This document shows, in pieces, positions 1 through 53,221 of a DNA stretch of 53,221 nt. The notes below the pieces were generated by a model that had not been told where the DNA came from, searched no databases, and worked only from the letters and a program-made list of their open reading frames with translations. The stretch comes from Erysipelotrichaceae bacterium (lineage in GTDB: Bacteria > Bacillota_I > Bacilli_A > Erysipelotrichales > Erysipelotrichaceae), in the NCBI GenBank assembly GCA_029101345.1, contig JAQXQU010000044.1:1-53221 (forward strand). The letters run 5' to 3'. Each line of letters begins with the position of its first letter. Position 1 is the stretch's first letter. The position numbers were made by a program, and so were the translations under genes.

Positions 1-273
1 CAGGTAATTGGAAGAATTGATGCTTCCATAATCAGTAGCAGAAGTGATGCAAGCTGTTTCAGTGCTTACCTTGATTGGATTTGCGTATTGAAAAGTGAAA
101 GACATAATAAAGTAGCACAAACTTTGTTAGAAGAACTTAAAAAAGAGTTGAAAGAACGTGGTGTTGGACTTTTAATTGCTTTAATGGCTAATAACAATGA
201 GGCTCAGCGTTTTTATAATAGTGTTAAAGATGCATCAATTCACGATACTGGAATATGGATTGATATTAAGTAA
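1..273 (+). CDS. GNAT-family N-acetyltransferase, 5' end cut by window edge
   Basis: The frame is open from the first base and ends at TAA 271-273, giving the last 90 residues of a protein. It contains a segment around an RHNKVAQTLL motif that matches the R/QxxGxG/A acetyl-CoA pyrophosphate loop of GNAT enzymes. This is followed by a helix and a late NNNEAQRFYNSV segment typical of the GNAT C-terminal helix, where an Asn and an aromatic pair contact CoA. The substrate cannot be told. A TTG at 88 could be read as a start, but homologous core sequence continues upstream to the edge, so the gene is simply truncated. Identification is by motif only. Confidence 0.6.
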   Translation, partial: QVIGRIDASIISSRSDASCFSAYLDWICVLKSERHNKVAQTLLEELKKELKERGVGLLIALMANNNEAQRFYNSVKDASIHDTGIWIDIK

Positions 274-342
274 ATTCTGGCTTGTTGAACTAATATAGAG
301 CGCAACTCTATACGTGTAATCCCCGCATGTACGCTCTGTGAG

Positions 343-381
343 ACAAAACACCCCGGACACTGAATGCCCGGGGTGTTTTGT
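343..381. repeat. 14-bp perfect inverted repeat (hairpin)
   Basis: Bases 343-356 (ACAAAACACCCCGG) are exactly complementary to 368-381 around an 11-nt loop. No long T tract follows in the plus direction, so it is not a standard intrinsic terminator for the GNAT gene, although the A/T-rich stem base could weakly serve. It may be part of a dispersed repeat. Confidence 0.7.
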
Positions 382-691
382 GTCGTTGCGTTCCGAACAA
401 GTAATTGTATCTCTTGCGCCGCTTTGCAGCTATCTTCCTAAGGCAAAAGGCGTGACTTTCTTCGTGGCACACTTTTTGCATATTTTACTGTCTTACGGCC
501 ACCCGGCTAATAGCCATGGCTATTTAACACTTTTGACAATATGAACACTATCATAAATAGGTCTTTGGCTTATGGGCAGCGGCATTGATGGAAAATGAAT
601 CAAGTGTTATCGGGGTATAGATATGCTGCATTATCTCTATGTTGTTTAAAATTTCTGTTGTAGCATTTTATGTTATAAAAGGAGTTTCTTC

Positions 692-720
692 TTGTTATTT
701 GATGATTATTGATATAAAAT
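692..720 (+). promoter_or_regulatory. Promoter of the PerR-like/PTPS-like operon
   Basis: TTGTTA at 692-697 and TAAAAT at 715-720 are separated by 17 nt, a good sigma-A match. The predicted start near 727 leaves a leader of about 28 nt carrying AAGGAGG at 743-749. The -10 element lies inside the palindrome 706-728. Confidence 0.6.
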
Positions 721-728
721 ATCAATAA
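706..728. promoter_or_regulatory. Palindromic operator candidate (Fur/PerR-box-like)
   Basis: TTATTGATA (706-714) and TATCAATAA (720-728) form a perfect 9-5-9 inverted repeat. It covers the -10 element and the predicted start of the operon. The inner 15 bp resemble the Fur-family box TGATAAT-N-ATTATCA at most positions. Because the first gene of the operon encodes a Fur-family protein, autorepression is the simplest reading; this is inference. Confidence 0.55.
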
Positions 729-754
729 AGAATATGTATCATTAAGGAGGTGTC

Positions 755-1162
755 ATGGAAAGAAGAAATACCATCCAGCGTTCTTTGGTTCTTGAAAGCG
801 TCAATCGCCTGAAATCCCATGCGACTGCTGATGAAGTCTATGAAGATGTTGCAAATCGGTATCCTTCCATTAGCAGAGCTACCGTCTATCGCAATCTTGA
901 TGTCTTGGCTAAGCAGGGTGAAATCAGAAGAATTGAAGTACCAGGCAGTCCTGATCGTTTTGATCATATAGCTTCCAGACATGTCCATGTCAAATGCGAC
1001 AGTTGTGGACGCTTGTATGATGTTGACATGGATTATGTCAGTGGACTGGAAAAGGGCATCAGAGACCAAAGAGGCTTTGATTTTGCTGGCTATGACATCA
1101 TCTTTCATGGTACTTGTCCTGAATGCAAAAAGAAAAATGATGATACAGGAGGTAAAGAATAA
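755..1162 (+). CDS. Fur-family transcriptional regulator, PerR-like
   Basis: This 135-residue winged-helix repressor has a DNA-binding region at about residues 5-65. It carries both structural zinc CxxC pairs (C81/C84 and C121/C124). All five regulatory-metal ligands of Bacillus PerR have counterparts: H22, D70, H76, H78 and D89. The Asp at the last position, rather than Glu, favours PerR (metal-catalysed peroxide sensing) over Fur or Zur. The N-terminus is about 15-20 residues shorter than Bacillus PerR and lacks the first helix. The start follows AAGGAGG with good spacing. Its TAA overlaps the next ATG (TAATG), so it is co-transcribed and translationally coupled with the PTPS-like gene. PerR versus another Fur subfamily is not settled. 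Confidence 0.82.
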   Translation: MERRNTIQRSLVLESVNRLKSHATADEVYEDVANRYPSISRATVYRNLDVLAKQGEIRRIEVPGSPDRFDHIASRHVHVKCDSCGRLYDVDMDYVSGLEKGIRDQRGFDFAGYDIIFHGTCPECKKKNDDTGGKE

Positions 1163-1725
1163 TGAGGAGTATCACATCACTGGACTTGCAATATGCACAT
1201 CGTTTTTATGGCTTTAAGGGTGAAGCCCAGTACCTGCACGGTCACACTGGTGTTCTGACTATTGAAGTTGAAGACAGCGTTGAACCAGGCGTTAACATGG
1301 TTTTCCCATGCAATGAGATTCAGAAGACAGCTTGGGAAGTATTGAAGAACTTTGACCATGCTTTGATCTTAAGGGAAGATGATCCCCTGCTGCCTGCAAT
1401 TCTGAAGGTTTATGAGGAACAGGGCATCAAGGATGGTTCACCACAAAACAAGATGAAGGGACCAGCTTTCAAGACTGAATTGGCTACTGCTTATCCTGAT
1501 TGCCGTCTGGTTGTCACAAAGGAAACCATGACAGTTGAAGGCATGATCAAGATTGTCTATGACTTATTGAAGGACAAGCTGAATATTGCTAAATTGACTT
1601 TCACAAGTGGTGTCAATGCAGCAAGTGAAGAATACAAGCCAGTTGACAGCAAAAAGCGTTGTCCATTGTGTGGCATTGCGCTAAATGAAAATGGCGTTTG
1701 TCCAAAATGTGGCTATAAAGAATAA
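1162..1725 (+). CDS. 6-pyruvoyl-tetrahydropterin synthase/QueD-like protein with C-terminal zinc ribbon
   Basis: This 187-residue protein has the PTPS/QueD fold signature. H13 (in YAHRF) and H26/H28 (in LHGH) are the three catalytic zinc ligands, an FDH motif lies near residue 71, and a T-x-E motif (TMTVEG) lies near residue 123. The catalytic Cys normally found a few residues before LHGH is absent: the sequence reads GEAQYLHGH, with a nearby Glu. A four-Cys zinc ribbon (C167/C170 and C180/C183) is appended and is not part of ordinary QueD. No queuosine genes are nearby. The gene is translationally coupled to the PerR-like regulator. QueD activity should not be assumed; a paralogue with a different pterin substrate or a metal-stress role is possible. 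Confidence 0.7.
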   Translation: MRSITSLDLQYAHRFYGFKGEAQYLHGHTGVLTIEVEDSVEPGVNMVFPCNEIQKTAWEVLKNFDHALILREDDPLLPAILKVYEEQGIKDGSPQNKMKGPAFKTELATAYPDCRLVVTKETMTVEGMIKIVYDLLKDKLNIAKLTFTSGVNAASEEYKPVDSKKRCPLCGIALNENGVCPKCGYKE

Positions 1726-1763
1726 AAACTAGGAAATTTGAACTTGTCAACGAAAAGTAGACA
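1724..1763 (+). repeat. IS left terminal inverted repeat
   Basis: The outer 20 bp (AAAAACTAGGAAATTTGAAC, 1724-1743) are identical to the reverse complement of 3069-3088. The inner 20 bp match at 16 positions and end in AAAAGTAGACA. The first two bases coincide with the TAA stop of the PTPS-like gene. Confidence 0.8.
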
Positions 1764-1766
1764 GGT

Positions 1767-2704
1767 TTAAAAGGACAGCTTAAAGCCCTGTGAGAGCGTA
1801 TACTCTGCAGGGCTTTTATAATTCAGCTTGTACATCGGCCTTTCATGGTTGTAGTAATGAACATATTCTTTTATGAAGTCATAGATGGATTCATACTCAT
1901 TGATGTTGTAGTCGCATTTCATCTGTGCCTTGATCCATCCGTTCATTGATTCGATAACCGGATTATCAGTTGGCGTTCCGGCTCGCGACATGGACCGAAT
2001 AATGTTAGAATTTAGGAAAGCTTGGCTGGAGCTTATTGAAGAATATACTGCGCCCTAGTCTCTTGTGGAAATGGATTGGCTCATGTAATTCTTCTTTTTT
2101 TATTTTTCCTAATAGTTCATCCCGGCATTTGAAGTATGGTTTCACATCACCGCGATTACCTGATATGTCCCATGTGATTATTGAATTGTTGCATGCATCC
2201 AGGAAGAATGTCCATTCATACAGTTTTCCTCTATAAGGCAAGACGGCCATGTCAGATACTATCTTATGAAGTGGAGCTGTGGTGTCCCAGCTGTTCCATA
2301 TCCTGTTTTCATAGATTATGTGTTGACTACCAGGTTTTTTATACTGATAATGTCTAGCTTTGGATCTGATTCCCAAGTGTTTGCACACCTTATGGCACAG
2401 GTTGTCAGAGAATGCCAGGCCCGTATTCTCTCTTATTGCCTTAGCCAAGGCGTGATAGCCATATGATGGATGTTTCCTGTATTCACCCTTAATCAGAACT
2501 GATAGATCATTTCTGTCTTTTCTCATACTGATTAATATCTCTGCCAAGCCATTTGTAGTATCCGGATCTGTTTACAGACATGATCCTGCACAAGGAGCTG
2601 ACACTGTATTGTTTACTCAATTCTTTGATGATTTCGTATTCGCATCGAATATGGAAACGTACTCCTTGCTTGCACCACCTCCTCTGGCCAGGTATCCTTT
2701 TTTT
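1767..2704 (-). pseudogene. IS3-family OrfB (DDE integrase-type transposase), disrupted
   Basis: Three minus-strand pieces together make one orfB. The N-terminal piece includes YEIIKELSK and SGYYKWL. The middle piece (2005-2547) has the HPSYGYHAL region and the first part of the rve core. The C-terminal piece (1767-1991) holds the final catalytic Glu in PTDNPVIESMNGW. The first break is one extra A in an A4 run near 2518-2521. The second is a frame shift near 2060-2066 beside a TAG at 2055-2057, where the conserved DQG of the second catalytic Asp needs CAG. The product is therefore non-functional. Confidence 0.85.
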
Positions 2705-2994
2705 AATCGTTCGTTCCCTGTCTTCAGCTTGAGGTTCTCCAGTTCCAGGCGCTGTTCATTGGTTAATGATTTGGATGAATGAGGAGCTGCGAATTTATTG
2801 CCTCTATGTTTTCTTCCTTCTTTGAGAATTCCTTCATTATAAAGCTTCATCCAGTCTCTAATTCTCTTCTCGACTATTCCATATTTATCTGCCGTTTCCA
2901 GAAGAGAAAGATGATTCCTTAAATAATCTTCAACCACTTTCAATTTGAACTCGTAAGGATACTTTCTATTTTTGCCGCCTTTAGGTCTTCCCAT
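2617..2994 (-). CDS. IS3-family OrfA (helix-turn-helix protein)
   Basis: This 125-residue protein begins MGRPKGGKNRKYPYEFK. It has a helix-turn-helix (about residues 12-55) that in IS3 elements binds the terminal repeats. A leucine-zipper-like helix follows (LELENLKLKTGNERLKKG), at the site of -1 frameshifting into OrfB. A ribosome-binding site GGAGGAG lies upstream on the minus strand. The frame is intact, but it can no longer produce an active OrfAB because orfB is broken. It could still act as a competitor at related IS ends. Confidence 0.8.
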   Translation of the reverse strand: MGRPKGGKNRKYPYEFKLKVVEDYLRNHLSLLETADKYGIVEKRIRDWMKLYNEGILKEGRKHRGNKFAAPHSSKSLTNEQRLELENLKLKTGNERLKKGYLARGGGASKEYVSIFDANTKSSKN

Positions 2995-3048
2995 AATATC
3001 TCCTCCTTTAAACCTATTATGACAATTAAAAAAGTAGACTTTTTTAAT

Positions 3049-3088
3049 TGTCTACTTTTAGCTTACAGGTTCAAATTTCCTAGTTTTT
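3049..3088 (-). repeat. IS right terminal inverted repeat
   Basis: This is the counterpart of 1724-1763. It contains the TAG stop (minus strand of 3080-3082) and the last Lys-Asn codons of the M20 amidohydrolase gene, so the extreme C-terminus of that protein is written by the IS end. Just inside it lies a second hairpin-prone AT-rich stretch (about 3021-3056). Confidence 0.75.
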
Positions 3089-4237
3089 TAAATAGTCCTT
3101 GACATAATCAATGATGATGCTTGCTGCTAGGAGCATGCTCCTCTCATCAATATCGAACAGTTCATTATGGTGGGCAGAAGAAGTCTCTTGGTCAATATCA
3201 TTGCTGGAACCAACCTGGATATAGCAGCCCTTGCAGGCTTCCAGGAAGTCAGCAAAATCATCAGCTCCCAGTTTTCTTTGATAATCAGTAATGGTTCTAG
3301 TGGCATATTTGCTGCTAGCTAAAAGCAGCTCCCTGCAGACATCTTCGTCATTGATCAGGGGATTGGCATAATTGATGATGGTAGTATGGCAGTTTGCCCC
3401 ATAGGAAGAGGCGATATTATTGGCAATGCTCTTGATGAGGCCATTGACCTGAAGTCTTGTCTTAATGCTAAAGGTCCTGGTGGTACCTTCAATCATGGCA
3501 CTGTCAGCGACAATGTTATAGGCAGTTCCTGATTCCATTTTTCCAACACCGATAATGACTGTATCCAGGGGGTTGATGGTTGTTGAGACAATGCTTTTGA
3601 GGGCTGTTACAATCTGGCAGGCAATGCTTAAGGCATCAATTCCCAGATGTGGTGTTGATACATGGGCAGCTTTGCCCTTGACTTCTATTTTGAAATAGTC
3701 ACAGCTGGCCATCTGAGGTCCAGGAGTAATGGATACTGTTCCAATAGGCAGATCAGAGACCGCATGATAGGCAACGACACGATCGAGATCTTTGCATAAG
3801 CCCTTTTGGACAAATTGTCTTGCACCCTGGCCATTTTCTTCCGACTGCTGGAAGAAGAGCCTGATTTCTCCATCAAAGTCATAATCCTTTAGAAGCTTGC
3901 CAACAAGCAGGAGTGCTGCTGTATGGCTATCATGGCCACAGGCATGCATGACTCCCTGATGAAGTGAGGCATATTCCTTATTGGTCTTTTCTTCAATGGC
4001 CAAGGCATCCATATCAGCTCTGATGCCAATGGTTTTGCCTTTTTTCTTGCCATAAAGATAGCCAACAACACCGGTTTCACCAACTCTTTCATGTTTGATG
4101 GAAAGCTTGTCGAGCTCTTCTTCGATCTTTTTGGCTGTCTTGTATTCCTGAAGGGATAATTCAGGATACTTGTGGAAATGGCGTCTTAAGGAAATGCAAT
4201 AGTCCTTTTCCTTTAAAACCTCTTCGGATATTTTCAT
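3080..4237 (-). CDS. M20-family metal-dependent amidohydrolase (hippurate/N-acyl-amino-acid hydrolase type)
   Basis: This 385-residue cytoplasmic enzyme has the M20D layout. RADMDAL (near residue 74) and HACGHDSHTA (near residue 98) supply metal ligands and the Asp. QQSEENGQGA matches the Glu-Glu general-base motif QPAEE, and a late HNELFDID carries the last ligand His. A lid/dimerisation domain lies in the middle. Relatives split N-acyl amino acids, aminobenzoyl-glutamate or N-acetyl-diaminopimelate; the exact substrate is not readable. It follows the 130-residue gene by 11 nt with AAGGAGC before the ATG, so the two form an operon. The stop codon lies inside the IS repeat, so the natural last residues may be altered. 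Confidence 0.85.
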   Translation of the reverse strand: MKISEEVLKEKDYCISLRRHFHKYPELSLQEYKTAKKIEEELDKLSIKHERVGETGVVGYLYGKKKGKTIGIRADMDALAIEEKTNKEYASLHQGVMHACGHDSHTAALLLVGKLLKDYDFDGEIRLFFQQSEENGQGARQFVQKGLCKDLDRVVAYHAVSDLPIGTVSITPGPQMASCDYFKIEVKGKAAHVSTPHLGIDALSIACQIVTALKSIVSTTINPLDTVIIGVGKMESGTAYNIVADSAMIEGTTRTFSIKTRLQVNGLIKSIANNIASSYGANCHTTIINYANPLINDEDVCRELLLASSKYATRTITDYQRKLGADDFADFLEACKGCYIQVGSSNDIDQETSSAHHNELFDIDERSMLLAASIIIDYVKDYLKN

Positions 4238-4248
4238 AAGTGCTCCTT

Positions 4249-4641
4249 CTAGGAGATGATTTCCGGATGGTCTTCATAGAAGATAGCAGGCTTGCCGCTT
4301 TTATCTAGGACCACAGAAGGAAAGCCAATGGCTGTTGCAGTGATAGTTTCCCTTTCGATTGAGGTCTTGGCAACCTTTCTTAATGTCGCAAGATCCAATA
4401 GGCTGATATCTCCTTCTACAAAGAGGAAATAGTCATTCCTTCTGATTGTAAAGCTGATGCCATCATCTTCTGGCGTCGTTTTAAGAAAATCATTAAAGCA
4501 ATTGCACTCCAATAAACCTTTGGATAGGCAATAGATCTGTAATCCTTCAACTCTGCGGATAATATTGGCAAGGATTTGGTAATCATCAAGATTCCTTCTT
4601 TTTTCATCTGCCCTAAAGCAGTAGATAGCTTCAAATTCCAT
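4249..4641 (-). CDS. Protein of unknown function, 130 residues
   Basis: I do not recognise this family. The protein is soluble, mixed alpha/beta, with no signal peptide or membrane segment. It has Cys residues around 8, 38, 46 and 48, a central acidic stretch, and a C-terminal segment (GFPSVVLDKSGKPAIFYED) that looks like a strand-loop-strand. It is read leftward from an ATG preceded by AAGGAGC. It is the first gene of a two-gene unit with the M20 amidohydrolase and is divergent from the MATE exporter. A role linked to the amidohydrolase is suggested only by position. Confidence 0.6.
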   Translation of the reverse strand: MEFEAIYCFRADEKRRNLDDYQILANIIRRVEGLQIYCLSKGLLECNCFNDFLKTTPEDDGISFTIRRNDYFLFVEGDISLLDLATLRKVAKTSIERETITATAIGFPSVVLDKSGKPAIFYEDHPEIIS

Positions 4642-4715
4642 TTAGTGCTCCTTGATAATAATCATATAACAAACTGGCTTGATTGAAAAAATGACTTGTC
4701 AGTATAATTGGAAAT

Positions 4716-6095
4716 ATGAAATTGAAACTGATTGGCAATAAAGCCTTTTATCTAAGCGTTTTGACTATTGCTCTTCCGATCATGTTACAGAATGCTGTAA
4801 CATCCTTTGTTGGACTTTTGGACAATCTGATGGTCGGAAGACTGGGAACACTTCCAATGTCGGGTGTTTCGGTTGTCAATACTCTCTTAAATATCTTCTA
4901 TCTTATTACCTATGCAACTATCAATGCTTCAGGCTTGTTTTTGGCCCAGTATTGCGGCAAGGAAGATCATGAAGGCATGGCCAATTGCTTCAGAATCAAG
5001 ATCTATACAACAATCATTCTGCTCGTTATCGGGCTTGTGGTCTTTGGCTGTTTTGGAAGGAAGCTGATTGCCCTATACCTGTTGAACAATTCAGCTGATG
5101 TCATTGATACAACACTTGTCATTGCCCTTTCCTATTTGAAAATCATGCTGGTGGGGCTTGTGCCTTTTGTCTTCTATTGCTGCATCTCCTTCTCCTTAAG
5201 GGAAACAGGGGAGACCGTATTGCCGATGGTTGCCTCAATTACAGCCGTTATTGTCAACCTTGTCCTCAACTATTGTCTGATCTTTGGCCATTTTGGCTTT
5301 ATGGCCTTAGGATCGGATGGTGCTGCTTATGCGACAGTTGTTTCACGCTTTGTTGAATTGTTCATCGTCCTCTTCTTCATGTTCCTTAACCGTGACAAGG
5401 TTCACTTCCTTGATGGGCTTTTATCAAGAGTCAGTGTTCCAATGGATCTTTTGCAAAACATCATCATCAAAGGAGGACCGCTAGTCTTAAATGAAGTCTT
5501 CTATGCTGTAGGCATGGCAGCTGTCAGCCAGTGCTACTCCTATCGGGGCATTGATGCCGTAGCAGCTGCCAATATTACAACAACCATCTCCAATCTGTCT
5601 TCTGTTGCTACAATTGCCATGGGTAATGCGATTGCCATTATGGTTGGCCAAAGACTAGGGGCAGGCGAAATAGAAAAAGCCAAGGAGATTGATAATCAGC
5701 TGATCTTCTTTTCCTTCTGCCTGAATATCCTTGTCGGCTTTGTGCTGTATCTTTTGTCACCGCTGATTCCGCAACTGTATAACACTAGTGATGAAATTCG
5801 GATGATTGCCAGAAGGATGATTGTAGTCCTGGCTCTCTATCAGCCAATCATGTCCCTTTATATTTCCTCTTACTTTACAGTCAGAAGTGGTGGCAATACC
5901 ATGTTGACATTTGTCTTTGATGGTTTCTTTACAGTGCTGGTCTCCTTGCCGGTTGCTTTCACTTTGAGCCATTTTACAGGTCTTGGCATTGTTGAAATCT
6001 ATCTTATTACTTTGATGGCTGATCTAATCAAGGCTTTTTTAGGCATATACCTTATTCTTAAAGGTGGCTGGGCAAAGAATATCATCAATAATTAA
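4716..6095 (+). CDS. MATE-family multidrug/toxin extrusion transporter
   Basis: This 459-residue inner-membrane protein has about twelve hydrophobic helices in two homologous halves. The N-terminal half carries the family signature region (PIMLQNAVTSFVGLLDNLMVGRLG), and a second matching half starts near residue 250. MATE proteins export cationic drugs or metabolites using Na+ or H+ gradients; the substrate is unknown. There is no Shine-Dalgarno sequence. TATAAT at 4703-4708 ends 7 nt before the ATG, and TTGATT at 4679-4684 is 18 nt upstream, so the mRNA is probably leaderless. A bidirectional terminator follows. Confidence 0.9.
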   Translation: MKLKLIGNKAFYLSVLTIALPIMLQNAVTSFVGLLDNLMVGRLGTLPMSGVSVVNTLLNIFYLITYATINASGLFLAQYCGKEDHEGMANCFRIKIYTTIILLVIGLVVFGCFGRKLIALYLLNNSADVIDTTLVIALSYLKIMLVGLVPFVFYCCISFSLRETGETVLPMVASITAVIVNLVLNYCLIFGHFGFMALGSDGAAYATVVSRFVELFIVLFFMFLNRDKVHFLDGLLSRVSVPMDLLQNIIIKGGPLVLNEVFYAVGMAAVSQCYSYRGIDAVAAANITTTISNLSSVATIAMGNAIAIMVGQRLGAGEIEKAKEIDNQLIFFSFCLNILVGFVLYLLSPLIPQLYNTSDEIRMIARRMIVVLALYQPIMSLYISSYFTVRSGGNTMLTFVFDGFFTVLVSLPVAFTLSHFTGLGIVEIYLITLMADLIKAFLGIYLILKGGWAKNIINN

Positions 6096-6104
6096 AAGCA
6101 TATG

Positions 6105-6131
6105 AAAAAAGGCATCCTACTGGATGCCTTT
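6105..6131. terminator. Bidirectional intrinsic terminator between MATE gene and tRNA operon
   Basis: AAAGGCATCC (6108-6117) pairs with GGATGCCTTT (6122-6131) around a 4-nt loop. Six A residues before the stem give a U tract for leftward transcripts from the tRNA operon. TTT after it serves rightward transcripts only weakly. Confidence 0.8.
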
Positions 6132-6141
6132 AGATTGCAAA

Positions 6142-6217
6142 TGGTGATCCCCCAGGGATTCGAACCCTGGACCCACTGATTAAGAGTCAGTTGCTCTGCC
6201 AGCTGAGCTAGGGGATC
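6142..6217 (-). tRNA. tRNA-Lys (anticodon CTT)
   Basis: The reverse strand folds as a 76-nt cloverleaf including encoded CCA. The acceptor is GATCCCC/GGGGATC with discriminator A, the D arm is GCTCAGCTGGCAGAGC, the anticodon loop is CTCTTAA, and the T arm is CAGGG-TTCGAAT-CCCTG. It is the last gene of a three-tRNA operon, with only 4 nt separating it from tRNA-Glu. Confidence 0.95.
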
Positions 6218-6221
6218 AGAA

Positions 6222-6298
6222 TGGTGATTGGTACGGGATTCGAACCCGTGAATGCCGCCGTGAAAGGGCGGTGTGTTAAGCCGCTTCACCAACCAACC
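6222..6298 (-). tRNA. tRNA-Glu (anticodon TTC)
   Basis: This is a 77-nt cloverleaf with encoded CCA. The acceptor is GGTTGGT/ACCAATC with one G-U pair, the anticodon stem-loop is CCGCC-CTTTCAC-GGCGG, and the T arm is ACGGG-TTCGAAT-CCCGT. It is the middle gene of the Asn-Glu-Lys operon. In bacteria the charged product can also feed tetrapyrrole synthesis, but nothing here addresses that. Confidence 0.95.
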
Positions 6299-6305
6299 AT
6301 TGCAA

Positions 6306-6381
6306 TGGCGCCCGAAACAGGACTCGAACCTGTGACCTGCCGGTTAACAGCCGGACGCTCTACCGACTGAGCTATTCGGGC
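6306..6381 (-). tRNA. tRNA-Asn (anticodon GTT)
   Basis: This is a 76-nt cloverleaf with encoded CCA. The acceptor is GCCCGAA/TTCGGGC with discriminator G, the D arm is GCTCAGTCGGTAGAGC, the anticodon loop is CTGTTAA, and the T arm is ACAGG-TTCGAGT-CCTGT. It is the first gene of the operon; its 5' end lies only a few nucleotides downstream of the predicted start. Confidence 0.95.
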
Positions 6382-6392
6382 ATTGCTTAATT

Positions 6393-6421
6393 ATAATAGC
6401 ACAGCCATTTTTCTTTGACAA
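6393..6421 (-). promoter_or_regulatory. Promoter of the tRNA operon
   Basis: On the minus strand TTGTCA (6421-6416) and TATTAT (6398-6393) are 17 nt apart. The expected start is near 6386, just ahead of tRNA-Asn at 6381. Confidence 0.7.
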
Positions 6422-6469
6422 CAGCTTTGGACATTTTTTTCAAATATGTTTTTGTTGTATCATAGGGGT

Positions 6470-8236
6470 ATGAATTACCTGCCTGCTAAGCTTGTCAAAC
6501 TGCGCAAGCACTACAATTTCTCACAAAACCATTTGGCTAAGGTTCTGGATATTGATGTTCTGGAATATATGGGCTATGAGAATGGGCGTTGCGTTCCTGG
6601 CTACAATCAGATCAGAAAACTGGCATCCTTTTACCATATCAGCTTTACTGAACTTTTCCGCAATGATGAAAATGCCACACTTTTCAATGTCAGGAAGGGC
6701 AGCACTGATGAAGTCAACATTTCCTACTTCCTGAAGGAAAAAAGCTTCTTTGCAAAAGCTGTTGACAAGATCAGGGATTATGCCAAGATTCATCCATATC
6801 GCTGGTATGGCTTTCTGTTTCTGCTGCTATGTGTCTTTGTCAGCTTCTTTGTTTTGCTTAAGGTGGGTTCGGAAACTCTTCCTTATACACCTACCATCAA
6901 TGATACCTATCGTCTTGATGTCTCTGATACAACAGTGGTCTATATCGATAATGCTGGAGCTATCAGAGGCAGTGGTGATAATGCCAATGGCCAGATATCC
7001 AATCTATCAACAAGTCCAGCTATCAAGGTGGTAGAAGGCTCTAATTTTACAATAGCCCTAATGGCTGATGGTACGCTTCAGTCTTATGGCCTATTGGGGA
7101 AATATGCCAAGGAACTTGATGGTTTAAGCAATATCGTTGATATTGCCGCTGGCAATGGCCATGTTGTTGCAGTTGACAACAAGGGCAGACCTTATGCTGT
7201 TGGTGACAATAGCTTTGGCCAATGCGATGTCTCATCCTTTTCTGATATCATCAGAGTCTATGCAACAAATACTGGCAGTATTCTGATCAGGCGGGATGGC
7301 AAAGCCCAATATTGTGGAAGCTTCATGGGGTCATCCATGCTTAAGAACCATGATTATATCAAAGGGCTTGATTCATCGGAGAATATTCTGGCTCTGATTG
7401 AAAATGACAACAAGGTCTATTATTATGCCAAGTCCAAAGTCTTCAATGCCGTATCAAGCTGGAAGGATATAGTTGATGTTGCTTGCGGTGATGATTTCAT
7501 AGCAGCTCTTGATAAAAGTGGCAAGGTCTATATTGATGTTGAAAGCGAAGTCATCAGGAATAAGGTTGCTGGCTGGGAAAACATCATTGCCATAGCTGCT
7601 GGAAATGATTATCTTGTGGCCTTTGATGGTGTTGATATTTATGGGGTTGGCAAGAACAGCTACCATCAGTATCCCGTCACCGAAGATGTAAAGGCAGTAC
7701 TTCCAACTGTATCCAATGTGAAAGTAACAGTTGATGGCAAATACCTTTCCATCCAGTTTGACAAGGTAGAGAATGCCAGCGAATATCTTGTCAGCATTGA
7801 TGCTGGCATCGGATACACCAGCCGCAGTGTTGCCAATATCATCAAATTTGACTTAAGCAATCTGGAGGATGGCAAGTCCTATCGCATTGAAATAACTGCC
7901 ATTGGTGAAGGTGATTATGAGGATTCCAATCCTTATGCCTTTGACTATATCTATCATCAGGCAGAAGAGAATAACAGCAGCGATAATGCACCAACGGTTA
8001 TTGAAACACCATTTACCATTGATATGCTCATTGGCAAGACCAAAACCAACTTTGAGGCCTATTTGCTTGGCTTGGGAGTTGATAAGGACAGGATGACTGG
8101 CATTGAAGTTGATGAAGAATGCAGTGGTGATGAAGCAGTCATTCTGGAAGTGGAAGGCATTGCAGAATTTGAGAAGATTACATCTTCCGAGCTTAAGGAA
8201 AGGGAAATCAGCTATAAGTATTGCAAGGTGGAATAA
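6470..8236 (+). CDS. Membrane-anchored XRE-type regulator with extracytoplasmic RCC1-like beta-propeller
   Basis: This is a 588-residue protein of composite design. An N-terminal XRE helix-turn-helix (about residues 3-60: LVKLRKHYNFSQNHLAKVL) is followed by a basic linker and one transmembrane helix (about 110-132, WYGFLFLLLCVFVSFFVLL). The rest should lie outside the cell. It contains RCC1-like repeats with G-x-N-x-x-G-Q turns (GDNANGQ, GDNSFGQ, GKNSYHQ) over about 150-410. An FN3-like segment (about 415-500) and a C-terminal PASTA-like module (about 515-588) follow. I chose ATG 6470 rather than ATG 6446. TATCAT at 6458-6463 ends 6 nt before 6470, and the residues added by 6446 precede the HTH without motif. 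Direct signal transfer from an external sensor to DNA is inferred. No target operator was identified. Confidence 0.75.
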   Translation: MNYLPAKLVKLRKHYNFSQNHLAKVLDIDVLEYMGYENGRCVPGYNQIRKLASFYHISFTELFRNDENATLFNVRKGSTDEVNISYFLKEKSFFAKAVDKIRDYAKIHPYRWYGFLFLLLCVFVSFFVLLKVGSETLPYTPTINDTYRLDVSDTTVVYIDNAGAIRGSGDNANGQISNLSTSPAIKVVEGSNFTIALMADGTLQSYGLLGKYAKELDGLSNIVDIAAGNGHVVAVDNKGRPYAVGDNSFGQCDVSSFSDIIRVYATNTGSILIRRDGKAQYCGSFMGSSMLKNHDYIKGLDSSENILALIENDNKVYYYAKSKVFNAVSSWKDIVDVACGDDFIAALDKSGKVYIDVESEVIRNKVAGWENIIAIAAGNDYLVAFDGVDIYGVGKNSYHQYPVTEDVKAVLPTVSNVKVTVDGKYLSIQFDKVENASEYLVSIDAGIGYTSRSVANIIKFDLSNLEDGKSYRIEITAIGEGDYEDSNPYAFDYIYHQAEENNSSDNAPTVIETPFTIDMLIGKTKTNFEAYLLGLGVDKDRMTGIEVDEECSGDEAVILEVEGIAEFEKITSSELKEREISYKYCKVE

Positions 8237-8421
8237 TGGCAAAAATCTGGAAAGTCAGCAATATCAGTGAAGTCCTCAGTGATGATGAACTGATCATAAA
8301 AATCAGGAAAGGGGAAATCAAAGCCGATGATTTCATTACCTGTCGGGATATGGAAGGATGGATTACTGTCAAGGATTCCATTTACCAGTTCTATTTGTCC
8401 AACGATGCATTAGATGCATAA
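8236..8421 (+). CDS. Small GYF_2-like domain protein
   Basis: This 61-residue protein starts at ATG 8236, which overlaps the stop of the XRE-RCC1 gene (TAATG); AAGGTGG at 8224-8230 is the ribosome-binding site. The sequence (IWKVSN, then DDELIIKIRKGEIKADDFIT, then GWITVKDS) has the W-x-V, G-x-I and W-x-x-x pattern of GYF_2/DUF4339 modules. These are small protein-interaction domains often found next to membrane segments. No signal peptide or helix is present, so it is cytoplasmic. Tight coupling suggests it works with the upstream regulator, perhaps on its cytoplasmic face; that is inference. Confidence 0.5.
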   Translation: MAKIWKVSNISEVLSDDELIIKIRKGEIKADDFITCRDMEGWITVKDSIYQFYLSNDALDA

Positions 8422-8466
8422 ATCAAAGGGTTTTGTCATAAGATATATAAGTATAGAGGTGAAAAC

Positions 8467-9801
8467 ATGAAGCTATATAACAGCATTAATCTCAAAGTTG
8501 AGGAGTTCAAGCCTATCAAAGAAGGACAGGTCAACATGTATGTCTGTGGTCCTACCGTCTATAATCATGCCCATATTGGCAATGCTCGTCCAATTGTTGT
8601 CTTTGATACATTAAGAAGAACATTGGAAGCTTTGGGCTATAAAGTCAAATTTGTCTCCAATTTTACAGATGTTGATGATAAGATCATCAACAAGGCCTTG
8701 GAGGAAGGAACTACTGAAAAGGTCATTGCTGAGCGATATATCGATGCCTATAATGATGTGCGTTCATCCTTGAATGTCATTCCTCTTGATGCAACGCCAA
8801 GAGTAACTGAAACCATGGATGATATCATTGCCTTTATTGATAAGCTTGTCAAAAATGGCAACGCCTATGAAGTCAATGGTGATGTCTACTTCTCAGTAGA
8901 TTCAGATCCGAAATATGGCGAATTATCCCATCAGAACCCTGATGATCTTCTTGCAGGGGCCAGAATTGAGGAAAATGGCCAGAAGAAGAATCCTTTGGAC
9001 TTTGCCTTATGGAAAAAGACAGAGAATGGCATCAAGTGGGATTCACCTTGGGGCAAGGGCCGTCCAGGCTGGCACACCGAATGTGTTGTCATGATTGGCA
9101 AGGAATTTGGCGGTGAAATGATTGATATCCATGGTGGCGGACGTGATCTGAAGTTCCCGCATCATGAAAATGAAGTGGCCCAGTCTGAATGTGTCAATGG
9201 CAATTGCCTAGCCAACTATTGGGTGCATAATGGCATGCTGGAAACAGCCGGTGGCAAGATGTCCAAGTCTTTGGGCAATACCAAATGGGCCAAGGACGTC
9301 ATCAAGGAGAATGGTGCAAATCTTACAAGATGGCTGTTGTTATCAGCTCGCTATCGTGATGCCTTGGTTTATTCCGATGAAACATTCAATGCAGCTAGAA
9401 GTGAATTATCAAGAATTGAAACTGCACTAAAGCAGCTTGAAGTCAAAGCGCAGACCAATGGCATTAGTGAATATGATGGTTTTGATACTGATATGTATCA
9501 GCAGTTTTTGGATGCGATGGCTGATGATCTCAATACACCTAATGCCTATAAGGTCATTTTTGATACCTTGAAACTTTTGAATCAGGCCTTAAGAACTAAG
9601 GAAGTTGATTATGAAAAGGCTTATGGTGAATATAATGCCATCAGAAAGATGCTTGAAGTCTTAGGTATCTATATTGAAAAGAAGACATTGAGTGCTGATG
9701 ATCTGAAGGTCTATGCTGATTGGAATAACGCCAAGGCCAGCAAGGACTTTGAATCAGCTGACAAATATCGTGCTATCCTAGCGGAAAGAGGAATTCTTTA
9801 G
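8467..9801 (+). CDS. cysS: Cysteine--tRNA ligase
   Basis: This 444-residue class I synthetase attaches cysteine to tRNA-Cys. It has Cys27, a ligand of the active-site zinc, the HIGH-type motif HIGNARP starting at residue 36, the zinc-binding WHTECVVM and HHENEVAQSE regions, and KMSKS at 264-268. The C-terminal anticodon-binding part is a little shorter than in E. coli. The start follows GAGGTG. Its TAG overlaps the GTG of mrnC, and cysS-mrnC-rlmB matches the Bacillus subtilis order. Confidence 0.97.
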   Translation: MKLYNSINLKVEEFKPIKEGQVNMYVCGPTVYNHAHIGNARPIVVFDTLRRTLEALGYKVKFVSNFTDVDDKIINKALEEGTTEKVIAERYIDAYNDVRSSLNVIPLDATPRVTETMDDIIAFIDKLVKNGNAYEVNGDVYFSVDSDPKYGELSHQNPDDLLAGARIEENGQKKNPLDFALWKKTENGIKWDSPWGKGRPGWHTECVVMIGKEFGGEMIDIHGGGRDLKFPHHENEVAQSECVNGNCLANYWVHNGMLETAGGKMSKSLGNTKWAKDVIKENGANLTRWLLLSARYRDALVYSDETFNAARSELSRIETALKQLEVKAQTNGISEYDGFDTDMYQQFLDAMADDLNTPNAYKVIFDTLKLLNQALRTKEVDYEKAYGEYNAIRKMLEVLGIYIEKKTLSADDLKVYADWNNAKASKDFESADKYRAILAERGIL

Positions 9802-10184
9802 TGGATATCAGGGAAGTCAGTGCCAATTCACTAAGCTTCATTGGTGATGCCATCTATACCTTAAGAGTCAGGGAATTCTTCATTGAAAACAAATATCAGG
9901 CATCAAATTCCCTCCATAGGATGTGCACACGCTATAATTCAGCCGCAGGCCAGATGAAGACCTTTAATCGCATGAAGGAAGCGGGCTTCTTTAGTGAAGA
10001 AGAACTGGCTGTCTTTAAAAGGGGTCGCAATAATATCCGCCATATTCCCAAAAATGGTGACCGTCTCTCCTATGAAGTGGCATCTGGGCTAGAGGCAATT
10101 GCCGGTTACCTTTATCTGACCAATCAGGATAGAATGGAAGAATTCTTCAAGGAAGTATTCAAGGGAGGACTGATGAATGAGTAA
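9801..10184 (+). CDS. mrnC: Mini-ribonuclease III
   Basis: This is a 127-residue RNase III-type catalytic domain without a double-stranded-RNA-binding domain. In Bacillus it matures 23S rRNA ends. The family motif FIGDAIYTLRVREF with its metal-binding Asp, the RGRNNIRHIPKN segment and the late GLEAIAGYLYL helix with catalytic Glu are all present. The GTG start overlaps the cysS stop (TAGTG), with AGAGGA upstream. It ends 8 nt inside rlmB. The conserved place between cysS and rlmB supports the call. Confidence 0.92.
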   Translation: MDIREVSANSLSFIGDAIYTLRVREFFIENKYQASNSLHRMCTRYNSAAGQMKTFNRMKEAGFFSEEELAVFKRGRNNIRHIPKNGDRLSYEVASGLEAIAGYLYLTNQDRMEEFFKEVFKGGLMNE

Positions 10185-10875
10185 TCTGATCTATGGCAAG
10201 AATTCCTTCAACGAAGCTCTTTTAGGCAAGCGAATCATCAAAGCCTATGTGCTGGAAGGCAGTCCCTATCTGAAACAGCTAAGGGATAAGCATATTCCTT
10301 ATGAAATCTGTGAAAGACGTTATCTTGATAAACTCACCAAAAGCGGCAACCATCAGGGCATTGTGGCTGAAGTCAAGGAATTCAGATTAGCCAGCGTTGA
10401 AGAAATGCTCAAGGAAAAGAATGGTCTGATTGTCATTCTTGATGGTCTGAAGGATCCGCATAATCTGGGGGCGATCATCAGAACCTGTGATTGTGCAGGG
10501 GTAGATGGTGTCATTTATCGTAAGAATCGCTCTGTTGAAGTCAATGATACAGTTGCCAAGGTGGCAAGTGGGGCCCTTGAATATGTCAAAGTTGCTGAAG
10601 TGGTCAATATTGCCAGCACTTTGGAATATCTGAAGGAAAAGGGCTATTGGGTTGTCGGCTCTGATGCTGGTGCCAAGGACTATTATGATGATTTGTCCTA
10701 TGACATGAATACAGTCCTTGTCATTGGTTCAGAAGGAGAAGGCATTTCAAGGCTGGTGGCCAGGGAATGCGACTATATGGTCAAGCTGCCGATGTTTGGC
10801 CATATCAATTCGCTTAATGCCTCAGTAGCAGCTGGCATTCTGATCTATGGTGTTTTAAGAGGTCGCAAAAGGTAA
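10177..10875 (+). CDS. rlmB: 23S rRNA (guanosine-2'-O-)-methyltransferase, TrmH/SpoU family
   Basis: This 232-residue SPOUT enzyme uses S-adenosylmethionine to 2'-O-methylate rRNA. An N-terminal L30e-like substrate domain (about 1-75) precedes the knotted catalytic domain with motif 1 DPHNLGAIIRTC, motif 2 VIGSEGEGISR and motif 3 INSLNASVAAGI. It starts at ATG 10177 behind GGGAGG and overlaps mrnC by 8 nt. Its stop lies inside the base of a strong terminator. RlmB (G2251) is the best guess; another TrmH paralogue cannot be excluded. Confidence 0.9.
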   Translation: MSNLIYGKNSFNEALLGKRIIKAYVLEGSPYLKQLRDKHIPYEICERRYLDKLTKSGNHQGIVAEVKEFRLASVEEMLKEKNGLIVILDGLKDPHNLGAIIRTCDCAGVDGVIYRKNRSVEVNDTVAKVASGALEYVKVAEVVNIASTLEYLKEKGYWVVGSDAGAKDYYDDLSYDMNTVLVIGSEGEGISRLVARECDYMVKLPMFGHINSLNASVAAGILIYGVLRGRKR

Positions 10876-10903
10876 TCCACAGGATGTGGATTACCTGTTT
10901 TTA
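10871..10903 (+). terminator. Intrinsic terminator after rlmB
   Basis: GGTAATCCAC (10871-10880) pairs perfectly with GTGGATTACC (10886-10895) around AGGAT, followed by TGTTTTTATT. The rlmB stop codon is within the 5' arm. Confidence 0.9.
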
Positions 10904-10910
10904 TTAGGAA

Positions 10911-10932
10911 AGCAAACCAAGAGCAAACCAAG
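10911..10932 (+). repeat. Two tandem 11-bp repeats upstream of sigH
   Basis: AGCAAACCAAG occurs twice head to tail (10911-10921 and 10922-10932), 12 nt before the CATAAT hexamer of the sigH promoter. This region would normally hold a -35 element, and none is recognisable. The repeats could be binding sites for an activator or repressor of sigH. Confidence 0.6.
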
Positions 10933-10956
10933 AGGATCTTCTTTCATAATGAAGCC

Positions 10957-11520
10957 ATGGAAGAAAAAGAAATTCTGCTGGAAATTCTATCTGGCAATGA
11001 TGAAGCCTTTGAGAAGCTGCTTGAAAGCTATAAGCGCATGATCTATAAGATCATCTACTCCTTTCGGCTTGACTATGGCGATTATCTGATATCAGTCGAA
11101 GACCTCTATCAGGAAGCCTGCCTGGCATTAAATGAGGCAGTCAATTGCTATGACGAAAACAAAGGGACGACCTTTTCCACTTTTGCCTTTCTTGTCATCA
11201 AGCGGAATGTTTCAAAGAAGATTGCTTCTGAGCGCTCCCTATATATCCATGAAGGCTTTAGCATTGAAAGGCAATATGAAGATAGCGGCTACAACCCGGC
11301 AACAGCTGATCTGCCTTTGCTATATCATGATGAAATGGAACAGAGAAGAAAGCTCATGGACTATTTCAAGACACTAAGCAAGGAAGACCTCAGGATCATT
11401 GACCTGAAGAGTCTTGACATGTCATATGCTGAGATTGCCAATTGTCTTCAGATCAGTACCAAAAAGGTTGATAATCGCCTCTATGCCATTAAAAAAGGCA
11501 TCAAGGATTATCTTAGATAA
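10957..11520 (+). CDS. sigH: RNA polymerase sigma factor, SigH-like
   Basis: This 187-residue sigma-70-family factor has region 2 (about residues 10-90, with EDLYQEACLALNEAV for core binding and TTFSTFAFLVIKRNV for -10 recognition). Region 4 has a helix-turn-helix (about 140-185, MSYAEIANCLQISTKKVDNRL). Its place directly before rpmG-secE-nusG is the place of sigH in Bacillus, where SigH drives early stationary-phase, competence and sporulation genes; rae1, usually upstream, is missing. There is no Shine-Dalgarno sequence. CATAAT at 10945-10950 ends 6 nt before the ATG, suggesting a leaderless transcript, with a tandem repeat just upstream. Confidence 0.82.
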   Translation: MEEKEILLEILSGNDEAFEKLLESYKRMIYKIIYSFRLDYGDYLISVEDLYQEACLALNEAVNCYDENKGTTFSTFAFLVIKRNVSKKIASERSLYIHEGFSIERQYEDSGYNPATADLPLLYHDEMEQRRKLMDYFKTLSKEDLRIIDLKSLDMSYAEIANCLQISTKKVDNRLYAIKKGIKDYLR

Positions 11521-11549
11521 TTGACAATTATTTGTGCTAAGGGCATAAT
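11521..11549 (+). promoter_or_regulatory. Promoter of rpmG-secE-nusG
   Basis: TTGACA (11521-11526) and CATAAT (11544-11549) have a 17-nt spacer. The -35 begins right after the sigH stop codon. The leader of about 40 nt ends in TAGGAGG before rpmG. Confidence 0.75.
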
Positions 11550-11597
11550 GTAAATGGTTATTAGTTCCCTAATAACTTTTTATTTAGGAGGAATGAA

Positions 11598-11753
11598 ATG
11601 AAAGAGAAGAATCAGGTCATTCTGACATGTACTGAGTGCCTATCACGCAATTATGTTACGCACAAGAATCGTAAGGTTGCTGGGGAACGTCTGGAACTGA
11701 TGAAGTTCTGTTCACGCTGCAATAAGCATACTTTGCATAAAGAGACAAAGTAG
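11598..11753 (+). CDS. rpmG: 50S ribosomal protein L33
   Basis: This 51-residue basic protein has a zinc ribbon: C11-x2-C14 and C38-x2-C41 ([11 protein letters not shown] and [10 protein letters not shown]). It is therefore the zinc-containing C+ form, whose synthesis is often tied to zinc supply. L33 sits near the ribosomal E site. The start follows AGGAGG closely. It is first in an operon with secE and nusG, as in Bacillus. Confidence 0.95.
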
Positions 11754-11765
11754 AGAGGTGAAATT

Positions 11766-11948
11766 ATGAAGTGGTTTAATTTAAGTGCTATTTTCAAGGA
11801 GATCGGCAAGATTCGTTGGCCAAAGAAGGAAGACCTTCTGAATGATTCTGTGCAGGTTGTCCTCTATACTGCCTTCTTTGCAGTATTCTTCTTTATTTGC
11901 CAATTCCTGGTATCCTTATTCCTTAAGCTGATTGGAGTTATTGCCTAA
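11766..11948 (+). CDS. secE: Preprotein translocase subunit SecE
   Basis: This 60-residue single-span membrane protein has an amphipathic N-terminal segment with the conserved KIRWPKKEDL motif and one transmembrane helix (about 28-55). It clamps the two halves of SecY in the export channel. GAGGTG precedes the ATG. Its TAA overlaps the ATG of nusG, so the two are translationally coupled. Length and place match Firmicute SecE. Confidence 0.95.
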   Translation: MKWFNLSAIFKEIGKIRWPKKEDLLNDSVQVVLYTAFFAVFFFICQFLVSLFLKLIGVIA

Positions 11949-12496
11949 TGGAAGAAAGAAAGAGCCAGTGGTATGTTGTCAATACCTACGTCGGTCATGA
12001 AAACCGCGTAGCAGAGAATCTGAAGAAGAGACTGGAAACCATGAATATCAAGGACAATCTCTTCAGGATTGTCGTTGCTGAAGAAACTCAGATTGAAGTC
12101 AAGAATGAAAAGACCAAGGAAGTGGTCAGAAATATCTTCCCAGGCTATCTTTTTGTTGAGATGGTCATGACTGACGAAGCCTGGTATGTTGTCAGAAACA
12201 CTCCTGGTGTTACTGGCTTTATTGGCTCATCTGGTGGTGGTGCCAAGCCAATTCCTGTCAGAGAAGAGGAAATCGAAGCCATTCTTAAGAGAATTGGCCA
12301 GTCTGACAAGGCGGTTGAAGTTGAATTTTCTGTTGGTTCAAGTGTCAAGATCCTATCCGGACCATTCTCTGGTATGGAAGGCATTGTTGACGCCATGAAC
12401 GATCAGACCCAGACTGCTACCGTCCTGATTATTCTCTTTGGCCGTGAAACGCCAACTGACATCAGCTATTTGGATTTAGCACCGGCAGATTTGTAA
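11948..12496 (+). CDS. nusG: Transcription termination/antitermination factor NusG
   Basis: This 182-residue factor has an N-terminal NGN domain (from QWYVVNTYVGHENRVAENL to about residue 110) that binds the RNA polymerase clamp. A C-terminal KOW domain (about 120-180, VGSSVKILSGPFSGMEGIV) contacts S10 or Rho. The PGYLFVEM motif typical of the family is present. It overlaps secE by one base and is followed by a strong terminator, so rplK and rplA do not follow as they do in most bacteria. Confidence 0.96.
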   Translation: MEERKSQWYVVNTYVGHENRVAENLKKRLETMNIKDNLFRIVVAEETQIEVKNEKTKEVVRNIFPGYLFVEMVMTDEAWYVVRNTPGVTGFIGSSGGGAKPIPVREEEIEAILKRIGQSDKAVEVEFSVGSSVKILSGPFSGMEGIVDAMNDQTQTATVLIILFGRETPTDISYLDLAPADL

Positions 12497-12505
12497 AAAA
12501 AGACG

Positions 12506-12540
12506 AAAAACTTTGCGTTTTGCAAAGTTTTTTTATTTTA
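12506..12540 (+). terminator. Intrinsic terminator after nusG
   Basis: AAAAACTTTGC (12506-12516) pairs with GCAAAGTTTTT (12522-12532) around a T-rich loop, then TTATTTTA. A weaker TGCAT hairpin followed by six T residues lies at about 12582-12602. Confidence 0.85.
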
Positions 12541-12626
12541 GTACTAGGAATAATTAAAAAAAGGATTAGAATAGCAGGTGTGCATTTTCATGCATTTTTT
12601 AATTGTGAAGAGGGATATGTAGAAAT

Positions 12627-13931
12627 ATGAGTACTTTGTTGTCATTGTCGATTGCGACAATAGCCGGTGTCCTTTTGGCCCGTTTGTTCAAGCCTCTTAA
12701 CCTGCCAAGCGTTACGGCTTATCTGATTGCTGGTGTTCTGGTCGGACCATTCTTTTTGGGCAAAGCAGGTGTTGATGGCTTGGGTTTTGTTTCCATGGAA
12801 TATATTGAAAATCTTAGCTTGTTCTCAGATGTTGCCTTGGGTTTCATTGCCTTTTCCATTGGCAATGAATTCAAGTTGGAAAGCCTAAAGAAGATAGGCA
12901 AGCAGGCAGTTGTCATTGGTATTGCCCAAGCAGCTGTTACTACAGCAATTGTCGATGCTGTTTTGATCTTCTTGGCAACAAAAGGAATGTTGACAATTGC
13001 CCAAGCCATTGTCCTTGGTGCGATCGCGACTGCAACAGCTCCTGCTGCTACCTTGATGGTTGTAAGACAGTTTAAGGCCAAGGGTGAAACCGTTGATCTT
13101 CTTTTGCCTATTGTTGCCCTGGATGACGCTGTTGGCCTTGTGGTCTTCTCGGTATCATTTGGCATTGCCAAAGCCATTAGCTCCGGCTTCTTTGATATCA
13201 ACGCCATCATTGTTGAACCATTGGCTGAAATCGTCTTCTCCTTGTCCATGGGTGCGGTTTTGGGCTACTTCCTGGCTCAGGGTGAAACTGAGGTCTTCTC
13301 CAAAAAGGAAAAGAGCAATAAACTGGTCCTGCTGGTTTGCTTTGTCCTATTGGCTGTTGGCTTATCCAAGTCCATTCTGCGTTATTCTGATATTGATGTT
13401 TCCTTCTCATCACTGCTTGTTTGCATGATGATGGGCTGCATCTATTGCAATCTTGACAAGCATTGTGATTCTCTGATGGCAGATGCAGAAGAATGGCAGA
13501 CAGGTCTGATGGCACTCTTCTTTGTCATTTCCGGTGCTGAACTTGATCTTAATGTCTTGAACAACAAGATCTTTGTCGAACTTGGCATTATCTATATTGT
13601 CTCTCGTTGCATTGGCAAATATCTTGGTGCTTATATATCGGCCAGGGCAACCCATGTTTCACCACTGGTCAGCAAATATCTGGGCATTACCTTATTCCCT
13701 CAGGCCGGTGTTGCCCTTGGCATGTGTGTAACCGCAAGAACATTGGGCGCTGAAGGTGAAATGATTTCCAACATCATTCTCTTTGCCATCCTGATCTATG
13801 AACTGTTTGGACCAATGCTGACAAAGATTGCCCTGACAAAGACTGGCGATATCTCAACCGAGACCCTTAATAGCAACAAGAAGGACCGTGATGTCCTGAT
13901 GGAAAGGTTCTTGTCATTTTTTGAACAATAA
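12627..13931 (+). CDS. Cation:proton antiporter (CPA2/Kef-type)
   Basis: This 434-residue integral membrane protein has about twelve helices. It starts with LLARLFKPLNLPSVTAYLIAG, typical of KefB/NapA-type exchangers. It keeps the core ATATAPAATLMV helix and an Asp-Asp pair (D166/D167 in VALDDAVGL) like the ion-binding pair of these transporters. No RCK/TrkA-N domain is attached. It likely trades Na+ or K+ for H+ at the membrane. The start is ATG 12627, with AGAGGG rather far upstream. It stands alone between the nusG terminator and the L10 leader, the place where rplK-rplA normally lie. Confidence 0.85.
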   Translation: MSTLLSLSIATIAGVLLARLFKPLNLPSVTAYLIAGVLVGPFFLGKAGVDGLGFVSMEYIENLSLFSDVALGFIAFSIGNEFKLESLKKIGKQAVVIGIAQAAVTTAIVDAVLIFLATKGMLTIAQAIVLGAIATATAPAATLMVVRQFKAKGETVDLLLPIVALDDAVGLVVFSVSFGIAKAISSGFFDINAIIVEPLAEIVFSLSMGAVLGYFLAQGETEVFSKKEKSNKLVLLVCFVLLAVGLSKSILRYSDIDVSFSSLLVCMMMGCIYCNLDKHCDSLMADAEEWQTGLMALFFVISGAELDLNVLNNKIFVELGIIYIVSRCIGKYLGAYISARATHVSPLVSKYLGITLFPQAGVALGMCVTARTLGAEGEMISNIILFAILIYELFGPMLTKIALTKTGDISTETLNSNKKDRDVLMERFLSFFEQ

Positions 13932-13933
13932 TC

Positions 13934-13962
13934 TTGAATAAACCAATCATTTAGGTTAATAT
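13934..13962 (+). promoter_or_regulatory. Promoter of the rplJ-rplL-rpoBC operon
   Basis: TTGAAT (13934-13939) and TAATAT (13957-13962) are separated by 17 nt, placing the start near 13969, at the head of the L10 leader. Confidence 0.6.
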
Positions 13963-13968
13963 ATATAA

Positions 13969-14080
13969 GCATCGAAATACCATAGACAGCAACGGCTTAT
14001 AGGCTTAATAATGTTGCCGAGGTTAAGTGAAGATGATTCTTTCAACCTGAGCTGTCTTTGATATGCTCAGGTTTTTGTTT
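13969..14080 (+). ncRNA. L10 leader (ribosomal protein autoregulatory RNA)
   Basis: The segment GAAATACCATAGACAGCAACGG, an intervening CTTAATAATG and GTTGCCGAGGTTAAGTGA carry the conserved features of the Firmicute L10 leader. These include the kink-turn-bearing stem in which CAGCAAC pairs with GTTGCCG. In other Firmicutes this leader binds the L10(L12)4 complex and lowers rplJL expression. Here it ends in a terminator, so attenuation is the likely mode. Confidence 0.85.
14044..14080 (+). terminator. Attenuator terminator of the L10 leader
   Basis: AACCTGAGC (14044-14052) pairs with GCTCAGGTT (14065-14073) around a 12-nt loop, followed by TTTGTTTATT. It lies between the leader and rplJ. Confidence 0.85.
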
Positions 14081-14112
14081 ATTGAGTATTGAGATGTTAG
14101 AAAGAGGATCAA

Positions 14113-14655
14113 ATGAATCAAACAGTATTAGACAGCAAACAGGCAGTAGTCGCTGAGATTACTGAAAAGCTTCAGAATTCTGATTCTGCAGTCGTTGTAG
14201 AATACCGTGGTTTATCTGTAGCAGAAGTTACAGAATTACGTCGTCTGTTAAGAGCAGAAAACGTAGAACTCAAGGTATACAAGAATACAATGGTTGAAAG
14301 AGCTGCTGAAAGCCTAGGCTACTCTGAGTTGAAGGAAACTCTGAAGGGTCCTAATGCCTTCGCATTCTCTAAAGATGCAACTGCACCTTCTAGAATTCTG
14401 GCAAAGTTTGCTAAGAAGCACGAGCACTTGGTACTTAAGAGTGGTGTCGTAGAAGGCAAGGTAGTAGGTCTTGAAACAATTCAGGAACTTGCTTCACTTC
14501 CTAACCGTGAAGGCATGCTCTCAATGTTATTAAGCTGCTTACAGTCACCAGTCAGATCATTTGCATGTGCCGTTAAGGCCGTTTCAGATGCCAAGAATGG
14601 TGGAGAAGCTCCTGCTGAAGCAGAAGCAGCTGCAGAAACTCCTGCAGCAGAATAA
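14113..14655 (+). CDS. rplJ: 50S ribosomal protein L10
   Basis: This 180-residue stalk-base protein has the globular rRNA-binding domain with [19 protein letters not shown] and a C-terminal helix that holds L7/L12 dimers. After the usual end near residue 165 it carries an Ala/Glu-rich tail ([19 protein letters not shown]). AGAGGA precedes the ATG. It is the likely ligand of the leader just upstream and is first in the rplJ-rplL-MTase-rpoB-rpoC unit. Confidence 0.97.
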
Positions 14656-14684
14656 TTTGGAAAAGGAAAGAGGAAAAATTAATT

Positions 14685-15056
14685 ATGGCTAAAATTACTA
14701 ATGAAGATATCTTAGCTTTCTTAGAAGAAGCTACAATTCTTGAACTTAATGATCTAGTAAAGGCAATTGAAGAAAAGTTCGGCGTTACTGCTGCTGCTCC
14801 AGTTGCTGTTGCTGCTGCTCCAGCTGAAGAAGAACCAAAGGGTCCAGTTTCAGTATCAGTTATCCTTTCTGCATATGGTGATAGCAAGACTGCTGTTATC
14901 AAGGCTGTTAAGGAAATCACAGGTCTTGGCTTAGTTGAAGCTAAGGGTGTTGTTGATAAGTGCCCAAGCCCAATCAAGGAAAATATTAGTGTAGAAGAAG
15001 CTGAAGAAATCAAGAAGAAGTTAGTTGCTGCAGGAGCTTCTGTCGAAGTTAAGTAA
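14685..15056 (+). CDS. rplL: 50S ribosomal protein L7/L12
   Basis: This 123-residue acidic stalk protein has an N-terminal dimerisation helix (about 1-35), an Ala/Val-rich hinge (about 38-52) and the C-terminal domain ([20 protein letters not shown]) that recruits translation GTPases. It has the normal length and a strong GGAAAGAGG upstream. The next gene follows after only 5 nt. Confidence 0.98.
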
Positions 15057-15061
15057 GACTG

Positions 15062-15655
15062 ATGTCTCATTATTATACCGATAATTGCAATCTGCCTTCT
15101 GATAGGAAGCGATTCGATTACCACTTTGATAATGAGGTGTTTCAATTTGTTACCGACAATGGCGTCTTTTCCAAGACTGCTGTTGACTTTGGTAGCAGAC
15201 TCTTAATTGAAAATGTTTATAGGCGAAATCTTGGATCAAGAATGCTTGATCTTGGATGTGGATATGGTCCCATTGGCATCATCATCAAGAAGTTCAACAG
15301 TGACCTTGAAGTGGAAGCTGTTGATGTCAACTCCAGAGCCGTCAGTCTGATGGAGGAGAACTGTACTATAAACAAGACTGATATTAAGGTTTTCCTTTGC
15401 GAAGATATAATCACACTAAAAAACTGTTTTGATTCTATAACACTTAACCCGCCTGTAAGGGCGGGTAAAAGTGTAATATTCAGTCTCTATGAAAAAGCTT
15501 ATCAGAAGCTCAATAGTGGAGGCTCTTTATACATTGTTTTACAGAAAAAACAGGGTGCATTGTCTTCCAAAGCCAAGCTGGAAACATTATTCGACAAAGT
15601 CGAGATCCTTGACCGTGCTGCTGGCTATTATGTCATTGCCGGTCACAAAAACTAA
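15062..15655 (+). CDS. Class I SAM-dependent methyltransferase (YbxB/RsmC-like)
   Basis: This 197-residue Rossmann-fold enzyme has motif I LDLGCGYGPIG (near residue 60) binding S-adenosylmethionine. An NPP motif (N129-P130-P131, followed by VRAGK) is typical of N6-adenine or N2-guanine RNA methylases. It corresponds to Bacillus ybxB, found in the same slot between rplL and rpoB; RsmC-like methylation of 16S rRNA guanine is the nearest known function but is not proven. The NPPVRAGK codons lie in a strong RNA hairpin (15440-15474). Confidence 0.85.
   Translation: MSHYYTDNCNLPSDRKRFDYHFDNEVFQFVTDNGVFSKTAVDFGSRLLIENVYRRNLGSRMLDLGCGYGPIGIIIKKFNSDLEVEAVDVNSRAVSLMEENCTINKTDIKVFLCEDIITLKNCFDSITLNPPVRAGKSVIFSLYEKAYQKLNSGGSLYIVLQKKQGALSSKAKLETLFDKVEILDRAAGYYVIAGHKN
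15440..15474 (+). other. Strong hairpin inside the methyltransferase gene
   Basis: ACACTT (15440-15445) pairs with AAGTGT (15469-15474) and ACCCGCC (15447-15453) with GGCGGGT (15460-15466), giving a long GC-rich stem with a small internal loop. It is exactly over the conserved NPPVRAGK codons. No U tract follows, so it is not an ordinary terminator. Confidence 0.55.
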
Positions 15656-15692
15656 TCATTCTACACTATATTTTTGAAAGGACGGCGCATCT

Positions 15693-18600
15693 ATGAAAGA
15701 AACAAAAACCTATCACATTGCCGAATTGGGTAAGCACTCTACTCGCCGTGACTATTCCAAGGTTTCCGGATCTCTGGAATTACCAAATTTAGTAGAAATT
15801 CAGACAAACTCCTTTGATTGGTTCAAGAACGAAGGAATCAAAGAGGTCTTTGATGACATCTACCCAATTCAAAACTATAGCGGTAATATCAGACTTAAGC
15901 TTTTAAGCTATGAGTTTGGTGAGCCTAAGTACACTGTATCTGAAAGCAAATACCGTGAAGTTAACTATTCAGCGCCATTAAGAGCCAATATGGAGCTCGA
16001 AGTAATCAATGAGGACACTGGTGAAGTTTTGACCAAGAAGGAAGAAGTCTTCCTTGGTGATTTCCCAATCATGACACCTTCAGGCACTTTCATTATCAAT
16101 GGTGCCGAAAGAGTCATTGTCTCTCAGATTGTCAGATCACCTGGTGCCTACTTTGATATCTCCACTGATGACAAGACAGGCCGTGAAGCTTATGCCGGTG
16201 AACTGATTCCATCGCGTGGTACATGGCTCGAATTCATGAGTGATGACAAGAAGAATGCCTTGGGCTGCGTCATGAACATGAGCGTAGACCGCAAACGCAA
16301 GATCTTGTCCACTATTCTGTTGAAGACCATTGGTTTCGCTCTTGATCCTAGCGATGCCAAACGCAATGAGGATTCCATTTCTACTGCTAGAATGGAAACA
16401 TTCCTGGAAGCTTTTGGTCTTCCTGTCCATAAGGATCTGATTCACGATAATCCAGATCGCGAATATCTGAATATCTATGAAGCTTTATATACATCATTCC
16501 TTGGTGCATATGAAGAATTGACCAATACCCTTCAGGTTGATAAGACAGATACAACTGCCAAAGCCCTAATTGAAATGCATAAGAACCAGAAGGCCGATGA
16601 AGTAGCTACCGCTGATGGTGCTAGATCATTGATGAATGCCAAGTTCTTTGACCAGAAGAAGTACGATCTGACTGCTGCTGGCCGTTTCAAATTAGGAAAG
16701 AAGCTCAATGTCATCGACCGTCTTGAACATCATGTCCTGGCCAAGGATCTATATAAGGCTGATGGAAGCATTCTTTATAAGAAGGGAACACTGATTGAGA
16801 AGGCGGAAAGAAATGTCTTAAGGGAAGAACTGGTCAAGGGTTCCCATGTGGAAGCTTTCCCATTCAGACATTCATTCTCCCACCCAACAATTGTTGAAGC
16901 TGATACAGAAAACAAGCTGGCACTTTTAGGTCGTATTCTGGCTAATGATGTCGATCTCAAGTCTGAGACCTTATATGCCGGTACTGTCCTGACTGCCAAT
17001 GATATCAAGGCTTTGGCCAAGGAATTCAATAAAGTCAGAGTCTATAGTGGCATTATTGCCAAGGAAGTCAAATTAACCGAAAAGAACTATGCAGCGGTCA
17101 TGGATTATGGCCAGCGCCTCTTTGTTCTTGGAAGGCTTACTGACAGCAATGGCAGAAATGTCATGGTTGAAAATGCTGATGGCGAAAAGAATTTGGCAAT
17201 GCCTTTGTATCTGCCAGATCATGACACTTACCTATTGACTGATGATAATGATGCAATTATCAGACGTCGCATTGCTGAAGGTGAAGAGATGTCCGCATGG
17301 CTGGTTGGCTCTGCTTGCCAGGTTGCCTATGTTGAACATCCAAATGATCCTAAGACAATTGTCAAGCTGATTGGCGTTGATCCGCTCAATGACAAGAAGT
17401 GCATTACAATGTCAGATATGCTGGCATTATACAACTATATGTTTACACTGATGGATGGCATCGGATCATCTGATGATATCGATATGCTGGGCAACAGACG
17501 TATTCGTACAGTTGGTGAACTGATTCAGAACCAGTTCCGGATCGGTCTTAGCCGTATGGAAAAGGCAGTCAAGGAAAAGATGTCCATTACAACCGATATT
17601 GCCATGGCTTCTCCTAAGTCTTTGACAAACAATCGTCCTTTGGCTGCAGCTATCAAGGAGTTTTACTCAAGTTCACAATTATCACAATTCATGGATCAGC
17701 AGAATCCGCTTGCTGAACTGACTAATAAGAGACGTATCTCTGCTCTTGGACCTGGTGGTCTTACCAGAGAACGTGCAAGTTTTGAAGTCCGTGATGTCCA
17801 TAACTCCCATTATGGCCGTATCTGTCCAATTGAAACACCAGAAGGTCAGAATATCGGTCTGATTTCCTATTTGACTACTTATGCCAAGATCAATAAATAC
17901 GGTTTCATTCAGACACCATATCGTAAGGTCTTGCCAGATGGCACTGTTACTGAAGACTATGTCTATCTGTCAGCTGATGACGAAAATGACTATATCATTG
18001 CTCAGGCCAACGAAGTAGTTAACGGAAAACTGAAAGGCGAAAGAGTTGTCGCAAGAAAAGCCGGTGAAACCATCAATGCCAAGGCATCTGATGTTGAATT
18101 GGCCGACGTTTCACCAAAACAGATCGTTTCGGTTGCGGCTGCTTGTATCCCATTCTTGGAAAACGATGACGCTTCCCGTGCCCTCATGGGTGCAAACATG
18201 CAGCGTCAGGCTGTTCCACTATTAAAGCCTCATTCTCCATTTGTCGGTACAGGCATTGAGCATAAGATTGCCAAGGACTCTGGTGCTGGCATTGTTTCCC
18301 AGGATGATGGCGTTGTCACTTATGTTGATGCAATGAATATTGTCATTACTGATAAGAATGGCGTTATCCATGACTATCCATTAGAGAAGTTCCAGCGTTC
18401 AAATGCCGGTACTTGCATCAACCATCGTCCAATTGTCACTAAGGGTGAAGAAGTTCATGCTGGTGATATCATTGCCGATGGTCCATCAATGGAAAATGGT
18501 GAATTGGCACTTGGCCAGAATGTAACAATTGCCTTCATGACATGGCATGGTTACAACTATGAAGATGCCATCATCATGTCAGAAAGAATGGTCAGAGATG

Positions 18601-19865
18601 ATGTCTATACTTCCATTCATATTGATGAATATTCAATTGAAAGACGTAAGACCAAGTTAGGTGAAGAGGAAATCACACGTGATATTCCAAATGTCCATGA
18701 GGGCGCATGCCGCAATCTGGATACGCGTGGCATTGTCCGTGTTGGTGCTGAGGTCAAGGAAGGCGATATCCTTGTTGGTAAGGTTACACCTAAGGGCCAA
18801 AGCGATGTTTCACCAGAAGAAAAGCTCTTGTTGGCAATCTTTGGTGAGAAATCCCATGAAGTCAGAGATAACTCATTGCGTGTTCCACATGGTGGTGCTG
18901 GTATTGTCCAGTCTGTCCGTGTCTTCAGAAGAGATGAAGGCTATGAACTCAATCCTGGTGTCATTGAAGTCATCAAGATTTATGTTGTCCAGAAGCGTAA
19001 GATTTCTGAAGGCGACAAGATGGCCGGCCGACATGGAAACAAGGGTGTCATTTCCAAGATTCTCCCAATCGAAGATATGCCATTCATGCCAGATGGTACA
19101 CCTGTTGATATCATGCTGAACCCATTCGGTGTTCCTTCACGTATGAATATCGGTCAGGTTTTGGAAATCCATTTGGGTATGGCTGCCAAGAAGCTTGGCG
19201 TAAAATTTGCAACACCAGTCTTTGATGGTATCTCCAATGATGAACTTAAGTCGATCATGCAGGAAGCGGAAGTCTCTAATGACGGCAAGATCGTTCTAAG
19301 AGATGGCAGAACCGGTGAACCATATGATGAAAGAATCTCAGTTGGTGTCATGTACATGATCAAGCTTGCGCACATGGTTGATGATAAGCTGCATGCACGT
19401 GCTACTGGTCCATATTCATTAGTTACACAACAGCCTCTTGGCGGTAAGGCCCAGAATGGTGGTCAGCGTTTCGGTGAAATGGAAGTCTGGGCACTTGAAG
19501 CATATGGTGCTGCTCATACACTGGAAGAAATATTGACTGTCAAGTCCGATGATATCAATGGTCGTACCAAGACCTATGATGCAATTGTCAAGGGCAATGA
19601 CATTCCTGAACCAGGCATTCCTGAATCATTCAATGTCTTGAAGAATGAACTTCAGGCACTCTGTGTTGATATCAAGATGCTTGATAAGGATGGCAATGAG
19701 GTCAAGATTTCCAACTTTGATGATGAAGATGCAGTTGCTGTATCAGAATCTGAATTAACAGCTATTGCTGCTGAAGATACTGAGGGCATGACTCAGCTTG
19801 ATGAGGAAGGCGAAGAAGTAGCAGAAGCAATAGTTGGCCTTGATATGGATGAGGAGGGCTTGTAA
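15693..19865 (+). CDS. rpoB: DNA-directed RNA polymerase subunit beta
   Basis: This 1390-residue polymerase subunit is about 200 residues longer than Bacillus RpoB. Part of the excess lies between the GRFKLGKKL segment and [17 protein letters not shown], where the beta lobe is expanded by about 120 residues. Further excess is in an acidic C-terminal tail rich in Asp and Glu. The rifampicin region ([10 protein letters not shown] to [10 protein letters not shown], about residues 658-690) has Asn678 (codon AAT at 17724) where E. coli has His526. Other core motifs ([25 protein letters not shown]) are standard. The start follows AAAGGA. The rpoC ribosome-binding site lies in its last codons. Confidence 0.98.
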
Positions 19866-19867
19866 TA

Positions 19868-22800
19868 ATGGCTAATAACAATTTTGAAGCTATTCAGGTA
19901 TCACTAGCGTCTCCTGAACGCATCCTTGAATGGTCTCATGGTGAGGTAACCAAACCAGAGACTATCAACTACCGTTCACAGAAGCCGGAAAGAGATGGCT
20001 TGTTCTGTGAAAGGATTTTTGGTCCGACCAAGGACTGGGAATGTTACTGTGGCAAATACAAGAAGGTCAGATACAAGGGTGTAGTCTGTGACCGTTGTGG
20101 TGTTGAAATCACCAAGTCATCAGTCAGAAGAGAGCGCATGGGACATATTACCTTGGCTGCTCCTGTTGCCCATATCTGGTATCTCAAGGGCATTCCAAGT
20201 CGTATGGGCTTAGTGCTCAATATTTCGCCAAAGAAACTGGAAGAGATCATTTACTTCGTAACTTGGATCATTACTGATCCAGGTGACACTGATCTTAAAT
20301 ACAAGGACACTTATACGGAAGTTGAAATCCGTAACTTTGAAACCATTTATGGCAAGGGTGCCTTCAAGGCAGCTACTGGTGCTGAAGCAGTCAGAACACT
20401 GCTTGAGCAGGTTGATGTCAACAAGGAGCGCGAACTGATCCAGAAAGAACTTGAAAAGGCTCAGGGCGAAAAACGCAAGAAGGCCATCAAGAGACTGGAA
20501 ACCATCAATGCCTTTGTCAATTCTGACAACAAGCCAGAATGGATGGTTCTTACTGTTCTGCCAGTTATCCCACCTGATTTAAGACCAATGCTGCAGCTCG
20601 ATGGTGGACGTTTTGCGACATCTGATCTCAATGACCTCTATCGCCGTGTTATTACCCGTAATAACCGTCTGAAGAAGCTGCAGGAGATTGGAACTCCTAA
20701 CATCATCGTTCAGAATGAAAAGCGTATGCTGCAGGAAGCGGTTGACGCTTTGATTGATAATGGTCGCCGTGGCAATCCTGTCAAGGGTTCCGGCAATCGT
20801 GCACTCAAGTCGCTTTCCCATTCATTGAAGGGCAAGCAGGGACGTTTCAGACAGAACCTCTTAGGTAAGCGTGTTGATTTCTCTGGACGTTCAGTTATTG
20901 CTGTTGGACCAGATCTCAAGATGTACCAGTGCGGTATTCCTAGAGAAATGGCTATTCAGCTTTACAAGCCATTTGTCATTAACGAATTAGTCAATCAGAA
21001 ACTTGCTGGTTCAAATAAATTGGCCGAAAAGATGATTGAAAAGCTCGATCCACAGATCTGGGATGTCGTTGAAGATATTATGGCTAATCATCCGGTTTTC
21101 CTAAACCGTGCGCCTACATTGCACCGTCTTGGTATCCAGGCCTTCAAGCCAAAACTGGTTGAAGGAAGGGCTATCCGTCTGCATCCATTGGTATGTACAG
21201 CATTCAATGCTGACTTTGATGGTGACCAGATGGCTGTGCATTTGCCATTGAGTGAAAAGGCCAGAGCGGAAGCGGAAATCCTGATGCTGGCATCAAACAA
21301 CATCTTAGGTCCTAAGGATGGTAAGCCTATCGTTACACCTTCCCAGGATATGGTTCTAGGCAATTTCTATCTGAATATGGAAGAGACTGCTGAAGAATTC
21401 TATGAACGCGCTGAATTCCTGAAAACATTAGGGGATGATGAAGCGGCTGAGATGTGGACAAGATTTGGTGATAGCGAAGGTCATGTCTACAAGGACTTCA
21501 ATGAAGCAATGCTTTCATATCAGAACAAGCAGGTGCACTTGCATACAAGAATTGCCATTCCGGCTAAGTCTTTAGGCAAGACATGCTTCAATGAAGAACA
21601 GAATGATTCTTATCTTATCACTACAGTGGGCAAGCTGATTTTCAATGATCAGTTCCCTGCTGACTTCCCTTATATCAACTATGTAAGTCTGCCAAAGGGT
21701 GTCAAAGCCAATCCGCTGAAAGAAACACCAGATGATTGCTTTGTCCCTAGTGGAACAGATATCAAGGAACATATCAAGGGTATGGCCTTAAGACCTGAAT
21801 TCAAGAAGAAGGACCTCGGACAGGTTATCGCCGAAGTCTTCGCACGCTATCGTACTGAAGGTTCCAGTGACATTCTTGATAACATCAAGGATCTGGGCTT
21901 TGAGTATTCAACTGTTGCGGGTATGACCGTATCTCTTGCCGATATCAATGTCGCTCCTAATAAGCAGAAGTATGTTGATGAAGCAAGAAAGAAGGCCGAT
22001 GTCCTGCAAAGACTGCTCAAGAGAGGTCAGCTGACTCCTCCTGAGTGGGAAAAGAAGTTCTCTGAACTATGGTCTGATACCAAGGATATCATCGGTGATG
22101 AAGTTATGAGCAATCTGCCTCGTAAGTCACCTATCAATATGATGGCTGTCTCCGGTGCCCGTGGTAACAAGTCCCACTTTACACAGCTAGCTGGTATGCG
22201 TGGTCTGATGGGTCGTCCAACCCAGTCCAAGTCCAAGAAGGAATACCAGCCATCAATTATCGAAGTACCTATCTACTCTTCATTCCGTGAAGGTTTGAAT
22301 GTGTCAGAATTCTTTATTTCCACCCATGGTGTTCGTAAGGGTCTGACCGATACTGCCTTAAAGACTGCTGAATCTGGTTATCTGACTAGACGTCTTGTTG
22401 ATGTATCCCAGGATGTCATCATCATGGAAGATGATTGCCATACTGATAGAGGCTACTATGTCTCTGATATTGTCGATCCAAAGGATGATTCAATCATTGA
22501 AAAGTTCATTGATCGTATCAGTGGTCGTTATTCAAAGGAAACAGTGCTTGATCCAAATACTGGTGAAGTAATCATTGAATCCGATGAATACATCGAAGAT
22601 GATGTTGCCAAGAAGATTGTCAATGCCGGTGTCAAGGGCATGCTAATCAGAAATACATTTACCTGCAAGTGCCAGGAAGGCATCTGCCGTAAGTGCTATG
22701 GCCGTAATATGGCAACAGGCAAGCTGGTTGAAAATGGTGAAGCAGTCGGTATCATGGCTGCCCAGTCCATTGGTGAACCAGGTACACAGCTGACAATGCG

Positions 22801-23674
22801 TACATTCCACACTGGTGGTGTTGCGGCATCGAGTGGTGATGGTGATATCACACAGGGTTTGCCTCGTGTTGAAGAACTATTCGAAGCTCGTTGTCCAAAG
22901 CGTCCAGCTGTTCTTGCCAAGATTGATGGTGTCATTGTCTCCATCGATGAAAAGGAAGACCATTCATTTGTCATTGCCATTGCCAATGATAATGAAACAA
23001 TGGAACACAAGACGGGCATTTCCCAGACTGTTAGATCAAAGCTAAGCGTTGGCTCGTCTGTCAAGGCTGGTGATAAGCTGACAGAAGGCAATGTCGACTT
23101 GAAGGAACTGTTGGCAATTGCTGGTGTTGAGGCTGTCCAGAACTACATTATGCTGGAAGTCAAGAAGGTCTATGCTGTAACAGGTATTGATATCTCTGAC
23201 AAGCATGTTGAGACCATCATCCGCCAGATGCTTAAGAAAGTAATTGTCATCGAACCAGGTGATTCAAGCCTATCTGCTGGTCAGACCATCTCTTTAAGAA
23301 GGTTGACAGCCCTTAACAATTCACTGTTGATGGAAGGCAAGGCTCCTGCTAAGTTTGGTCCATTGCTACTGGGCATTTCCAAGTCTTCAGTTGAAACAGA
23401 TTCCTTCCTATCTGCAGCTTCCTTCCAGGAAACTACAAAGGTCTTGACTGATGCAGCTGTCAACTCTCGTGTTGATACGCTCTTCGGCATTAAGGAAAAT
23501 GTCATTATCGGTAAGCTGATTCCAGCTGGTACTGGTTCCAAGTTTGATAGAGAATCTACTCGTCGAATCAATGAAAGAGCTGCTGAACTGGTTGCTATTA
23601 GAGAAGCCAAGAAAGCTGCTGCTATGGAATCAGAAGCACTTCCACCAGAAGTTATCGGTTCTAGCGAAGAATAA
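19868..23674 (+). CDS. rpoC: DNA-directed RNA polymerase subunit beta'
   Basis: This 1268-residue subunit carries the active site NADFDGDQ, with D449, D451 and D453 holding catalytic magnesium. It has the N-terminal zinc ribbon (CYCGKYK then CDRCG, about residues 58-76) and the second zinc site ([11 protein letters not shown], about 930-945). Bridge helix and trigger loop segments ([21 protein letters not shown]) are present. No large insertion is seen compared with Firmicutes. It starts 2 nt after the rpoB stop behind GAGGAGG, and a strong terminator ends the operon. Confidence 0.98.
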
Positions 23675-23675
23675 G

Positions 23676-23702
23676 AAAAAGCTGCAGAAATGCAGCTTTT
23701 TT
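23676..23702 (+). terminator. Intrinsic terminator after rpoC
   Basis: AAAAAGCTGCA (23676-23686) pairs with TGCAGCTTTTT (23691-23701) around a GAAA tetraloop, ending in a six-T run. Confidence 0.95.
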
Positions 23703-23749
23703 GCTATTTATTAAGCAATAGTTCAGGATAATCTAGTAAAATAATTTTC

Positions 23750-24802
23750 GTGAAAAAAGTTTTGCTTGTTCTATTGTCGTCTATTCTATTAGCAGGCTGT
23801 GCCTATGCCGATGAACGTTTTGAAGTGGCATCTGATCCTTTTCCAATTCAAAAGGAACTATTGGAAGAAGAGAAGATCTATCTGGCTGTAGGTGAAGAGG
23901 CCACCATTTCAAGTGATATCAATTATTTCAGCTGTTCATCGTCAAATGAAGAAGCAGTAGAATATCAGGATGGGATCGTTATTGGCAAAAGCAAAGGCAA
24001 AAGCCAGCTCGCATGTTCGATATCCAAATACTATTATGATACGGTTACTATCGAAGTATCAGATCTTTATGAGGTACCTCATATTGATAATGGGAAGCCC
24101 TATCTTGAGGAAGGAATGTATACCAAAGAGGAAAATGATTATCTTGACTTGATCCTTGCATACCTGATTGATAAGGCAGGCTATGGTACAAGAGCAGGAG
24201 TGGTTGAAGCTGCCAGATTCCTGGCTCTGCGCTTTCCATATCGGATTTCCTACTTCTATGAAAATGGACGTATGTATACTAGTGACAGCACACTGATAAA
24301 AGTTGATGGGGAAGGGCGCTATTATCATCAGGGACTTTATCTTGATGAATCAAGATTTGAAGATATCTACCGTTATGTATCAGGACCAGCAACCTGGGGA
24401 ACAAAGATCTACTCCTATACCATCAGTTCCATGATGCGCAATGGCCTTGATTGCAGCGGCTATGTCAGCTGGGCCATGCTTAATGGCGGCTTTGATAGTG
24501 GGGATGTCGGTGCTGGCTATGTAGCAGAAACTGACTTTGATCTTGATGATATTGGCATTAAGGTCAAAATCACTCCTGAAAGCATTGAAGATGTCAAAGT
24601 TGGGGATTTTATCAGCCGCTATGGCCATATTGGCATCCTGATAGGAAAAGATGATGAGAACTATTATGTTGCTGAAGCACTTGATACCGATTTGCATGTC
24701 CTGACTTATGATAAGGAAGGCCTTGTGAATAGTTCATGGGAGTATTTTATTGATATGGATGAGTATTATGGCGAGGATGGAATGCTCACAGATATGTGGT
24801 AA
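23750..24802 (+). CDS. Lipoprotein with Big_2-like and NlpC/P60 domains
   Basis: This 350-residue secreted lipoprotein begins at a GTG. Lys-Lys and a hydrophobic run lead to the lipobox LLAGC (Cys17 is the lipidated residue). Residues about 40-100 resemble a bacterial Ig-like Big_2 module, with acidic strands and GIVIGKSKGKSQL. The C-terminal part is an NlpC/P60 peptidase domain: LDCSGYVSWAM gives the catalytic Cys, GDFISRYGHIGILIG the His, and VAEALD the third polar residue. Such enzymes cut peptidoglycan stem peptides. There is no Shine-Dalgarno sequence; TAAAAT at 23737-23742 ends 7 nt before GTG, implying a leaderless mRNA. A terminator isolates it from the ribosomal operon. Confidence 0.82.
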   Translation: MKKVLLVLLSSILLAGCAYADERFEVASDPFPIQKELLEEEKIYLAVGEEATISSDINYFSCSSSNEEAVEYQDGIVIGKSKGKSQLACSISKYYYDTVTIEVSDLYEVPHIDNGKPYLEEGMYTKEENDYLDLILAYLIDKAGYGTRAGVVEAARFLALRFPYRISYFYENGRMYTSDSTLIKVDGEGRYYHQGLYLDESRFEDIYRYVSGPATWGTKIYSYTISSMMRNGLDCSGYVSWAMLNGGFDSGDVGAGYVAETDFDLDDIGIKVKITPESIEDVKVGDFISRYGHIGILIGKDDENYYVAEALDTDLHVLTYDKEGLVNSSWEYFIDMDEYYGEDGMLTDMW

Positions 24803-24840
24803 AGGTACATTCCCTAGGAAATAAAATCATAAAAACTTAG

Positions 24841-24877
24841 GGAGATTTGTCTATAAGAAAGACAGATCTCCTTTTAT
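24841..24877 (+). terminator. Intrinsic terminator after the lipoprotein gene
   Basis: GGAGATTTGTCT (24841-24852) pairs with AGACAGATCTCC (24860-24871), 11 of 12 matched, then TTTTATT. Confidence 0.85.
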
Positions 24878-24964
24878 TAGACAAGAGATATGGCACACTG
24901 AGTATCGTTGCATTGTTATCTTTGCGAATAATTAGAAAAATAGGGTTTTTTTAATGATTTATTA

Positions 24965-24993
24965 TTGAAAAATCATGGAAGAAATCATATAAT
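24965..24993 (+). promoter_or_regulatory. Promoter of the S10-spc-alpha supercluster
   Basis: TTGAAA (24965-24970) and a perfect TATAAT (24988-24993) have the ideal 17-nt spacing. Initiation is expected near 25000, leaving a leader of about 130 nt. It is the only strong promoter seen for the next 14 kb of same-strand genes. Confidence 0.85.
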
Positions 24994-24996
24994 GGT

Positions 24997-25106
24997 TGAG
25001 CGCTCACTGAGATATGGGAGATTGCTGGCACGCCGAGAACTGTGTGACGGAGTGATAACCAGGGAACTCACATGGAGTGAGTTATCGGATCAAATATCAA
25101 TCCGAT
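24997..25106 (+). ncRNA. Structured 5' leader of rpsJ, candidate r-protein regulatory RNA
   Basis: Three consecutive hairpins are visible. CACGCCG (25029-25035) pairs with CGGAGTG (25048-25054) with one internal mismatch. AACTCAC (25065-25071) pairs perfectly with GTGAGTT (25077-25083). ATCGGAT (25084-25090) pairs perfectly with ATCCGAT (25100-25106). The palindrome TGAGCGCTCA (24997-25006) sits at the predicted start. No U tract follows the last stem, and AAGGAGG starts at 25117, so control of translation by a bound r-protein (in other bacteria L4 plays this role) is more likely than attenuation. I do not recognise the fold. Confidence 0.5.
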
Positions 25107-25131
25107 TAATGAAATGAAGGAGGAAGATTTC

Positions 25132-25443
25132 ATGGCAAAGAATAGCGTAAGAATCAAATTAAAGGCTTACGAACACCGTTCTCTTGATATCGCATCTGAA
25201 AAGATCGTCAAGGCTGCGGAAGAAGGCGGTGTAAAAAAGGTCGTTGGACCAATCCCACTACCTACTGAAAAGCAGGTAATTACTGTTTTACGTGCAGTCC
25301 ATAAGTACAAGGATTCCCGTGAACAGTTCGAAATCAGAACTCATAAGAGACTGATTGAAATCATTGGCCCAAGCGCCAAGACAGTAGATGCACTAAGCCG
25401 TTTGGAACTGCCTAGTGGCGTCGAAATCGAAATCAAATTATAA
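25132..25443 (+). CDS. rpsJ: 30S ribosomal protein S10
   Basis: This 103-residue protein (start [16 protein letters not shown]) belongs to the 30S head and also binds NusB/NusG in transcription. An ATG at 25114 is in frame, but it overlaps the AAGGAGG ribosome-binding site at 25117-25123. ATG 25132 gives the usual length and N-terminus. It is first in the S10 operon behind a structured leader. Confidence 0.97.
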
Positions 25444-25458
25444 AAGAAAGGTGACATC

Positions 25459-26139
25459 ATGAAAGGAATACTCGGTAGAAAGCTTGGTATGACTCAGGTC
25501 TTCACTGAAGATGGAGTCTTGATTCCAGTAACTGTAGTTGAATGTGAACCTAACGTTGTCCTTCAGAAGAAGACAATGGAAACTGATGGTTATGAAGCAT
25601 TGCAGCTCGGTTTGGAAGACTTGAAGTTAAATAGAGCAAACAAGCCACAAATCGGCCATGCTAAGAAGGCCGGAACAACTCCAAAGAGATTTGTCAAGGA
25701 AGTCAAGGCTGACGAACTGATGAATGCGGAAGTTGGTTCAGAAATCAAAGTAGATATCTTTTCCGCTGGTGACATCGTTGATGTTACTGGTACTTCAAAA
25801 GGTAAGGGTTATACTGGTACGATCGCTAGATATAATCATCACCTGCTCCCATCAACACACGGTGTTGGTCCTATCCACAGAAATGTCGGTTCATTAGCTA
25901 CTACAGGTCGAAACAATGGCCGTATCGAAAAGAATACGCCAATGGCTGGTCATGATGGCCATTTGAAGACTACTAACCGCAATCTTGAAGTTATCAAGGT
26001 TGATGCTGAAAAGAACTACATGCTGATCAAGGGCAATGTCCCAGGACCAAAGAGAGGCTTAGTTGTTGTCAAGACTACAACAAAGAGAGTCAAGCATGTT
26101 GAACCTAAGGTTCTTCTAAATGAAAGCAAGGAGGGTTAA
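25459..26139 (+). CDS. rplC: 50S ribosomal protein L3
   Basis: This 226-residue protein begins MKGILGRKLGMTQVF. Its long finger loop reaches toward the peptidyl-transferase centre (region with PMAGHDGH), and it nucleates early 50S assembly. It starts behind AAAGGTG. The C-terminal tail after the usual end is slightly longer than Bacillus L3 (209 residues). It is followed by rplD after 3 nt. Confidence 0.97.
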   Translation: MKGILGRKLGMTQVFTEDGVLIPVTVVECEPNVVLQKKTMETDGYEALQLGLEDLKLNRANKPQIGHAKKAGTTPKRFVKEVKADELMNAEVGSEIKVDIFSAGDIVDVTGTSKGKGYTGTIARYNHHLLPSTHGVGPIHRNVGSLATTGRNNGRIEKNTPMAGHDGHLKTTNRNLEVIKVDAEKNYMLIKGNVPGPKRGLVVVKTTTKRVKHVEPKVLLNESKEG

Positions 26140-26142
26140 TCA

Positions 26143-26778
26143 ATGGCTAAGTGTGATGTATTTGATTTAACTGCTGCCAAAGTTGGTGAAGTTGAATTAG
26201 CAGATAGCGTCTTCGCTATTGAAGTAAACAACCAGGCAATCTTCGATGCTGTTCTTAGACAGCAATCATCTTGGAGACAGGGCACACATGCTGTCAAGAC
26301 AAGAGCAGAAGTATCTGGTGGTGGTAAGAAACCATTCAAGCAGAAGGGAACTGGTCGTGCTAGACAGGGTTCTTCAAGAGCTACACAAATGAGAGGTGGC
26401 GGTATTGCCTTCGGTCCAGTACCTAGATCTCATACATTCAAGTTAAACCGCAAGGTCAGACGTCTGGCTTTAAGAGGTGTCCTGACATTAAAGGCTCAGG
26501 AAGAAAATGTTATCGTTCTTGATTCAATCGCTATGCCTGAAATGAAGACAAAGAACTTTGTCAAGGTATTGGATGCATTCAAGATCGAAAGAAAAGTCCT
26601 ATTCGTTGTCGATGTCGCTGAAGACTTTGAAAATGCCTACATGAGTTCAAGAAACCTAGGCAATGTCAATATGGTCACTGTTGAAGGTGTCAACGTCTAT
26701 GACGTAATGAATGCAGGCAAGCTGGTTATGACCAAGGCTGCTGCTGAAAAGCTAGGGGAGGTATTATCTAATGACTAA
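26143..26778 (+). CDS. rplD: 50S ribosomal protein L4
   Basis: This 211-residue protein has an extended loop rich in Gly, Lys and Arg ([19 protein letters not shown]) lining the nascent-peptide tunnel. In E. coli free L4 represses its own operon at the leader, so it is a candidate ligand for the rpsJ leader here. It starts behind AAGGAGGG and overlaps rplW by 8 nt. Confidence 0.97.
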
Positions 26779-27061
26779 TGCTAGAGATATCATTATTCGT
26801 CCTCTTGTAACAGAAAAGACAATCAAGACTGAAGAAACTCAGAATACTGTTGTATTCGAAGTTGCCAAGAAGGCAAACAAGATTGCTATCAAGCAGGCTA
26901 TTGAAGAAATCTTCAAGGTCAAGGTTGAATCTGTCAATACTGCTAATGTAAAGCCAAAGACCAAGAGAGTTGGCAGATATGTTGGCAAGACCAAGGCTAT
27001 CAAGAAAGCATATATTAAGTTAGCCGAAGGTTCTAAGATTGAAATCTTAGCTGACAAGTAA
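26771..27061 (+). CDS. rplW: 50S ribosomal protein L23
   Basis: This 96-residue protein sits at the tunnel exit and docks trigger factor and SRP. The N-terminal [14 protein letters not shown] motif and [18 protein letters not shown] loop are typical. It overlaps the end of rplD, with GGGGAGG upstream of ATG. A 66-nt gap containing a hairpin (CGGAA near 27076 with TTCCG near 27096) separates it from rplB. Confidence 0.97.
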
Positions 27062-27127
27062 TTGTCAAAAAACTATCGGAAGAAAAATGCTATTTCCGGA
27101 TAATTTGCATAAGGAGGAAGAATAGAA

Positions 27128-27961
27128 ATGGCTATTAAGACATACAAGCCTACTACTCCTGGTAGACGTGGCATGACCGCGCTTGCAAAGGATGAAATTA
27201 CTAAGCAGACTCCAGAAAGGTCTTTAACAGTAAGCTTCAGCAAGACAGGCGGCCGCAATAACACAGGAAGAATTACAACTAGACATCATGGTGGCGGTCA
27301 TAAGCAGTTATACCGTATCATCGATTTCAAGAGAAACAAGGATGACATTCCAGCAAAAGTTGCTGCTATCGAATACGATCCAAACAGAAATGCCAATATC
27401 GCTTTGCTTCACTATGTTGATGGTGAAAAGAGATATATTATCGCTCCTAAGGGCCTGACTGTTGGCATGATGGTAGTTTCTGGCAAAAAGACTGATATCA
27501 AAGTCGGTAACTGCCTGGAAATGAGAAATATGCCAGAAGGTACTTTGATTCATAATGTTGAATTAAAGCCAGGCAAGGGTGGCCAGCTGGCAAGAGCTGC
27601 TGGTGTCTCTGCTCAGATCCTTGGTATTGAAGAAAAATATGTTACTTTGCGTTTAGCAAGTGGTGAAACAAGAAAAGTTCTTGGTGTCTGCCGTGCTACT
27701 GTTGGTGAAGTTGGCAATGAAGATTACAACTTGGTCAACTTAGGTAAGGCTGGTAGATCAAGATGGATGGGTATCAGACCTACAGTTCGTGGTTCTGTTA
27801 TGAACCCAGTTGATCACCCTCATGGTGGTGGTGAAGGTCGTACACCAATCGGTCGTAAGGCTCCTATGACTCCATGGGGCAAGAAGGCTATGGGTGTTAA
27901 GACTCGTAAGACTAAGAAGCAGTCTTCAGCCTTAATCATCAGAAGAAGAAATGACAAGTAA
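27128..27961 (+). CDS. rplB: 50S ribosomal protein L2
   Basis: This 277-residue protein is one of the most conserved in the large subunit and supports the peptidyl-transferase centre and subunit joining. It has the [19 protein letters not shown]-terminal region and the [13 protein letters not shown] loop containing the conserved His. It starts behind AAGGAGG. The length matches Bacillus L2. Confidence 0.98.
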
Positions 27962-27982
27962 TAGAAAGGGGAAGAAAGTATA

Positions 27983-28252
27983 ATGGGTAGAAGTTTAAAA
28001 AAGGGTCCATTCTGTGATGAACACTTAATGAAGAAAGTTGTCGCTCTTAATGAAGCCGGCAAAAAAGAAGTTATCAAGACTTGGTCACGTAGATCAATGA
28101 TCTTCCCTGAGTTCCTTGAACACACATTCGCTGTTTATAACGGCAAGGAACATGTTCCAGTATATGTTACCGAAGATATGGTTGGTCATAAGTTAGGCGA
28201 ATTCGTTCCAACTAGAAAATTCGGTGGCCATGGCGACGATAGAAAGGCGTAG
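27983..28252 (+). CDS. rpsS: 30S ribosomal protein S19
   Basis: This 89-residue protein of the 30S head ([17 protein letters not shown], later [15 protein letters not shown]) pairs with S13 and contacts bridge B1a. The ribosome-binding site AAAGGGG lies upstream. The stop is followed within 7 nt by the rplV start, whose ribosome-binding site overlaps it. Confidence 0.97.
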
Positions 28253-28259
28253 GAGAAAT

Positions 28260-28592
28260 ATGGAAGCAAGATCAACAGCTAAAACCGTTAGAGTCACTGC
28301 GCGTAAGGCTAGATTAGTTCTAGATCTGATCCGTGGCAAAGACGTTGAAGTAGCAATGGGTATCCTGTCTTTAACACCTAACTATGCAGCTTCTGTTACA
28401 AAGAAGGTATTAAAGTCAGCAATTGCCAATGCTACAAATAACAATCAGTTAGATGAATCAAAACTATATGTCAAGGAATGCTATGCTAACGAAGGCGTCA
28501 CAATGAAGAGATTCATGCCTCGTGCAAAAGGAAGCGCATCAGCAATCATGAAGAGAACAAGCCACATTACTGTTGTGGTTGATGAAAGATAG
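28260..28592 (+). CDS. rplV: 50S ribosomal protein L22
   Basis: This 110-residue protein starts [19 protein letters not shown] at ATG 28260 behind TAGGAGA. A longer in-frame reading from 28224 runs inside rpsS and adds an unrelated Arg-rich stretch, so it is rejected. The beta-hairpin that lines the exit tunnel, a site of macrolide-resistance changes in other species, lies near the C-terminus ([13 protein letters not shown]). Confidence 0.96.
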
Positions 28593-28603
28593 GAGGTTAG
28601 AAA

Positions 28604-29386
28604 ATGGGTCAGAAAGTAAGTCCTATTGGTTTCCGTGTCGGTGTAATCCGTGATTGGGAATCACGCTGGTATGCTGAAAAGGAATACGGCGATTTATTAT
28701 TAGAAGATGTCAAGATTCGTGAACTTATCTTCACTGAATGCAAGAACGACCTCGTATCTCGTGTTGAAATTGAAAGAAGCAAGAATCGTGTAAACATCAT
28801 CGTCAGAACTGCTCGTCCAGGCCAGTTTGTTGGTGCTGATGGTGCCAAGATTGAAGCTTTGAAGAAGAAGCTTGCTAAGCTTGTTGCTGGCAAGGAAGTT
28901 AGCCTCAACATCGTTGAAGTTGCTAATCCTGATCTGGATGCACGTCTAGTTGCACTCAAGATTGCCAAGATGCTTGAAGAAAGACAGTCATTCCGTACTG
29001 CCCAGAAGAAAGCTATCCAGCAGACAATGCGTTCAGGCGCTAAGGGTATCAAGACTGCAATCTCCGGTAGATTAGGCGGTGCTGATATCGCTCGTTCTGA
29101 AGGCTATTCAGAAGGCATTGTTCCTCTGCATACATTAAGATCAGATATTGATTATGCATGGGAAGAAGCAATGACTACTTATGGCAAGCTGGGTGTCAAG
29201 GTCTGGATCTGCCGTGGCGAAGTCCTTCCTGGTCAGATGGTTCAGGAACCAGAAAAGCCAAAGATGGATCCAAACAGACGCAACAACCGTCGTAGAAATG
29301 ACAATAGACGCTTCAATAACAGAAATGAAGCACCAGCAGAAGCTAAGGCTGAAGCTAAAGCAGAATCTAAGGAGGCAGCAGAATAA
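28604..29386 (+). CDS. rpsC: 30S ribosomal protein S3 with low-complexity tail
   Basis: This 260-residue protein has the KH domain and C-terminal domain of S3 at the mRNA entry tunnel. The body ends near residue 215. It is followed by an unusual tail, first Asn/Arg-rich ([15 protein letters not shown]) and then Ala/Glu/Lys repeats. Bacillus S3 has 218 residues, so the tail adds about 40. AGGAGG precedes the ATG, and rplP starts 2 nt after the stop. Confidence 0.96.
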
Positions 29387-29388
29387 TC

Positions 29389-29799
29389 ATGTTAATGCCT
29401 AAGAGAACTAAGTACCGTCGCCCTCATCGTTTAAGCCATGAAGGCAATACCAAGGCTGGAGGTTCCGTAACATTCGGTGAATACGGCCTCGTTGCCATGA
29501 ACGGTGCATATATTTCCAATAACCAGATCGAAGCTGCCCGTGTTGCCATGACAAGATACATGAACCGTGGTGGTCAGGTCTGGATCAAGATCTTCCCTCA
29601 TCTGGCAATCACTAAAAAGCCTCTGGAAGTACGTATGGGTTCCGGTAAAGGTGCGCCAGAAGGATGGGTTGCTGTTGTTAAAAAGGGCAGAGTAATGTTT
29701 GAAATCGGTGGCGTTTCTGAAGAAATTGCCAGAGAAGCATTCAGACTTGCATCTCACAAGTTACCTGTCAAGTGCAAGTTTATTAAGAAAGGTGAATAG
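29389..29799 (+). CDS. rplP: 50S ribosomal protein L16
   Basis: This 136-residue protein begins [14 protein letters not shown], the standard start. It contacts A-site tRNA and helps build the peptidyl-transferase centre (segment [17 protein letters not shown]). Its ribosome-binding site (AAGGAGG) lies in the last codons of rpsC, so the two are coupled. Length is normal. Confidence 0.97.
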
Positions 29800-29801
29800 T
29801 C

Positions 29802-29993
29802 ATGAACATTAAGGAAATCAGAGAAATGTCAAACGAAGAACTGGTTCAGGCACTTGATGCTGCAAAAGTTGAACTATTCGACCTTCGTTTCCAGAGAGCT
29901 ACTGGCTCAATTGAAAACCCTATGCAGATCAGAGAATTGAGAAAGAGAATTGCTCGTATTCTCACTGTATTAAAGGAAAGAGAAGCAAAGTAA
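29802..29993 (+). CDS. rpmC: 50S ribosomal protein L29
   Basis: This 63-residue two-helix protein (MNIKEIREMSNEELVQAL, LRKRIARILTVLKERE) sits near the tunnel exit next to L23. It starts 2 nt after rplP behind GAAAGGTG. Size and gene position are canonical. Confidence 0.96.
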   Translation: MNIKEIREMSNEELVQALDAAKVELFDLRFQRATGSIENPMQIRELRKRIARILTVLKEREAK

Positions 29994-30008
29994 AGGAGGG
30001 GCTAATCA

Positions 30009-30272
30009 ATGGAAAGAACAAATAAGAGACGCGTTTTACGCGGCAAAGTCGTATCTGACAAGATGCAGAAGACAATCGTTGTTGAGATTTCTGAGAAGAA
30101 GAGCCACCCACTTTATGGCAAGCAGACAAAATTCTCAAGAAGATTCAAGGCTCACGATGAAAATGAAGTTGCTAAGATTGGCGATATCGTTGAAATTGTT
30201 GAAACCAGAAGACTTAGCAAGGACAAGCATTTCCGTCTTGCTAAGGTAGTTGAAAAGGCAGTAATTCTGTAG
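30009..30272 (+). CDS. rpsQ: 30S ribosomal protein S17
   Basis: This 87-residue OB-fold protein is an early assembly factor of the 30S body ([20 protein letters not shown], later [17 protein letters not shown]). AAAGGAGGGG precedes the ATG at the usual spacing. rplN follows after 10 nt with its own AGGAGG. Confidence 0.97.
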
Positions 30273-30282
30273 GAGGTTAAGC

Positions 30283-30651
30283 ATGATTTGTAATGAGTCA
30301 AGATTAAAAGTCGCAGATAATTCTGGTGCCAAGGAATTACTGGTAATCCGTTGCTTAGGCGGATCTAGAAGAAAGACTGCAAATATCGGCGATGTCGTTG
30401 TTTGTTCAGTCAAGGATGCTGCTGCAGGCGGCACTGCTAAGAAGGGTCAGGTTGTCAAGGCTGTCATCGTTAGAACCAAATATGGAATTTCAAGACCTAA
30501 TGGTTCATATATCAAGTTCGATGACAACGCTGCTGTTATCATCAAGGATGATAAGACTCCAGTAGGAACTCGTATTTTCGGCCCTGTAGCTAGAGAACTT
30601 CGTGATAAGGACTATATGAAGATTGTATCCTTAGCACCAGAAGTATTATAG
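30283..30651 (+). CDS. rplN: 50S ribosomal protein L14
   Basis: This 122-residue beta-barrel protein lies at the subunit interface and binds the silencing factor RsfS in other bacteria. It begins [20 protein letters not shown]. The family signature ([19 protein letters not shown]) is intact, and the length is invariant with Bacillus. Confidence 0.98.
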
Positions 30652-30664
30652 GAGGATGGCTTAG

Positions 30665-30988
30665 ATGAAAATCAAAAAAGGTGATAAAGTTCAGGTCATC
30701 GCAGGACAGGACAAGGGTACCGTTGCTGAAGTAATCGCTGTTTTCCCTAAGGAAAACAAGGTTGTCGTTGAAGGCGTTAATATCGCCAAGAAAGCAATGA
30801 AGCCTTCACAGGCCAATCCTGATGGTGGCTTCGTCGAAGCAGAAGTCAAGATCGATGCTTCAAATGTTATGCTTTACGATTCAAAAGCAAAGAAGGCATC
30901 AAGAGTTGGTGTCAAGCTGGACAAGAAGGGTAACAAGGTTAGATATTACAAGAAGTCTGGCACTGAAGTTAAGGGGGCTAAGAAATAA
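30665..30988 (+). CDS. rplX: 50S ribosomal protein L24
   Basis: This 107-residue protein has an N-terminal KOW motif ([19 protein letters not shown]) and starts 50S assembly. AGGAGG lies upstream. The last base of its stop is the first base of the rplE ATG (TAATG), so the two are translationally coupled. Confidence 0.97.
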
Positions 30989-31527
30989 TGAACCGTCTTA
31001 AGGAAAAATATCTTAATGAAGTCAAGCCTGAATTAATCAATAAGTTTGGCTACACTTCAGTAATGCAGTGTCCAAAGCTTGACAAGGTTGTTATCAACCT
31101 TGGTGTTGGTGAAGCTGTTTCTGAACCTAAGTTCTTGGAAGAAGCAGTTGCTGAACTTACACTTCTTGCTGGTCAGAAACCAGTTATTACTAAGGCTAAG
31201 AAGTCAATTGCCAACTTCAAATTAAGAGAAGGCATGTCAATTGGCTGCAAGGTTACTTTGCGTGGTGAAAAGATGTATGAATTCCTTGATAAGCTATTCA
31301 ACATCGCTTTGCCAAGAGTCAGAGACTTCCGTGGCGTAAGCAATACTGCTTTTGATGGAAGAGGAAACTATACTTTAGGCGTTAAGGAACAGGTTATCTT
31401 CCCTGAAATCCAATACGATAAGGTCAACAAGGTTCGTGGTATGGATATTGTTATCGTTACTACAGCCAATACGAATGAGGAAGCTAAGGAATTATTAAAG
31501 GGCCTTGGCATGCCATTTGCTAAGTAG
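30988..31527 (+). CDS. rplE: 50S ribosomal protein L5
   Basis: This 179-residue 5S rRNA-binding protein of the central protuberance contacts P-site tRNA. The N-terminus [12 protein letters not shown] and the segment [22 protein letters not shown] are typical. It overlaps rplX by one base, and its AAGGGGG ribosome-binding site lies in rplX. Confidence 0.98.
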
Positions 31528-31538
31528 GAGGAGAAAAC

Positions 31539-31724
31539 ATGGCAAAGACATCAATGAAGGTTAAAGCACATCGTCCAGCTAAGTTCTCAACTCGTGCTTA
31601 TACAAGATGTGAAAGATGTGGTCGTCCACATTCAGTATTAAGAAAATATAAGTTATGCCGTATCTGCTTCAGGGAATTGGCTTACAAGGGCCAGATTCCT
31701 GGTGTCAAGAAGGCAAGCTGGTAA
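31539..31724 (+). CDS. rpsZ: 30S ribosomal protein S14, zinc-binding type Z
   Basis: This 61-residue form of S14 has four zinc ligands (CERCGRPHS and CRICFREL, two CxxC pairs). This is the short C+ type, in contrast to the longer zinc-free S14 some bacteria switch to under zinc limitation. AGGAGG precedes ATG. The type-Z form in the spc operon is standard for Firmicutes. Confidence 0.97.
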
Positions 31725-31740
31725 AGGAGGGAAAACGACA

Positions 31741-32142
31741 ATGATGAATATGACTGATCCAATTGCGGATATGCTCACAAGAATCAGAAATGGTCTATCT
31801 GCAAGACACGACACTGTAGCCGTTCCTGCCAGCAAGATCAAGGTAGAGATTGCCCGCATCCTTAAGGAAGAAGGCTATATCAACAATTATTCTGTTGATG
31901 GCGAAGGCAAGGACAAGGCTATCACTATTGAACTGAAATATGGTCAGAATGGTTCAAAGATCATTTCTGGCATTAAGAGAATCTCTAAGCCAGGCTTAAA
32001 GGTTTATGCAAAGAATGATGCTCTTCCAAGAGTCCTGAATGGTCTTGGCATTGCCATCATTTCCACTTCAAAGGGCTTAATGACAGACCGCGATGCTCGC
32101 AAGGCTAAACTTGGCGGTGAAGTTATTGCCTACGTTTGGTAA
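31741..32142 (+). CDS. rpsH: 30S ribosomal protein S8
   Basis: This 133-residue protein starts [18 protein letters not shown] at ATG 31741 behind AAAGGAGGG. A longer in-frame start at 31702 would run through the end of rpsZ and the ribosome-binding site and is rejected. S8 binds 16S helix 21 and in E. coli represses the spc operon at an rplE mRNA mimic; no such structure was sought in detail. Confidence 0.96.
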
Positions 32143-32162
32143 TAATTTAAGGAGAATAGGAA

Positions 32163-32705
32163 ATGTCACGTATCGGAAATAAGATGATTACCATTCCTGC
32201 TGGAGTTGAATTATCAGTTTCAGAAGGCAATGAGGTGACTGTAAAGGGTCCTAAGGGAACTTTATCACGTCAGTTTAGTCCATTGATTTCCATTGAAGTC
32301 AATGGCGCTGAAGTAGTCTGCAAGCGCGCTAATGAAGAAAAGCACACTAAGCAGTTACATGGTACAACTAGAGCTTTGCTTAACAACATGATCGTTGGTG
32401 TCAATGAAGGCTATTCAAAGACATTATTGATCGAAGGTATTGGTTACCGTGCAGCCCTTGCTGGTAACAAATTGACTTTGAATGTCGGCTACTCACATCA
32501 GATTGATTATGTAGCTGAAGAAGGCATCAAGCTTGAAGTGCCAAATGCAACAACTATTGTTGTCTCTGGTATTGATAAGCAGAGAGTTGGTGAAGTTGCT
32601 TCTGTTATCAGAGGCTATCGTAAGCCAGAACCTTATAAGGGCAAGGGTATCCGTTATAAGGATGAAATCATCCGTCGTAAGGAAGGCAAGACGGCTGGTA
32701 AGTAG
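32163..32705 (+). CDS. rplF: 50S ribosomal protein L6
   Basis: This 180-residue protein has two duplicated domains and lies near the factor-binding site. Its N-terminus is [16 protein letters not shown], and it ends with the [19 protein letters not shown] motif. AAGGAGA is upstream. rplR follows after 21 nt. Confidence 0.97.
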
Positions 32706-32726
32706 TGGGAAAGGAGTAAGTAAAAT

Positions 32727-33083
32727 ATGGTTAATAAAGGATCTAAGAATGTTGAACGTCAAAGAAGACATCTACGTATTAGAACTAAGCTTAGCGGTAC
32801 TGCTGAATGCCCACGTTTAAACGTCTTCCGTTCAAATGCACATATTCATTGTCAGATTATTGACGATGTCAAGGGTGTAACATTGGTTTCATGTTCATCC
32901 GTTGAATTGAAGCTTGCTAATGGCGGTAATGTGGAAGCTGCCAAGACAGTAGGTACTGAAATTGCCAAGAGAGCTTTGGAAAAGGGCATCACTTCTGTTG
33001 TCTTCGACCGTGGTGGCTATGTTTACCATGGAAGAGTCAAGGCTGTTGCTGATGCTGCTAGAGAAGCAGGTCTGAATTTCTAA
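32727..33083 (+). CDS. rplR: 50S ribosomal protein L18
   Basis: This 118-residue 5S rRNA-binding protein of the central protuberance begins with a basic tail ([16 protein letters not shown]). It contains the [19 protein letters not shown] region and ends [12 protein letters not shown]. It is preceded by AAAGGAG and followed by rpsE after 13 nt. Confidence 0.97.
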
Positions 33084-33096
33084 GGAGTTAGGTAAT

Positions 33097-33636
33097 ATGG
33101 AAAACAATAACAATAAGAATAACAACAGAAAGCCTAGAAGATTCCCTCGCGAACAGAAAGAGTTCGAAGAGAGAGTAGTCCAGATCAACCGTATTTCCAA
33201 GACTGTCAAAGGTGGACGCAAGATGCGTTTCTCAGCTCTGATTGTTGTAGGTGACAAGAAGGGCAGAGTTGGTTACGGTATGGGCAAGGCCAATGAAGTA
33301 CCTGATGCAATTAGAAAAGCTTCAGAAGCAGCTAAGAAGAATGTTGTTAGGGTTCCTCTAGTCAACGGCTTCAAGACAATTCCACATCCAGTTACAGGTA
33401 TCTTCGGTGCCGGCAATGTTGTATTAAGACCTGCTGCTGAAGGTACAGGTATTGTTGCAGGTGGTGCAGTTCGTGCAGTATTAGAGCTTGCTGGTGCAAA
33501 CGACGTAATCTCTAAATGTGTAGGTTCTCGTACACCTATCAACATGGTTCGCGCTACTTTCAATGGTCTTGAACAGTTAAAAACTGTCAATGCCGTTGCC
33601 AAGATGCGTGGCAAGAAAGTTGAAGAAATTCGATAG
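33097..33636 (+). CDS. rpsE: 30S ribosomal protein S5
   Basis: This 179-residue protein takes part in mRNA unwinding and accuracy. The N-terminus carries an Asn/Lys-rich extension ([15 protein letters not shown]) ahead of the normal start region [16 protein letters not shown]. The body includes the RNA-binding loop [24 protein letters not shown] lies upstream. Only 9 nt separate it from rplO, so rpmD, usually found here, is missing. Confidence 0.97.
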
Positions 33637-33645
33637 GAGGCCAAG

Positions 33646-34086
33646 ATGGACTTAAGCAATTTAAAATACAATGAAGGTGCGCGCAAGAACAGAAAGCGCA
33701 TCGGCAGAGGCCAGGGCTCAGGTCATGGCAAGACTGCAGGCAAGGGCCATAAGGGTCAGAACGCTCGTTCCGGCGGCGGTGTAGCTCTTGGCTTCGAAGG
33801 TGGTCAGACACCTCTATACAAGAGAATTCCTAAGAGAGGTTTCACTAATTTCACTCGTAAGGAATATGCAATTGTCAATCTTGATTCATTGAATGCTTTT
33901 GAGGCTGGTGCACATGTTACACCTGCATTATTAAAGGAAGCAGGAATTATCAAGAAGGAACTTGATGGCGTTAAGGTTTTAGGCAATGGTACTATTGAAA
34001 AGGCTTTGACTGTCACTTGCCATAAGATTTCCAAGAGCGCTTTAGCAGCGATTGAAAAGGCGGGCGGAACAGTAGAGGTACTCTAA
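33646..34086 (+). CDS. rplO: 50S ribosomal protein L15
   Basis: This 146-residue protein has a Gly- and Arg-rich N-terminal extension ([21 protein letters not shown]) that threads into 23S rRNA, and a globular C-terminal domain. AGGAGG precedes the ATG. secY begins 1 nt after its stop, so translation is coupled. Confidence 0.97.
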
Positions 34087-34087
34087 T

Positions 34088-35365
34088 ATGTTCCAGACAT
34101 TTGCTGACTTCTTTAAGAACAAAGATATTCGCAAGAAGATATTGTTTACATTGGCAATACTCTTCATCTTTAGACTTGGTGCAGCTATCCCTGCACCAGG
34201 TATCAATGATACAATCATCCAGCTTTCAGCCAATTCATTGCTTGGCATGATGAACCTGCTAGGAGGTGGATCCATCGAACAGATGTCCATCTTCTCGCTT
34301 GGTGTTGGACCTTATATCACCGCATCAATCATCATCCAGCTGCTAAGCATGGATATCATTCCAGCCTTAGCAGAAATGGTAAAGGATGGCAAGAAGGGTC
34401 GTCAGCAGATGGACCGCATCACCAGATATCTTGGTGTTGTCCTGGGTCTTGTGCAGGGGTTCTTCATTGTCCAGCTTCTTTCCAAACAGTATGGCATGGT
34501 TGAAAATCCTGGTGCTGTATCCTACTTCTATATCGCTGTAATCTTCACAGCTGGTACCATGTTCCTGTTATGGCTGGCTGACCAGATTACAACAAAAGGC
34601 ATTGGCAATGGTGTTTCTGTCATTATCATGGCAGGCATTGTTGCAGATATGCCAAACAATTTCCGTACGGTTTATGCTACATTTGTCAGCCAGGATGCAA
34701 CTAATCCTCTAGGCTGGCTAGGACTTCTTATCTATATCGTCATGTTTATAGCCATTATTATTCTGGTTGTCGTCATGCAGGTTTCAGAAAGAAGAATTCC
34801 CATCCAGCAGTCATCCAGCCATCAGATCAACCGTACAAAAGGTGATTTGAATCACCTTCCTTTGAAGATAAACTCTGCTTCTGTTATCCCAGTCATCTTT
34901 GCTGGTGCTTTGATTCAGGGACCAATGATCATCGCGTCCTGGATCAATGCCGATGCCTATAACTGGCTTGCAAAGATCTGTGATTTTACAAGCCCTTGGT
35001 TCCTTGCATTCTATTGTGTCCTGATCATCCTGTTTACATTCTTCTATACGAATCTGACAGTCGATCCTCAGAAGATTTCTGAGAATCTGAACAAGCAGGG
35101 TACATATATTCCAGGTGTAAGACCTGGCAAGGAAACTAAAGAGTATGTTTCTAAGGTATTAAACAGAATCACAGTTTTAGGTGCAATCCTGCTTGCTTTC
35201 ATTGCACTGCTTCCATATGTCGTATCAGCTTTGACTAAGCTGCCTCAATCTGCAGCTGTTGGCGGCACTGGTATTATCATCGTGGTTGGTGTAGCGATGG
35301 AAACAATCAAGGAGCTGAAGGGTCAATTGACTCAGAAGCAGTACCGTGGTTTTGTTGGCAAGTAA
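34088..35365 (+). CDS. secY: Preprotein translocase subunit SecY
   Basis: This 425-residue channel protein has ten transmembrane helices. The N-terminal FRLGAAIPAPGIND segment and plug, the cytoplasmic loop with SERRIPIQQSSS, and the loop with NLTVDPQKISENLNKQGTYIPGVRPG that contacts SecA and ribosomes are all standard. It lies in the usual place between rplO and adk. Confidence 0.97.
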   Translation: MFQTFADFFKNKDIRKKILFTLAILFIFRLGAAIPAPGINDTIIQLSANSLLGMMNLLGGGSIEQMSIFSLGVGPYITASIIIQLLSMDIIPALAEMVKDGKKGRQQMDRITRYLGVVLGLVQGFFIVQLLSKQYGMVENPGAVSYFYIAVIFTAGTMFLLWLADQITTKGIGNGVSVIIMAGIVADMPNNFRTVYATFVSQDATNPLGWLGLLIYIVMFIAIIILVVVMQVSERRIPIQQSSSHQINRTKGDLNHLPLKINSASVIPVIFAGALIQGPMIIASWINADAYNWLAKICDFTSPWFLAFYCVLIILFTFFYTNLTVDPQKISENLNKQGTYIPGVRPGKETKEYVSKVLNRITVLGAILLAFIALLPYVVSALTKLPQSAAVGGTGIIIVVGVAMETIKELKGQLTQKQYRGFVGK

Positions 35366-35375
35366 AGGAAAAAAT

Positions 35376-36026
35376 ATGAATCTTCTGATTATTGGTGCGC
35401 CAGGTACTGGTAAAGGCACCATGTCGAGTCTTCTTACTGCAGATTTTAACATCAAGCATATTTCCACTGGTGATATGCTAAGACAGGCAATCAGAGAAAA
35501 CACTCCTGTCGGAATTGAAGCCAAAAAGTATATGGATGGCGGAAATCTCGTGCCAGATTCAATTATTCATGATATAATTATTGAACGTCTGGGCAATGAA
35601 GATAAGGATGTCTCATTCCTGTTTGATGGTTATCCAAGAACAGTGCCTCAGGCTGAAGATCTGGACAATATCCTGCATTCCTTCAATCGCAAGCTCGATG
35701 CAGTTATCGCTCTGGATATTGCTGAAGAATCACTGGTCAAACGTATTACAGGTCGTAGATTATGCCGCAATTGTTCGACAATCTACAATCTCTACTTCAA
35801 ACCTACAAAGGTTGCGGGTATTTGTGATAAGTGTGGCGGTGAATTATTCCAGCGCAAGGACGATAGTACTGAAAGCCTTTCAGTGCGCTTGCAAGAATAT
35901 CACAGGAATACTGAAGGTGTTCTGAGGTATTATCAGGACAAGGGATTAGTGCACTATTTCAACGCAGATCAGAGCGCTGATCAGGTTTACGCTGAAATCA
36001 AGGCCTATTTGGAAGGTATTGAATGA
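35376..36026 (+). CDS. adk: Adenylate kinase, zinc-binding LID type
   Basis: This 216-residue enzyme interconverts ATP + AMP and 2 ADP. The P-loop is GAPGTGKGT (residues 7-15), with the AMP-binding STGDMLR and the LID domain. The LID carries C130-x2-C133 and C150-x2-C153, the zinc site of Gram-positive adenylate kinases. An earlier in-frame GTG at 35346 lies inside secY and is rejected; ATG 35376 follows AAAGGA. It overlaps map by 4 nt. Confidence 0.97.
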   Translation: MNLLIIGAPGTGKGTMSSLLTADFNIKHISTGDMLRQAIRENTPVGIEAKKYMDGGNLVPDSIIHDIIIERLGNEDKDVSFLFDGYPRTVPQAEDLDNILHSFNRKLDAVIALDIAEESLVKRITGRRLCRNCSTIYNLYFKPTKVAGICDKCGGELFQRKDDSTESLSVRLQEYHRNTEGVLRYYQDKGLVHYFNADQSADQVYAEIKAYLEGIE

Positions 36027-36775
36027 TCTCATTAAAATCAAGTAGAGAAATCGAATTAATGGACAGGGCGGGGAGTGTCGTCGCCCTTGTCCATAAGAAG
36101 ATGCTTGAAGTCGTAAAACCAGGTATATCTACCTGGGAATTAGACAGTATTGCTGAAAAGGTAATACGGGAAAACGGATGTACACCTTCATTTAAGAATC
36201 TCTATGGTTTTCCATGCGCAACCTGCATTTCCATTAACGATATGCTGGTTCATGGAATTCCCGACAAGAAGACTTTCCTAAAGGATGGTGACATTGTTTC
36301 GATTGATGTCGGTGCCTGTTATAAAGGCTACCATGGCGATAGTGCCTGGTCATATGCAGTAGGGAATGTCGATCAAAAGGCATTGGACTTGCTGAGAGTC
36401 ACTGAAGAAGCCCTCTACAAAGGTCTAGAACAGGTCAAGCCTGGAAATCGTGTTGGTGATATCGCTAACGCCATTCAGACTTATGTTGAAGCTCATGGTT
36501 ATTCCTGCCCAATTGAATATACTGGTCACGGTATCGGCAAGCAAGTCCATGAGGATCCATATGTTCCAAATGTCGGAAAGCCCCATTCCCTGGAACTTTT
36601 GAAAAAAGGAATGTGCTTGGCAGTAGAACCAATGGTATTCATGGGTAAACCACACTGCTATACTTTGAAGGATGGCTGGGGTGTCAAATCCCGCGATCAC
36701 AGTCTGGCAGCTCATTATGAACATACTGTAGTCATTACAGATGATGGCTATAGGATCCTGACTAAGGAGGATTAA
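36023..36775 (+). CDS. map: Methionine aminopeptidase, type I
   Basis: This 250-residue enzyme removes the initiator Met from new proteins using two metal ions. The metal ligands lie in [20 protein letters not shown] (two Asp), [15 protein letters not shown] (His) and VEPMVF and EHTVVIT (two Glu). There is no N-terminal zinc-finger extension. It starts on the last bases of adk (ATGA overlap). infA follows after 1 nt, the usual Firmicute order. Confidence 0.97.
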
Positions 36776-36776
36776 T

Positions 36777-36995
36777 TTGGCAAAACAGGATGTCATCGAA
36801 ATCGAAGGTTTGGTAGTTGATACATTGCCAAACGCACAATTCAAGGTGAAACTACAAAATGGTCACGAAATCCTGGCTCACGTTTCTGGTAAAATCCGCA
36901 TGCATTACATACGCATTCTACCAGGTGATAGAGTGACTGTAGAAATCTCACCTTACGATTTAACACGTGGGCGTATTACATTTAGACATAAATAG
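36777..36995 (+). CDS. infA: Translation initiation factor IF-1
   Basis: This 72-residue OB-fold protein ([38 protein letters not shown]) occupies the 30S A site during initiation. The start codon is TTG at 36777, set by AAGGAGG seven nt upstream; no nearby ATG would keep the conserved N-terminus. A rare start codon on this gene may keep its level low relative to ribosomal proteins. Confidence 0.96.
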
Positions 36996-37010
36996 TCTAG
37001 GAGGGAAAAC

Positions 37011-37124
37011 ATGAAAGTAAGACCATCTGTAAAACCAATTTGTGATAAGTGTCGCGTTATCAAGCGCAAAGGTCGCGTAATGGTTATTTGTGAGAACCCT
37101 AAACACAAGCAAAGACAAGGTTAA
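37011..37124 (+). CDS. rpmJ: 50S ribosomal protein L36
   Basis: This 37-residue zinc ribbon protein begins [17 protein letters not shown]. Its ligands are Cys11, Cys14, Cys27 and a late His (CENPKHKQ), so it is the zinc-binding form. AGGAGGG precedes the ATG. It lies between infA and rpsM as in other Firmicutes. Confidence 0.96.
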
Positions 37125-37142
37125 TAGGAGGAAAGAGAATCA

Positions 37143-37508
37143 ATGGCTCGTATAGCTGGTGTTGATATTCCTCGCGATAAGCGCGTTGTAGTATCACTAA
37201 CTTATATCTATGGTGTTGGTTTATCAACTGCAAAAAAAGTTTTAGCAGAAAACGGCATTAGCGAAGATATCCGTGTAAAGGATTTGACTGATGAACAGGT
37301 TTCTGCCATCCGTAAGTCATTAGATGGCTACAAGCTTGAAGGCGATCTAAGACGTGAAACACAGTTAAACATCAAGCGTCTGATGGAAATCGGCTGCTAC
37401 CGTGGTCTCAGACACAGAAAAGGTTTACCTGTAAGAGGACAGAGAACTAAGACAAATGCACGTACACGTAAAGGACCTCGTCGTACAGTTGCTAATAAGA
37501 AGAAGTAA
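37143..37508 (+). CDS. rpsM: 30S ribosomal protein S13
   Basis: This 121-residue head protein forms inter-subunit bridges and touches P-site tRNA. It begins [19 protein letters not shown] and has the basic C-terminal tail ([18 protein letters not shown]). AGGAGG lies upstream, and the length matches Bacillus S13. Confidence 0.98.
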
Positions 37509-37520
37509 CAGGAGGTAAAT

Positions 37521-37916
37521 ATGGCACAGCAAAAAGGTAAAGTAGCTCGTAAAAAGAGAGTTAAGAAGAATATTGCGGTTGGTGTTGCACACATCCACTC
37601 AACATTCAATAATACAATCGTTACAATTACTGATGAAGCCGGAAATGTTATCTCATGGTCATCAGCTGGTGCTCTTGGTTACAAGGGTTCAAGAAAGTCA
37701 ACTCCATATGCTGCTCAGATGGTATCTGAAGCTGCCGGCAAGACTGCTATGGATCATGGCATGAAGAAGGTTGAAGTAAACGTCAAGGGCCCAGGCCCAG
37801 GTAGAGAAGCTGCTGTTAGAGCTCTATCTTCTGCAGGTTTGACAATCACTGCAATTAATGATGTTACACCTATTCCACATAACGGTTGTCGTCCACCAAA
37901 GAAGCCTAGAGGCTAA
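37521..37916 (+). CDS. rpsK: 30S ribosomal protein S11
   Basis: This 131-residue platform protein contacts the mRNA exit and S7. It contains [15 protein letters not shown] and ends with the conserved [20 protein letters not shown] precedes the ATG. The rpoA ribosome-binding site overlaps its stop. Confidence 0.98.
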
Positions 37917-37927
37917 GGAGGTATTTG

Positions 37928-38887
37928 ATGCAAAAGTTTGAACGTCCTTCACTCAAGGTGGAAGAATATGTCGAATCTGAAAATTATGGCAAATTCGTCG
38001 TATCACCTTTGGAAAGAGGATTTGGTGCAACTTTAGGAAATGCATTAAGAAGAACCATGCTGTCATCACTGCCTGGTGGTGCAGTATATTCAATCAAGAT
38101 TGACGGTGTCTATCATGAATTCTCATCCATTAAGGGTGTGAAGGAAGATGTCACAATGATCATTCTTAATATCAAGAACCTGATCTTGAAGATTCAGGAT
38201 GATGAACTATATACATTAAGAATCAGTGCCAAGGGACCTTGCACTGTTACTGCTGGAGACATTATCTGCCCAGCTGGTGTTGAAGTTCTGAATCCGGAAC
38301 TTGAAATTGCCCATCTTGACATTGGTGGTGAACTTGATATGGAATTGATGGCTAGAGTTGGCAGAGGCTATGTTTCTGCTAATGAAAACAAGCAGATCTA
38401 TCAGGGATCATCTCAGGGTATTGGCACAGTCTATACTGATGCAATCTATACTCCAGTCATTAAGGCTAACTACACTGTTGAACCAACTCGCGTTGGTCAG
38501 AGTGTCAAATATGATGAATTGACAGTTGAAGTCTGGACTGATGGTTCAATCAATCCAAAAGAATCATTTGCAATTGCTGCAAAGATTATCGTTGATCATC
38601 TGGATATCATTTCCAAGATTGATGAAGAAGTTGAAAATCTCGGTGGTCTGATCAAGGATCCAGGTCCTTCTGTATCACCTAATGTCATGAATGGTTCAAT
38701 TGATGATCTTGAATTGACTGTCAGATCATACAACTGTTTAAAGAGAGCTGGCATCTCTACTATCAAAGAGTTGACAGAGAGAACAGAAGAAGAAATGAGC
38801 AGAGTTCGTAACCTTGGCAAGAAGTCCCTTAAGGAAATCAAGGAAAAGCTTACTGAACTTGGCCTTTCTTTCAAGAAATTTGAGTAA
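37928..38887 (+). CDS. rpoA: DNA-directed RNA polymerase subunit alpha
   Basis: This 319-residue subunit has an N-terminal dimerisation domain (about 1-230, with FVVSPLERGFGATLGNALRR), a flexible linker, and the C-terminal domain (about 255-315, LTVRSYNCLKRAGISTIKEL) that binds UP elements and activators. I start at ATG 37928 rather than the adjoining TTG 37925, because spacing to AAGGAGG fits and the conserved Met-Gln start is kept. Confidence 0.97.
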   Translation: MQKFERPSLKVEEYVESENYGKFVVSPLERGFGATLGNALRRTMLSSLPGGAVYSIKIDGVYHEFSSIKGVKEDVTMIILNIKNLILKIQDDELYTLRISAKGPCTVTAGDIICPAGVEVLNPELEIAHLDIGGELDMELMARVGRGYVSANENKQIYQGSSQGIGTVYTDAIYTPVIKANYTVEPTRVGQSVKYDELTVEVWTDGSINPKESFAIAAKIIVDHLDIISKIDEEVENLGGLIKDPGPSVSPNVMNGSIDDLELTVRSYNCLKRAGISTIKELTERTEEEMSRVRNLGKKSLKEIKEKLTELGLSFKKFE

Positions 38888-38899
38888 GGAGAATTTATA

Positions 38900-39256
38900 A
38901 TGCATAATCGTAAATTAGGACGTACTAGCGCTCATAGAAAAGCATTACTCAGAAATCAGGCTACAGAAGTAATCTTACGTGGCAAGATTGAAACAACTGA
39001 AATGAAGGCTAAGGAGCTTAGAAGTGTTGTTGATGGTTTGATTACAACAGCAAAGAAGGGTACTTTGGCTGCTAGAAGAAATGCTGCTTCCTATTTGATG
39101 AACGTTACAAATAAGGATGGCAAGACTGCTGTTCAGGTCTTATTTGATGATGTTGCCCCTAAGTATGCTGAACGCAACGGTGGTTATACACGTGTTATCA
39201 AGACAGGTGTCCGTCGTGGTGATGCTGCCCCAATGGCAATTATTGAATTAGTCTAA
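38900..39256 (+). CDS. rplQ: 50S ribosomal protein L17
   Basis: This 118-residue protein near the tunnel exit begins [19 protein letters not shown] and ends [12 protein letters not shown]. It is the last gene of the alpha operon and is followed by a strong terminator. The cobalt/ECF transporter genes that follow it in Bacillus are absent. Confidence 0.98.
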
Positions 39257-39270
39257 TTATCTTAATCAGG

Positions 39271-39296
39271 CGCCAGCTTAGCTGGCGTCTTTTTAA
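39271..39296 (+). terminator. Intrinsic terminator of the S10-spc-alpha supercluster
   Basis: CGCCAGC (39271-39277) pairs with GCTGGCG (39281-39287) around TTA, then TCTTTTTAA. Confidence 0.9.
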
Positions 39297-39297
39297 T

Positions 39298-39326
39298 TTG
39301 AAGTGATAGAATTAAGCTAGTAAATA
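39298..39326 (+). promoter_or_regulatory. Putative promoter of the hydrogenase gene
   Basis: TTGAAG (39298-39303) and TAAATA (39321-39326) are 17 nt apart, directly after the ribosomal terminator. The leader is very short and contains GGAGG before the ATG at 39342. Confidence 0.45.
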
Positions 39327-39341
39327 TTATGGAGGTTAAAC

Positions 39342-40718
39342 ATGAATCATTTGCCTTTAAGTGTCCGTGTTCCAATTGAAACGGATAATCCAAGCATTAG
39401 GCGTATTGAGGAAAAATGCATCAAATGTGGCATGTGCAAGGAGATTTGCACTAATGCCATTGGTGTCCATGGCACCTATACCCTTAACGCTACCAACAAT
39501 GAAGCGGTATGCATCAATTGTGGCCAATGTGCCAATGTCTGCCCTGTTGATAGCATTGTTGAAAGATATGAATATGATGATGTTAGAAAGGCTGTCAAGG
39601 ATGAAGACAAGATTGTCATCGTTTCAACATCACCTTCAGTCAGGGCTGCTCTCGGCGAAGAATTTGGAATGAAAGATGGCAGCTTTGTCCAAGGCAGGAT
39701 GGTTGCCTTATTGAGGAAATTAGGGGTTGATTATGTCCTAGATACCTGTTTTGCGGCTGACTTGACAATTATGGAAGAAGCCAGTGAACTGATTGAAAGA
39801 GTTGTTAACAACAGGGCTCCACTTCCTCAATTTACCAGCTGTTGTCCAGCATGGGTCAAGTTTGTTGAAACCTACTATCCAGAACTGATACCGAACTTGT
39901 CTACTTCCAAAAGTCCAATTGGCATGCAGGGTCCAACAATCAAGACCTATTTTGCCAAGAAAAAAGGCATTGATCCCAAGAGGATTGTTAATGTTGCCCT
40001 GACACCATGTACGGCCAAGAAATTTGAGATACGGCGTGAAGAGATGAAAGCTGCCGGTGAATATCTTGGCATTGAAGGCTTAAGAGACATGGATTATGTC
40101 ATTACTACAAGAGAATTGGCTAAGTGGGCAAAGGAAGAGAATATTGATTTTTCAAGTCTTGAAGATAGTGCCTATGACAATCTTCTAGGTGAAGCATCAG
40201 GTGCAGGTGTCATCTTTGGCAATACTGGTGGTGTAATGGAGGCAGCTTTAAGAACAGCTTATGAATTCATTACCAAGGAGAAGTCACCTGAAGAGCTCCT
40301 GGCATTAAAGGCTGTCAGAGGCTATGAAGGTGTCAAGGAAGCAAGCCTTTCCATTGGTAATCTGAGTCTTAATGTTGCTGTTGTTTATGGCACAGCCAAT
40401 GCTCGCAAGCTCATAGAAGCAATCATGCGTGGTGAAAAGAACTACCATTTTGTTGAAGTCATGACCTGTCCGGGTGGTTGTATTGGCGGTGGTGGCCAGC
40501 CGAAGGACATCATGAAAGATGCAGATGTGACAAGAAAAGAAAGAATCGCCTCCCTCTATCGGCGTGATGAAACCATGGCATTAAGAAAGAGCCATGATAA
40601 TGAAGAGATCAAGCAATTGTATCAGGAATTCTATGGTCATCCACTAAGCGAACTCGCGGAAGCTATGCTTCATACTGCGTATAGCGATAAGAGCGAAATT
40701 CTTAAAAGAAACATCTAA
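39342..40718 (+). CDS. [FeFe] hydrogenase, single-subunit, group-B-like
   Basis: This 458-residue enzyme has two N-terminal [4Fe-4S] ferredoxin clusters (C26/29/32/36 and C57/60/63/67). The three H-cluster motifs are FTSCCPAW (C167/C168), LTPCTAKKFE (C223) and VEVMTCPGGCIGGGGQP. It should make or consume H2 with ferredoxin during fermentation. Motif 2 has Thr221 where the clostridial CpI enzyme has Met353, and the segment SPIGMQGPTIKTYF differs from the classic A-type, so a group-B or sensory-like enzyme is likely. No maturation genes (hydE, hydF, hydG) or partner subunits are in the window; it stands alone between terminators. Confidence 0.88.
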   Translation: MNHLPLSVRVPIETDNPSIRRIEEKCIKCGMCKEICTNAIGVHGTYTLNATNNEAVCINCGQCANVCPVDSIVERYEYDDVRKAVKDEDKIVIVSTSPSVRAALGEEFGMKDGSFVQGRMVALLRKLGVDYVLDTCFAADLTIMEEASELIERVVNNRAPLPQFTSCCPAWVKFVETYYPELIPNLSTSKSPIGMQGPTIKTYFAKKKGIDPKRIVNVALTPCTAKKFEIRREEMKAAGEYLGIEGLRDMDYVITTRELAKWAKEENIDFSSLEDSAYDNLLGEASGAGVIFGNTGGVMEAALRTAYEFITKEKSPEELLALKAVRGYEGVKEASLSIGNLSLNVAVVYGTANARKLIEAIMRGEKNYHFVEVMTCPGGCIGGGGQPKDIMKDADVTRKERIASLYRRDETMALRKSHDNEEIKQLYQEFYGHPLSELAEAMLHTAYSDKSEILKRNI

Positions 40719-40749
40719 TTCCTAAGTTTAAGCTTAGATGAAATCAATC

Positions 40750-40774
40750 AAAAGGACCTCGAAGGTCCTTTTGC
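40750..40774 (+). terminator. Intrinsic terminator after the hydrogenase gene
   Basis: AAAAGGACCT (40750-40759) pairs with AGGTCCTTTT (40763-40772) around CGA. Confidence 0.85.
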
Positions 40775-40811
40775 TATAGTAGATGGTACATAAGGTCTTT
40801 TAGTCTTTGGG

Positions 40812-40820
40812 TGCTATAAT
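40812..40820 (+). promoter_or_regulatory. Extended -10 promoter of the nucleoside kinase gene
   Basis: TGC-TATAAT (40812-40820) is an extended -10 element 18 nt before the ATG. A GAGGTT ribosome-binding site lies between; no good -35 is seen. Confidence 0.5.
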
Positions 40821-40838
40821 TGTTTTGAGGTTATCATT

Positions 40839-42494
40839 ATGAAAATCAGTATTATCTTAACTAATGGTCAAAGGCTTGAAAGGGAATATGCCTCAAAGAC
40901 TAGCGCTTTGAAGATTCTTGCTGGCCTAGACCTCAAGCTCCCACATCAGGTCATTCTCTGCAAGGTCGATAACGCCTATCGCTCTTTGACCCATGTTGTT
41001 ACTAGGGATTGCGAGATTGAATATCTCGATATGACCAATAATTATGCCTGGCTTTGTTATCAGGCATCATTGGTGTTTTTGTTCAGAGTGGCTGCCAAAC
41101 AGGTGATTGGCAAAGATATCTTTGCAGTTACCAACTCGCTTAACAAAGGCTTGTTTATCAAGGTCAAAGGAACAATTGGTGAAGAACAGATCCGTCTGAT
41201 TGAAGCCAAGATGCAGGAAATGGTCAAGGAAAAGCTGCCAATTGTCAAAAAGCACAGCAATTCCCATGATGTAATGAATCTTCTTAATTCTTCTGGTGAT
41301 AAGAGCAGATTGAAGCTCTTTGATTCATTCTCAGATCTTAGAGATGTGGAAGTCTTTGAATTGGCAAATGAAAGGGAACTCTTCTATGACCTGCTGGTCC
41401 CAGATACATCATATTTGGCAAAGTTTGAACTGTTGCCATATCGCAAAGGCTTATTGCTCAGATATCCACATATCTCTGATCCAGAAAGAATTCCGGAATA
41501 TGAAGATCAAAAGCTGATCTATGATACTTTCTCTGAAGCGACACGCTGGGGTCATCTGATGGGTGTTGACTATGTTGCAGATCTCAATGCCAAAATCAGA
41601 AACAATGACTATAAGGATATGATTCTGATGCAAGAGGCTCTGTTTGAAAAGAAGATATCAGACATTGCGGACGAAATAAAGGAAGCTGGCAAACGCATCA
41701 TTCTGATCTGTGGACCATCCTCTTCAGGGAAGACATCACTAGCAAACCGCTTATGCATTCAGCTTAAGGTTCTTGGCCTCAAGCCTTTGTATTTGGGGAC
41801 AGATGACTATTTTCTGGAAAGAGAGGAAACACCAATTCTGCCAAATGGTGAAAAGGATTATGAAAGCATCAGAGCTATCGATCTTAAGCTCTTCAATCAG
41901 CAGATGAATGATCTTCTCGCTGGCAGGGAAGTGGATCTGCCAACTTTTGATTTCATCGATGGCCATAAGAAATACGGAAAGCGGATTACTTCCATCAGTT
42001 CCAACCAGCCAATTGTCATTGAGGGCATCCATGCCCTTAATGAGCTATTGACTAGTGATATCGCTGATAGCGAAAAGTTCAAGATCTATATTTCACCACT
42101 TACTTCCCTTAATATCGACTCCTATAATCGCATTCCAACAACTGATGCCAGAATGCTTAGAAGAATGGTCAGAGACTATCGTTCAAGAGGTCGAAGCGCC
42201 GAAGTGACAATCGCTGATTGGCCAAAGGTCAGAGCGGGCGAAGATATCAATATCTTCCCTTATTACAACAAGGCTGATGTTCTTTTCAATACCAATTACA
42301 TCTATGAACTCGCAATTCTCAAGAAAAAGGCGGAACCACTGCTCAAACAGGTTGGAAGAGACAAGAAGGAATATGGAGAAGCTCAAAGGCTCCTGTCATT
42401 CCTGCGTTTCTTTGAACCATTGGAGGATGATAGTCTGATAGCCAATAATTCCATTCTCAGGGAATTTATTGGTGGCAGTGTTTTTGTTGATTGA
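40839..42494 (+). CDS. Nucleoside (uridine-type) kinase with N-terminal TGS domain
   Basis: This 551-residue protein is built like the Firmicute nucleoside kinase family. It has an N-terminal TGS-like module (about 1-65), a threonyl-tRNA-synthetase-like second additional domain (about 70-270), and a C-terminal P-loop kinase of the uridine kinase/phosphoribulokinase type. The P-loop is GPSSSGKTS (from residue 292), followed by LGTDDYFLERE and VIEGIHALN. The kinase part probably phosphorylates uridine or cytidine; the role of the TGS and synthetase-like parts is unknown. It is monocistronic, with promoter and ribosome-binding site. Confidence 0.85.
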   Translation: MKISIILTNGQRLEREYASKTSALKILAGLDLKLPHQVILCKVDNAYRSLTHVVTRDCEIEYLDMTNNYAWLCYQASLVFLFRVAAKQVIGKDIFAVTNSLNKGLFIKVKGTIGEEQIRLIEAKMQEMVKEKLPIVKKHSNSHDVMNLLNSSGDKSRLKLFDSFSDLRDVEVFELANERELFYDLLVPDTSYLAKFELLPYRKGLLLRYPHISDPERIPEYEDQKLIYDTFSEATRWGHLMGVDYVADLNAKIRNNDYKDMILMQEALFEKKISDIADEIKEAGKRIILICGPSSSGKTSLANRLCIQLKVLGLKPLYLGTDDYFLEREETPILPNGEKDYESIRAIDLKLFNQQMNDLLAGREVDLPTFDFIDGHKKYGKRITSISSNQPIVIEGIHALNELLTSDIADSEKFKIYISPLTSLNIDSYNRIPTTDARMLRRMVRDYRSRGRSAEVTIADWPKVRAGEDINIFPYYNKADVLFNTNYIYELAILKKKAEPLLKQVGRDKKEYGEAQRLLSFLRFFEPLEDDSLIANNSILREFIGGSVFVD

Positions 42495-42568
42495 TGAAAG
42501 AATTATTACATTGTTTCTGAAAATGATGTAAAATTAATGTAAGAATGTAAACCTAGGAGGTTATGGAA

Positions 42569-43219
42569 ATGGTTTCAACAAAGGATTTCATCCTGGAAAA
42601 CAAGGTTATCGTCATTGTCAGGAAAGTCTATGGCGAGGATCTCAAGAACCTGGCCGCTGCCCTTTATGCCGGTGGCGTCAAGATGATCGAATGCACATTC
42701 GATCAGGCTGACCCCGACTGCATCAGAAAGACAAGCGAAGCCATCAGGTTCCTGAATGATACATACAAGAGGGAGATGCGCTTTGGCGCAGGCACGGTGC
42801 TGACTGTGGAGCAGGTCGAAGCAGCCAAGGCTGCCGGGGCTGAATACATCATCTCGCCCAATGTCAATGATGACGTCATCAGAAGGACCAAGGAGCTCGG
42901 CATGGTCTCCATGCCTGGCGCCATGACGCCAACCGAGATCATGCATGCCCATGATATGGGTGCAGATCTCGTCAAGCTCTTCCCGGCCGGCTATCTAGGT
43001 CTTTCCTATGTCAAGGACATCACTGCTCCGATCAGCCATGTCAAGCTTGTGGCGACTGGCGGAGTCAGGGAGGACAACTTCGCCGACTGGCTGAAGGCAG
43101 GCCTTGTTGGCGCTGGCATCTCCGGACGCCTTTGCGACAGGAAGTGCATTGCCGAAGGCAATTTCGCGGAAATCACCAGAAGAGCCAGGGAATTCAACAG
43201 GATTGCCAAGGAAAACTAG
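42569..43219 (+). CDS. eda: 2-dehydro-3-deoxy-phosphogluconate (KDPG/KHG) aldolase-like
   Basis: This protein of about 216 residues is a class I aldolase of the Entner-Doudoroff/uronate pathway, splitting KDPG to pyruvate and glyceraldehyde-3-phosphate. IECTF carries the catalytic Glu, PGAMTPTE the substrate loop, VKLFPAGYLG the Schiff-base Lys, and VATGGV the phosphate loop. I prefer ATG 42569, which lies 8 nt from AGGAGG (42555-42560), over ATG 42563, which is too close. The coding region is strikingly GC-rich (a 60-base stretch at 42781 has 41 G or C) with mostly C/G third positions, unlike its neighbours. That suggests recent gain from a higher-GC relative. No KDPG dehydratase or kinase is nearby. 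Confidence 0.85.
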   Translation: MVSTKDFILENKVIVIVRKVYGEDLKNLAAALYAGGVKMIECTFDQADPDCIRKTSEAIRFLNDTYKREMRFGAGTVLTVEQVEAAKAAGAEYIISPNVNDDVIRRTKELGMVSMPGAMTPTEIMHAHDMGADLVKLFPAGYLGLSYVKDITAPISHVKLVATGGVREDNFADWLKAGLVGAGISGRLCDRKCIAEGNFAEITRRAREFNRIAKEN

Positions 43220-43226
43220 TAGATAA

Positions 43227-43250
43227 GGGTATCATCTGATACCCTTTGTT
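43227..43250 (+). terminator. Intrinsic terminator after the aldolase gene
   Basis: GGGTATC (43227-43233) pairs with GATACCC (43238-43244) around ATCT, then TTTGTTTG. It lies just before the HAD gene's -10 element. Confidence 0.8.
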
Positions 43251-43266
43251 TGTTATAATCTCTCTT

Positions 43267-43890
43267 ATGAAAAGAAGACATTTGATTTTCGATTGTGATG
43301 GCACCTTGGTTGATTCAGAAGGTCCAATCATCAAAGGCTTGCATGAATTGCTGTTGGAAGAAAAAGGACTTGAACTGCCCTATGAAGAATTGGTCAAATG
43401 CATGGGTTATCCCGGTTTGGCTACCATCAGGCATTATGGCCTTGAAAACGAAAAGGAAGCGATGGCCAAGTGGAATGAAAAGATTGCCTTTTATTCCAAG
43501 GACAGTGGATTTTTTAAGGGAGTTGAAGAACTCCTTGGCATTCTTCTTGCAAAGGGTGTTACCATGGGTGTCATTACTAGCCGTAATCGCTTTGAATATC
43601 AATATACAGCAGATCTTTTGCATTTTGATGATTATTTCACTTGCAGTGTGACCTGTGATGAAACAAGAAGACATAAGCCTGATAGTGAGCCAATGCTTTA
43701 TTATTTGCATAAGGCCAAGGCAAAGCTTAACGATGTCATCTATATTGGCGATACAATGGCAGATTGCAATTGTGCCAGGAATGCTGGTGTTCCTTTCATT
43801 CTGGCAGGCTGGGGCAGCCATGATGATCTAGGGTTAGAGAATGTTGCAAAGAGTCCTCTTGATATCCTTGAAATAATAGGACTAAATTAA
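43267..43890 (+). CDS. HAD-superfamily phosphatase (phosphoglycolate phosphatase-like)
   Basis: This 207-residue enzyme has motif I DCDGTLVDSEG, with the nucleophile Asp and the acid/base Asp two residues later. A helical cap, motif II VITSRNR, motif III Lys in RRHKPDSEP and motif IV YIGDTMADCNCA follow. It fits the beta-phosphoglucomutase/phosphoglycolate phosphatase group; the substrate is unknown. The start is ATG 43267. An in-frame ATG at 43246 lies upstream of the TATAAT. That hexamer (43254-43259, extended by TG at 43251-43252) ends 7 nt before ATG 43267, so the mRNA is probably leaderless. Confidence 0.87.
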   Translation: MKRRHLIFDCDGTLVDSEGPIIKGLHELLLEEKGLELPYEELVKCMGYPGLATIRHYGLENEKEAMAKWNEKIAFYSKDSGFFKGVEELLGILLAKGVTMGVITSRNRFEYQYTADLLHFDDYFTCSVTCDETRRHKPDSEPMLYYLHKAKAKLNDVIYIGDTMADCNCARNAGVPFILAGWGSHDDLGLENVAKSPLDILEIIGLN

Positions 43891-43920
43891 AAATCACTTC
43901 AAAATTGAAGCGATTTTTTA
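43889..43920. terminator. Probable bidirectional terminator between HAD gene and azlCD
   Basis: AAATCACTTCA (43891-43901) pairs with TGAAGCGATTT (43906-43916) with one A-C mismatch, flanked by A residues on the left and six T residues on the right, serving both convergent units. Confidence 0.65.
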
Positions 43921-43961
43921 ATATGATGGGCAGCAATCATAGGCCTATTTTGCAAAACAGT

Positions 43962-44291
43962 TCAAATGAAGATGACCTGCACTAGGAACATATAGCAAAG
44001 TGTACCGGAAAGTATTGATAACAATGAATTGCGTTTATAGACATAGGTCAAAACGACCAAAGCCGAAGCCAACGCTTCTGGGATGCCATGATTTCCAGCA
44101 AACAGATCTGTGTCCTTTAGACAATAGATGACTAGGAAGGCCATAATAGCACTAGGCAGTACTTTTGATAGGTAAGTGATGATTTCTGGTGTCTTTTCTG
44201 CTTTGCTAAATAGCAGCATTGGCAAAAGCCTTGAAAGTGCAGAGACGAGGATTGTGATGATTACAATCATTATTGCCCGATAATCATTCAT
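43962..44291 (-). CDS. azlD: AzlD-family branched-chain amino acid exporter subunit
   Basis: This 109-residue membrane protein has about four hydrophobic helices. The motif SALSRLLPMLLF near the N-terminus and YLSKVLPSAIMAFLVIYCL are typical of the AzlD/YgaH small subunit. With AzlC it forms an exporter for branched-chain amino acids and their analogues. It overlaps the end of azlC by 8 nt on the minus strand, the usual arrangement. Confidence 0.9.
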   Translation of the reverse strand: MNDYRAIMIVIITILVSALSRLLPMLLFSKAEKTPEIITYLSKVLPSAIMAFLVIYCLKDTDLFAGNHGIPEALASALVVLTYVYKRNSLLSILSGTLCYMFLVQVIFI

Positions 44292-44976
44292 TGTTCATAG
44301 CCTCCAGATTTCTGGTAATGATCAGGATGAAGATAATGGCAATCATGGATGGGATGACCATATCTCCTTTGAATAAAAGGGTTGCAATAATTGAACAGGC
44401 AATGCCAATGATAGCTGGCAGATGGTTTCTGGCATTAAGCCATTGCTCAGTCATGATTGTCAGAAACAAAGCAGTCATGACAAAGTCAATGCCTTTGGTG
44501 TTGAAAACAAACAGGCCGCCAATAATGCCACCGGCAATTGTACCAGCAAGCCAATAGGAGTGGTCAAGAGCAGAAAGATAAAAGGCATATTGGTGATGCT
44601 GTTTTTTGGGCAAGGCCTTTTCATTATTGATAATGGCATAGGTTTCATCAGTTAGCCAGAACACCATCAGAGGCTTGAATCTGATATCCCGATAGTCATC
44701 AAGCATGGAGAAGCCATAGAGCAGATAGCGGGCGTTGACAGCAAAGATGGTAATGGCACAGCCAAGCAATGAGACATCAGAGGCCAGAAGCCCCGCAGCC
44801 AGATATTGGCCAGAACCAGTAAAGGCAAATAGTGATAAAGGGATGATATAGGCTAAGCCATAGCCCCTTGCTTTCATCAGGATGCCAAAACCAATGCCTA
44901 GACAGAGGTAGCCTGTCAGTACTGGCAAGGAATCAATGAAGGCTTTCTTGAAAATCGTGTTCTTATCCATATGCAT
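44284..44976 (-). CDS. azlC: AzlC-family branched-chain amino acid exporter subunit
   Basis: This 230-residue membrane protein has six to eight helices and the family regions AFIDSLPVLTGYLCLGIGFG, FTGSGQYLAAGLL and FWLTDETYAI. It pairs with AzlD. Two nearby starts are possible (44976 or 44970); no Shine-Dalgarno sequence is visible before either. It begins right after the darA terminator. No AsnC/Lrp-type regulator, as seen beside azl in Bacillus, is present. Confidence 0.9.
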   Translation of the reverse strand: MHMDKNTIFKKAFIDSLPVLTGYLCLGIGFGILMKARGYGLAYIIPLSLFAFTGSGQYLAAGLLASDVSLLGCAITIFAVNARYLLYGFSMLDDYRDIRFKPLMVFWLTDETYAIINNEKALPKKQHHQYAFYLSALDHSYWLAGTIAGGIIGGLFVFNTKGIDFVMTALFLTIMTEQWLNARNHLPAIIGIACSIIATLLFKGDMVIPSMIAIIFILIITRNLEAMNNE

Positions 44977-44984
44977 TTGAATAT

Positions 44985-45012
44985 TTAAAAAAGGCTCACC
45001 CTGGTGAGCCTT
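44985..45012 (-). terminator. Intrinsic terminator after darA (leftward)
   Basis: On the minus strand AAGGCTCACC (45012-45003) pairs with GGTGAGCCTT (45000-44991) around a 2-nt turn, followed by a run of U residues (44992-44987). Confidence 0.85.
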
Positions 45013-45021
45013 GAGGGTTGC

Positions 45022-45345
45022 TTAGAGCTTAACAAATTGGTCAACATTCAGAACGAAGATTGTTGCACCACCAACAGTAACTTCAACAGGGAAGGAAATC
45101 ATGCCCGATACATCATATGATGCTGTTGAAGGAACGACCTCAGTTCTTTTCTTTGATTCATTGCCAATGATTTCAATAGCCTTTGCGACCTTATCATCAT
45201 CACAGCCGATAATCAGTGTGGTATTGCCCTGTGATAGGAAGCCGCCAGTTGTAGCTAAACGGGTAACCTGGTACCTTTCACGATTCAGTGCGCGCGAAAC
45301 ATCGCTGCTATCATCGTTTGACACAATTGCAAGGATTAGTTTCAT
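45022..45345 (-). CDS. darA: Cyclic di-AMP receptor, DarA/PstA family (PII-like)
   Basis: This 107-residue PII-like trimeric protein binds cyclic di-AMP, the Firmicute signal for potassium and cell-wall balance. Family marks are the start KLILAIVSNDDSS, the ALNRERYQVTRLATTGGFLSQGNTT stretch forming the ligand pocket, and the late VGGATIFVLNVDQF. GGAGGT lies 7-8 nt before the ATG. It is divergent from the YitT-family gene. The output of DarA is unknown even in Bacillus. Confidence 0.92.
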   Translation of the reverse strand: MKLILAIVSNDDSSDVSRALNRERYQVTRLATTGGFLSQGNTTLIIGCDDDKVAKAIEIIGNESKKRTEVVPSTASYDVSGMISFPVEVTVGGATIFVLNVDQFVKL

Positions 45346-45395
45346 AGTAGTACCTCCGTCTTAATTTTAGCACAACAAAGTAGTATAATTTCATT

Positions 45396-46244
45396 ATGAG
45401 AACTTTTTTAAAGGAAACAGTTTTTATCATTGTTGGCACATTGATTCTGGCTTTTGGGGTTGCGAATTTCATTCTTCCATATGATGTCCTAACAGGAGGA
45501 GTTGCTGGTATTGCTGTTCTTCTTAAGCCTTTTTTGCCTTTAAGTGAGGAATTTGTTGCCTCATTTCTGGCAATGATTCTGCTTATTATTGGTTATTTTA
45601 CCTTAGGCAGGAAGTTTGTTGTTTCAACTGCCCTAAGTACCCTTGTTTATTCAAGTTCACTTATTTTCATGTCCAATCATCCGGTGGTGATTGAAACCGA
45701 TCCTCTTTTAGCATCGATGTATGGTGGCATGATCTGTGGTGTAGGCATTGGCATCGTCTTAAGAAATGGTGGCAGTACAGGCGGTATGGATATTCCGCCA
45801 CTAATCATGAACAAATATCTTGGCATTGATATATCCAAGGGTGTCATGATCATTGATGCTTTAACCGTCATTTCAGGATTATTCATTTATAATGTCAATG
45901 CTGTTCTTGTTGGTTTGATCAGTGTCTTCTTTACATCAGTAGCTTTGAATAAGACCATGTCCTTATATCAGGGTGCCCCTACGAAGTCAATTCAGATCAT
46001 TTCACCAAAGCATCAGGAAATCAGTGAAGCAATCCAGAATGAATTTGAAAGAGGAACCACAATTCTTTTGGCTAAAGGTGGTTATGAGGGTGAGGATCGC
46101 CCAATTGTCATGACTGTTGTCTATGAGAACCAATATCAGGGCGTCATCGATCTTATCAATAGATATGACAAGCAGGCTTTCATTATTGTCAGCGATACCA
46201 ATGAAGTCCATGGCGAGGGCTTTACCTTTGATGCACGTGTATAA
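45396..46244 (+). CDS. YitT-family membrane protein (DUF161/DUF2179)
   Basis: This 282-residue protein has five or six hydrophobic helices over about residues 8-190, with the glycine-rich GVGIGIVLRNGGSTGGMDIPPL motif. It ends in a soluble DUF2179 domain (about 200-280, ERGTTILLAKGGYEG). Its function is not established; some relatives affect cell-wall or lactate/amino-acid handling. There is no Shine-Dalgarno sequence: TATAAT at 45384-45389 ends 6 nt before the ATG. It lies head to head with darA. Confidence 0.85.
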   Translation: MRTFLKETVFIIVGTLILAFGVANFILPYDVLTGGVAGIAVLLKPFLPLSEEFVASFLAMILLIIGYFTLGRKFVVSTALSTLVYSSSLIFMSNHPVVIETDPLLASMYGGMICGVGIGIVLRNGGSTGGMDIPPLIMNKYLGIDISKGVMIIDALTVISGLFIYNVNAVLVGLISVFFTSVALNKTMSLYQGAPTKSIQIISPKHQEISEAIQNEFERGTTILLAKGGYEGEDRPIVMTVVYENQYQGVIDLINRYDKQAFIIVSDTNEVHGEGFTFDARV

Positions 46245-46261
46245 CGGAGTAGAATGATTCT

Positions 46262-46942
46262 ATGATTTCAATAAAGAATGTTTCAAAAACCTATAAGAAT
46301 GGCACTCATGCCCTTAATAGCATCAACCTGGAAATAGCAGCTGGTGAATTTGTCTATTTTGTAGGACCAACAGGTTCAGGCAAATCGACACTGATCAAGC
46401 TGCTCGATGGTGAAGAAATTCCAACATCAGGTGATGTCATTGTTGCCGGCACCAATGTCGGAAAGCTGAAGAACCGCAAGGTTCCTCTATATCGTCGAAA
46501 TATAGGCGTAGTTTTCCAGGACTATCGTCTGCTTCCAAAACTGACTGTCTTTGAAAATATTGCCTATGCTATGGAAGTGGTTGATGCTCCTGCTGATACA
46601 TTAAGAGCCAGAGTCAGGGAAGTATTGAAACTGGTTGATCTCTCTGACAAGTCCAATGTCTTTCCAACTGAACTATCAGGCGGTCAGCAGCAAAGAGTAG
46701 CTATTGCCAGGGCAATAGCCAATCGTCCAAAGATTCTCATTTGTGATGAACCAACTGGCAATCTTGATCCACGCAAATCTGATGAAATAATCCAATTGCT
46801 TGAAAAGATCAACAAGGAAGAAAAGACAACAGTACTGATTGTCACTCATGATACTGTCATTGTCCGCCATCATCCAAAGCGTACCATTGCCCTTGAAAGT
46901 GGGCATATTGTCGCTGATATCAACAAGAAGGAGGATTTCTGA
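46262..46942 (+). CDS. ftsE: Cell division ATP-binding protein FtsE
   Basis: This 226-residue ABC ATPase has Walker A GPTGSGKST, Q-loop VFQDYRLL, signature LSGGQQQR and Walker B ILICDEPTG. With FtsX it forms a membrane machine that does not pump solute but activates peptidoglycan hydrolases. TAGAAT at 46250-46255 ends 6 nt before the ATG, and no Shine-Dalgarno sequence lies nearer, so the operon mRNA may be leaderless. It overlaps ftsX by one base. Confidence 0.95.
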   Translation: MISIKNVSKTYKNGTHALNSINLEIAAGEFVYFVGPTGSGKSTLIKLLDGEEIPTSGDVIVAGTNVGKLKNRKVPLYRRNIGVVFQDYRLLPKLTVFENIAYAMEVVDAPADTLRARVREVLKLVDLSDKSNVFPTELSGGQQQRVAIARAIANRPKILICDEPTGNLDPRKSDEIIQLLEKINKEEKTTVLIVTHDTVIVRHHPKRTIALESGHIVADINKKEDF

Positions 46943-47835
46943 TGTTCCGTCGCTTCTTTAGACATATTCGTGAGGGCTTTGTTGGCTTTGTCCGCCATAT
47001 TGGCATGGCCCTTTCTTCAGCATCAGCTGTAACCATTACCTTGACATTAATTGGACTCTTTCTGGTCTTGACTTTTAATCTAGGAGCACTTTCCTTAGAA
47101 ATTGAGAAGTCCATTTCCATGACGGCTATTGTCTCTTATGATGCCAGTGAATCAATGATTTCCAATATTGAAAAGAGCATCAGCAGCATTGATGGCATCA
47201 GTTCCATTGAATTCAGAACCAAGGATCAGGAATTTGATTTCTATAATGAAACCTATCCGGAAATGGCTGAATTCAATGAGACCTATCGTGAATCAAATCC
47301 TTTCCATGATGTCTTTCTGGTCAGTGTTGAAGATGGCAACGAGATGGAAAATGTCAAAGCCCAGATTGAAAGGATCAATGGCATTGATTCGGTTGAAGAT
47401 GGTGGTTCCAATACCTATCTGTTAGTTAATATCCTGAAGAATGTCAGGATTTTTGGCGGGGCTTTGGTTTTGGCCTTATGTATCCTGGCTGTCTATCTGA
47501 TCTATAACACTATCAAGATTACAATTGCTTCAAGAGAGACGGAAATCTGGATCATGCGCAATGTTGGTGCAAAGAATGGTTATATCCGCGCACCATTCCT
47601 GGTTGAAGGCATCATCATCGGTGTTGCGGGTGCGATCATTCCTATTGCCCTTATCTGTGGCGGCTATTATTACGTCTATGAAATGATCGGCGGTGTGCTA
47701 ATGGGCTTCTTGACTTTGGTCAAACCTTATCCATTTGCCATCTTCCTGGCTCTTGGCTTGCTTGGCATTTCAATTGTTGTCAGCTTTATTGGCAGCTATA
47801 TTTCCGTATGCAAATATCTGAGGTTGCACCGATGA
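46942..47835 (+). CDS. ftsX: Cell division protein FtsX
   Basis: This 297-residue membrane protein has a cytoplasmic N-terminus, a first helix (about 22-45), and a large outside domain (about 45-165) that binds the hydrolase. Three further helices form the FtsX permease domain (about 170-290). The ribosome-binding site AAGGAGG lies within ftsE, and the two genes share one base. Its stop overlaps the start of the M23 gene (ATGA), placing the likely partner hydrolase directly downstream. Confidence 0.95.
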   Translation: MFRRFFRHIREGFVGFVRHIGMALSSASAVTITLTLIGLFLVLTFNLGALSLEIEKSISMTAIVSYDASESMISNIEKSISSIDGISSIEFRTKDQEFDFYNETYPEMAEFNETYRESNPFHDVFLVSVEDGNEMENVKAQIERINGIDSVEDGGSNTYLLVNILKNVRIFGGALVLALCILAVYLIYNTIKITIASRETEIWIMRNVGAKNGYIRAPFLVEGIIIGVAGAIIPIALICGGYYYVYEMIGGVLMGFLTLVKPYPFAIFLALGLLGISIVVSFIGSYISVCKYLRLHR

Positions 47836-49184
47836 AAAGAAAAGTGCTGATTATCCTTGTTTCACTTTGCTTTGCTTTGACTAGCATTAATTTGAAGCCT
47901 ATGAAGATTGTGGCTGAGGGCAGTGATGATCCTTATCAGTTCTGCAATCCCCAGAGTGAATACTATGACAAGAATCGCTGTACAGCCTATATGACTGAGC
48001 AGTATGAAAATATCCGTGATATCCAGAATCAGATCAACAATGCCAGAGATAATCTGGAAGAAGCACAAAAACTGGCGACTGAATATGCGCAAAAGGCTGA
48101 TGCCTTGAACGGGGAAATTGAAGAACTCACAGTCAAGATTGATGAACTGGTCGTCAAGATTGATGAACTGGTCAAATCCATTGAAGAAAACGAAGCCTTG
48201 GTCGATGAACTCAACACTCGTGTCATGGGACGCATGGAAGAAAGCCAGAAGACCATGCATTTCAATGAATATCTGGATTTTCTTTTGGGAGCCCAGGGTT
48301 TTGATGACCTTTTGAGAAGAATCTATGGCATCAAGGCAATTGTTGAAAAGGAAAAGAATGATCGGGAAACGCTGATTGATGTCATCAATCAGCTGGAAAA
48401 GGACAAGGCTGAACTGGATGAATCCAAGGCCCAGCTTGATAAGGACCGCGAAGATGTTCTGAAAAAGCAGGCTGAATATATCATTACCCAGCAATATTAT
48501 CAGGAAATCCAGGAACAGACTGAAAGGGATATTGAAAACTATCAGAATGCTCTTGAAGATGCAAAATCTTCTTATGCGGATATTCTTGATATTGCTGATG
48601 TGTCAGGCATCCCTTCATCTGAAGGTTTCTATTCACCGGTTCCAGGTGCTAGCATTTCTGCTGGTGTCTGGTATTATCCGGCTTCCTTTGGTGGTGGCGT
48701 TCATTTAGGCGTTGACTATGCTGTTGGCTTGGGACACTCCATTTATGCACCGGCTAATGGTGTCATTATTGTCAGTGCTGATGGTTGTGGCACTGGTTAT
48801 CTAGGCAATTCCTGTGGTGCCGGCAATGGCGGTGTTGCCTATGGTGGAAATCAGATCTATATGATTACCAGTGTTGGTGGCAATGTCTATGCTTTGACTT
48901 TCTCCCATCTTTTGTTGGGTTCACCACGTGCCAAAGGTCTTGTCATGGCAGGCGAAGAAATTGGCAAGGTTGGAAGTTCAGGCAATTCAACTGGTCCGCA
49001 TTGCCATATCGAAATGTATTATCTAGGCAAGGGCGAGATGGAAGATATCGAAAATGACTATCTATATCGCAAATATTCCTCCTCATTCAATTGCGGATGG
49101 GGTTATAGTGCACTTAATCGTCTATGTGAAAATGGCGTTGGTGCACCATGCCGTCTTAATCCAGCATTATATTTAGGTTCTTAA
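47832..49184 (+). CDS. Secreted coiled-coil M23 peptidase, probable FtsEX-activated hydrolase
   Basis: This 450-residue protein starts at ATG 47832, overlapping the ftsX stop; the longer reading from 47808 adds residues before the basic start MKRKVLIILV and is rejected. After the signal peptide comes a long coiled coil (about 55-255). It contains a perfect 7-residue duplication (VKIDELV twice, 48132-48173). A lysostaphin-type M23 domain follows, with H291-x3-D295 and H390-x-H392 as zinc ligands. The coil-plus-M23 plan matches EnvC or PcsB-like partners of FtsX. The presence of intact HxxxD and HxH suggests an active endopeptidase, unlike degenerate EnvC. Confidence 0.87.
   Translation: MKRKVLIILVSLCFALTSINLKPMKIVAEGSDDPYQFCNPQSEYYDKNRCTAYMTEQYENIRDIQNQINNARDNLEEAQKLATEYAQKADALNGEIEELTVKIDELVVKIDELVKSIEENEALVDELNTRVMGRMEESQKTMHFNEYLDFLLGAQGFDDLLRRIYGIKAIVEKEKNDRETLIDVINQLEKDKAELDESKAQLDKDREDVLKKQAEYIITQQYYQEIQEQTERDIENYQNALEDAKSSYADILDIADVSGIPSSEGFYSPVPGASISAGVWYYPASFGGGVHLGVDYAVGLGHSIYAPANGVIIVSADGCGTGYLGNSCGAGNGGVAYGGNQIYMITSVGGNVYALTFSHLLLGSPRAKGLVMAGEEIGKVGSSGNSTGPHCHIEMYYLGKGEMEDIENDYLYRKYSSSFNCGWGYSALNRLCENGVGAPCRLNPALYLGS
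48132..48173 (+). repeat. Perfect 21-bp tandem duplication in the coiled-coil coding region
   Basis: Bases 48132-48152 and 48153-48173 are identical and encode VKIDELV twice. Duplication adds exactly one heptad, so the coiled coil stays in register. Confidence 0.85.
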
Positions 49185-49186
49185 CT

Positions 49187-50668
49187 ATGGAAGAAAAGAA
49201 AATTGTTGTCAATCTGATCAAGCAGCCGCTTGAATCAGAGCGAAAGGAAAAAGCACAAAAAAGAAGAAAAAAGATTATTGGTGCACTGATTGGCGTTATC
49301 CTTTTTGTCCTGTTGACAGCATTTGGCTGTGTCTTGGGCATCCGTTTTGCCTCAAAGACTGCTGTTAATCCTGTCGCTGACAAGGTTGATATGGTCAGCC
49401 AGTATTTGCAAAGATACTGGCTTTATGCATCAGACTATGAAGATCTGGCCACTGTCCTTGAAGATAAGGCTCTTTATGGTGTTACTGATTTCATGGACGA
49501 TCCTTATACATCCTACATGTCAACAGAAGAGCTTGAATCCTTTACTGATTCCATCAATATGGATTATGTTGGCATTGGCGTCAGCTATAACAACCACGAT
49601 GGCATTGCAACAGTTACCAAGGTCTTCAAGAATTCGCCGGCAGAAAAGGCCGGCATGATGCAGGGTGATATTATCAAGAGCGTTGATGGTGTGGATATCC
49701 AGGGCTTTGATTCAGAAGAAATCAGATCAAGGGTCTTGGGTGAAGAAGGCACAACTGTCAATATTAGGGTTATTCGCGATGGCAATGAAGTTGAAATGGC
49801 CATTGTACGTGGAGCAGTCAATTCTACCGCCTATGCTGAAACCAAGGGTGATATTGTCATACTGGAAATCTCTTCATTTGGTGTCAATACAGCTGCTGAA
49901 ATCATGGATTATCTTGATGACTATCAGGATTTTCATAAGCTGATTATTGATTTGCGCAATGATTCAGGTGGTTATCAGACAGCAGTGCTGGAAATTGCCG
50001 GCCTCTTTATTGGTCCAGATAAGGTTGTCATGCAGCAAGTCTATAATGATGGCTCAATCAAGAGCTTTGATACAACAGCCAGCAAATACTACAGCAATTT
50101 TGAAGATATTGTCATTTTGACCAATGGCTCTACTGCCTCGGCTGCTGAAGTATTGGCCATTTGCCTTAAGGAACAGCATCCGAATGTGACCTTGATGGGA
50201 GAAACAAGCTATGGCAAGGGTGTTGTCCAATCCACCTACAATCTTCCTGATGGTTCAGCTCTGAAGATGACGACTTCCAAATGGCTTTCACCAAATGGTG
50301 TTTGGGTAAATGGCGAGGGCATCAAGCCGGATGTTGAAGTATTGCTTGACCCAATTCTTTATGAACAATACTTCCAGATGGCAGATGATGACTCCTATAG
50401 CTATGATTCAGTATCATCATATGTACGGATAGCCCAGATGGGGCTTAAGTTTCTAGGCTATGATGTCGCGCGGACGGATGGCTATTTCGATAAGTCGACA
50501 GAAAATGCTATTGCCAAATATCAGTTTGCTAAGGGTTTTGAAGCAACAGGAACTCTTGATAAAAGCAGCTATACTGCTATCATTTCCTCCGTTACCTATT
50601 CCTGGTCAATGGATGAAAGCAAGGATTTGCAGATGCTGGAAGCACTAAAATATCTAAGTGAGAATTAA
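49187..50668 (+). CDS. S41-family carboxyl-terminal processing protease (CtpA-like)
   Basis: This 493-residue membrane-anchored serine protease has a basic cytoplasmic N-terminus and one transmembrane helix (about 33-57). A PDZ domain (about 110-190, VGIGVSYNNHDGIATV) precedes the S41 core, which has Ser318 in NGSTASAAEV and Lys344 in SYGKGVVQ as catalytic dyad. A peptidoglycan-binding domain (about 420-480) ends the protein. It follows the M23 gene by 2 nt without a clear ribosome-binding site. In Bacillus, CtpB processes signalling proteins; here placement suggests trimming of cell-wall enzymes. Confidence 0.92.
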   Translation: MEEKKIVVNLIKQPLESERKEKAQKRRKKIIGALIGVILFVLLTAFGCVLGIRFASKTAVNPVADKVDMVSQYLQRYWLYASDYEDLATVLEDKALYGVTDFMDDPYTSYMSTEELESFTDSINMDYVGIGVSYNNHDGIATVTKVFKNSPAEKAGMMQGDIIKSVDGVDIQGFDSEEIRSRVLGEEGTTVNIRVIRDGNEVEMAIVRGAVNSTAYAETKGDIVILEISSFGVNTAAEIMDYLDDYQDFHKLIIDLRNDSGGYQTAVLEIAGLFIGPDKVVMQQVYNDGSIKSFDTTASKYYSNFEDIVILTNGSTASAAEVLAICLKEQHPNVTLMGETSYGKGVVQSTYNLPDGSALKMTTSKWLSPNGVWVNGEGIKPDVEVLLDPILYEQYFQMADDDSYSYDSVSSYVRIAQMGLKFLGYDVARTDGYFDKSTENAIAKYQFAKGFEATGTLDKSSYTAIISSVTYSWSMDESKDLQMLEALKYLSEN

Positions 50669-50690
50669 GCCACAATGTGGCTTTTCTTTT
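50667..50690 (+). terminator. Intrinsic terminator after the S41 protease gene
   Basis: AAGCCAC (50667-50673) pairs with GTGGCTT (50677-50683) around AAT, then TTCTTTT. The stop codon lies in the 5' arm. Confidence 0.85.
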
Positions 50691-50726
50691 GCATGTAAAG
50701 CATATGTAAAAAATAATTAATCATAT

Positions 50727-50755
50727 TTGCATGTAATGTGAATAACAAGTAAAAT
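50727..50755 (+). promoter_or_regulatory. Promoter of the Na/Pi cotransporter gene
   Basis: TTGCAT (50727-50732) and TAAAAT (50750-50755) are 17 nt apart. AAAGGGG gives the ribosome-binding site before ATG 50789. Confidence 0.6.
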
Positions 50756-50788
50756 CTAATTGAGTATTTTGTAAATAAAGGGGAAATT

Positions 50789-52543
50789 ATGTCACTTACA
50801 GATGTCATAAAATTGCTAGGCGGTGTCGCTCTATTCCTATTTGGCATGACCTTGATGGGCGATAGCCTGAAGAAAGTTGCGGGCAGCAAACTTGAAGTGT
50901 TCCTATATAAGATCACTGGAAGCCCTTTGAAGGGCATTCTCTTGGGTACAGGTGTAACAGCAGCTATCCAGTCATCAAGCGCAACCTCAGCAATGGTTGT
51001 CGGTTTTGTCAACTCCGGCATGATGAAAGTCAAGCAAGCCATTTCAGTCATCATGGGCGCTATCATTGGTACCAGCATTACCGGTTGGGTCATTTCACTA
51101 TCCTATGTTGGAAATGGCAGCAAGGGCGTCTTTGAATTGTTATCAACCAGTTCTTTAGCGGCTATTATTGGTGTTGTCGGCATTTTGATGATCATGATCT
51201 CCAAAAAGCGCAAAGTCAGAAATATTGGTGAAATCCTCATGGGCTTTGCCATCCTGATGGTGGGTATGGAACAGATGTCGGCTTCAGTATCAGGTCTGCG
51301 CAATGACCCAAACTTCCTTGGTCTATTTACATCCTTTAGCAATCCACTGATTGGCATTTTGGCTGGTGCTGGCTTCACCGCTTTAATCCAGAGTGCTTCA
51401 GCGGCAGTTGGCATTATTCAGGCTCTATCAACTACTGGTGTCATTTCCTTGGGCATTTCCATTCCAATCCTATCTGGTATTGCCATTGGTGCCGCCGTTC
51501 CTGTCATTATCGCCAGCATTGGTGCTAGTCCAGCAGCAAAGAAATCTGCTTGGTCCTATTTGGTCATTGATGCTTTGGGAAGTGCAGTTGTTTGCATTCT
51601 CTTCTATGGTGGCAATCTCCTTTTCAAGTTTCCGTTTATTGATGATGTTGTCAATCCCATCTCATTGGCTTTGATCAATACGGTTCTGCGTGTCATTATG
51701 GTCTTTGCCTTGGCACCATTCATTTCCCTTATTGAAAGGATTGTCAACACTCTTGTCAAGGAAAATGATGATGACGAAGAGGAATATGCTGAAGTCAAGA
51801 AACTGGAAGAACGTTTCCTGAAATACCCGCCTTTGGCTTTGGAAAATGTTGCCAATGCGGCTAATGCCATGGCCGACAAGACCTTGAAACTGCTCTTTTC
51901 TTCAATTGAACAGCTAAGAAACTATGACTCGAAAAAATTTGATGAAATCTCCAAGATGGAAGAAATCATTGATGAATATGAAGACAAGATCAATGTCTAT
52001 CTGACAAGACTATCAACATCTGGTTTAAGTAGTCACCAGTCAAGACTGGTTTCCCATTATCTCAGAAGCATCAGTGATATAGAAAGAATCGCTGATCATG
52101 TCCTTAATGTCGCCCAGGTAGCAGATAAGATGCATGAAGACAATATTGTCTTTACTGATGAGAGCCGACATGAGCTTGAAACGCTCTTCAAGGCTATTGA
52201 AAAGGTATTGACAACAACAACCGATGGGTTTATTGCCAATAGCAAGGAAATCTCCTTTGAAGTAGAACCAATGGAAGAAGTCATTGACCGTTTGGTTGAC
52301 AAGATGGGAGAAAACCATATTGAGCGTCTGACCAAAGGGGAGTGCAGCATTGCCAATGGTTATGTGTTCAATGATCTTTTGACAAATTTTGAAAGGATCT
52401 CTGACCATTGCAGCAATATTGCCATATCTACTATTTCTCTAGAGAAGGGTACCATTGATTTCCATGCTTATGAAATGGAAGTAGTCAATGATCAGTTATT
52501 CAAGGAGCTCTTCCAGAAGTATAAGGAAGAATTCAAAATCTAG
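50789..52543 (+). CDS. Na/phosphate cotransporter family protein with PhoU-like C-terminus
   Basis: This 584-residue protein has eight or more membrane helices in two inverted repeats. Each repeat has the family QSS-type motif (AIQSSSATSAMV near residue 53 and LIQSASAAVGII near 200), typical of the NptA/PNaS family. A cytoplasmic helical PhoU-like domain (about 345-575, EEIIDEYEDKINVYLTRL and SDIERIADHVLN) probably senses phosphate or nucleotide state. It likely imports or balances phosphate with Na+. It is monocistronic between promoter and terminator. Confidence 0.92.
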   Translation: MSLTDVIKLLGGVALFLFGMTLMGDSLKKVAGSKLEVFLYKITGSPLKGILLGTGVTAAIQSSSATSAMVVGFVNSGMMKVKQAISVIMGAIIGTSITGWVISLSYVGNGSKGVFELLSTSSLAAIIGVVGILMIMISKKRKVRNIGEILMGFAILMVGMEQMSASVSGLRNDPNFLGLFTSFSNPLIGILAGAGFTALIQSASAAVGIIQALSTTGVISLGISIPILSGIAIGAAVPVIIASIGASPAAKKSAWSYLVIDALGSAVVCILFYGGNLLFKFPFIDDVVNPISLALINTVLRVIMVFALAPFISLIERIVNTLVKENDDDEEEYAEVKKLEERFLKYPPLALENVANAANAMADKTLKLLFSSIEQLRNYDSKKFDEISKMEEIIDEYEDKINVYLTRLSTSGLSSHQSRLVSHYLRSISDIERIADHVLNVAQVADKMHEDNIVFTDESRHELETLFKAIEKVLTTTTDGFIANSKEISFEVEPMEEVIDRLVDKMGENHIERLTKGECSIANGYVFNDLLTNFERISDHCSNIAISTISLEKGTIDFHAYEMEVVNDQLFKELFQKYKEEFKI

Positions 52544-52561
52544 AAATGCAAAAGCTTAAGG

Positions 52562-52600
52562 AAAGTTCAAGGACGAGATTCTTTGAACTTTTTCTTTATT
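52562..52600 (+). terminator. Intrinsic terminator after the Na/Pi cotransporter gene
   Basis: AAAGTTCAAGGA (52562-52573) pairs with TCTTTGAACTTT (52580-52591), 11 of 12 matched, followed by TTCTTTATT. Confidence 0.85.
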
Positions 52601-52635
52601 AGGAAAAAATTTTCAACTTTTTTCCATTTTCCCTG

Positions 52636-52664
52636 TTGACTTCAGCGTCCGGATGGGGTAGTAT
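52636..52664 (+). promoter_or_regulatory. rRNA operon promoter
   Basis: TTGACT (52636-52641) and TAGTAT (52659-52664) are 17 nt apart. The start should fall near 52671, giving a leader of about 135 nt before 16S rRNA. The upstream AT-rich stretch (about 52590-52632) could act as an UP element. Confidence 0.75.
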
Positions 52665-52670
52665 GAATAG

Positions 52671-52806
52671 GCACCGCGCGAATGCAGTGCGGTCTGATCT
52701 TTGAAAACCGGATAGGAAATCACAGAAATTAAACAGGAACGTCAATTTTCATTTAAAGGAATGCATGTCCTCTTGTAGGGGATGTGCAATGCAATAATCG
52801 AGTCAT
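52671..52806 (+). other. 16S rRNA leader
   Basis: The transcribed leader contains TGATCTTTGAAAAC, resembling the boxA-like antitermination element of Firmicute rrn operons (about 52693-52706). A partly paired segment (GCATGTCC near 52763 with GGGATGTGC near 52779) is also present. The processing stem partner would lie beyond the window. Confidence 0.5.

Positions 52807-53221
<415 letters not shown>

Follow-up and report, generated by a model that had tools for sequence, protein, structure and literature searches.

Introduction

Transmembrane transcription regulators with a co-encoded partner, or "cocomponent systems", include ToxR-ToxS, TcpP-TcpH and VtrA-VtrC (PMC10269533). In these, a single chain combines a DNA-binding-type domain, a TM helix and an outside part, and is accompanied by a small partner gene. 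The same plan is found in a two-gene locus of an Erysipelotrichaceae bacterium, within a 53,221-nucleotide stretch of DNA (contig JAQXQU010000044.1 of assembly GCA_029101345.1; the whole stretch is referred to here as the window). The parts differ: the VtrA/VtrB head is described as OmpR-family (PMC5693285), that of the window protein is XRE-type; its outside part is RCC1-FN3-PASTA-like, and its DNA binding is in doubt; and many cocomponent partners carry a lipocalin-like domain (PMC10269533), whereas the window partner is a predicted cytoplasmic GYF_2 protein. The main text of a survey of transmembrane regulators (PMC10269533) makes no mention of XRE, propellers, FN3 or PASTA. Literature searches on GYF-domain partners of membrane regulators turned up no characterized bacterial case, and a search for both RCC1 and Erysipelotrich- returned only an unrelated pig study.

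BcrR, the Enterococcus bacitracin sensor, passes through the membrane several times and lacks a large outside domain. It is likewise a Gram-positive membrane-bound regulator, described as both sensor and DNA-binding protein (PMC10269533), but no partner protein is listed for it there, whereas the window module has the GYF protein. RodZ shares with the window protein an XRE-type HTH, one TM helix and an outside domain; the outside parts are unrelated, RodZ is unlike the window module in the matter of the GYF partner, and its HTH binds protein, not DNA (PMC6946637). The best PDB match of the window propeller, BLIP-II (TM-score 0.69-0.70 on target, 20-21% identity), is a secreted free domain inhibiting beta-lactamases (PMC9218822), whereas the window propeller is predicted to be membrane-bound. 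Plant CRINKLY4/ACR4 receptor kinases also display a seven-bladed RCC1-like propeller outside the cell (PMC4617170; 7a0j), but with a kinase inside rather than an HTH, and in an unrelated lineage.

The favored reading, to which a probability a little short of even is given here, is that the two genes form a transmembrane signaling module of one bacterial family, acting as a membrane cocomponent regulator. A regulator with transcriptional output and a RodZ-like scaffold are close rivals.

Domain architecture and topology

The original prediction, that one 588-residue chain joins an XRE domain, one TM helix, RCC1-like repeats, an FN3-like segment and a PASTA-like end, is borne out by Pfam, AlphaFold and Foldseek (for the PASTA-like end by fold only, and for the FN3-like segment by alignment to repeats of relatives), and both ORFs are where it placed them (Table 1). 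The DNA-binding-type domain and the predicted TM region belong to the same chain (Pfam, AlphaFold, TM scan). The AlphaFold model, based on 34 sequences, has a mean pLDDT of 87.6 (~95 over the propeller) and comprises the HTH (residues 1-64), helices running into the membrane helix (109-133) and, beyond the propeller, a beta domain at 411-494 with an alpha/beta domain at the C terminus; its pTM is only 0.52, which flexible joints would lead one to expect, so the model does not fix how the domains lie relative to one another. Structure prediction had been set beforehand as a check on the suggestion of an outside propeller carried by an inside DNA-binding head: the propeller is present and predicted to lie outside the membrane, so that this refuting outcome, like the other one named in advance (no conserved pairing of the two genes), did not occur. 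DNA binding by the head is in doubt, helix 3 being usually acidic and without the customary contact residues.

Table 1. Features of the two-gene locus and its surroundings, in window coordinates.
Feature	Position	Strand	Basis
-10 box TATCAT, 6 nt before start codon	6458..6463	+	hexamer scan of orthologue upstream regions
HTH-TM-RCC1-FN3-PASTA-like protein, 588 aa	6470..8236, stop codon included	+	ORF, Pfam, AlphaFold
XRE-type HTH domain, cytoplasmic, residues 1-64	6470..6661	+	Pfam HTH_19, HTH_3; family's most conserved domain
Helix 3 (DxxEYMxYENG), residues 29-39, altered at the positions that usually contact DNA	6554..6586	+	family alignment
Juxtamembrane linker, cytoplasmic, residues 65-108, including TDEVNISYF	6662..6793	+	TM scan
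TM helix, single, residues 109-133	6794..6868	+	AlphaFold and TM scan
RCC1/BLIP-II-type propeller, extracellular, seven blades, residues 149-394	6914..7651	+	Pfam, AlphaFold, Foldseek
FN3-like segment, residues 411-494	7700..7951	+	alignment to relatives' repeats
PASTA-like domain, C-terminal, residues 508-588, invariant Cys551 and Cys585	7991..8233	+	predicted fold
GYF_2-like protein gene, 61 aa	8236..8421, stop included	+	ORF; GYF_2 matches among orthologues
cysS, usual downstream neighbor, context outside the module	8467..9801	+	ORF

In Pfam searches the head matches HTH_19 (E 4.9e-7; 30.0 bits, marginally below the cut-off of 30.2) and HTH_3 (E 0.0019), and an NCBIfam search with the 588-aa protein gave XRE-repressor matches only, all sub-threshold. 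HTH and RCC1 profiles are matched in 61-62 of 62 relatives. The TM scan found one segment (~109-133) in the window protein and one in each of the 64 other loci scanned, with the exception of a weak second peak in L025; family-wide, this segment sits between HTH and propeller.

Members of the family come in a short form (~565-610 aa), to which the window protein belongs, and a long form (~590-835 aa). In the latter the cytoplasmic linker is longer and often acidic, and many members carry extra FN3-type repeats. A linker motif, TDExNIEYF, is kept across most of the window's genus. The long-form linkers of L075-L099 contain repeated [KED]TxV[MIT]-like motifs resembling Thr-phosphorylation/FHA-type sites, which could tie the long form to a PASTA kinase.

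The outside arm

The propeller is recognized well above cut-off by both RCC1_2 (PF13540; E 1.2e-17, 63.6 bits against a cut-off of 22) and PF00415 (31.2 bits against 21.7), and the AlphaFold model resolves seven strand triplets, that is, seven three-stranded blades. Its Foldseek matches are RCC1/BLIP-II propellers (E 1e-15 to 1e-9), headed by bacterial BLIP-II (E 2.6e-15) and followed by UVR8, RCC1, HERC and the plant ACR4 receptor ectodomain (7a0j). The emphasis placed earlier on RCC1 folds as best known from eukaryotic signaling was thus misdirected: BLIP-II is the best PDB match, bacterial members predominate in the RCC1/BLIP-II group of a published set of propellers (PMC9218822), and RCC1 propellers are common in bacteria.

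The segment that follows has no Pfam fn3 match in the window protein; it does align with the FN3-type repeats found in relatives, and among 62 relatives 18 have a Pfam fn3 match. The PASTA profile proposed for the C-terminal domain likewise found nothing in the 588-aa protein at E up to 5, and HHalign against PASTA domains of the same genome gave a weak probability of 16%. Modeled alone, however, residues 508-588 reach a pLDDT of 93, and the 12 best PDB matches (Foldseek) are all PASTA domains or PASTA-bearing PBPs, from StkP, a Staphylococcus Ser/Thr kinase, PBP1, PknB and PBP2x (TM 0.67/0.72 to StkP PASTA4; best E modest, 8.4e-3). The domain as modeled is PASTA-like by fold and missed by the PASTA sequence profile. 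Cys551 and Cys585 are invariant among the 34 sequences, which would fit an extracellular disulfide.

The outside arm varies strongly among relatives, with total lengths of 565-835 aa, extra FN3-type repeats and Pro/Thr-rich tails. Such variation in length and repeats is what might be expected if the protein were anchored in the wall for binding, its HTH being only a leftover of assembly or membrane insertion without a signaling role. This is improbable: mean pairwise identity is 0.55 in the HTH against 0.43 in the propeller and 0.34-0.43 across the outside domains, so that the HTH is the best-conserved domain, the opposite of a vestige, and a predicted cytoplasmic partner has been retained.

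The GYF_2-like partner gene

The start codon of the partner gene overlaps the stop of the large gene by 1 nt (TAATG), and a ribosome-binding-like stretch, AAGGTGG, lies within the last codons of the large gene. Here the profile evidence is divided: the window's 61-aa protein is sub-threshold for GYF_2 (PF14237; E 0.0031, 17.7 bits against a cut-off of 25.8), and the same profile matches 38 of 52 orthologues at E up to 0.01 (best 1.7e-11). The GYF proteins of long-form relatives retain the aromatic/GP signature WYY...GP[YF]...IW...W; those of the window clade keep the scaffold and a C-terminal "DSIYxFYL", having lost the GP and several aromatic residues. An "IxIPF"-like motif occurs in 23 of 27 long-form linkers with a GYF gene vs. 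1 of 4 without (Fisher p 0.028, uncorrected for relatedness); the pattern was written after viewing the linkers, so a docking site there is a lead only.

No fusion of GYF to the large protein was seen among strong GYF matches. Other GYF_2 genes of the bacterial family encode apparent zinc-ribbon proteins, mostly with tandem GYF_2 domains: they share these domains with the window partner but differ in usually having two or more copies behind the apparent zinc ribbon, and in lying elsewhere than at this locus. Those of L107-L114 often have as neighbor a short membrane protein bearing the motif C-P-G-C-x-x-T.

Distribution and gene neighborhood

The large protein was found in 66 of 196 genomes of the same family (Erysipelotrichaceae), and the stand-alone GYF-like gene in 61 of the 196, all among the 66; it is absent from all 130 family genomes without the large protein. 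Relatedness inflates the Fisher p of this co-occurrence, and the count by genus is fairer: 13 genera have the large protein and 12 the pair. The GYF gene is directly downstream in 60 of 65 loci, the gap nearly always falling between about -60 and +33 nt. The pairing put forward in the original prediction is therefore conserved, but not strictly obligate, since five genomes (one of the window's genus and the four members of another genus) keep the large protein without the GYF gene.

Full-length members were confined to this family in order-wide (295 genomes) and phylum-wide (392 genomes) samples; named full-length genome matches were Solobacterium sp. and uncultured Erysipelotrichaceae/Firmicutes MAGs. 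A mobile origin was considered and set aside: plasmid and phage records gave RCC1-part matches only and no full-length homologue. An apparent decayed insertion element, IS3-type transposase-like and split into several ORFs, is located at window positions 1767-2994 (minus).

Much of the locus, with gapA upstream and cysS downstream, is vertically conserved, and the small ORF might accordingly be no functional partner at all, kept beside the large gene by operon inheritance. That, too, is improbable: the pair persists while its neighbors change (cysS lies downstream at 45 of the 65 loci and also in the window, where the search pattern failed to pick it up, and was not found within the compared stretch in ~30% of loci; gapA is upstream in only 28 of 65), and among the 196 genomes the stand-alone GYF gene never occurs without the large gene.

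A conserved gene for a membrane protein of ~231-241 aa (e.g., RTKSSYTLMLVQC) lies between the GYF gene and cysS in L004, L012, L023-L027, L068 and L092. This gene, kept in some genera, is absent from the window.

Does the head read DNA?

The HTH fold and profile are retained, but the DNA-contact positions of helix 3 have been replaced family-wide. The recognition helix has the consensus D-x-x-E-Y-M-x-Y-E-N-G, with hydrophobic or acidic residues and a near-invariant Y-M in place of the polar positions of the canonical "VSxQTxSKWE". Its net charge in 61 members is 0 to -2 (mean -1.33), usually acidic and never net basic; for 14 further XRE-type domains encoded in this genome the average is about +0.64, an approximate figure because several helices were missed by the pattern and scored 0. 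A search for inverted repeats in the 100-nt upstream region, as possible operators, found only short AT palindromes and one 6-nt pair. On such sequence features, DNA binding by the head is in doubt.

The acidic/hydrophobic helix 3, with its near-invariant Y-M and conserved E/D, may instead point to a RodZ-like scaffold, in which the XRE head would bind protein and, with the GYF protein, tether an assembly in the cytoplasm below wall-synthesis or surface machinery gripped by the outside arm; the predicted cytoplasmic partner comes from a family of protein-interaction domains (GYF). This has an appreciable probability, if a minority one. The window protein is not classed as a RodZ: HTH_25 is not among the Pfam matches of the window protein, and none is over cut-off genome-wide. 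The same result counts against the scaffold, as does a search for MreB in this genome (95% complete), in which the sole PF06723 match was DnaK, so that the known partner of RodZ was not found. A further argument against it is the existence of HTH-TM-RCC1 cousins with a canonical helix.

These cousins (L101:2143-3357 and L193:3-1496 (minus)) are a second HTH-TM-RCC1 type, from two other genera of the same family, with a "VSRQTISKWE" helix; at least one of the two has no adjoining GYF gene. The broad design thus also exists with a DNA-type head.

About as probable as the scaffold is a combined proposal: in a lineage whose sampled genome is without MreB and RodZ, an XRE transcription-factor head turned to protein binding, carried by an RCC1-FN3-PASTA-like receptor that reaches into the wall and assisted by a cytoplasmic GYF adaptor of its own, might make up a new class of wall-to-cytoplasm signaling or scaffolding pair with no characterized counterpart.

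Proposed mechanism

The membrane cocomponent regulator favored here is a model in which computed features (the domains and predicted topology, a seven-bladed propeller, the PASTA-like fold, the conserved pairing and a probably leaderless promoter) are joined to inferred ones (ligand, adaptor role, output). The large protein would cross the membrane once, with the propeller, FN3-like spacer and PASTA-like end extending into the cell wall, where the arm may bind a wall component or a secreted or surface protein; cell-wall or secreted ligands are the most likely class. Binding could alter how the molecule oligomerizes or where it sits, and with it the state or position of the XRE-type head inside. 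The GYF_2-like protein, presumably made from the same mRNA via the overlapping or adjacent start, would be cytoplasmic and, judging from co-occurrence and domain type, might dock on the cytoplasmic part as co-component. The simplest output would be a change in transcription effected at the membrane, on the pattern of transmembrane regulators that have a small partner; this is the least secure step, and whether the module has a transcriptional output could go either way.

What speaks for a regulator is the single TM segment between HTH and propeller, with both profiles in nearly all relatives; the BLIP-II/UVR8/RCC1/ACR4-like propeller, PASTA fold and two invariant cysteines; the GYF pairing and the conservation of the HTH; the fact that transmembrane regulators with co-encoded partners are an established class (PMC10269533); and the canonical-helix proteins of two other genera. 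Counted against it are a helix 3 without the usual polar contacts or a net basic charge, the lack of an operator-like inverted repeat at the window promoter, and the five genomes in which the GYF gene is missing.

If the module does signal, the cocomponent class would extend to a sensor with a BLIP-II-type propeller and PASTA-like end and to a GYF-domain partner, and a gut-bacterial family would gain a pathway for sensing the wall or surface that can be put to the test. Should the head prove not to bind DNA, it would join RodZ as another XRE fold that has turned to binding protein at the membrane.

Promoter and translation start

The hexamer TAN[ACT]AT occurs 5-9 nt before the start codon in 30 of 37 non-redundant short-form upstream regions (at exactly 6 nt in 22), against a mean of 2.4 and a maximum of 7 in shuffled controls. 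The pattern was picked after inspection; control genes scored with the identical pattern had it before 0 of 50 cysS and 0 of 20 gapA starts, and mostly have Shine-Dalgarno-like sites. The short-form -10 box is mostly TG-extended. Leaderless genes have been recognized by a TANNNT signal ~10-12 nt upstream of the start (PMC3160421); by this criterion, with a -10 box ~6 nt before the start, the short-form mRNA is probably leaderless, with its predicted 5' end at or next to the ATG. Nearly all long-form members have Shine-Dalgarno-like sites instead of a close -10 box.

Upstream in the window is a divergent tRNA-Asn/Glu/Lys cluster. In many relatives a conserved TTTTTCAAGA stretch lies upstream; judged by eye, it was taken for the -35 element belonging to the divergent tRNA promoter rather than for an operator. 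At two other genes of the window, 45396-46244 and 46262-46942, a -10-like hexamer likewise precedes a start codon by exactly 6 nt; they may be leaderless as well, or the spacing may be due to chance.
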